A stretch of 36,977 nt of DNA from the NCBI GenBank assembly GCA_029858875.1, contig JAOUEE010000004.1, positions 1-36,977 of the forward strand, in the 5' to 3' direction. Shown piece by piece: positions 1-36,977 of the stretch. Source of the stretch: Acidimicrobiia bacterium (lineage in GTDB: Bacteria; Actinomycetota; Acidimicrobiia; Acidimicrobiales; SHLQ01). The stretch's first letter is position 1. Each line of letters opens with the position of its first letter. The notes beneath the pieces are model-generated. The model was not told where the DNA came from and searched no databases. It saw only the letters and a list, made by a program, of their open reading frames with translations. The translations under genes and the position numbers were made by a program.

Positions 1-1
1 C

Positions 2-367
2 GGCACCGACATCCGCACCGTCGTCCACTACGGGCGCCACGTACCGGCTGAGCTTCGCACCGCTCTCGAAGCGCGGGGCATGACGTGCTGCGTGCCCGGA
101 TGCAGCAACGACGCCCACCTCCAGATCGACCACGCATTGGTGGACCACGCCGATGGCGGCCCGCTGGCGCTGTGGAACACCCAGTGGCTGTGCCGCCACC
201 ACCACCGCCGCAAGACCAACGGCCAACTCCACATCGACCTCCCGCCACCCACCCCGGCGCCGCCACCCACCCGAGGACCGGGACGCGTCGGGGGGCCGGC
301 ACTCGCACCGACGGCACCGATGCCGGGCGACGAGACCGATGCACGATCACTGCCCCTGCTCGAATGA
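2..367 (+). CDS. HNH endonuclease C-terminal part (DUF222/13E12-like family), truncated by window edge
   Basis: Open from base 2; HNH/zinc-like motif CCVPGCSNDAHLQIDHALVDHADGGPLALWNTQWLCRHHHRRKTNG; TGA at 365-367. Confidence 0.85.
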   Translation, partial: GTDIRTVVHYGRHVPAELRTALEARGMTCCVPGCSNDAHLQIDHALVDHADGGPLALWNTQWLCRHHHRRKTNGQLHIDLPPPTPAPPPTRGPGRVGGPALAPTAPMPGDETDARSLPLLE

Positions 368-393
368 ACCGGCGCCGGGCTAGGGTCGCCCGC

Positions 394-1407
394 GTGGCTG
401 ACCCGTCGACGATCGACCAGATCCCCACACCCGCGCTGGTGGTGGAGCGGTCGGTGTTCGACGCCAACGTGGCCACCATGGCCGCGGCGCGGCCGGGGGC
501 CGAGCTGCGTCCCCATGTGAAGGCGTTCAAGTCCACCGCGTTGGCCGCCGAGCTGGCGGCTGCAGGGCATCGCACCTTCTGTGCGGCCACTCCCCGCGAG
601 ATCGAGGGCATGGTCACGGCCGGCGTGGGCGACGACCTGCTGCTGGCCAACGAGGTGCTCGACTGCACCCCGCTGGGACGGCTGGTGGACGCCGGGGCCG
701 ACATCACCGTGGCCGTCGACAGCGAGATCACGGTCGACGCCGCCATCCAGGGCGGGGTGAAGCAGGTGCTGGTCGACGTCGAGGTCGGGATGCCCCGCTG
801 CGGCTGCGAGGCCGATGACGCCGGGCGGCTGGCCGACCGGGCCCGGGCGGGTGGGCTCGAGGTCCGCGGCGTGATGGGCTACGAGGGCCACTTGATGACC
901 GTGCCCGACCCGGTCGAGCGCACCGCCAAGGTCGAGGAGTCGATGGCCCTGCTGCTGGCCGCCCACGCCGACGTCGGCGGCGACATCGTGTCGGGCGGTG
1001 GTACCGGCACCTACGCCGTCAACACCTGGGTCACCGAGATCCAGGCCGGGTCCTACTGCCTGATGGACACCCACTATGGCGCCATCGAACTGCCTTTCGA
1101 GCTGGCCCTCACCGTGTTGGGCACCGTCATCTCCGTCAGCGCCAAGGGCTGGGCCGTGGCCGACATCGGGCTGAAATCCCTCGGGATGGACCACGGCGAC
1201 CCCACCTGGCCCGACGGCGGCGTGTTCTTCTGCTCCGATGAGCACACCACCCTGTTGCCCGGCGACCACGGCCTCCCCCAGGTGGGCGAGCGGGTCCGGC
1301 TGCTGCCCGCCCACGTCGACCCCACGGTGGCCCGCCACCAGCAACTGTGGGTGGTCGACGGCGAGAAGGTCGTCGACCTGTGGCCGATCGATCTCCGGCA
1401 CTGGTGA
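394..1407 (+). CDS. Alanine-racemase N-terminal fold / D-threonine aldolase (DSD1-like) family protein
   Basis: IPTPALVVERSVFDANVATMAAA...LRPHVKAFKS pattern typical of D-threonine aldolase/DSD1-like PLP proteins; likely GTG start at 394 (alternative ATG 364) preceded by TAGGGT. Confidence 0.8.
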   Translation: MADPSTIDQIPTPALVVERSVFDANVATMAAARPGAELRPHVKAFKSTALAAELAAAGHRTFCAATPREIEGMVTAGVGDDLLLANEVLDCTPLGRLVDAGADITVAVDSEITVDAAIQGGVKQVLVDVEVGMPRCGCEADDAGRLADRARAGGLEVRGVMGYEGHLMTVPDPVERTAKVEESMALLLAAHADVGGDIVSGGGTGTYAVNTWVTEIQAGSYCLMDTHYGAIELPFELALTVLGTVISVSAKGWAVADIGLKSLGMDHGDPTWPDGGVFFCSDEHTTLLPGDHGLPQVGERVRLLPAHVDPTVARHQQLWVVDGEKVVDLWPIDLRHW

Positions 1408-1421
1408 GGCGAGGACCGCTC

Positions 1422-2735
1422 GTGGCCGACACCAAACCCTGGCGCAACTGGGCCGGCAACCAGGTGTGTCTGCCCGCCGAGCGGCTCCAGCCGCGCACCG
1501 TCGACGAGGTGGCCGCGCTCGTGGCCCGGGCCCACGAGGCCGGACAGCGGGTGAAGGTCTTCGGCGCCGGCCACTCGTTCACCGCGGCGGCGTGCACCGA
1601 CGGGATGCTGCTCTGCCTCGACCACCTCGATGCCGTGGAATCGGTCGACCGTGGGACTCATCGGGTCACCGTCGGGGCGGGCATCCGCCTCGCGGCCCTC
1701 AACGACCGGTTGGCCGAGGTGGGACTGGCCATGCCCAACCTGGGCGACATCGCCTACCAGTCCATCGCCGGAGCCATCGCCACCGCCACCCACGGCACCG
1801 GGGCCCGACTGGGCAACCTGGCCACCACGGTGGTGGGCATCGAGCTGGTCACGGGCACCGGCGACGTCATCTGGTGCGACGAGACGACGCGGGCCGATCT
1901 GTGGGCCGCGGCCCGGGTGGGCATCGGTGCCCTGGGCATCGTCACCAAGGTCACTCTCCAGTGCGTGCCGGCCTTCAACCTCCATGCCATCGAGACCAAG
2001 GAGCCCCTCGACGATCTGCTGGCCGGGTTCGCCGGCGAGGCCCGGGCCAACGACCATTTCGAGTTCTTCTGGATGCCCGGCGCCCGCAACTGCCAGGTGA
2101 AGCGCAACAACCGCACCGATCGCCCAGCCGAACCCCCACCCCGGTCGGCCTACGTGCGCGAGAAGATCCTGGCCGAGAACGTGGCCTTCGGCCTGGTCAA
2201 TCGGGTCGGGCGGCGGATGCCCACCCTGGCCCCCCGGGTGGCCAAGCTGGTGTCGGCCGGCGTGGCCGAGCGCGACTTCGTGGACCGCTCCGACAAGGTC
2301 TTCGCCAGCCCGCGCATGGTGAAGTTCTACGAGATGGAGTACGGCCTGCCGGTCGAAGCACTGCCCGAAGCACTGGGCCGGGTCCGCGACTTCATGGCCG
2401 GCTTCGCCGAACCCATCATGTTCCCCATCGAGGTACGGGTGTCGGCCGCCGACGACATCCCGCTGTCCACTGCCGAGGGCCGCGACTCCGGATGGCTGGC
2501 CTTCCACGTCTACCAGGGCACGTCCTTCGAGTCGTACTTCTCCGGGGTGGAGGCCATCCTCGACGACTATGACGGCCGGCCCCACTGGGGCAAGCTGCAC
2601 TTCCAGAACCACCGCACGCTGCGGCCCCGCTACCCCCGCTGGGACCAGTTCAGTGCCGCCCGAGCCGAGCTCGACCCCGCCGGCACCTTCGCCAACCCCT
2701 ACCTCGATCGGGTGCTGGGCCCCATCGGCGCCTGA
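1422..2735 (+). CDS. FAD-linked oxidase (D-arabinono-1,4-lactone / L-gulonolactone oxidase-like)
   Basis: WRNWAGNQVCLPAERLQPRTVDEVAALVARA...VKVFGAGHSFT, THGTGARLGNLATTVVGIELVTG; C-terminal HWGKLHF...YPRWDQF typical of ALO family; GTG start at 1422. Confidence 0.88.
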   Translation: MADTKPWRNWAGNQVCLPAERLQPRTVDEVAALVARAHEAGQRVKVFGAGHSFTAAACTDGMLLCLDHLDAVESVDRGTHRVTVGAGIRLAALNDRLAEVGLAMPNLGDIAYQSIAGAIATATHGTGARLGNLATTVVGIELVTGTGDVIWCDETTRADLWAAARVGIGALGIVTKVTLQCVPAFNLHAIETKEPLDDLLAGFAGEARANDHFEFFWMPGARNCQVKRNNRTDRPAEPPPRSAYVREKILAENVAFGLVNRVGRRMPTLAPRVAKLVSAGVAERDFVDRSDKVFASPRMVKFYEMEYGLPVEALPEALGRVRDFMAGFAEPIMFPIEVRVSAADDIPLSTAEGRDSGWLAFHVYQGTSFESYFSGVEAILDDYDGRPHWGKLHFQNHRTLRPRYPRWDQFSAARAELDPAGTFANPYLDRVLGPIGA

Positions 2736-3295
2736 TCAACGAACACCGCGTAGTCGCCACCCTGGTAGGGGTTGCCATCCCAATCGGCGAAGCGGTGTCG
2801 CGGTGCCAGTCCGGCGGCGGTGGCCCATCGGTCGTAGTCGGCCACCTCGGCCGGACCGGTGTGCACGCTGTGACCGGCGATGAAGTACCCGCCCGGCGTC
2901 AGCTGGCGGGCCAGGTTGGCCACCACGGAAGCCTCGGCGCCCGGCTCGACGAAGATCAAGACGTTGCCGGCCAGGGCGACCGTCCCCACGGCCGCAGGCA
3001 GCTCGATCTCGGCCAGATCACCCAGCAGCCAGGTGACCTCAGGCGCTTTGACCCGGGCTCGGGTCAGCATCTCGGCATCGTTGTCGATGCCGATCACGGT
3101 GTGTCCCCGGCGGGCCAGTTCGACGCTGATGCGTCCGGTGCCGCACCCCGCGTCGACGATGGTTCCCCGCGCGAAGCGCTCGATCAGGTCGGCCTCACCG
3201 TGCACCGACGCACCCGCGGCCGCCGGGCCGGTCCAGCGGGACTCGTACTCGTCGAGATCCACGCCGGCCCGCCAGTTTCGCCAGCGTTCGCTCAT
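2699..3295 (-). CDS. Class I SAM-dependent methyltransferase
   Basis: FARGTIVDAGCGTGRISVELARRGHTVIGIDNDAEML motif I; start ATG at 3295; convergent overlap with upstream CDS. Confidence 0.85.
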   Translation of the reverse strand: MSERWRNWRAGVDLDEYESRWTGPAAAGASVHGEADLIERFARGTIVDAGCGTGRISVELARRGHTVIGIDNDAEMLTRARVKAPEVTWLLGDLAEIELPAAVGTVALAGNVLIFVEPGAEASVVANLARQLTPGGYFIAGHSVHTGPAEVADYDRWATAAGLAPRHRFADWDGNPYQGGDYAVFVDQAPMGPSTRSR

Positions 3296-3315
3296 GCCCG
3301 GACCGTCGGGGCGGC

Positions 3316-3750
3316 TCACGGGCCGACCACCGCGTCGTACACCCCTTGGTCGTGGCTGAACTCGATGAGGTTGCCATCGGGGTCGGCCAGCGCGCACACA
3401 TATCCGACCGGCGGGCCGAGGTCCTGAACCTCCCACCGCAGACAACCGGCCGCTCGGCCCCGCTCGGCGACGGCGTCCACGTCGGCCCGCGATGGCAGCT
3501 CGATGCCGAAGTGGGCGAAGCCGGCGATGGTGGGTCCCGGATCGGGCATGGCGTCGAGCGCGGCGGCCACCAGCACGAAGGGATGCTCGGTGCGGTCAGG
3601 CTCGCCGAGCCACGCCACCGAGCCATCGTCGTCGCGTCGCTCATGGACCACTTCCAGGTCCGTGAACTCGGCGTACCAGGCGATGGTGACGTCCAGGTCG
3701 GCCACCGCGAAGGCGACGTGGGTCAACCGTGGTTGGGCGGGTCCGACCAT
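3316..3750 (-). CDS. VOC family (glyoxalase-fold) protein
   Basis: LTHVAFAVADLDVTIAWYAEFTDLEVVHER...FHFGIELPSRADVD...VCALADPDGNLIEFSHDQ. Confidence 0.88.
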   Translation of the reverse strand: MVGPAQPRLTHVAFAVADLDVTIAWYAEFTDLEVVHERRDDDGSVAWLGEPDRTEHPFVLVAAALDAMPDPGPTIAGFAHFGIELPSRADVDAVAERGRAAGCLRWEVQDLGPPVGYVCALADPDGNLIEFSHDQGVYDAVVGP

Positions 3751-3791
3751 GTTCGCCAGCCTACTGACGGGCCATCGACCAGACTGCGGCC

Positions 3792-4529
3792 ATGGTGCAC
3801 GACGCGGCCGAGCGCGGCTATGGCACCGGGACCGATGCCTACCGCCGGGCCCGGCCCGGCTACGCCGCCGCCATCGTGGAAGCGCTCCATCAGAGCCTGC
3901 CCGACGGCCTCGTGGTGGAACTGGGCGCCGGTACCGGCATCCTCACCGCCGAATTGGTGGGCCGGGGCCACCGGATAGTGGCGGTCGAGCCCGTGGCGTC
4001 CATGCGGGCCGCGCTGGCCCAGGCCGTGCCCGGGGTGATCGGGAGCGTCGGCCGGGCCGAGGCCATTCCGGTGGCCGACGGCGCTGCCGGTGCGGTGGTG
4101 GCCGCCCAATCGTTCCACTGGTTCGACGCGGCGGCCGCCCTCGACGAGATCGCCCGCGTCCTCGTCCCCGGCGGTGTGCTGGCGGTGGTGTGGAACGTGC
4201 GCGACCAGTCGGTGCCCTGGGTGGCCGCGTACACCGAGATCACCGACGAGTTCGCCGGAGACACGCCTCGGTACGCCACCCTGGCTTGGCGACGGGCCAT
4301 CGACGCCGACATCCGGTTCGTCTTCGATGGCGAGCGGTTCGCCGACAACCCGTGGCCCACCGACGTCGACGGGGTGGTGGATCGGGCCCTGTCCACGAGC
4401 TTCATCGCCGCCCTCGACAAGCACACCCAGGCCGAAGTGGCGGCGAGGATACGCGATTCGGTGGCCGGACTGGGCCCCACGTTCGACTACCCGTACCGCA
4501 GCCAACTCCACGTGTGGCGGCGGGCATGA
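3792..4529 (+). CDS. Class I SAM-dependent methyltransferase
   Basis: GLVVELGAGTGILTAELVGRGHRIVAVEPVASMRAAL...QSFHWFDAAAALDEIARVLVPGGVLAVVWNVRD. Confidence 0.9.
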   Translation: MVHDAAERGYGTGTDAYRRARPGYAAAIVEALHQSLPDGLVVELGAGTGILTAELVGRGHRIVAVEPVASMRAALAQAVPGVIGSVGRAEAIPVADGAAGAVVAAQSFHWFDAAAALDEIARVLVPGGVLAVVWNVRDQSVPWVAAYTEITDEFAGDTPRYATLAWRRAIDADIRFVFDGERFADNPWPTDVDGVVDRALSTSFIAALDKHTQAEVAARIRDSVAGLGPTFDYPYRSQLHVWRRA

Positions 4530-5200
4530 GCGCCATTGCCGTGATCATGGACGGCGGGCCCGAACGGGCCGCGGCAACCATCGATGGGCTCGTGGCTGCG
4601 GGTGCCGCCGCGCGCGACGTGCAGGTTCTGCCGACCACCGAGCTCGACCCCTCCCTCGGTGCCTTCGCGGCCGCGGTCATCGGTCCCGGCAGTCCGTACG
4701 ACCGCATGGAGCCCGTGCTCGAGGCCATCCGCACCGCCCGGGAGAAGGGCATCCCGCTGGTCGGCACGTGAGGCGGCTTCCAACATGTTCTGGTAGAGCA
4801 TGCCCGCCACGTCCTGGGTCACCGCGATGCCGGCCACGATGAGTACGGCGACCACGCCGGGTTCTCCGTGGTGGCGCCGCTGGCCTGTGCCCTGCCCGGC
4901 GTCGACATCGATGTCGTGCTCACGCCGGGCACCCGCCTGGCCGGGGTGTACGGCACCGCGTCCGCCACCGAGCACGCCACCTGCTCGTACGGACTGGCCC
5001 TCGAGCACCAGGACCTGGCCGGTCAGGGTGGGCTGCGCGTCGCCGCGGTCGACGGCACGGGAGAGGTTCGGGCAGTGGAACGGACCGACCACCCGTTCTT
5101 CGTGGCCACGCTCTTCCAACCCCAACTCGGCCGTCGACCCCACCCGGTGTTCGTCGGCCTGATCGACGCGATGGGCGGCCCGGTACCGTCCTGCCCATGA
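4526..5200 (+). CDS. Candidate selenoprotein: CTP synthase C-terminal region-related class I glutamine amidotransferase-like protein with in-frame TGA (Sec82) at the nucleophile position
   Basis: Reading through TGA 4769-4771 gives one 224-aa ORF: MSAIAVIMDGG...VIGPGSPYDRMEPVLEAIRTAREKGIPLVGT-U-GGFQHVLVEHARHVLGHRDAGHDEYGDHAGFSVVAPLACALPGVDIDVVLTPG...DHPFFVATLFQPQLGRRPHPVFVGLIDAMGGPVPSCP; no other in-frame stop; starts and ends with ATGA overlaps with both neighbouring genes. Confidence 0.85.
4769..4808 (+). promoter_or_regulatory. Candidate bacterial SECIS element (UGA plus downstream stem-loop)
   Basis: UGA 4769-4771; upper stem CAUGUUCU (4784-4791) / AGAGCAUG (4795-4802), 8 bp with one G-U pair; apical loop GGU (4792-4794), 20 nt after UGA; lower stem GGCGG (4772-4776) / CCGCC (4804-4808). 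Confidence 0.8.
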
Positions 5201-6552
5201 GCACCGACGACCTGCTGGCCGACGCCGCCGACCGGGCCCGCCGCTACGTGGCCCACATCGGCGATCGGAACGTGGCCCCCACTCCCCGCGCCGTCGAGGC
5301 GCTGGCCCGGCTGGCCGAGGCGCTGCCCGATGGCCCCGGCGACCCGGCGGCCACCTTGGCGCTGCTCGACGAGGTGGGGTCGCCGGCCACGGTGGCGTCC
5401 AACGCCGGCCGCTACTTCGGCTTCGTCACCGGCGCGTCGTACCCGGTCGCCACCGCCGCCAACTGGCTGGCCGGAGCGTGGGACCAGAACGCTGCGGTGC
5501 GGGTGATGTCGCCGGTGGCGGCTGCCGTCGACGATGTGGTGCGCGGATGGGTGGTCGACCTGCTCGGCCTGCCGACATCCACCGGATTGAGCTTCGTCAC
5601 CGGGGCCACGGTGGCCAACGCCACGGGTATTGCCGTCGGGCGCGACGAAGTGCTGCGCCGCCACGGCTGGGACGCGCCGGCCAACGGGCTGTTCGGCGCT
5701 CCCGAACTGACCGTGGTGGTGGGGGAGCAAGCCCACAGTACGATCGCCAAGTCGCTGGCCCTCGTGGGGTTGGGCCGTGACCGGGTGGTGGCCGTGCCGG
5801 CCGACGATCAGGGCCGCCTCGACGCCGGGCGGCTCCCCGATGTGGCGGGACCGGTGCTGGTCTGCGCCCAGGCCGGGAACGTCAACACCGGCGCCTTCGA
5901 CCCCTTCGAGCCCATCGCCGACTGGGTGGCCCAGCGCGACGGCTGGCTCCACGTGGACGGCGCGTTCGGTCTGTGGGCCGCCGCCAGCCCGACCACCCGG
6001 AACCGCACGACCGGGATGGCCCGAGCCGACTCGTGGGCCACCGACGGCCACAAATGGCTCAACGTGCCCTACGACTGCGGTCTGGCCCTGGTGCGTGATC
6101 GCGCTGCCCTGGCCCGCACCCTGGCCATGCAGGCCGCCTATCTCCCCGACGGCGATGTCGAGGCCATGAACCGCACGCCGCAGTCGTCGCAACGGGTTCG
6201 GGCCGTGGAGGTGTGGGCCGTGCTGCGCACCCTCGGTCGATCGGGCGTGGCCGAGCTGGTGGAGCGTACGTGCGGTCACGCCCGCACCCTGGCCGCCGGC
6301 CTGGTCGACGCCGGCTTCGAGGTGGGAAACGACGTGGTCCTCAACCAGGTGCTGGTGCGCTTCGGTGACGACGCCGTCACCGACGCCGCGATCGCGGCCG
6401 TGCAGGCCGACGGCACCTGCTGGTGCGGGGCCACCACATGGCACGGCCAGCGCTTCATGCGGATCTCGGTATCGTCGTGGGCCACCACCGACGCCGACGT
6501 GGCCGCCTCCCTGACCGCCATAGTCGGTTGCGCCAAAACGGCTGTAGCCTGA
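5197..6552 (+). CDS. Pyridoxal-phosphate-dependent group II decarboxylase / aminotransferase-like protein
   Basis: GLSFVTGATVANATGIAVGRDEVL, WLHVDGAFGLWAAAS, SWATDGHKWLNVPYDCGLALV (PLP lysine motif). Confidence 0.9.
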   Translation: MSTDDLLADAADRARRYVAHIGDRNVAPTPRAVEALARLAEALPDGPGDPAATLALLDEVGSPATVASNAGRYFGFVTGASYPVATAANWLAGAWDQNAAVRVMSPVAAAVDDVVRGWVVDLLGLPTSTGLSFVTGATVANATGIAVGRDEVLRRHGWDAPANGLFGAPELTVVVGEQAHSTIAKSLALVGLGRDRVVAVPADDQGRLDAGRLPDVAGPVLVCAQAGNVNTGAFDPFEPIADWVAQRDGWLHVDGAFGLWAAASPTTRNRTTGMARADSWATDGHKWLNVPYDCGLALVRDRAALARTLAMQAAYLPDGDVEAMNRTPQSSQRVRAVEVWAVLRTLGRSGVAELVERTCGHARTLAAGLVDAGFEVGNDVVLNQVLVRFGDDAVTDAAIAAVQADGTCWCGATTWHGQRFMRISVSSWATTDADVAASLTAIVGCAKTAVA

Positions 6553-6638
6553 CCGGGTTCCGCTTCTGGTGTCGCATCGCGCACCGAGAGGCCGGGTCCG
6601 ATACCCACTGACGACATACCGACGAGGTTGAGTAACCG

Positions 6639-6929
6639 ATGGGCAGCAATCCCACGAATCTTCCGTCGAAGACGGAAACCATCACGCGAACCGCCGAGGC
6701 CTTCGATCTGCCTGCCGACGACACAGGGTCGCCGGAGGTCCAGATCGCGCTCCTCAGCGATCGCATCGACCACCTCACCGAACACTCGAAGGTCCACAAG
6801 AAGGACCATCACAGTCGGCGTGGTCTGCTCATGCTCGTCGGGAAAAGGCGTCGGCTGCTCGACTACGTGGCCGCCAACGACGTCGAACGGTATCGAGCGC
6901 TCGTCGCCCACCTGGGCCTCCGGCGCTGA
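6639..6929 (+). CDS. rpsO: 30S ribosomal protein S15
   Basis: [69 protein letters not shown]; followed by pnp. Confidence 0.97.
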
Positions 6930-6939
6930 CAACATCACC

Positions 6940-6960
6940 GAGCGGCCCGCCGGGCCGCTC
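6940..6960 (+). terminator. Strong inverted repeat between rpsO and pnp (terminator-like or processing/attenuation hairpin)
   Basis: GAGCGGCCC-GCC-GGGCCGCTC, 9-bp perfect GC stem, 3-nt loop, 11 nt after rpsO stop; no U-tract. Confidence 0.6.
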
Positions 6961-7139
6961 GAATCGCGTCGGGGCAACGTGCGCCGACGCGAACATCATC
7001 AGGCATCGCCTTCGAGTGAGCAGCTGCCAGTTGCGTGCAGCTCGGCCTTCACCCTCGCCCGACGAGGGACCGGTCGGGAGACATCCAACTGGGAACTGAC
7101 CTCGATGGCGATGCCCCCCTGAGAGGAAAACCCAGAGCA

Positions 7140-9653
7140 ATGTCCGACGTAAAACATGTTTCGGCCGCCGTGAGTGGCGCGCCCGACAAGATCATGTCCT
7201 TCGAGACCGGCAAGCTGGCCCGTCTGGCCGATGGAGCCGTAATGGCTCGCCTCGGCGACACCATCGTGCTGGTGGCCGCCACCGCCTCGCGCAGCGTCCG
7301 TGAGGGCGCCGACTTCTTCCCGCTGACGGTCGATGTCGAAGAGAAGATGTACGCCGCCGGGAAGATCCCCGGCTCGTTCTTCCGACGCGAGGCCCGGGCC
7401 GGTGAGGCCGCCATCCTCACCTGCCGCCTCACCGATCGGCCCCTGCGCCCCTCGTTCCCCGAGGGCTTCCGCAACGAGGTCCACGTCGTGGCCACCGTGA
7501 TGGGAGCCGATCAGGAGAACCCCTACGACGTGCTCACCATCAACGGTGCGTCGGCCGCCCTGTGCATCTCGCCCATTCCCTTCAGTGGCCCCATCGGCGC
7601 CGTGCGCATCGCGTACTCGGCCGACGGCAGCTGGGTGCCCCACTCCACCTACGAGGAGGGCAGCGATGCCAGCTTCGAGATGGTGGTGGCCGGTCGTCAG
7701 CTCGACGACGGCGATGTCGCGGTGATGATGGTCGAGGCCGGTGGCACCGAGAGCTCGTGGGACAACTACGAGACCGGCGCCCCCAAGGTCGATGAAGCCG
7801 TGCTGGCCGAGGGCCTCGAAGCCTCCAAGCAGTGGATCAAGGAAGCCATCGCTCTCCAGCAGGAACTGATCGACGCCGTCGGCGGCAAGCCCGAGGTGAT
7901 GGAGTTCTCCGTCACCACCGACCACAGCGACGAGATCTTCGCGGCCGTCGAGGCCGCCGGGCGCGACCAGGTCGTCGCCACCCAACAGATCGCCGACAAG
8001 ACCGAGCGGGGCGAGGCCGAGAGTGCGGCCAAGGCCGCCATCATCGAGGCCGTGCTGCCCCAGTTCGCCGACGTCGACGACGCCGAGAAGCAGATCAAGG
8101 CCGCCGTCCGCTCGCTCACCAAGGCGGTGGTGCGCAAGCGCATCGTCGACGAGGGTGTGCGCATCGACGGTCGCGGCACCGCCGATCTGCGCCCCCTGTC
8201 GGCTGAGGTCGACGTGCTCCCCACCGCGCACGGCTCCGGACTGTTCCAGCGGGGCGAGACCCAGGTGCTCAACGTCACCACGCTGGGCATGAAGCGCATG
8301 GACCAGATGGTCGATGGCATCGCCCCCCAGGACCGCAAGCGCTACATGCACCACTACAACTTCCCGCCGTTCTCCACCGGTGAGACCGGCTTCATGCGTG
8401 GCCCCAAGCGTCGCGAGATCGGCCACGGTGCCCTCGCCGAGCGGGCCGTGTTCCCGGTCGTGCCGTCGCTCGAGGAATGGCCCTACACCATCCGCCTGGT
8501 GTCCGAGGTGCTGTCGTCCAACGGTTCCACCTCGATGGCATCGGTGTGTGGCTCCAGTCTGTCGTTGATGGACGCCGGTGTGCCCATCAAGGCATCGGTC
8601 GCCGGCATCGCCATGGGATTGGTGTTCGCCGAGGGCAAGTACACCCCACTCACCGACATCCTCGGGGCCGAGGACGCCTTCGGTGACATGGACTTCAAGG
8701 TGGCCGGCACCCGTGACTTCGTCACCGCCCTCCAGCTCGACACCAAGATCGACGGCATCCCCGCCAACGTGCTGGCCGACGCGCTCAACCAGGCCAAGGA
8801 CGCTCGCAACCAGATCCTCGACGTGATGGATGCCGCCATCGCCGAGCCTCGCCCCGAGGTCGGCCCCACCGCCCCGAAGATCGTGAGCTTCGAGATCCCG
8901 ATCGACAAGATCGGCGAGGTCATCGGACCCAAGGGCAAGGTCATCAACGCCATCCAGGCCGAGACCGGTGCCGACATCAGTGTCGACGACGACGGCAGCG
9001 TGGGCACGGTCTCCATCGCGTCCACCAGCTCCGAGATCGTCGACGAGGCCCAGCGCCAGATCGAGCTGATCCTCGATCCGCCCACCGCCGAGGTCGGTGC
9101 CACCTACACCGGCCGGGTCGTCAACATCACCAAGTTCGGTGCCTTCGTCAACATCCTCCCGGGCCGCGATGGTCTGGTCCACATCTCCAAGCTCGGTGGC
9201 TCCAAGCGCATCGATCGGGTGGAGGACGTGGTGGAGCTGGGCGACGAGATCGAGGTGATCGTCGAAGACGTCGATCCCAACGGCAAGATCAGCCTGAAGC
9301 CCCTTGGGGAGCACGGCGGTGACGGTGAGGCGTCGGGCGGTGGCGAGAGCCGGCCGCGTCGCGATGACCGTGACCGAGGTGATCGAGATCGCGGCGGCCG
9401 AGACCGTGGCAGCAGCGACCGTGGCAGCAGCGACCGCGGCAGCAGCGAACGAGACAGCAGCGACCGTGGTAGCAGCGACCGCGAGCAGGACAGCAGCGAC
9501 GGAGGTGCCGACACCGAGACGCCGAACGTGGTCTCGTTCGAGGACAGCTTCGACGCCCAGCTCAAAGAGGAGTACGGCGACCTCGGTCCCGAAGGTGAGC
9601 GCAGCAGTCGTCGGGGTGGCCGCGGTCGCCGCGGCGGTGGCCGCCGCCGCTGA
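7140..9653 (+). CDS. pnp: Polyribonucleotide nucleotidyltransferase (PNPase)
   Basis: Two RNase PH domains, KH (IGEVIGPKGKVINAIQAETGADISVDDDG), S1 (GATYTGRVVNITKFGAFVNILPGRDGLVHISKL) and a low-complexity tail; ATG at 7140. Confidence 0.96.
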   Translation: MSDVKHVSAAVSGAPDKIMSFETGKLARLADGAVMARLGDTIVLVAATASRSVREGADFFPLTVDVEEKMYAAGKIPGSFFRREARAGEAAILTCRLTDRPLRPSFPEGFRNEVHVVATVMGADQENPYDVLTINGASAALCISPIPFSGPIGAVRIAYSADGSWVPHSTYEEGSDASFEMVVAGRQLDDGDVAVMMVEAGGTESSWDNYETGAPKVDEAVLAEGLEASKQWIKEAIALQQELIDAVGGKPEVMEFSVTTDHSDEIFAAVEAAGRDQVVATQQIADKTERGEAESAAKAAIIEAVLPQFADVDDAEKQIKAAVRSLTKAVVRKRIVDEGVRIDGRGTADLRPLSAEVDVLPTAHGSGLFQRGETQVLNVTTLGMKRMDQMVDGIAPQDRKRYMHHYNFPPFSTGETGFMRGPKRREIGHGALAERAVFPVVPSLEEWPYTIRLVSEVLSSNGSTSMASVCGSSLSLMDAGVPIKASVAGIAMGLVFAEGKYTPLTDILGAEDAFGDMDFKVAGTRDFVTALQLDTKIDGIPANVLADALNQAKDARNQILDVMDAAIAEPRPEVGPTAPKIVSFEIPIDKIGEVIGPKGKVINAIQAETGADISVDDDGSVGTVSIASTSSEIVDEAQRQIELILDPPTAEVGATYTGRVVNITKFGAFVNILPGRDGLVHISKLGGSKRIDRVEDVVELGDEIEVIVEDVDPNGKISLKPLGEHGGDGEASGGGESRPRRDDRDRGDRDRGGRDRGSSDRGSSDRGSSERDSSDRGSSDREQDSSDGGADTETPNVVSFEDSFDAQLKEEYGDLGPEGERSSRRGGRGRRGGGRRR
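9402..9495 (+). repeat. Imperfect 15-bp tandem repeats coding for DRGSS units in the PNPase C-terminal tail
   Basis: GACCGTGGCAGCAGC-type units: RGSSDRGSSDRGSSERDSSDRGSSDREQDSS. Confidence 0.85.
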
Positions 9654-9670
9654 GGCGCGGAGCTCGCCAG

Positions 9671-10918
9671 CTGCACCGCACGAGCGAACCCCGAGTCACC
9701 ACGCTGGCCAACGGCGTGCGGATCGTCACCGAGGTCATGCCCGGTACCCGATCCGCCGCCGTGGGCTGCTGGGTGGGCGTCGGCAACCGTGACGAACAAC
9801 CGTCACAGGCCGGCGCGTCCCACTTCCTGGAACACCTGGCCTTCAAGGGCACGTCGCGCTGGAGTGCGCCGCAGTTGGCGGCGGCCATCGACCGCACTGG
9901 CGGCGACCTGAACGCCTTCACCACGAAGGAGTACACCGCCTTTCACGCTCGGGTGCCCGACACCGAGACCGGTTTGGCCATCGACGTGCTCACCGATGTG
10001 ATTCGCCGCCCGGCCTTCACTGCCGCTGACGTCGAGTCCGAGCGCCAGGTCATCCTCGAGGAGCTCCTGCTCAGCGAGGATCTGCCCGAAGACATCGCGG
10101 CCACGGTGATGCACGGAGCGCTGTTCCCCGATCACCCACTCGGTTGGGAGGTGCTGGGGACCCACGAGTCGCTGGGCGACATGACCGAGGGCGACCTGCG
10201 CGGCTTTCATGACCAGTGGTATCGACCGGTGAACCTGGTGTTCGCGGCCGCAGGCAACGTCGACCACGATCAGCTGGTCGACGGCGTCGAGGCCACGTTC
10301 GCCGACGCCGAGTCCGGGCTCGTGCCCGAGCGCCGCCAACCGATTGAGCTGCCGACCGTGCCCCCGCTCGTCGAACGTCCCGGCGAGCAGACCCACCTGG
10401 CGCTGGGCTGGCGCTCGTTCGGCCACGACGACCCCGACCGCTATGCCCTCGCCGTGGCCAACCAGATCGTCGGCGGCGGACTGTCCAGCCGGCTCTTCCA
10501 GGAGGTTCGGGAACGACGAGGGCTTGTGTACTCGATCTACTCGGCGTCGGGTTCCTACGCCGACAGCGGCACGTTCTCGATCCATGCCGGCACAGCCAAC
10601 ACCCGGGTGGCCGAGCTGCTCGAGGTGGTCGATGGTGAGATCGCCGACCTGGTGTCGCGTGGCATCACCGATCAGGAGCTGGACGTGTCCCGCACGGGAT
10701 TCGTGGGTGCCACCCTGCTGGGACTGGAGGACTCGAGTAGCCGCATGGTACGGATGGCCACCGGTCTGACGGTGAGAAACCGGGTGACGCCCATCGAGGA
10801 GACGCTCGCCGCCATCGCCGCGGTCGAGGCCGACGACGTGCATCGGGTGCTGCGACGAGTGCTGGGGGAGGGCCGGGTCCTGGCCGCCGCCGGGGCGGTG
10901 GCCGCGCTGGCGGCCTGA
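9671..10918 (+). CDS. M16 family (insulinase/mitochondrial-processing-peptidase-like) zinc peptidase
   Basis: HFLEHLAFKGT (HxxEH), RTGGDLNAFTTKEYTAFHARV; first conventional start is GTG 9716, but conserved N-terminal VTTLANGVRIVTE extends upstream, so CTG 9671 is proposed. Confidence 0.85.
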   Translation: MHRTSEPRVTTLANGVRIVTEVMPGTRSAAVGCWVGVGNRDEQPSQAGASHFLEHLAFKGTSRWSAPQLAAAIDRTGGDLNAFTTKEYTAFHARVPDTETGLAIDVLTDVIRRPAFTAADVESERQVILEELLLSEDLPEDIAATVMHGALFPDHPLGWEVLGTHESLGDMTEGDLRGFHDQWYRPVNLVFAAAGNVDHDQLVDGVEATFADAESGLVPERRQPIELPTVPPLVERPGEQTHLALGWRSFGHDDPDRYALAVANQIVGGGLSSRLFQEVRERRGLVYSIYSASGSYADSGTFSIHAGTANTRVAELLEVVDGEIADLVSRGITDQELDVSRTGFVGATLLGLEDSSSRMVRMATGLTVRNRVTPIEETLAAIAAVEADDVHRVLRRVLGEGRVLAAAGAVAALAA

Positions 10919-10988
10919 GGCCGAACGCCAGGACGCCCGCGGGTCGAGCACCACACGGGGTGACTGCTCGGGCCCTAGTCTTGGCCGC

Positions 10989-11777
10989 ATGTCCACACGG
11001 GTCGCAGTCTTCGGAGCAGGCGGGCGAATGGGGCAGGAGGTCTGCCGAGCCATCGAGGCCGCAGCCGACCTCACGCTCGTGGCCGCTGTCGATCCCCACC
11101 ATGCCGGTACGCCCCTCGATGCCCTGGCCGGGACGGCCACCGGCCTCGAGCTCCAGGAGGACTTCGATGTCCTGCCCGCCACCCAGGCCGACGTGGCCGT
11201 CGACTTCACCGTGGTCGAGGCGGCCCGCGAGAATCTCGACTACTGCGCAGCCAACGCCATCCACGCCGTGGTGGGAACCACCGGATTCACCGATGCCGAC
11301 CTCACCCGGTACCGGTCCGAGTTCAGCGACAGCAACTGCCTGATCGCCCCCAACTTCGCCATCGGCGCCGTGCTCATGATGCGCTTCGCCGAGCTGGCCG
11401 CCCCGTTCTTCGAGAGCGCCGAGGTGATCGAGCTGCATCACGACGCCAAGATCGATGCCCCGTCGGGGACCGCCATGATGACCCTGGAGCGGATGGCTGC
11501 CGCCTCGGCGGACTGGGGTCGTGACCCCACCGAACACGAGGTGGTCCCGGGTTCTCGTGGGGGCAAGGGCCCGGGCGACATCCCGGTGCACTCGCTGCGT
11601 CTGCGGGGACTGGTGGCCCACCAGGAGGTGTTGTTCGGCACGACCGGCCAGACACTCAGCATCCGCCACGACTCCATCGATCGGACGTCGTTCATGCCAG
11701 GCGTGGTCCTGGGTGTGCGCCGCATCGTCGACTTTCCGGGGGTCACCGTGGGACTCGACGCGGTCCTCGGGCTCTGA
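10989..11777 (+). CDS. dapB: 4-hydroxy-tetrahydrodipicolinate reductase
   Basis: VAVFGAGGRMGQEVCRAIEAA, VDFTVVEAARENLDYC, VIELHHDAKIDAPSGTAMMT. Confidence 0.95.
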   Translation: MSTRVAVFGAGGRMGQEVCRAIEAAADLTLVAAVDPHHAGTPLDALAGTATGLELQEDFDVLPATQADVAVDFTVVEAARENLDYCAANAIHAVVGTTGFTDADLTRYRSEFSDSNCLIAPNFAIGAVLMMRFAELAAPFFESAEVIELHHDAKIDAPSGTAMMTLERMAAASADWGRDPTEHEVVPGSRGGKGPGDIPVHSLRLRGLVAHQEVLFGTTGQTLSIRHDSIDRTSFMPGVVLGVRRIVDFPGVTVGLDAVLGL

Positions 11778-11779
11778 GC

Positions 11780-12529
11780 TTGCCCGGCTACGCCTTCGCC
11801 CGTTCGCCGCGTTGGATCCTGTCGCACCTGGCCGTGGGCGCGTTGGTCACGGCCATGGTCGGCGCCGGTCTGTGGCAGCTGCGCCGCCACGACGAGCGGG
11901 TGGAACGCAACGAGCTCATCGAGCAACGGGCCGCGTTGGCGCCGGCTCCGCTGGCCGACGCACTGGCCGGGGTCGAAGACCCCGATGAGTCGCAGTTCAC
12001 GATGGTCGAGGTGACGGGCGCCTACCGTGACGCCGACACGGTGCTGGTGGCCAACCGCACCGTGCAGAGCAGCCCTGGATTCTGGGTGATCACGCCGCTC
12101 GATGAGCCCGGAGGGTCGAGCGTGCTGGTGGCGCGGGGGTTCGTCGGCCGGTCCACGGTGCTCGACGGCGACCCGTCGGTGTGGGCCGCGGGCGACGGTG
12201 ACGTCACGATCGTGGGCACCCTGCAGCCGTCGGTGTCTGGGGGTGTGCTGGCTCCGGATCGCGAGCTGGCCGAGATCAACCGCCCGGATGTGACCGTGCT
12301 GTCCGAGGCGGTGGGCATCGAGGATCTGGGGCAATACGTGCAGGCCGAATCCGACCCGGCGGCACTCACGCCGGTGCCGCTGCCCGACCTCGACGAGGGC
12401 CCTCACCGGGGATACGCCGCCCAGTGGTTCATCTTCTCCATCATCGCCGTGATCGGCTATCCCCTGATACTGCGCAGGGTGGCCCGTGATCGCGCTGGTA
12501 CCCTCGCGCCCGATGTCGCTCCCATCTGA
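11780..12529 (+). CDS. SURF1 family cytochrome oxidase assembly protein
   Basis: ILSHLAVGALVTAMVGAGLWQLRRHDERVERNELIEQR...VTGAYRDADTVLVANRT...GFWVITPL...VLVARGFV; TTG start. Confidence 0.85.
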   Translation: MPGYAFARSPRWILSHLAVGALVTAMVGAGLWQLRRHDERVERNELIEQRAALAPAPLADALAGVEDPDESQFTMVEVTGAYRDADTVLVANRTVQSSPGFWVITPLDEPGGSSVLVARGFVGRSTVLDGDPSVWAAGDGDVTIVGTLQPSVSGGVLAPDRELAEINRPDVTVLSEAVGIEDLGQYVQAESDPAALTPVPLPDLDEGPHRGYAAQWFIFSIIAVIGYPLILRRVARDRAGTLAPDVAPI

Positions 12530-13145
12530 TCCCGACCTCCTGCTGCTGCTGGGCATGCGGCTGAAGAACTTCGTCGAGGCCGATGTCCTGGCTGCGATGT
12601 GGGGGTTCGCGCCCGCCGACACCGAGGCTCGTCTGGCGGCCCTGGCCGAGCGGGGCCTGGCCACCCACCGCGACGGGCGGGTGTCGGGTTGGGCGCTCAC
12701 CGCCGAGGGTCGCACCGAGGGCGAGCGTCGCCTGGGTGATGAGCTCGATCACACCGGTACCCGAGGCGAGATCGATGCGGCCTACCGCCGGTTCCTGGGC
12801 CTGAACCGGGAGTTCCTGTCGGTGTGCACGCGCTGGCAGGTCAAGGACCCGGAGGCCAACGTCCTCAACGAGCACGACGACGCGGCGTACGACGCCGCCG
12901 TCGTCGACGAGCTGGCCGGCATCGACCGACGGGTGCAGCCCATCTGCGCCGACCTGGCCTCGTATCTGGCCCGCTTCGCCGCCATCGGTCCCCGCTTCAC
13001 CGCCGCTCTGGCCAAGGTGCAGGCGGGTGAGAACGAGTGGTTCGCCAAGCCACTCATCGACTCGTATCACACGGTGTGGTTCGATCTGCACGAGACGCTG
13101 CTGGCCAGCCTCGGCATCGATCGGTCATCGGAAGGAGCCCACTGA
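12513..13145 (+). CDS. Hypothetical protein with probable N-terminal winged-helix-like region
   Basis: MSLPSDPDLLLLLGMRLKNFVEADVLAAMWGFAPADTEARLAALAERGLATHRDGRVSGWALTAEGRTEGERRL; ATG at 12513 preceded by TACCCT. Confidence 0.75.
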   Translation: MSLPSDPDLLLLLGMRLKNFVEADVLAAMWGFAPADTEARLAALAERGLATHRDGRVSGWALTAEGRTEGERRLGDELDHTGTRGEIDAAYRRFLGLNREFLSVCTRWQVKDPEANVLNEHDDAAYDAAVVDELAGIDRRVQPICADLASYLARFAAIGPRFTAALAKVQAGENEWFAKPLIDSYHTVWFDLHETLLASLGIDRSSEGAH

Positions 13146-14032
13146 TGGCCCGCTTCGGTCAGGTCCTCACCGCCATGGTGACACCCTTCGCCGCCGACGG
13201 CGGCCTCGACCTGGACGGCGCCCAGACCCTGGCCCGCTGGCTGGTCGACAACGGCAACGACGCCTTGGTGGTGGCCGGAACCACGGGGGAGAGCGCCACG
13301 CTCAGTCACGGCGAGCAGGGTGAGCTCATCGCCGCCGTGGTCGACGCCGTCGACGTCGCCGTGATCGCCGGCGCCGGCAGCAACGACACCCGCGCCGCCG
13401 TCGATCTCACCGAACGGGCGACCGCCGCCGGGGCCACCGGCATCCTCCAGGTCACCCCGTACTACAACCGACCCTCCCAGGCCGGGCTCGAGTCCCACTT
13501 CCGCGCCGCGGCCGCCGCCACCGACCTGCCGGTGATGCTGTACGACATCCCGGCCCGCACCGGCCGCAAGATCGCCACGGCCACGATGCTGAAGCTGGCT
13601 CACGATGTCGACAACATCGTGGCCCTCAAGGACGCCGGCGGTGACCCGGCCGAGACGGCCCGCTTCGTCGCCGAGGCGCCGTCGGGCTTCGACGTGTACA
13701 GCGGTGACGATCGCCTCACCCTTCCGCTACTGGCGGTCGGTGCCATCGGCGTGGTGGGGGTGGCCACCCACTGGGCCGCGGTCGAGATGGGTCAGATGAT
13801 CGAGGCCTTCCGCGGCGGCGACGTGCGGTCCGCCATCGAACGCAACCAGGCGTTGCTGGCCTCGTTCGAGTTCGAGGGCAGCGACCTCGCTCCCAATCCC
13901 ATTCCCACCAAGGCGCTCCTGAAGGTCCTGGGCCTGCCCGGCGGCGACTGCCGGTCGCCGATGGGCCCCGAACCCGACGATCTGGCCGATCGAGCCCGCC
14001 AGGTGCTCGCCGGCCTGGGCCGAGCGGTCTGA
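13145..14032 (+). CDS. dapA: 4-hydroxy-tetrahydrodipicolinate synthase
   Basis: GTTGESATLSHGE, GATGILQVTPYYNRPSQ, LPVMLYDIPARTGRKI, NIVALKDAGGD. Confidence 0.95.
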   Translation: MARFGQVLTAMVTPFAADGGLDLDGAQTLARWLVDNGNDALVVAGTTGESATLSHGEQGELIAAVVDAVDVAVIAGAGSNDTRAAVDLTERATAAGATGILQVTPYYNRPSQAGLESHFRAAAAATDLPVMLYDIPARTGRKIATATMLKLAHDVDNIVALKDAGGDPAETARFVAEAPSGFDVYSGDDRLTLPLLAVGAIGVVGVATHWAAVEMGQMIEAFRGGDVRSAIERNQALLASFEFEGSDLAPNPIPTKALLKVLGLPGGDCRSPMGPEPDDLADRARQVLAGLGRAV

Positions 14033-14035
14033 GTC

Positions 14036-15688
14036 GTGGCCCAACCCGTCACCATCAGCTTCCTGGGCGGCCTGGGCGAGATCGGCCGCAACTGTGCCAC
14101 GCTCGAGACCGGCGGACAGATCGTCATCCTCGACTGCGGTCAGATGTTTCCCGATGATCGGTCCCCGGGGATGGACGCCATCCTGCCCGACTTCAGCTAC
14201 CTGCGCGACAACCGGGACCGGGTCAGCGCCATGATCGCCACCCACTGTCACGAGGACCACATCGGTGGCATCCCGTACCTGCTCCAAGAGCTGGATGTGC
14301 CGATCTACGGGTCGCCGTTCACCCTCGGCATGATCAGTGGCAAGCTCGACTCGGCCGGGCTGTCCGGCGACCTCCGTGCCATCAACGACGGCGAGCGCCA
14401 CCGCATCGGCCCCTTCGACTGCGACTTCGTGCCCGTCACCCACTCCACCCCCAGTGGACTCATCACCGCGTTCCACACCCCGCAGGGCACCATCCTCCAC
14501 AGCAGCGACTTCAAGCTCGATCTCACCCCGGTCGACGGCCGCCACACCGACCTCAGCTGGATCGGCGCCATGGCCCACGACCCCGGCATCCGCCTGCTGC
14601 TGTGCGATTCAACCAACGCCGACGCGCCCGGCCAGTCGGACTCCGAGACCGAGGTCGGGGCCACCCTTGCCCGCCTCATCAGGGACAACGAAGGTCGCCG
14701 CATCATCGTCGGGGCCTTCTCCAGCCACATCCACCGTCTGCAACAGATCGCCGACGCGGCCATCGCCGAGGGCCGGACGGTCGTTCCCCTGGGCTATTCG
14801 ATGCAGCGCAACATCAAGCTGGCCCGGGACCTGGGCATGCTCACGCTGCCCGATACCCACATGGCCACCGCCGAGGACATCGAGGACCTCGACCCCACCC
14901 TCACCTGCGTGATCTGCACGGGTAGCCAGGGCGAACCCCGGTCGGCGATCACCCTGATGGGTTCGGGCGACAACCGATTCATCTCGGTCGGTCACGACGA
15001 CACCGTGATCTTCAGCAGCCATCCCATTCCCGGCAACGAGGCCGCGGTGTCGCACACCCGCTCGGCGTTGGCCCGGCGCGGGGTGCGGGTCGTGCACAGC
15101 GGTCAGGTCGACATCCACACCAGCGGACACGGCAAACAACAGGAGCTGAAGACCCTCCACTCGGTGGCCGATCCCGAATGGTTCGTCCCGGTGCACGGCG
15201 AGTACGAGCACCTGGTCGCCCACGTCGGCCTGGCCCGTGAGATGCGGATGCCCGACGATCACATCGTTCTGTGCGAGGACGGCGACCAGATCCGTGTCGA
15301 TGACACCGGTGTGGCCAAGGTGGGCTCGGTGCCCGGGGGACGCGTGTACGTGCACGGATCGGTCGGTCACCTGGGCGATCCCGTCATCTCCGAGCGCGAC
15401 ATCCTCGGTCGGGAGGGTTTCGTGTCGGCCTTCGTCGTCATCGACCTGGCCAAGCGCGTGCTGGCCGCACCGCCCCGGGTGGTGTCCCGGGGCTGGATCG
15501 ACGAGACGGGCGAAGCGTTCCTCGACGGGGCCGAACGGGAGTGCGCCGCGGCCATGCAGGACGCGCTGGCCGAGGGGGTGGTCGACGCCGACGAGTTCGA
15601 GCGACTGATTCGTCGGGCCGTGGGCCGCTACATCAGCGACTCCACCGGTCGCCGCCCGATGATCATCCCGTGCGTCGATCTGCTCTGA
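14036..15688 (+). CDS. rnj: Ribonuclease J (metallo-beta-lactamase/beta-CASP)
   Basis: LGGLGEIGRNC, HCHEDHIGGIPYLL, CDSTNADAPGQSDSE, GSQGEPRSAI, VPVHGEYEHL; GTG start. Confidence 0.95.
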   Translation: MAQPVTISFLGGLGEIGRNCATLETGGQIVILDCGQMFPDDRSPGMDAILPDFSYLRDNRDRVSAMIATHCHEDHIGGIPYLLQELDVPIYGSPFTLGMISGKLDSAGLSGDLRAINDGERHRIGPFDCDFVPVTHSTPSGLITAFHTPQGTILHSSDFKLDLTPVDGRHTDLSWIGAMAHDPGIRLLLCDSTNADAPGQSDSETEVGATLARLIRDNEGRRIIVGAFSSHIHRLQQIADAAIAEGRTVVPLGYSMQRNIKLARDLGMLTLPDTHMATAEDIEDLDPTLTCVICTGSQGEPRSAITLMGSGDNRFISVGHDDTVIFSSHPIPGNEAAVSHTRSALARRGVRVVHSGQVDIHTSGHGKQQELKTLHSVADPEWFVPVHGEYEHLVAHVGLAREMRMPDDHIVLCEDGDQIRVDDTGVAKVGSVPGGRVYVHGSVGHLGDPVISERDILGREGFVSAFVVIDLAKRVLAAPPRVVSRGWIDETGEAFLDGAERECAAAMQDALAEGVVDADEFERLIRRAVGRYISDSTGRRPMIIPCVDLL

Positions 15689-16938
15689 TCCTGGCACTGG
15701 CGCTGGGCGCCTCGGCTTGCGGTGGTGACGGTGGATCCGAACCCCCCGAAGCCCTGGTGCCGGTCGTGGCCAGCGCCGAGGACCTGGCGGCGGCGTGTGG
15801 CTCGGCGGTCGACTGGACCGCGGCGGCCGATGACCTGGTGGCAGCTGTCGATGCCGTGCTCGTCGGCAACGACGCCGCCGCACCCCTCGACGAGATCGTC
15901 GGTACGACGTCGGCTCAGGAGGCGATGGACGGGTTGTACGAGACGGTCGTGTTCTCCGGTTGCCCGCTGACACCCGAGCCGGCGACCCCGGCGCAGCGGG
16001 CCGATGCGTTGGCTCGGGCCGGGCTGGCGAGCGCGGCTCTCGATGACCTCAACGCGGTCGTCGGCGGGGCCCCACTGAAGACCTCGGCGCCGCTGTGGTA
16101 CGTGTCGGACCATCTCATCCAGAGCATCGAGTTGGCCGACATCGCCGCCGGCGAGGCGTCGATCGACACCCTGATCCTGGGATCATCCGTGGCGCTGTTC
16201 GGCTTCGATCCGGCCCAGCTGGCCGAGGCCACCGGGGGGCCGGCTTGGAACGCCGCCATCGGCGGGCTGCCGCCGGTCGGTCAACCGGCGTGGAGCCGCC
16301 AGATCCACGAGACGATCGGCGACTTAGAGGCGGTGGTGCTGGGGCTCAGCACCTTCGAGGTGTTTCGCAACTGCGGTGAGGGCATCGAGGACGGCTTCGA
16401 GGAGGCAACGACGAGGAGGTCTGCCGCCTTCGCCGAGATCGGTTTCCTCGATGAGGTGACGGGTACCGAGCGGCTGTTCGGCGCGACACCCCCGAGCTAC
16501 GATGGCGCGTACATCGAGGACAGCCGAGCCCGCTTCCCTGAGGGCAGCCGCGGTCGAATCCGGCTCGGCGATGAGAGGGTCGAGCACCCGGCCGGTTCGG
16601 TACAGGCGATCCAGGCCGACTTCCGTGAGCCCCAGGTCTGTGAGCTCCAGCTCCAGGCCATTGCGGAGCTGGTCACCACCTGGGCCGACCGGGGCGCCCG
16701 GGTCGTGGTGGCTCTGCTGCGGAGCGCCGACGAGCTCATCGCCATGCACCCCGAGGGTCAGGTCGCCCACGACGTGGTCAGCGCCGATCTGGCCGAGTTG
16801 GTCGAGGCCGCCGGCGGCGAGCTCCTGGATCTCACCGATGCCGTCGAGCCGTCGCAGTTGCGCGATCTCACCCATGTGACCGCCACCGGTCGTCGGTTGG
16901 TGACCGCGGCGCTGGCCGAGTACCTCCGAGGGAGCTGA
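15670..16938 (+). CDS. Lipoprotein, SGNH-hydrolase-like (paralogue 1)
   Basis: Signal/lipobox MRRSALILALALGASAC; TLILGSSVALFGFDPAQL; DLTHVTATGRRLV near C-terminus; GTG start overlaps rnj end. Confidence 0.7.
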   Translation: MRRSALILALALGASACGGDGGSEPPEALVPVVASAEDLAAACGSAVDWTAAADDLVAAVDAVLVGNDAAAPLDEIVGTTSAQEAMDGLYETVVFSGCPLTPEPATPAQRADALARAGLASAALDDLNAVVGGAPLKTSAPLWYVSDHLIQSIELADIAAGEASIDTLILGSSVALFGFDPAQLAEATGGPAWNAAIGGLPPVGQPAWSRQIHETIGDLEAVVLGLSTFEVFRNCGEGIEDGFEEATTRRSAAFAEIGFLDEVTGTERLFGATPPSYDGAYIEDSRARFPEGSRGRIRLGDERVEHPAGSVQAIQADFREPQVCELQLQAIAELVTTWADRGARVVVALLRSADELIAMHPEGQVAHDVVSADLAELVEAAGGELLDLTDAVEPSQLRDLTHVTATGRRLVTAALAEYLRGS

Positions 16939-18278
16939 TGCTCGGTCGTCGTGGTACCTGCCTGCTGACGGCGATCATGCTCGCGGCCAGCTGTGGTTCG
17001 GCTGACGGTGGCGCACCGTCGACCACGGCGGGCCCCGGTGGCTCGACCACCGCGGGGGAGGGTGGTTCGACCACGGAGGCGCCGGATGGTTCGAGCACCG
17101 TTCCGGCGTTGTTGGCCGAGCCTCTCGGCGCGCTTCGGGTTGCGTGCGGGGACGCCGTGGCCTGGTCGGGCGCCGCCGTCGAGCTCCAGTCGACGATCGA
17201 CGCAATCACGACGGATGCCGATGACCTGGTCATCACCGAGGACGAGGCGGGCCGTCTGCTCGGTGACGTGCGGAGACAGGTCTTCCGCTCTCCGTGCGAA
17301 GCGACGGCGCGAACCGCCACGCCAGCCGCGCGGGCTGGGGCGCGGGCAGAGGCGGGCCGACTGTCGGCGGCCATCGACGAGCTCGAACTGGCGCTCGTCG
17401 AACGACCGATCCAGACCTCCTCGCGACAGTGGTACAACGCCGACCATCTGAACCAGACCATCGAGATGGAGCGCCTCGTCACCAGTGGGCAGCTGCCCGA
17501 CGTGACCCTCGTCGGGTCGTCCATCGCCAAGTTCGGATTCGATCCGCGCCAGCTGGAGGATCGGCTGGGTGGGGTGGTCTGGAATGCGGCCATCGGAGCG
17601 ATGACGCCCGTCGTCGCGTCGGGATGGGATCGCCAGATGCGGGCGCGGCTGGCCCCGCCACCGTCCACCGTGATCCGTGCGCTGGGGTGGTTCGAGGACT
17701 TCGGTAGCTGCTCCACCGAGATGCTCGACGCCTTCCTGGTGGACCTCGACCAGAGCTCGGTCGCTTTCGACTCGCTGGCCTTCCTCGACGATGTACCCGG
17801 GCCCGCCCGGATATTCGGCGGTGTTCCCGAGAGCTATGACGGCCCCTTCCTGGCGGCCAGCCGCGAGCTGATGCCGGCGGGTTCGCGCGGTCGGATCATC
17901 ATCGATGACCAGCCCAGTGGCTTCCCCGCATCCGTTCGCGACATCTATCGGTCGAACTTCCGCGACGACGTTCGGTGTGGGTTGGTCCGAGACGCGGTGA
18001 TCGAATGGGTCGAGACCTGGCAGCGCGAGGGGGCGCGGGTGGTTGTCGTCGCCATGCCGACCAGTCGCGAGCTCATCGACCTGCACCCCGAAGGACAGTC
18101 CGCCGTCGACGGCATCGTCGCCGACTACCGGGCGCGGGTGACCGAGGCCGGGGGGGAGTTCCTCGATCTCACCGATGTCGTCGGTCCGCAGCAACTGCGC
18201 GACCTCACCCATGTCAACGCCACGGGACGCCAGCTGGTGAGCGAGACCCTGGCCGATTTCCTCACGGACAGCCCGTAG
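16938..18278 (+). CDS. Lipoprotein, SGNH-hydrolase-like (paralogue 2)
   Basis: Lipobox LTAIMLAASC; VTLVGSSIAKFGFDPRQLEDRLGGVVWNAAIG; DLTHVNATGRQLV; clearly similar to the preceding protein; TGATG overlap. Confidence 0.75.
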   Translation: MLGRRGTCLLTAIMLAASCGSADGGAPSTTAGPGGSTTAGEGGSTTEAPDGSSTVPALLAEPLGALRVACGDAVAWSGAAVELQSTIDAITTDADDLVITEDEAGRLLGDVRRQVFRSPCEATARTATPAARAGARAEAGRLSAAIDELELALVERPIQTSSRQWYNADHLNQTIEMERLVTSGQLPDVTLVGSSIAKFGFDPRQLEDRLGGVVWNAAIGAMTPVVASGWDRQMRARLAPPPSTVIRALGWFEDFGSCSTEMLDAFLVDLDQSSVAFDSLAFLDDVPGPARIFGGVPESYDGPFLAASRELMPAGSRGRIIIDDQPSGFPASVRDIYRSNFRDDVRCGLVRDAVIEWVETWQREGARVVVVAMPTSRELIDLHPEGQSAVDGIVADYRARVTEAGGEFLDLTDVVGPQQLRDLTHVNATGRQLVSETLADFLTDSP

Positions 18279-18339
18279 TCACCCTCCGCGCGCAAGCAGC
18301 GACGCATGGCGCGCACGGCCTGTTAGCGTTGTTGCCGCT

Positions 18340-20745
18340 GTGGCAACCAAGAAGAAGACCCCATCCCGATCGGGGGCCTCCAAAAGGTCGTCTCGATCGA
18401 AAGCCAAGACCTCGACGCTCGATGGCCAGGGCCTCGACATCATCGGCCTGGTGTTGTGCTTCGGTGGGGTGGTGGCCGGCCTGGGCATGTACGCCGATGC
18501 CGCCGGCCCCCTCGGCACCGGCATCGACAACCTCCTCAGCCTGCTCCTCGGCGCAGCCCGCTTCCTGGCCCCGCCAGCCATGCTCGCCGCCGGCGTCGGT
18601 CTCATCCGGGCCGACAAGGCCACCTACGACATCCCCCTGCGCTACGTGGTCGGTGGGCTGCTCGCGGCCATGGCCGTCACCGGCTTCCTCCATCTCTTCC
18701 AGGGCGAGCCCGAGTGGGGCGCCGGCATCGACGTGTTCGGTTCGGCCGGCGGTGTCATCGGACTGGGCGTGGCCGGGCCGCTCGTGGGCCTGGCCGATGC
18801 TTGGGGGGCCACCCTGGTGCTGCTCACCATGGCTCTGCTGGCCGTGGTGGTGCTCACCGGCGTGCCGGTGACCGTGATGGCCGACCGGGCCGCCACCGGG
18901 CTGCGGCCGGTCAGCCAGGCCCTGCGCAGCGGCACCCGATCGCTGTTCAGCGTCGGCGCCGACGAGGATGCCCGGGCCGAGATCGATCTGCGGGATCACG
19001 GCTGGACCGACGAGCCGGCCGCCGACGAGCCGGAGCTGGTCGAGTCCCCCTTCGACGCCGACGCCGAGCCGTCGATCGTCCCCACCCCGTTGGTGAACGT
19101 GCCCGAGGTGCGCTCGGACGCCGACATCGCTCTCGACGTGGCGCCCGACGGCGGCTCCAACTGGGTGTTGCCGCCGCTGCGCATGCTCAAGCGGTCGACG
19201 GCCAAGGAGGTCGACACCGCCGATGTGGAGCAGCGGGGTCGGGTCCTCGAGGCGGCGCTGGCCGAGCACGGTGTCGAGACCCGTCTCATCGGTATGACCG
19301 TCGGGCCCACCGTGACCCGGTTCGAGCTGGAGTTGGGTCGGGGTGTGAAGGTCAGCCGGGTCACCAGCCTCCAGAACGACATCGCCTACGCCATGGCCTC
19401 ACCCGACGTGCGCATCCTGGCGCCCATCCCGGGGCGTCAGGCCATCGGGGTGGAAGTCCCCCGCACCCAGCGTGAGGTGGTGGCGGTGGGCGACGTCCTC
19501 ACCTCGGCCGAGGCGCGCGACGCCACCCACCCCCTCGAGGTGGCCATCGGACGCGACATCAACGGTCGGTCGGTGCTGCTCAATCTGGCGACGCTGCCCC
19601 ACATCCTGATCGCCGGCCAGACCGGTGCGGGCAAGTCCTCGGGTCTGAACTCCATCATCACCTCGATCATGATGCGGGCCACGCCCGACGAGGTGCGGCT
19701 GGTGCTCATCGACCCCAAGCGGGTGGAGATGGGTCAGTACGACCGCATCCCTCACCTGCTCACCGCACCGGTCACCGATCCCAAGAAGGCCGCCAATGCC
19801 CTGGCCTGGGCCGTTCGGGAGATGGAACGACGGTACGACCTGCTCAGCGAATGCGGCTTCCGTGACATCGATGGCTACAACACCGCCGTCGCCGCCGACG
19901 AGGTGCCACCGAAGCTGGGCGAACTCGACGACGACGGCCAGCCCCAGCGCTACAAGCGGCTGCCCTACATCATGGTGGTGGTCGACGAGCTGGCCGACCT
20001 GATGATGGTGGCCGCCCGCGATGTCGAGGAGTCGATCTGTCGCCTGGCCCAGATGGCTCGCGCCGTCGGAATCCATCTGGTGATCGCCACCCAGCGACCG
20101 TCGGTGAACGTGATCACCGGACTCATCAAGGCGAATGTTCCCGCGCGCCTGGCCTTCAAGGTGTCCAGCCTGACCGACAGCCGCGTCATTCTCGACCAGC
20201 CCGGTGCCGAACGCTTGGTGGGCAAGGGGGACATGCTCCTCCTGGGCCCGTCCTCGGGTACAGCCAGCCGCCTGCAGGGGTGCTGGGTCGAGGAGGCCGA
20301 GGTCCGAAAGATCGTCCGGCACTGGCGTGATCAAGCCAAGGAGCTCGCCTTCGACAGCAGCTTCGACGGGCCGCCCGTGTCCACCGAGGACGCCGTGGGC
20401 GCCGCCGGCGGTGCCTCGACGCCGGCCATGGCCAACATCGCGCTGCCGGGCATGGACGACCGACCCGCTGGCGTGGCATCCATCACCGACGACCCGCCGG
20501 CCGGGCTGGCCGGCGGCGAGGAGGACGACGACCTCCTGCTCAACGCCATCGAGCTGGTGGTCAACAGCCAGCTCGGATCGACGTCGATGCTCCAGCGCAA
20601 GCTCCGGGTCGGGTTCGCCCGGGCCGGGCGCCTCATGGATCTGCTCGAGGACCGAGGCGTGGTGGGCCCCAACGAGGGATCGAAGGCCCGCGAGGTGCTC
20701 TGGACGCCCGAACAGCTCGAGGAGCTCAAGAACAGCCTGGGTTGA
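18340..20745 (+). CDS. ftsK: DNA translocase FtsK/SpoIIIE
   Basis: N-terminal TM segments, LPHILIAGQTGAGKSSGLNSIITSIMMRATPDEVRLVLIDPKRVEM, VVVDELADLMM, IHLVIATQRPSVNVITGLIKANVPARLAFKVSS, C-terminal gamma wHTH. Confidence 0.96.
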   Translation: MATKKKTPSRSGASKRSSRSKAKTSTLDGQGLDIIGLVLCFGGVVAGLGMYADAAGPLGTGIDNLLSLLLGAARFLAPPAMLAAGVGLIRADKATYDIPLRYVVGGLLAAMAVTGFLHLFQGEPEWGAGIDVFGSAGGVIGLGVAGPLVGLADAWGATLVLLTMALLAVVVLTGVPVTVMADRAATGLRPVSQALRSGTRSLFSVGADEDARAEIDLRDHGWTDEPAADEPELVESPFDADAEPSIVPTPLVNVPEVRSDADIALDVAPDGGSNWVLPPLRMLKRSTAKEVDTADVEQRGRVLEAALAEHGVETRLIGMTVGPTVTRFELELGRGVKVSRVTSLQNDIAYAMASPDVRILAPIPGRQAIGVEVPRTQREVVAVGDVLTSAEARDATHPLEVAIGRDINGRSVLLNLATLPHILIAGQTGAGKSSGLNSIITSIMMRATPDEVRLVLIDPKRVEMGQYDRIPHLLTAPVTDPKKAANALAWAVREMERRYDLLSECGFRDIDGYNTAVAADEVPPKLGELDDDGQPQRYKRLPYIMVVVDELADLMMVAARDVEESICRLAQMARAVGIHLVIATQRPSVNVITGLIKANVPARLAFKVSSLTDSRVILDQPGAERLVGKGDMLLLGPSSGTASRLQGCWVEEAEVRKIVRHWRDQAKELAFDSSFDGPPVSTEDAVGAAGGASTPAMANIALPGMDDRPAGVASITDDPPAGLAGGEEDDDLLLNAIELVVNSQLGSTSMLQRKLRVGFARAGRLMDLLEDRGVVGPNEGSKAREVLWTPEQLEELKNSLG

Positions 20746-20785
20746 CGACGTCGTCGCCCTGAGCCGACATCGTTAGGGTGCGGCG

Positions 20786-21790
20786 ATGGTTCTTGCCGTC
20801 ATCGCCACCCTGGTCGGGCTGGCGTTGCTCGTCTGGGCGGCCGAGATCTTCGTCGACGGGGCGGTGGCCCTGGCTCGGGCCCTCGACGTGTCCCCGGTCG
20901 TGATCGGTGCGGTGATCGTCGGCTTCGGAACCTCGCTGCCCGAGCTGCTCGTGTCGGGAGTCGCCGCCGCCGAGGACGACCGGGCCCTCGGGGTCGGCAA
21001 CGTCGTGGGCTCCAACGTGGCCAACCTGAGCCTGGTGCTGGCCAGTGCGGGGCTCATCACCGTCATCGTGGCCGAGGGCGAGGCTCGCCGTCTGGAGCTG
21101 CCCCTCTCGGTGCTGGCCGCGGGCGCTTTCGCGCTGGTGGCCTCCGACGGCGAGATCACGAGGATCGAAGGCGTGGGACTGATCGTCGCCCTGGTCGTGG
21201 CGCTCACGGTGATCCTCCGCACCAGCCGACCCGCCGATCCCGACCTGTTCGGACCGGCCGAGGAGTTGGCAGCCGAGTCCTCCTCGGTGGCTCGCGAGCT
21301 GTGGCGGTCCGCGAGCGGACTGGCCCTCACCGCCGTGGGGGCCCAGGTCGCGGTGTCAGGAGCCGAGAACGTCGCGATGGAGCTCGGGTTGTCCGGAGGC
21401 TTCGTCGGCTTCTCGCTGGTGGCCGTGGGCACGTCGTTGCCCGAGCTGGTGACCGCCGTTGCCGCCGTCCGTCGCGGCGAGACCGAGCTGGTGGTCGGCA
21501 ATCTGCTGGGGTCGAACATCTTCAACTCGCTGGCCGTGGGCGCCGCCATCGGTCTGATCGGCCCGGGCCCGGTCGGCGACGATGTGCTCACCAGCTTCGG
21601 TTTGATCATCATGATGGTCGTCGGTCTGGTGGCGGGCGGGTTCCTCTTCTGGGGAGGGGTCGGTCGCATTCGCGGCGGGATCCTGCTGGGCCTGTGGCTC
21701 GTGGCGCTGGTCGGTCTGGCGACGTCGGACCGCGAAGGGGAGGCGATCGACCCCGACCAGGCCGTCGTCACCGCGGTCACCTTCGAGTGA
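20786..21790 (+). CDS. Calcium/sodium antiporter (CaCA family, YrbG-like)
   Basis: Duplicated alpha repeats VGFGTSLPELLVSG...VGNVVGSNVANLSLV and VAVGTSLPELVTAV...VVGNLLGSNIFNSLAV. Confidence 0.93.
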   Translation: MVLAVIATLVGLALLVWAAEIFVDGAVALARALDVSPVVIGAVIVGFGTSLPELLVSGVAAAEDDRALGVGNVVGSNVANLSLVLASAGLITVIVAEGEARRLELPLSVLAAGAFALVASDGEITRIEGVGLIVALVVALTVILRTSRPADPDLFGPAEELAAESSSVARELWRSASGLALTAVGAQVAVSGAENVAMELGLSGGFVGFSLVAVGTSLPELVTAVAAVRRGETELVVGNLLGSNIFNSLAVGAAIGLIGPGPVGDDVLTSFGLIIMMVVGLVAGGFLFWGGVGRIRGGILLGLWLVALVGLATSDREGEAIDPDQAVVTAVTFE

Positions 21791-21802
21791 GATACTGACC
21801 GC

Positions 21803-22039
21803 ATGGCAGATCCGCGTCCCGATGTCGGCCTGGACAGCCAGGCCGACCTGCGCATCTTCAGCCGGCTGCTCCTGTGGGGCCTGGCCGCCGCGGTGATCGT
21901 GGCCTTCGTGGCGCTGGTGGTCACCGGGAACTGGGCCCTCGTGGGAGCGATGCTGGTGTGCTACCTCGTGATCGCCGCCACCCAGTACTACGCGGCGTAC
22001 CGCCGAGCCCGGGAGCGCGGTGCCGTCGGAGAGTTCTGA
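21803..22039 (+). CDS. Small two-TM hypothetical membrane protein
   Basis: 78 aa; LLLWGLAAAVIVAFVALVVTGNWALVGAMLVCYLVIAATQYYAAYRRARER; preceded by GATACT 6 nt upstream of ATG. Confidence 0.65.
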   Translation: MADPRPDVGLDSQADLRIFSRLLLWGLAAAVIVAFVALVVTGNWALVGAMLVCYLVIAATQYYAAYRRARERGAVGEF

Positions 22040-22061
22040 ACCAGGTCGTACTCTGGTGTCG

Positions 22062-23306
22062 GTGGGAAGGACCTATCACCTGGTGACGCTGGGTTGCCCC
22101 AAGAACCAGGTGGACTCCGACAAGCTCGAGGCCACCCTGGTGGCCGACGGCATGGCGGGTGTCGATGCCGCCGAGGACGCCGATGTGGTGGTGGTCAACA
22201 CCTGTGCCTTCGTGGAGCAGGCCCGGGCCGAATCGATCGACACCATCCTCGACCTGTCATCGCGCAATCCCCAGGCCGAGCTGGTGGTCACCGGTTGCCT
22301 GGCCGAGCGCAGCGGGCCCGAGCTGTCGAACGCCCTGCCAGAGGTCGACCGCGTGGCCGGTTTCGGCGTCCCGGTCACCCTCGGCACGAAGGCCGATCGG
22401 GCCCCCACCCTGGACCTGCTCAACCTGCCCAGACCGGCCAGTCCCCGCCCATGGGCATACGTGAAGATCGCCGAGGGCTGCGATCGGGCGTGCGGGTTCT
22501 GCGCCATTCCCACCTTTCGGGGCCCGCAACGGTCGCGGACCATCGAGCAGATCCTCACCGAGGTGGATCAGCTCGCGGTGCGTGAGGTGGTGCTGGTCGC
22601 CCAGGACCTCGCCGCCTATGGCCGAGACCAGGGCCAGGGCAGCCGCGACCTGGTGCCCCTCCTCGGTGCCCTGGCCCATCGGGTGGACTGGATCCGATTG
22701 CTGTATCTCTACCCCAGCGATCTCGACGATCGGCTGGTGGGCGCCATCCTCGACACCGGGGTGCCGTACTTCGACCTGTCGCTCCAGCACGTGTCCCGAC
22801 CCCTGCTGGCCTCCATGCGCCGGTGGGGCGATGGCGGGCGATTCCTGGATCGGATCACCGACATCCGCGACCAGGCTCCCGAGGCGGTGTTCCGGTCCAA
22901 CTTCATCGTCGGCTATCCCGGTGAGACCGAGGCCGATCACGACGCGCTGCTCCAGTTCGTCCACGACGCCCAGCTCGACTGGTGCGGGTTCTTCCCCTAC
23001 AGCCGCGAGCAGAACACCCACGCCGACCGCCTCGGCGGTCACGTCCCGGCCGCCCTGGCCATCGAACGTCTGGGCGAGCTGACCGAGATCCAGGATTCGA
23101 TCACGGCCCGAAAACGTGACGAAATGGTGGGGAGAGAGGTCAGAGTGCTCGTGGACGAAATCGGGGTGGCGCGTGGCGTGGCCGAGGCGCCCGAGATCGA
23201 CGGGATCGTCGAGGTGTCTCCGTCGCTCGCGGTCGGCCACTTCCACCGGGTCGAGGTCGTCGGGGCGCTGGGGCCCGATCTGATCGCCACCGGGGCAGGT
23301 CCCTGA
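22062..23306 (+). CDS. rimO: Ribosomal protein S12 methylthiotransferase
   Basis: YHLVTLGCPKNQVDSDKLEATL, VVNTCAFVEQARAESIDTI, KIAEGCDRACGFCAIPTFRG (radical SAM), RSNFIVGYPGETE, TRAM domain. Confidence 0.95.
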   Translation: MGRTYHLVTLGCPKNQVDSDKLEATLVADGMAGVDAAEDADVVVVNTCAFVEQARAESIDTILDLSSRNPQAELVVTGCLAERSGPELSNALPEVDRVAGFGVPVTLGTKADRAPTLDLLNLPRPASPRPWAYVKIAEGCDRACGFCAIPTFRGPQRSRTIEQILTEVDQLAVREVVLVAQDLAAYGRDQGQGSRDLVPLLGALAHRVDWIRLLYLYPSDLDDRLVGAILDTGVPYFDLSLQHVSRPLLASMRRWGDGGRFLDRITDIRDQAPEAVFRSNFIVGYPGETEADHDALLQFVHDAQLDWCGFFPYSREQNTHADRLGGHVPAALAIERLGELTEIQDSITARKRDEMVGREVRVLVDEIGVARGVAEAPEIDGIVEVSPSLAVGHFHRVEVVGALGPDLIATGAGP

Positions 23307-23881
23307 TGGGAGCGGCCCTGCACCACACCTCCCACTTCGTGACCAATGCGGCCAACATGCTCACGCTGGCCCGGATCGCCGCGTCACCGGTGTTGTTCTG
23401 GCTGGTGCTCGAGAACGAGGCCACCAGCGGAGCGTCGTGGGGGGCGGTGCTGTTGGGTACGATCATGGCCGCCACCGACACCTTCGACGGTCGCCTGGCC
23501 CGTCGGAGCGGTGTCACCCGTTCGGGCGCCTTCCTCGACCCGCTGGCCGACAAGGTGGTGGTGATCGGGGCCAGCTGGTGTCTGGTGGAGGTCGGGGGCT
23601 ACTGGTGGCTGCCGGTCACCCTCATCACCGTGCGAGAAGTGGGGATCTCGCTGTGGCGCTCCTACTGGCTTCGTCGAGGACTGGCGGTGCCCGCCCGGCG
23701 ATCGGCCAAGTACAAGACCCTGGTCCAGGGGATTGCCCTGCTCATTGCCGTGTTGCCACCGCTCGAGGACCACCGGTGGGTCATTGCCACGGCCCTGTGG
23801 TTGGCCGTAGTCTTCACCCTCGTGTCCGGCCTGCAATACCTTCGAGATGGGCGCGCCGCCACCTCCACCACGGGTGCGTGA
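23306..23881 (+). CDS. pgsA: CDP-diacylglycerol-glycerol-3-phosphate 3-phosphatidyltransferase family
   Basis: NAANMLTLARIAASPVLFWLV; CDP-alcohol phosphatidyltransferase motif with DTFDGRLARRSGVTRSGAFLDPLADKV. Confidence 0.9.
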   Translation: MGAALHHTSHFVTNAANMLTLARIAASPVLFWLVLENEATSGASWGAVLLGTIMAATDTFDGRLARRSGVTRSGAFLDPLADKVVVIGASWCLVEVGGYWWLPVTLITVREVGISLWRSYWLRRGLAVPARRSAKYKTLVQGIALLIAVLPPLEDHRWVIATALWLAVVFTLVSGLQYLRDGRAATSTTGA

Positions 23882-25097
23882 GCGGGCCGCCGGGGAGCAC
23901 CGCCTCGTGAGAGCGTTGGCCGTGGTGCTCGCCCTCGTCGGAGCCCTCACCACCCTGGTCCCGCCGGCCGGGGCCGGTGTGGTCGTACCCCCGGGCGATG
24001 ACCTGTTCGTGGTGCACGACTCGGTGGTCATCAATGCCCGCCCGCAGCTGCGCCACCGGCTCGAGTCGTGGAACGTCGAGTACCTCGGCTTCCACGGCAT
24101 GCAGGCGGTGGCTGCCAACGAGTTCCTCGACCGACGAACGGCACCCATCCCCGACACGGTGGTGGTGGCGCTCAATTTCAACCGGCGCACACCCGCGCAG
24201 GTCAAGGCCGACTTCCAGGGGCTGCTCTCCCGGCTGGCGCCGGCCAAGCGCATCATCTGGGTGCTCCCCGGCATCTACGGCGATCACATCCCGCCGTTTC
24301 GCGAGACCATGCTCGACGTCGTCAGCCAGGACGTCCGGGTCGAGGTGGTCGACTGGCACGAGTACTACCGCACCAGCAAACAGATCGTCGACTACCTGGG
24401 CGTGCATCTCACCGACTACGGGGCGTGGGTCTACGCGGCCATGATCGACCGCGTCCTCGATCGGGTCGGGCCGGGCGACCTGCCGTCCACGGGCAACGTC
24501 GGCCAGATGAGCTCGCGCCCGACGGGTGAGTCGGTGTCGGGCTGGGCGCTCGACCTCGAATCCGCGGCATCGCGCCGGGTCGATGTCTACGTCGACGGCG
24601 AACGTCGCCGTCGGGTGCGGGCCGACCGCACCCGTCAGGACGTGGCCGCGGCCTATGGGTTGGGGGCCGAGCACGGGTTCCGGGCCCGCTTCGGGTTGGA
24701 GGACGGAACCCATCGCGTGTGCGCCTTCACCGCCACCGGCGCCGGTCGCGGGATGCAGGCGCTGGGCTGCGGGTCGCTCGATGTTCGTCATGATCCCCTC
24801 GGCGATCTGGGCGCGGTCAAGCGGGCGGGTCGTGAGGTGCAGGTCAGGGGCTGGGCGTTCGACCCCGACCGGGAGGCCGCCATCAGGGTGCACGTCTACG
24901 TCGGCGGCCGCTTCGTCACCGGCGCGGTGGCCGACGAACCCCGGGCCAACGTGGCCAGCGCCCATCCGGGCCGAACGCACACCGGATTCGACCTCTCGAT
25001 GGAGCTCCCGGTGAGCGACGATGCGGTGTGCGTGTACGCCATCGGCGTGGGTCGGGGCCGAAACGAGAGCTTGGGCTGCGCGTCGGTTCCTTCGTGA
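23847..25097 (+). CDS. Secreted SGNH-like (acyltransferase C-terminal type) protein with two beta-rich GWA(L/F)D...VYV(D/G)G repeats
   Basis: Signal peptide-like ALAVVLALVGALTTLVPPAGAG; VDWHEYYRTSKQIVDYLGVHLTDYGAWVYAAMI; repeats VSGWALDLESAASRRVDVYVDGE and VRGWAFDPDREAAIRVHVYVGGR; true start may be a downstream GTG near 23908. Confidence 0.7.
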   Translation: MGAPPPPPRVRERAAGEHRLVRALAVVLALVGALTTLVPPAGAGVVVPPGDDLFVVHDSVVINARPQLRHRLESWNVEYLGFHGMQAVAANEFLDRRTAPIPDTVVVALNFNRRTPAQVKADFQGLLSRLAPAKRIIWVLPGIYGDHIPPFRETMLDVVSQDVRVEVVDWHEYYRTSKQIVDYLGVHLTDYGAWVYAAMIDRVLDRVGPGDLPSTGNVGQMSSRPTGESVSGWALDLESAASRRVDVYVDGERRRRVRADRTRQDVAAAYGLGAEHGFRARFGLEDGTHRVCAFTATGAGRGMQALGCGSLDVRHDPLGDLGAVKRAGREVQVRGWAFDPDREAAIRVHVYVGGRFVTGAVADEPRANVASAHPGRTHTGFDLSMELPVSDDAVCVYAIGVGRGRNESLGCASVPS

Positions 25098-26599
25098 CCC
25101 GGGTCCTGGTGGTCCTGAGCCTGGTCCTGGTCGCCTGCTCCTCCTCGGAGAGCGGGTCGGCGTCGTCCACCAACCCACCCACGGTGGCGATCACGAGCGG
25201 CTCCGAGTCCTGCCAGGTGACACCGGAGGTGATCTGGCTGGTGGAGGGGCAGACCGCCCGCGCGACCGTGGCGTGCGATCGTGGCGACCCGATCGTCACC
25301 CTCGACGACGCCCCGGCCGGCCTCGACTTCGAGGAGGGCACCCTGACGTGGACACCGAGCCTCGACCAGGCCGGGACCTACCCGCTGGTCCTCGGTCCCG
25401 GCATCGAGTGGACGGTCGGGGTGGCCGACGCCTTCGCCGACCCCGACAACGTGGCCGTGGCTGCACCCGAGACGCTCACCCACGAGTTCGGCCTGCAGGT
25501 GTTGCACCTGTACTCGGGCGAGGGGCTGTCCACCGACTATCACGACGGCACACTCGTGCACGGCGGTCGATCGAGCGCCGTGGAGGTCCGCCTGCGCGGC
25601 GCCCTCTCGCTCCAGTATCCGAAACCGAACCTCACGGTCAAGGTCCCCGACGGATTCCGCAGCGGCGACCCCGCCTTCGACGGATTGGATCGCCTGGTGC
25701 TCGTGGCCGGATTCGACGACACCTCCCTGATCCGCAACCGCCTGGCTCAGCAGCTCTGGGCCGACATCGATGATCGCCACCTGACCGTGCCCCATGCGAA
25801 CGTGGTGCTGTACCTCGATGGCTACTACGCCGGCTTGTACACCCTGCTCGAGAACGTGAACGACGACTATCTCGCACGGCGTGGCTTCGACCCGGCCGCC
25901 CAGCTCTTCAAGGCCGCCGATGCCCGGGCCGACTTCCGCCTCGACGATGATCCCGATCCGACGGTCGGGTTCGAGAAGAAGAGCGGGGAGCCCGTGGACG
26001 GCCCGGCCGCCCTCGGGCCCGTTGCCGATCTGGTGGACTTCGTGGCCCTGGCCGACGAGGCCCGCTTCCGGGCCGACCTCGCCCGCTGGATCGATGTCCC
26101 CGATGCCATCGACTGGTTCGTGTTCGTCAGCTTCATCTCTGCCGGGGACTCGGCCAACAAGAACGCGTATTGGGTCCAGCCGGCCCGCGGCGGCCCGTTC
26201 CGGTACGTCCCGTGGGACTTCAACCACAGCTTCGGGCAGGATTTCGGCACGGCGCGACTGGCACCCGAGGCGCAGCTGCCCGAGGAGTTCACCGTCCGCA
26301 ATGGCCTCTTCGAACGGCTGTGGGCCGACCCGGCTCGACGCGAGGAGGTGGTGACCCGCTATCGGGAGCTGCTCGCCGGGCCATTGGCCCCGGTCGCGCT
26401 GGAGCGGACGGTCGATGGCCTCGAAGCCGAGATCGACGCCAGCCTCCAGCGCAACGATCAACGATGGGGCGAGGCGTACCGCACGTTCCGTCTCTGGGTC
26501 GACCGCACCGACTTCCGGGACGGCCCGGGTGAGATCGCCTACATCCGTGAGTGGATCGAGCGCCGCCATCAGGCCGTGACCGAGGCGTTGAAAGGCTGA
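25094..26599 (+). CDS. CotH kinase family lipoprotein
   Basis: Lipobox VLSLVLVACSS; VEVRLRGALSLQYPKPNLTVKV, LIRNRLAQQLWADI, GYYAGLYTLLENVNDDYLARRGFD, PFRYVPWDFNHSFGQDF. Confidence 0.88.
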   Translation: MTRVLVVLSLVLVACSSSESGSASSTNPPTVAITSGSESCQVTPEVIWLVEGQTARATVACDRGDPIVTLDDAPAGLDFEEGTLTWTPSLDQAGTYPLVLGPGIEWTVGVADAFADPDNVAVAAPETLTHEFGLQVLHLYSGEGLSTDYHDGTLVHGGRSSAVEVRLRGALSLQYPKPNLTVKVPDGFRSGDPAFDGLDRLVLVAGFDDTSLIRNRLAQQLWADIDDRHLTVPHANVVLYLDGYYAGLYTLLENVNDDYLARRGFDPAAQLFKAADARADFRLDDDPDPTVGFEKKSGEPVDGPAALGPVADLVDFVALADEARFRADLARWIDVPDAIDWFVFVSFISAGDSANKNAYWVQPARGGPFRYVPWDFNHSFGQDFGTARLAPEAQLPEEFTVRNGLFERLWADPARREEVVTRYRELLAGPLAPVALERTVDGLEAEIDASLQRNDQRWGEAYRTFRLWVDRTDFRDGPGEIAYIREWIERRHQAVTEALKG

Positions 26600-26645
26600 C
26601 CCAAGACGGTCAGGCGACAGTCAGCAACGCTACGCTGCCGTCACC

Positions 26646-27470
26646 GTGGGAACATCTTCCGGGGCCATTCCGGCCCTCGACCGCCTCAGCACGTTGCTGC
26701 CGCTCGAGACGCCGTCTCTGGCGTCGGTGCGCGCGGCCATCGGGGTCCTCGACCCGTGTTCACTGTCCGAGCTCGAGCAAGCCCGACTGTTGCGGCGGGT
26801 GGACACCAAGTTCGTGCTGTCGGTCGACGATCTGGCGGTCGTGTTGGGTGAGCTGGCCGACCGCTATCAGGTGCTGGTGGTCGACGGTGAGGTCCTCCAT
26901 CGTTACGAGAACCAGTACTTCGACACCTTCGACCGGGCCAACTTCGACGCGCATCACAACGACGACGTCGGACGGGTGAAGTACCGCTACCGCCGCTATT
27001 CCGGTACCGGCGAGGTGTTCTTCGAGACCAAGCACAAGACCAACACCGGTCGGATGGAGAAGGAACGGGTGCTCGTGAGCAACTTCGCCCGGTCGCTCTG
27101 TCCCGAGGCGAACGAGCTGGTGTGTCGGCTCGGCGCGCATCGTCCCGAGGCACTGGCGCCCACGCTCTACGGAAGCTTCCTGCGGATGGCCATCGTGGCC
27201 CGCGACCGGTCGGAGCGGGCCACCATCGACGTGGGCCTGGAGTTCGCCATGGGCGATCGGCGAGCGTCGACCCGTCGGCTGGTCGTGGCCGAGGTGAAGC
27301 AGCCCCGCTTCGATGCACGCTCACCGTTGGTGGATGCGATCACGGCTGCCGGCGGTCGCCGCAGCCGGTTCACCAAGTACTGCGTGGGACTGCTGGCCGT
27401 CGATGGGCAGCGCAAGCACAATGCCTTCAAGCCCCTGTTGCGTCTGATCGACGCCATCGAGGCTGTCTGA
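26646..27470 (+). CDS. VTC-domain (polyphosphate polymerase-like) protein
   Basis: RRVDTKFVLSVDDLAVVLGEL, YENQYFDTFDRANFDAHHNDDVGRVKYRYRRYSGTGEVFFETKHKTNTGRMEKERV, FTKYCVGL. Confidence 0.9.
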   Translation: MGTSSGAIPALDRLSTLLPLETPSLASVRAAIGVLDPCSLSELEQARLLRRVDTKFVLSVDDLAVVLGELADRYQVLVVDGEVLHRYENQYFDTFDRANFDAHHNDDVGRVKYRYRRYSGTGEVFFETKHKTNTGRMEKERVLVSNFARSLCPEANELVCRLGAHRPEALAPTLYGSFLRMAIVARDRSERATIDVGLEFAMGDRRASTRRLVVAEVKQPRFDARSPLVDAITAAGGRRSRFTKYCVGLLAVDGQRKHNAFKPLLRLIDAIEAV

Positions 27471-27524
27471 GATCTGGGTCTGCCGGCCGGTCGTTGCCCC
27501 CCGCCCCCAGTAGGCTCTGGCGCC

Positions 27525-28151
27525 ATGTCCGTCCTCGCCGCGCTGTGGTTCGACACCGAGCTCTTCATCGGCGATCGGCTGGCCGAGCTGGCGTTCCGTT
27601 TCACCATGGACCTCGTGGTGGCCGCCTTCATCATCCGGGGTGTGTACTTCCGGCAGGTGCGCAACGCCGAGTACGTCACCACCTTCTTCGTGTTCAACGT
27701 GTCGGTGTTCTTCCTCGTGTACATCATGAACGGGTTGGACCTCGACGTCGGTTTCGGCTTCGGCCTGTTCGCGCTGTTCGCCGTGTTGCGCTTCCGGACC
27801 GTCGCCGTTCCCTACACCGAGTTGACGGTGGCGTTCGCCGTCATCGCGGTGGCGGTCATCAACGCCATCTCGGTGGGTGCCCTCACCTTCGCCGAGGTGT
27901 GGTTCGCCAACATCGGAATCGCCGGCTGTGTGTACCTGGTGGGGGCGCTGTGGGCCGACCGCCAGGACGTGGTGCGAGCGGTGCGCTACGAACGCATCGA
28001 GAACGTGCGGCCCGACCGGGTGGAGGACCTCCACACCGATCTGCGTGATCGTCTGGGCCTCGACGTGGTCTCGGTACGGGTCGACGAGGTCGACTTCCTC
28101 AACGACACGGCGCTGCTCCAGGTCACCTACCGGCGGCGTCCCTCGACGTGA
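27525..28151 (+). CDS. DUF4956-like membrane protein
   Basis: Multi-TM, GFGLFALFAVLRFRTVAVPYTELTVAFAVIAVAVINAIS; adjacent to VTC and CotH genes. Confidence 0.82.
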   Translation: MSVLAALWFDTELFIGDRLAELAFRFTMDLVVAAFIIRGVYFRQVRNAEYVTTFFVFNVSVFFLVYIMNGLDLDVGFGFGLFALFAVLRFRTVAVPYTELTVAFAVIAVAVINAISVGALTFAEVWFANIGIAGCVYLVGALWADRQDVVRAVRYERIENVRPDRVEDLHTDLRDRLGLDVVSVRVDEVDFLNDTALLQVTYRRRPST

Positions 28152-31100
28152 GTACGGGGCGCGCCGCGATCCTGCTCGCGGTGGCTGGCATTCTCGGAAC
28201 GGCCTGCAGCGGCAGTGGCCCAGGATCAGCCGATCCGTCGGCCTCCGTCGGTGGCGACGGTGTGGCCGTCGCCGGTTGCGAGGACATCCAGCGCACGTTC
28301 GTCGGTCGCGAACGTCCGCTGCCGGGCGGCCATGTGCAGCTCGACGTCTTCCCGATCGTCGACGCGGGCCGGTCGACGGTCGACGCCGGCGAATGCGTGA
28401 CGGTGCGTGACGACGCCAACGGGGCGCGCCTGGAGTCGGCGGCCAGGGTGGCGGACACGACCAGGAGACAGATGGCCATCCTGGTGGACCCCGGTCGGTC
28501 TGAGTCCGACCGCGATGGAGCCGTCGCACGCGTCGACGCGCTGCTCGACGCACTGGGAGAAGCGGAAGCGGCCTTGTACCAATGGGGCCCCGTCGACAGT
28601 CCGCTGGCCACTCCGGCGCACCACGTCGATGCCACCAGCAACTGGGTGGTGGCCGCCGATGCCGGCGCGGTGGACGCCAACTGGCGGGAATCGCGTTTCG
28701 ATCTGGCCGATGCCTTCCAGTCGTTGGCGGCCGGCACCACCCAGTGGCCGGCCGCGTCCGATCCTTCGCAACCGGTGCTGGGACGAACGAGCTTCGACGT
28801 GTTCGACATGACGGCGGGCTCGGCCGAGCTGGTCGTCAGCCACACCCACGGGATCACCGCGTGGATCAACGGTGTCGAGGTGCTCACCAGCAACCTCACC
28901 GACGCAGGTGTGGCTGACGCCGGGTCCGGCCGGCGCCGGGCCCGCGTCACGGTGCCCGCCGAGTTGTTGCAGTCGGGCACCAACGCGTTGGCCGTGGAGA
29001 TGCAACGGACGGCCAATGGCGATGCCCCGGAGCTCGAGGCCACCCTCACGGGGTCGTCGTCGCAGGTCCTCCCCGTGGCACCGATCGCCCCCACCGACCG
29101 AGCGTCCCTGTTGGACCGAGCCGTGGTGGCCGAGATGGCGCCCACCGCCGCCGAGCCGGGCCGGGTGGCCGAAGCCGTCGGTCTGGTGGTCGACGACATC
29201 GAGAACACCCACGACGACGAGACCGACGCACTGCGCGCCGTCGTGGTGGTGGCGCCGGGTCGATCTCCCGAGGCCTTCGACCTGGACGGTCGGGCCGATG
29301 CGGTCGTGGTGTGGGTCGGGGCCGGAGCCGAGCCCCGCGACGGCACCGACATCGTCATCGACGACGCGGCCGCGCCCGAGGACATCGCCGCCGCGATCAC
29401 GGCCCGCCTCGACGCCGTGGCCAGCGGGCGACTGGTGTTGGGCATCTGCGGAATCGGATCGGGCGTCGAGGCCGAGGTGGAGGTGGGTGTCGTCAACCTG
29501 ACCACGACCCTGCGCGACCCGCCACCCGAGGACCACGAAGGCGAATGCGACCCGGCGGCGGCCGCCGCGGCCGAGCCCGACCCGGTCGATCGCGTGTCCC
29601 TCGTTCTCGACGAGGCCAGTCGGGCCATCTGGAGCCAGCGGGTGGCCGACAACGACAAGGCGGCCTTCGCCGCAGCCGTCGACCTGGGCACGGGATGGGG
29701 GCCGGTCGACGCCGAGGTGAAGCTCCGCGGCCAGTCGTCATTGGAGTGCGGCCGGAAGTCCTACGACGTCAACCTGGCCGGCGGGGACCGTCGCTTCATC
29801 GACGAGGAGGCCGCCTTCGACGAGTTCCTGCTGGTGTCGATGTGTCTCGACGAGGGGTACGTGCGGACGCACACCATGCTCACGGTGCTGGCCGACGCCG
29901 GGCTGTTCCCACCGTTCTTCCGTTTGGTGCACCTCGACATCGACGGGGCCTCGGCCGGCGTCTACCTGCTGATCGAGCCCCCGGACGAGGCGTTGCGGGA
30001 CCGTCAGCCGACGCTGGCGGGGGTGGTTCGTCGGGCCTTGGACACCAGTTTCCAGGAATCCTCGGTCACGTGGAGTGGCCTCGAGCGTGATGACGTCGTC
30101 TTCGACGCCTACGAGAACACGATCGTGGCCGCCGAGGAGGCGGGGGCCGACCTCCTCGACCGTGCGGGAGCGCAACTCGATCTCGATCGCTATCTGCGGT
30201 GGCTGGCCCTGATGTCGCTCACCGAGAACGGCGACTACGCGGACGAGGTCTACTTCGCCGGCGTCGGTGTGGCCGACGCCGGTCGGTTGGCCACGTTCTG
30301 GACGCCCGTGGGCTGGGACCCCGATGACATCTTCCGTCCCTGTCACTTCGACGACTTCCAGTTCGTCGACCCCAGCGGGCTGTCCTCGTGCGCCGAGGCC
30401 CGGATCGACCAGGCGCTGCTGTCGAACGCCGAGGGCTACCGGGCCTACGGCGACGCGGTGGAACAGGCACTGGAATCCTTGACGCCTGCGGACTTCGATG
30501 CCGGACTGACCCGCACTCGGGCCCGGCTGGCCGAGCTCGTGGACGACGAGGCGGCGGCGGCCATGCCCGAGCTGGCCGCGCTGACGGCGCTCGACACCGC
30601 CACCGCCGAGGGGTTCCTGGCCGCGGTCGACGCCGAGATCGAGCAGCTCAACACGGCGTTCGCCGCCCGCCACGCCTTCCTGGCGGAGCTCACTGGCGGC
30701 GTGACCAGCGGGGATGAGCCGTTGCGCCCGCCCGCTGGACTCGAGGCGACCGTACCCAAGTTGGTGCTGGCCGACCAGCGCTACCCGGTGCGCATCGCGG
30801 CCATGGGTTCCGACGGGATCGACCGACGCCGCAACGACGAAGTGATCGTGCGTCACGGCGACGAGAACCCTCACCTGTTGCACCACGGTCTGGCCGTGGT
30901 CACGTTGTCGGCATCGGGACTCGGCGCCGGGTCCCTGTTCCTGGACGGCGACGAGGTGGCCGCGCCGGTCGTGCGCGACGGGCCCGATCGCCGCGCCCCC
31001 GATCGCATCGACGACCAACAACAGTGGGGTCCCGACGAGATCGTCCTGGTCGACCGGTCGTTGACCATCGGCCCCGGCGGATCGCTGACGATCGCGCCGG

Positions 31101-32083
31101 GGACCACCATCGTGGCCGCACCGGGCAGCAACATCGATGTCGCGGGGTCCCTCGTGGCGACGGGCAACGCCGACGCTCCGGTGTGGTTCGGTGACGCCGA
31201 TCCGATCGACCCGTGGGGTGGCCTGGCGGTGCAGGGTGGCCGACTGGAGCTCGACCACGTGATGATCACCGGCGGAGGAGGGGACGCCGCCCGGGCCTTC
31301 GGGCACTCCGATAGCCAGCCCCTGATCGGGGCGGCCGACGAGGCATCGGTGGTGGTGCGCGACAGCGTGGTGGCCGACTCGACCGGCAAGGCGTTGGGCA
31401 TCGCCCGATCGAGCCTCGACCTCTCGGGCACCGTCGTCACCCGCACCGACACGGGGGGCGAGCTCGTCGACAGCGTCTTCTCCGTCGCCGACTCGTGGTT
31501 CCTCGACTTCCCCACCACCGAGGCCCCGGCCGCTGACGACGACAACGACGGCCTCTACCTGGGTCCCACGTCGGCGCCGAGCACCATCACCGACACGGTC
31601 TTCATCGGCGGCATCGACGATGGCATCGATCACGCCGGCGGCGACGTCACGCTGGATCGGGTGTGGGTGGAGGGCTTCAGCCACGAATGCGTGGCCGCCT
31701 CCGAGACCGGTTCCCTTCGCATCGTCGATTCGGTGTTGCGGGACTGCCAGCACGGCCTCGAGGCGGGATACGGGTCGCCGACGGTCGACGCCGATCACGT
31801 GCTCTTCCTGGCCAACGGCGTGGCCATCCGCTATGGAGATGACTACGTCGTTCCCTCGGCCGGGTCGCTCACCGTCTCGAACTCGTTGCTGGTCGACAAC
31901 GTGTCGGGGTTGGCCGTCGACACCCTGCCGTCCGAGCTGGCCCTCACCGGCACCGTCACCGACGACGAGGGTGACGCCGACGATGGCCTGGTGGTGGATG
32001 CGCCGACCCTCGACCAGCAGTTCCTCTGGCCCGACGGCGAGGCGGGGCTGGCGACGGGCTGGCCCCGATCAGGCGGTGGGTGA
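28148..32083 (+). CDS. Large CotH-kinase-family lipoprotein with C-terminal right-handed beta-helix-like region
   Basis: Lipobox AVAGILGTACSG; EVKLRGQSSLECGRKSYDVNLAGGDRRF, DGASAGVYLLIEPPDEAL, FWTPVGWDPDDIFRP; C-terminal parallel-beta-helix-like repeats (IVDSVLRDCQHGLEAGYGSPTVDADHVLFLANG). Confidence 0.83.
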   Translation: MSTGRAAILLAVAGILGTACSGSGPGSADPSASVGGDGVAVAGCEDIQRTFVGRERPLPGGHVQLDVFPIVDAGRSTVDAGECVTVRDDANGARLESAARVADTTRRQMAILVDPGRSESDRDGAVARVDALLDALGEAEAALYQWGPVDSPLATPAHHVDATSNWVVAADAGAVDANWRESRFDLADAFQSLAAGTTQWPAASDPSQPVLGRTSFDVFDMTAGSAELVVSHTHGITAWINGVEVLTSNLTDAGVADAGSGRRRARVTVPAELLQSGTNALAVEMQRTANGDAPELEATLTGSSSQVLPVAPIAPTDRASLLDRAVVAEMAPTAAEPGRVAEAVGLVVDDIENTHDDETDALRAVVVVAPGRSPEAFDLDGRADAVVVWVGAGAEPRDGTDIVIDDAAAPEDIAAAITARLDAVASGRLVLGICGIGSGVEAEVEVGVVNLTTTLRDPPPEDHEGECDPAAAAAAEPDPVDRVSLVLDEASRAIWSQRVADNDKAAFAAAVDLGTGWGPVDAEVKLRGQSSLECGRKSYDVNLAGGDRRFIDEEAAFDEFLLVSMCLDEGYVRTHTMLTVLADAGLFPPFFRLVHLDIDGASAGVYLLIEPPDEALRDRQPTLAGVVRRALDTSFQESSVTWSGLERDDVVFDAYENTIVAAEEAGADLLDRAGAQLDLDRYLRWLALMSLTENGDYADEVYFAGVGVADAGRLATFWTPVGWDPDDIFRPCHFDDFQFVDPSGLSSCAEARIDQALLSNAEGYRAYGDAVEQALESLTPADFDAGLTRTRARLAELVDDEAAAAMPELAALTALDTATAEGFLAAVDAEIEQLNTAFAARHAFLAELTGGVTSGDEPLRPPAGLEATVPKLVLADQRYPVRIAAMGSDGIDRRRNDEVIVRHGDENPHLLHHGLAVVTLSASGLGAGSLFLDGDEVAAPVVRDGPDRRAPDRIDDQQQWGPDEIVLVDRSLTIGPGGSLTIAPGTTIVAAPGSNIDVAGSLVATGNADAPVWFGDADPIDPWGGLAVQGGRLELDHVMITGGGGDAARAFGHSDSQPLIGAADEASVVVRDSVVADSTGKALGIARSSLDLSGTVVTRTDTGGELVDSVFSVADSWFLDFPTTEAPAADDDNDGLYLGPTSAPSTITDTVFIGGIDDGIDHAGGDVTLDRVWVEGFSHECVAASETGSLRIVDSVLRDCQHGLEAGYGSPTVDADHVLFLANGVAIRYGDDYVVPSAGSLTVSNSLLVDNVSGLAVDTLPSELALTGTVTDDEGDADDGLVVDAPTLDQQFLWPDGEAGLATGWPRSGGG

Positions 32084-32779
32084 CCACCGGGCCGAACGCA
32101 GTATCCGGCTCTCCCACTGGTCGCGCAGCTCGAGACCATCGTGCATCCACGTGCCAGGCGCCTTCAGCTCGGCCGGTACTTCGGTGATGAGCAGCCCGGA
32201 CATCCAGCGGGGCCTGGTGACCCGCTGCCACAGCACGATCTCGCGCCGGGCGCCGGCACCCCACACGGTGCGGAACGACGCCTCGACCTGCAGCAGGGAG
32301 GTCTCGGCTTCATCGCCGGTGTCCATCCAGCTGGCGTAGTGGGCGCCGCTGCGCTCGACGTACGTCTCGAGCAGACCCTCGCGCGGCCAGACCGTGTCCT
32401 CCATGAACAGCACCGGGTCGTGGTCGACACCGCCGACACCGACGGTGCTGAGGTCGATCTCCTGCATGCCCGACCACGGCAGCGGGGCCAGCACCTTGGC
32501 CACGACATCGTGGCGGCACTCGTCGAGTCCGGCCGCGATCGGCGCCAGGTCGCCCGTGAGCGTCCGGTCGACGAGATGCCCCCACGCCGCGCCGTCGGTG
32601 ACCGCGGTGACGGTGACCACCCGGTACGACGGGCCGGATCCGTGGGCGAGGTGCAGGTAGTGGAGCAGCCGGGCGTGGTCCCCGTCGGCCACGGCCGGTG
32701 CCCAGTCGTGGCGGAGCCTGGCCTCGAACCGGTCCTCGTGACGCCCGTCGACCGAATGGACCTCGTGCACGTAGAACAT
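32069..32779 (-). CDS. Hypothetical protein, possibly dimeric alpha/beta-barrel (NIPSNAP/EthD-like)
   Basis: MFYVHEVHSVDGRHEDRFEARLRHDWAPAVADGDHARLLHYLHLAHGSGPSYRVVTVTAVTDGAAW; ATG at 32779 preceded by TAGGAT. Confidence 0.65.
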   Translation of the reverse strand: MFYVHEVHSVDGRHEDRFEARLRHDWAPAVADGDHARLLHYLHLAHGSGPSYRVVTVTAVTDGAAWGHLVDRTLTGDLAPIAAGLDECRHDVVAKVLAPLPWSGMQEIDLSTVGVGGVDHDPVLFMEDTVWPREGLLETYVERSGAHYASWMDTGDEAETSLLQVEASFRTVWGAGARREIVLWQRVTRPRWMSGLLITEVPAELKAPGTWMHDGLELRDQWESRILRSARWSPTA

Positions 32780-32803
32780 CACCGGCGATCCTACGATGCC
32801 ACG
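32780..32803. promoter_or_regulatory. Divergent, overlapping leaderless -10 elements (candidate bidirectional promoter)
   Basis: Plus: TACGAT 32792-32797, 6 nt before ATG 32804; minus: TAGGAT (complement of 32788-32793), 8 nt before ATG 32779. Confidence 0.55.
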
Positions 32804-34057
32804 ATGCGCTGTGAAGTGGTTGCTGTGGGAACCGAGCTGCTCCTCGGTCAGATCGTGGACACCAACTCGTCGTGGATCGGCGAGCAGCTGGCCACCGTCG
32901 GCATCGACTCGTTCTTCCAGACGAAGGTGGGGGACAACCATGCTCGCATCAAGGAGGCATTGGAGTTGGCCCTGTCGCGGGCCGACGCCGTGGTGGTGTG
33001 TGGCGGCCTCGGCCCCACCCAGGACGATCTGACCCGCGAGGTCATCGCCGACGTCATGGGGGTGGAGCTGGTGTTCGACGAGGCGATCGCCGATCGGATC
33101 CGGGCCATGTTCGGACGGCGCGGGCGCGACATGCCCGAGAACAACCTGCGCCAAGCCCTCGTGCCGGCCGGCGCCTCCGCCATCGCCGAACAGCCCGGCA
33201 CCGCGCCCGGCCTGGTGTGTCCGGTGGGGGACAAGGTCATCTACGCGGTTCCCGGTGTGCCGTGGGAGATGCAGCAGATGGTCGAGGGGACCATCCTGGC
33301 CGACCTCACCCGACGAGCCGGCGTCAACGCCATCATCCACAGCCGGGTACTGCGCACCTGGGGCAGCTCCGAGTCGGGGCTGGCCGAGCTGCTGGCTCCC
33401 GAGATCGATCGCCTCGACCGTGCTGCCGGCGTGACCTTGGCCTTCCTGGCCTCGGGCATCGAGGGGCTGAAGATCCGCATCACGGTGAAGGCCGACACCG
33501 AGGAGGAGGCCGATCGGCTGCTCGACGAGGAAGACGCACGGGTGCGCCAGATCATCGGCGACATCGTCTTCGGCGTGGACGACGACACCATGGAGGCGTC
33601 GCTCCTGCGTGAGCTGGGGTCCCGTGGACTGACCCTGGGGGTGGCCGAGTCGCTCACCGGGGGGCTGATCGCGGCGCGGATCGTCGACGTGCCCGGTGCC
33701 AGCGCCAGCTTCCGAGGTGCCGTGGTCAGCTATGCCAGCGACGTGAAGTTCGATCTGCTGGGCGTGCCCGAGGGGCCGGTGGTGAGCGAAGCGGCCGCCA
33801 TCGCCATGGCCGAGGGTGCGTGCCGGGTCCTCCGAACCGACTGTGCGGTGGCCGCCACCGGCGTGGCCGGACCCGACGAGCAGGAGGGCCAACGGGTGGG
33901 CACGGTGTGGCTGGCCACGGTGGTGGACGGCGAGGCCGAGGTCCAACACATGCTGTTGCCCTTCGACCGCCCCCGCATCCGCCAGTTCGCGTGCATCAGC
34001 GTGCTGAACATGTTGCGTCAGCGCCTGATCCATCGCCACCCGGGATCCGGCGGCTGA
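32804..34057 (+). CDS. cinA: CinA family protein (competence/damage-inducible; NMN amidohydrolase C-terminal domain)
   Basis: MRCEVVAVGTELLLGQIVDTNSSWIGEQLA, CGGLGPTQDDLTREVIAD, PGVPWEMQQM; C-terminal AESLTGGLIAARIVDVPGAS, ATGVAGPDEQEGQRVGTVWLA. Confidence 0.95.
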   Translation: MRCEVVAVGTELLLGQIVDTNSSWIGEQLATVGIDSFFQTKVGDNHARIKEALELALSRADAVVVCGGLGPTQDDLTREVIADVMGVELVFDEAIADRIRAMFGRRGRDMPENNLRQALVPAGASAIAEQPGTAPGLVCPVGDKVIYAVPGVPWEMQQMVEGTILADLTRRAGVNAIIHSRVLRTWGSSESGLAELLAPEIDRLDRAAGVTLAFLASGIEGLKIRITVKADTEEEADRLLDEEDARVRQIIGDIVFGVDDDTMEASLLRELGSRGLTLGVAESLTGGLIAARIVDVPGASASFRGAVVSYASDVKFDLLGVPEGPVVSEAAAIAMAEGACRVLRTDCAVAATGVAGPDEQEGQRVGTVWLATVVDGEAEVQHMLLPFDRPRIRQFACISVLNMLRQRLIHRHPGSGG

Positions 34058-34076
34058 CCGCCCACCGGCAATCCCC

Positions 34077-34104
34077 CTCAAGTCTGCGTCGGGGAGGCCG
34101 ATCC
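34077..34104 (+). promoter_or_regulatory. Candidate FliA/sigma28-type promoter
   Basis: CTCAAGTCT-GCGTCGGGGAG-GCCGATCC: CTCAA-N15-GCCGAT, immediately upstream of the lipoprotein CDS at 34113. Confidence 0.55.
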
Positions 34105-34112
34105 GTGAGGTC

Positions 34113-35285
34113 ATGCGTCGTCTCGCGTCCGTCCTCGTGGTCGTTTTGCTGCTCAGCGCCTGCGGCGGCGGATCCGGCGACGATGGTGGTCCGGCTGCCG
34201 TCGCAGACCCGTCGCCGTCGTCCACGGCCGCCAGGCCCGGTGATGCGGCTTCCCGGAACGTGGAGGGACCGGACGCCGTGTGTCAGGACCTGGGTGATTG
34301 GCTCGGCGGTGTCGGCTTCGGCGGCGCCACCGATGACCCCGATGGTCGCCTGGGGAAGGCGGCCGAGGCACTGGTCGCGCCGTATGGCTCACAGGTCGAG
34401 GCGGTTCTCGACGGTGGAGGAATCGACTTCGGTCGGGCCACCGAGACCGACCTCGCCACCCTCGAGCTGTGCGGGTTCCCGCTGTTCGAGGGGGCACAGA
34501 TGGCCGCGCTCACCGGCGCGCCGGACTGCTATCTCGACGCCGACCGCGAGGTGATCGTCGGCTCGTTGTGCGAGCTGGGCGGCAAGGTGTACACGGTCGA
34601 CGAACCCGTCCTGTCCGACCCGCTGTTCTGCGGTGAGGCGCAGGCCTTCGTGCGCAATGGTGCCGGCTCACTCGTCGGCCAGGCCGCCATCGACGAGCTG
34701 AATCGCTTCGTGGCCACCGCCCCCCGGGAGGTCGAGCGGCCGCTGCGGAGCATCGTGTCCGCGGTGGCTGCCGGCGACACCGAGGCGCAGCTGCGCGACC
34801 TGTTCGCCGTCGATCGCATCGTGGGCGCCGGATGCGGGGACTCCATCGCCGCCGAGTACCTGGCGCTGGTGCGGGCGGCCATCGCGGCCGTGCCGCCGCC
34901 CACCACCACGCCGGTTCCCGGTCAGACGCCTCCGGACCTGCCGCCCGAGGTGGCCGGCGGCTCCCCGTACGTGGAGCTGTGTCAGGCCATCGAGGCCCGC
35001 TTCGTGGGCTCGGCCCACACCCAGTGGGCCCTGGTGCTCGACATCGCCAACTCCGTCGGGGCTCCCGCCTCGGTCATCGGCGCGCTGACCCAGCTGGCCG
35101 ACCCGGCCGTCGTCGGCGACGAGGCCCGGGGCCCGCTGGTGGCTGCCCTCCAGTCGTTCATCGACGGACCGTGCCAGAACACCGGGCTCGACCAGACCGG
35201 GGGCCCGGCACCGCCCGCAGGATCGCCGCCCGACGACGGCGGTGACGATTCGGGCGAGGACGACGACGTCCCCGTGATGCTCTGA
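34113..35285 (+). CDS. Hypothetical lipoprotein
   Basis: MRRLASVLVVVLLLSACGGGSGDDGG signal/lipobox; no recognised domain; Pro/Asp-rich C-terminus. Confidence 0.75.
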   Translation: MRRLASVLVVVLLLSACGGGSGDDGGPAAVADPSPSSTAARPGDAASRNVEGPDAVCQDLGDWLGGVGFGGATDDPDGRLGKAAEALVAPYGSQVEAVLDGGGIDFGRATETDLATLELCGFPLFEGAQMAALTGAPDCYLDADREVIVGSLCELGGKVYTVDEPVLSDPLFCGEAQAFVRNGAGSLVGQAAIDELNRFVATAPREVERPLRSIVSAVAAGDTEAQLRDLFAVDRIVGAGCGDSIAAEYLALVRAAIAAVPPPTTTPVPGQTPPDLPPEVAGGSPYVELCQAIEARFVGSAHTQWALVLDIANSVGAPASVIGALTQLADPAVVGDEARGPLVAALQSFIDGPCQNTGLDQTGGPAPPAGSPPDDGGDDSGEDDDVPVML

Positions 35286-35298
35286 CCCCGCCGGGCGC

Positions 35299-35700
35299 CT
35301 ACTCGGCGTCGTCGCGGTCGAGGCGCAGGCTGGCCGAGTTCATGCAGAAGCGCGAGCCGGTGGGGGCGGGGCCGTCATCGAACACATGACCGAGGTGGGC
35401 GCCGCAGGTGGCGCAGACCGCCTCGGTGCGGGCCATGCCGTGGGAGGTGTCGCTGCGCACGTCGACGGCGTCGTCGTCCACCGCCTGGAAGAAGCTGGGC
35501 CAGCCCGTGCCGGACTCGTACTTGGTCGCGCTGTCGAACAGGGCGGTGTCGCAGACGACGCAGCGGTAGGTGCCGGTGTCGTGGCAGTCCCAGTAGACGC
35601 CCGTGAAGGCTCCTTCCGTGCCGGCCTGCTGGGTCACGGCGTACTGCTCGGGGGTGAGGCGCTCACGCAGCTCGGCGTCGCTGAAGGTCTTCTCGCTCAT
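35299..35700 (-). CDS. msrB: Peptide-methionine (R)-S-oxide reductase
   Basis: LTPEQYAVTQQAGTEGAFTG, YESGTGWPSFFQAVDDDAV, TCGAHLGHVFDDGPAPTGSRFCMNSASLRL; SD GAGGAG upstream. Confidence 0.95.
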   Translation of the reverse strand: MSEKTFSDAELRERLTPEQYAVTQQAGTEGAFTGVYWDCHDTGTYRCVVCDTALFDSATKYESGTGWPSFFQAVDDDAVDVRSDTSHGMARTEAVCATCGAHLGHVFDDGPAPTGSRFCMNSASLRLDRDDAE

Positions 35701-35770
35701 TGCGGTCTCCTCGTGGGTTCATCGAGTGCAACGACGTGCGGGGCCGGTGCGTTCCCACTTCGCGGGGCAT

Positions 35771-36472
35771 TCAGGGTGCATCGACCCGCTCGTTGGTGGC
35801 CAGGTGGACCAGCACGTCGTGGAACTTTTCGTCGTCCACCAGGTACGGAATGCGGCCCAGTGCCTGTTCCTGGCCGGCGCTCTCGATCCGGAGCTCGCCG
35901 TACCGCAACAGCTCGCCTCCCACGCCGCGGCGCAACGTGATGTCGGTCACCTGGTGCAGCGGCATGGACGAGATCCGTCGCCCGAGCAGCCCGTTGATCT
36001 CGATGATGCGACGATTGGTGATGTAGCGCACCTCGTACAGCCACCACCGGATGGCTTCGAGGCCGAGACGAACCAGCGCCCACAGCACGGCCAGCACGGC
36101 CAGTGAGCGCAGGCCCACGCCGGCGGAGATGATCAGCAGAGCGCCGATGGCCATGCCCATGTAGTCGCCCCACGACCACTGCCGCTCGCGCACCATGCGC
36201 CAGGCGGTGAAGCCGGCCACCACCAAGATGGTGAGCAGGAAGAGACTGCCGACCGGTGCCGACCCGGCCAGCACCACGAGCGAGAGAGCGACGATGGACC
36301 CGGCTTCGAGGCCGACGGCGGCGAGGGCCGCCCAGTGCGCCCGCCGCTTGTAGAAGTACACCTCGCGCGGCACCAGGACGTCCTCGTCGCGCAAGGGCAG
36401 GAACAGCACCTGCAAGGACGGTCGCTTCGACGGACGGTACAGCGACGGCGTGGTGCGCCCGGTGGCGGTCAC
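35771..36472 (-). CDS. PH-domain (bPH2/YdbS-like) membrane protein
   Basis: EVYFYKRRAHWAALA...TM helices...RWWLYEVRYITNRRIIEINGLLGRRISSMPLHQVTDITLRRGVGGELLRYGELRIESAGQEQ; GTG start at 36472. Confidence 0.85.
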   Translation of the reverse strand: MTATGRTTPSLYRPSKRPSLQVLFLPLRDEDVLVPREVYFYKRRAHWAALAAVGLEAGSIVALSLVVLAGSAPVGSLFLLTILVVAGFTAWRMVRERQWSWGDYMGMAIGALLIISAGVGLRSLAVLAVLWALVRLGLEAIRWWLYEVRYITNRRIIEINGLLGRRISSMPLHQVTDITLRRGVGGELLRYGELRIESAGQEQALGRIPYLVDDEKFHDVLVHLATNERVDAP

Positions 36473-36492
36473 TGGTCGAGGTGGGCGTGGGG

Positions 36493-36684
36493 TCAGCGGG
36501 GCTGGACCGGGGCCGGTTCTTTCGACCCCTCGACCATGCTGTCGATGAAGTCCAGGCCGTTGCTGGCCATCGATCCGACCCATCCGAAGAAGTCGTTCGC
36601 GGTGGTGCCGGCGTCGTTGGGATCCAGGGAGATCAGGTAGGCGACGAACAACAGCAGGCCGAAGTAGATCACTGATCTGGGCAC
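36493..36684 (-). CDS. Small hypothetical single-TM protein (63 aa)
   Basis: VPRSVIYFGLLLFVAYLISLDPNDAGTTANDFFGWVGSMASNGLDFIDSMVEGSKEPAPVQPR; GGAGG SD upstream of GTG. Confidence 0.65.
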   Translation of the reverse strand: MPRSVIYFGLLLFVAYLISLDPNDAGTTANDFFGWVGSMASNGLDFIDSMVEGSKEPAPVQPR

Positions 36685-36977
36685 GGGTGCCTCCGACGGT
36701 GGCCACGACGTGATCCGTGGCAACCAGGGTTGTGGGCACTCCACCCGCGGCGACAGCCTACCCACACATCACCCAAAGCGGGCAGACCCCCACCCACCGC
36801 GCGACAGCATCGACCGCGACGCGCGCTCGGCCGGTAGGCGAGGGTGGAAGAGGGTTCGGGTGGTTGGCCCGATGGCGGTGGTGATGCCAAGGGCTCGTGT
36901 GGCCCGAACACCCACAGCGGAGCGGAGATCCTCGCGATCTCGCGATCTCGCCGAGGGCCCGACCCCGATGGGCCCCG

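Follow-up and report, generated by a model that had tools for sequence, protein, structure and literature searches.

The genes for a CotH-type kinase, a VTC-type polyphosphate polymerase and a DUF4956 membrane protein form a trio that is independent of Pel, as judged by PelG, contrary to a statement published in 2025. The example studied here lies on contig JAOUEE010000004.1 of an Acidimicrobiia bacterium (assembly GCA_029858875.1), of which a stretch of 36,977 nucleotides, hereafter the window, was analyzed. To judge from the protein families, genes B to E of the cluster (Table 1) may well encode a membrane-and-surface phosphate system that is a Pel-independent variant of the trio, a reading that we hold with about as much belief as doubt.

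Organization of the gene cluster

All five open reading frames (ORFs) of the cluster lie on the plus strand, in keeping with the co-directional genes of the original prediction, and each has the G+C pattern over codon positions that is typical of coding DNA. The genes are also as closely packed as described there. Genes A and B overlap by the four bases GTGA, D and E overlap in the same manner, with the start of E (28148) inside the overlap, and the gaps measure 46 bases between B and C and 54 bases between C and D. The start of B is more likely the GTG at 25094, which overlaps the stop codon of A; residues of B are numbered below in a 503-aa protein counted from 25088. A pattern scan for promoters and terminators gave no convincing candidate between the genes, which plausibly form a single transcript.

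Table 1. Genes of the cluster and regions of protein E (window coordinates)
Feature	Coordinates	Strand	Remarks
Gene A, SGNH-like secreted protein (putative)	23907..25097	+	ORF from 23847, likely start GTG 23907
Gene B, CotH-kinase lipoprotein	25094..26599	+	ORF from 25028; PF08757; lipobox LVAC
Gene C, VTC polyphosphate-polymerase-like protein, cytosolic	26646..27470	+	PF09359; Vtc4 catalytic residues kept
Gene D, DUF4956 membrane protein	27525..28151	+	PF16316; AlphaFold model; VTC partner
Gene E, CotH lipoprotein, 1311 aa	28148..32083	+	PF08757
E, N-terminal region, 480 aa, starting with signal sequence	28148..29587	+	No family match
E, CotH domain, aa 524-842, with D696 and D724	29717..30673	+	Pfam, aspartate alignment
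E, beta-helix-like repeats (putative), about aa 960-1260	31025..31927	+	Pattern only

The labels CotH for B and E, VTC for C and DUF4956 for D were borne out by Pfam matches well above cut-off: B and E match PF08757 with E-values of 2e-54 and 5e-24, respectively, C matches PF09359 with 3e-18 (66.5 bits, cut-off 23), and D matches PF16316 with 2e-40 (138.7 bits, cut-off 30.6). The SGNH label of A gained no such support, as A has no match in Pfam or NCBIfam. By eye, Ser and His blocks are present in A, with LGVH in place of DxxH.

The neighbourhood reads ftsK–exchanger–rimO–pgsA–cinA, and the cluster is located between the last two of these genes. The pgsA–cinA interval (window 23881-32756; relatives L117-L130, L212 and L214) is a variable site: it is closed in 11 relatives, in which the aligned ends of the two genes are at most 42 bp apart, and holds differing inserts in genomes G113 and G002. 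In the window it also contains, between E and cinA, a minus-strand gene for a 236-aa protein with no assigned family (32069-32779); this gene and E share 15 bases at their 3′ ends. G113, the closest sister by cinA (76% identical), has the order pgsA, A homologue (40%), 893-aa ORF, cinA, with no CotH, VTC or DUF4956 gene at this site. The C-terminus of A has two copies of a repeat (GWALDL...VYVDG...HGF), of which the sister homologue apparently has one.

The original prediction counted the SGNH-like gene as part of the system. Because G113 carries A in the same place without B to E, and because no VTC or CotH locus fetched from the order encodes A, A was rejected as a core member. Thus, the conserved core is probably B to E, with A outside it; A is probably an older resident of the site and B to E an addition specific to the window lineage. 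G+C content is even throughout the cluster, which gives no sign of recent foreign DNA by composition and implies that any acquisition was either old or from a similar genome.

The VTC protein and its putative membrane partner

Protein C carries the VTC domain alone, with neither an SPX domain nor a fused membrane domain detected by Pfam. When a profile of 14 VTC proteins was aligned with yeast Vtc4 structures, R114 and R116 of C fell on the HRLRWY arginines R264 and R266, which are essential for polyphosphate synthesis (PMC8749416). Furthermore, the lysines of the Vtc4 motifs RQTTKY and SVKARF have K55 and K139 as their respective counterparts, and R180 and R191 also fall on arginines of Vtc4. 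K244 aligns with K458, the second KFSKF lysine, which is catalytic in Vtc4 and has a dispensable equivalent in a plant triphosphatase (PMC4641920). Among 63 sequences, these residues are 94-100% conserved, R114 and R116 being invariant and K244 reaching 94%. The possibility that the catalytic residues might be missing on alignment, raised at the outset, is therefore removed for C.

Protein C is likely a polyphosphate polymerase on these residues, not certainly so, since the basic R51 and K218, which resemble the polymerase, are accompanied in the tunnel by an acidic D53, a trait of hydrolytic relatives that we count against the polymerase model (the mapping was partly by eye, and the fourth position was not confidently aligned). 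It also counts against the model that no VTC protein from a bacterium with reported activity was found. The acidic D53 would fit an alternative that we consider unlikely, in which the VTC protein is a tunnel-fold phosphohydrolase or phosphate sensor, DUF4956 is a signalling protein of the membrane, and CotH acts alone with ordinary ATP. The tunnel fold includes hydrolase and cyclase members (PMC4641920), and an ACT-like C-terminal domain, proposed for the DUF4956-type membrane protein SIR_1592 of Streptococcus intermedius (PMC12345266), is weakly suggested in D; these points are set against the presence in C of equivalents to all three of R264, R266 and K458 and against the basic R51 and K218.

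An AlphaFold model of D built with 17 sequences (pLDDT 76) has about five membrane helices and a C-terminal beta-alpha-beta-beta domain. A fold search of this model against the PDB gave no significant match, the weak ones including ACT domains, and a channel function for D is accordingly a guess. R89 and R91 are invariant in the 17 sequences and, in the model, sit where the third helix ends; if the C-terminal domain is inside, they would be on the cytosolic side and might form a possible entry for a polyanion. No relatives of D were found in viral contigs.

The predicted CotH kinases

Residues D354 and D377 of B align with the essential aspartate pair of B. cereus CotH (5jd9). The spacing of 23 residues is shared by B, by the aligned aspartates of 5jd9 and by D228 and D251, the essential aspartates of B. 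subtilis CotH (PMC7821199), to which D354 and D377 of B and D696 and D724 of E are equivalent. Protein B has an Asn (WDFN) where most CotH proteins have the second Asp of WDxD, and this we count against the preferred model of a surface phosphate system.

The N-terminal 480 aa of E belong to no known family by profile search. The C-terminal third resembles a parallel beta-helix by visual pattern, and a beta-helix is plausible there. The beta-helix fusion claimed in the original prediction has not gone beyond that pattern: the region has no match in Pfam, NCBIfam, PDB sequences or a plasmid search, its hydrophobic periodicity is no higher than that of shuffles, and a single-sequence AlphaFold run gave an unusable model (pLDDT 34). 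Among the loci compared, no full-length relative of E was found, and phmmer returned E alone, which makes the place of E in a shared system the weakest part of the model. The CotH proteins of relatives bear lamin-tail, PA14, RTX and dockerin-like domains. In sister genome G113, which lacks VTC, there is a 1494-aa CotH protein (L104, 8029-12513) with a CSLREA-like N-terminus and lamin-tail, PA14 and Ig-like domains.

Conserved linkage of VTC, DUF4956 and CotH

Among 347 genomes of the phylum, 39 encode VTC, at 42 loci. All but one of these loci (41) have a same-strand DUF4956 gene no more than 1.5 kb away, and 24 have CotH within a distance of 6 kb. VTC is present in 24 of the 28 genomes that have CotH (Fisher p 6e-23, an overstated value, as genomes were treated as independent). 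The 148 genomes of the window's order give the same picture. The VTC–DUF4956 pair is nearly obligate and CotH co-occurs with it strongly, in agreement with the conserved linkage that the original prediction called for. The 18 VTC loci with no CotH within 6 kb count against the preferred model. Together with the lack of a full-length relative of E, they are what could be said for B to E being independent envelope genes that are merely neighbours; this loose assembly is very improbable in view of the pairing and co-occurrence and of the recurrence of the B-C-D order in another phylum. That order, CotH–VTC–DUF4956, is present on a plasmid of Deinococcus taeanensis (34% identity for DUF4956 and 32% for VTC). 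A Trueperaceae contig has VTC–DUF4956–CotH, the order of C-D-E.

In an unrooted tree of concatenated VTC and DUF4956 sequences, with ultrafast bootstrap values of 98-100 on the splits described, the window groups with L086 and L100, two relatives from the same order. This group adjoins sequences from Chloroflexi, Methanospirillum, Trueperaceae and a short 'Flavobacterium' metagenome-assembled genome (MAG) contig, and VTC precedes DUF4956 in all of them. A long branch leads to the remaining sequences, which are mostly actinobacterial and have the reverse gene order. The archaeal Methanospirillum loci (L134 and L135) have the same VTC–DUF4956 subtype as the window. A genome of the window's own family has a DUF4956–VTC pair of a different subtype (L089, G145:C39, 7327-9878). 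This pair is in the same ftsK neighbourhood but at another place, flanked by homologues of the window genes at 9716 and 10989.

Relation to Pel and to other surface functions

Publications of 2020 and 2025 report CotH, poly-phosphate polymerase and DUF4956 genes as an accessory set in Gram-positive operons for the exopolysaccharide Pel (PMC7112168, PMC12345266). When S. intermedius loses SIR_1592 or the CotH gene SIR_1594, the amount of Pel changes, and deletion of either lowers aggregation by more than half in diluted sputum medium; an aggregation defect was not reported for the polyphosphate polymerase SIR_1593 (PMC12345266). This missing defect of the VTC gene is counted against the preferred model. 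The authors of that 2025 study stated that the three-gene arrangement was not found outside the Pel locus in their analyses. In the present genomes, in which PelG was the Pel component searched for (PelD, E, A and F were not searched separately), PelG is missing from the window's own genome (94% complete), from the order as a whole (148 genomes, 147 relatives plus this one) and from all phylum-sample genomes that have VTC, and the trio is therefore not confined to Pel. The single-contig genomes G006 and G134 have VTC, DUF4956 and CotH together and no PelG. Among the window neighbours scanned there are no Pel genes, and the cluster is not contiguous with pelDEADAFG. Membership in a Pel accessory module was rejected on the absence of PelG from these genomes.

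A related alternative, which we regard as possible though less probable than a surface phosphate system, is that the cluster is an orphan accessory module that serves a non-Pel surface polysaccharide made elsewhere in the genome and tunes its amount or export, polyphosphate being a regulator or by-product. The published role beside Pel and the altered Pel levels of the mutants (PMC12345266) agree with this, as do some neighbours of the pair: GT2/GtrA and phosphodiester glycosidase genes in Microbacteriaceae, Cthe_2159 sugar-binding proteins elsewhere, and two-component regulators nearby. In the window, however, there is no glycosyltransferase in or beside the cluster, and neither the genome nor the order has PelG.

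Other companions of the VTC–DUF4956 pair vary by lineage. In Microbacteriaceae and relatives, mostly of one genus, the phosphodiester glycosidase and GT2/GtrA genes are upstream of the pair; at L143-L203, mostly Microbacterium, an NAGPA phosphodiester glycosidase and a GT2/GtrA glycosyltransferase are directly upstream of DUF4956–VTC. On plasmids of Alphaproteobacteria, the pair is accompanied by an esterase-like protein of the 'phytase family' and, in one case, by a phosphate transporter. At L217-L220 (Aminobacter, Shinella and Nitratireductor plasmids) the phytase-family gene follows DUF4956–VTC, and there is no annotated CotH within 8 kb. The Cthe_2159 carbohydrate-binding protein accompanies VTC–DUF4956 in Anaerolineaceae; such proteins flank the pair at L136 (4812-6809, Anaerolineaceae) and at L138 (4718-6538, the 'Flavobacterium' MAG, whose contig of 7 kb may be misbinned). 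A response regulator and/or a histidine kinase is present at about 23 loci. Because most of these companions have to do with the envelope, sugars or phosphate, we prefer to read the cluster as a surface phosphate system.

Proposed mechanism and comparison with known systems

A surface phosphate system encoded by B to E would work in three steps. First, C would make polyphosphate from ATP in the cytosol, as its residues suggest. Second, D would be the membrane partner of C and would either pass the chain out or anchor and regulate the enzyme; obligate pairing, membrane topology and the precedent of yeast VTC, in which polyphosphate is made in the cytosol and moved across the membrane during synthesis (PMC9911596), point to this role. 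Third, the lipoprotein kinases B and E, placed outside the membrane by family and signal sequences, would phosphorylate surface proteins or matrix components, and E may use its C-terminal repeats to bind its substrate or a polymer of the matrix. Such a system would give the cell a polyanionic surface, or biofilm matrix, that is modified with phosphate. The interpretation first proposed for this cluster is supported in part: its surface-anchored kinase and polyphosphate machinery is well supported as regards families, linkage and catalytic residues. The term 'uncharacterised' applies to the mechanism and no longer to the trio, published beside Pel with deletion phenotypes; nothing was found that points to mineral formation, the other function suggested.

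Compared to known systems, the cluster has several distinguishing features. First, the Gram-positive Pel accessory set consists of the same three families in contiguous genes (secreted CotH, membrane DUF4956 and VTC), whereas the window has no Pel genes, two CotH genes flank VTC–DUF4956, and its subtype is closest to Chloroflexi, Methanospirillum, Trueperaceae and Deinococcus copies. Second, the eukaryotic VTC complex (Vtc4) shares the VTC tunnel domain, matching catalytic residues and a membrane partner, but the VTC protein of the window lacks SPX, and the DUF4956 gene encodes the membrane component separately. Third, the Bacillus spore-coat kinase CotH (5jd9) shares the CotH domain and both essential aspartates; B and E, in contrast, are lipoproteins, not spore-coat proteins, E has large N- and C-terminal extras, and B has WDFN. 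The VTC–'tubulin'–CotH genes of C. perfringens NELoc-2 likewise combine VTC and CotH in one locus (PMC2879425).

These results correct the published claim that the trio's gene order had not been detected outside Pel loci. They also bear on two open questions, namely the role of many bacterial VTC proteins and the phosphate source of secreted bacterial kinases. It is conceivable, if improbable, that polyphosphate made by VTC and exported via DUF4956 is the phosphate donor for the secreted CotH kinases, so that no extracellular ATP would be needed. If this were true, it would mean a general, Pel-independent form of extracellular phosphorylation across several bacterial phyla, with the VTC–DUF4956 part also found in methanogens. 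The compact CotH–VTC–DUF4956 unit without Pel genes makes both questions testable in a small system.
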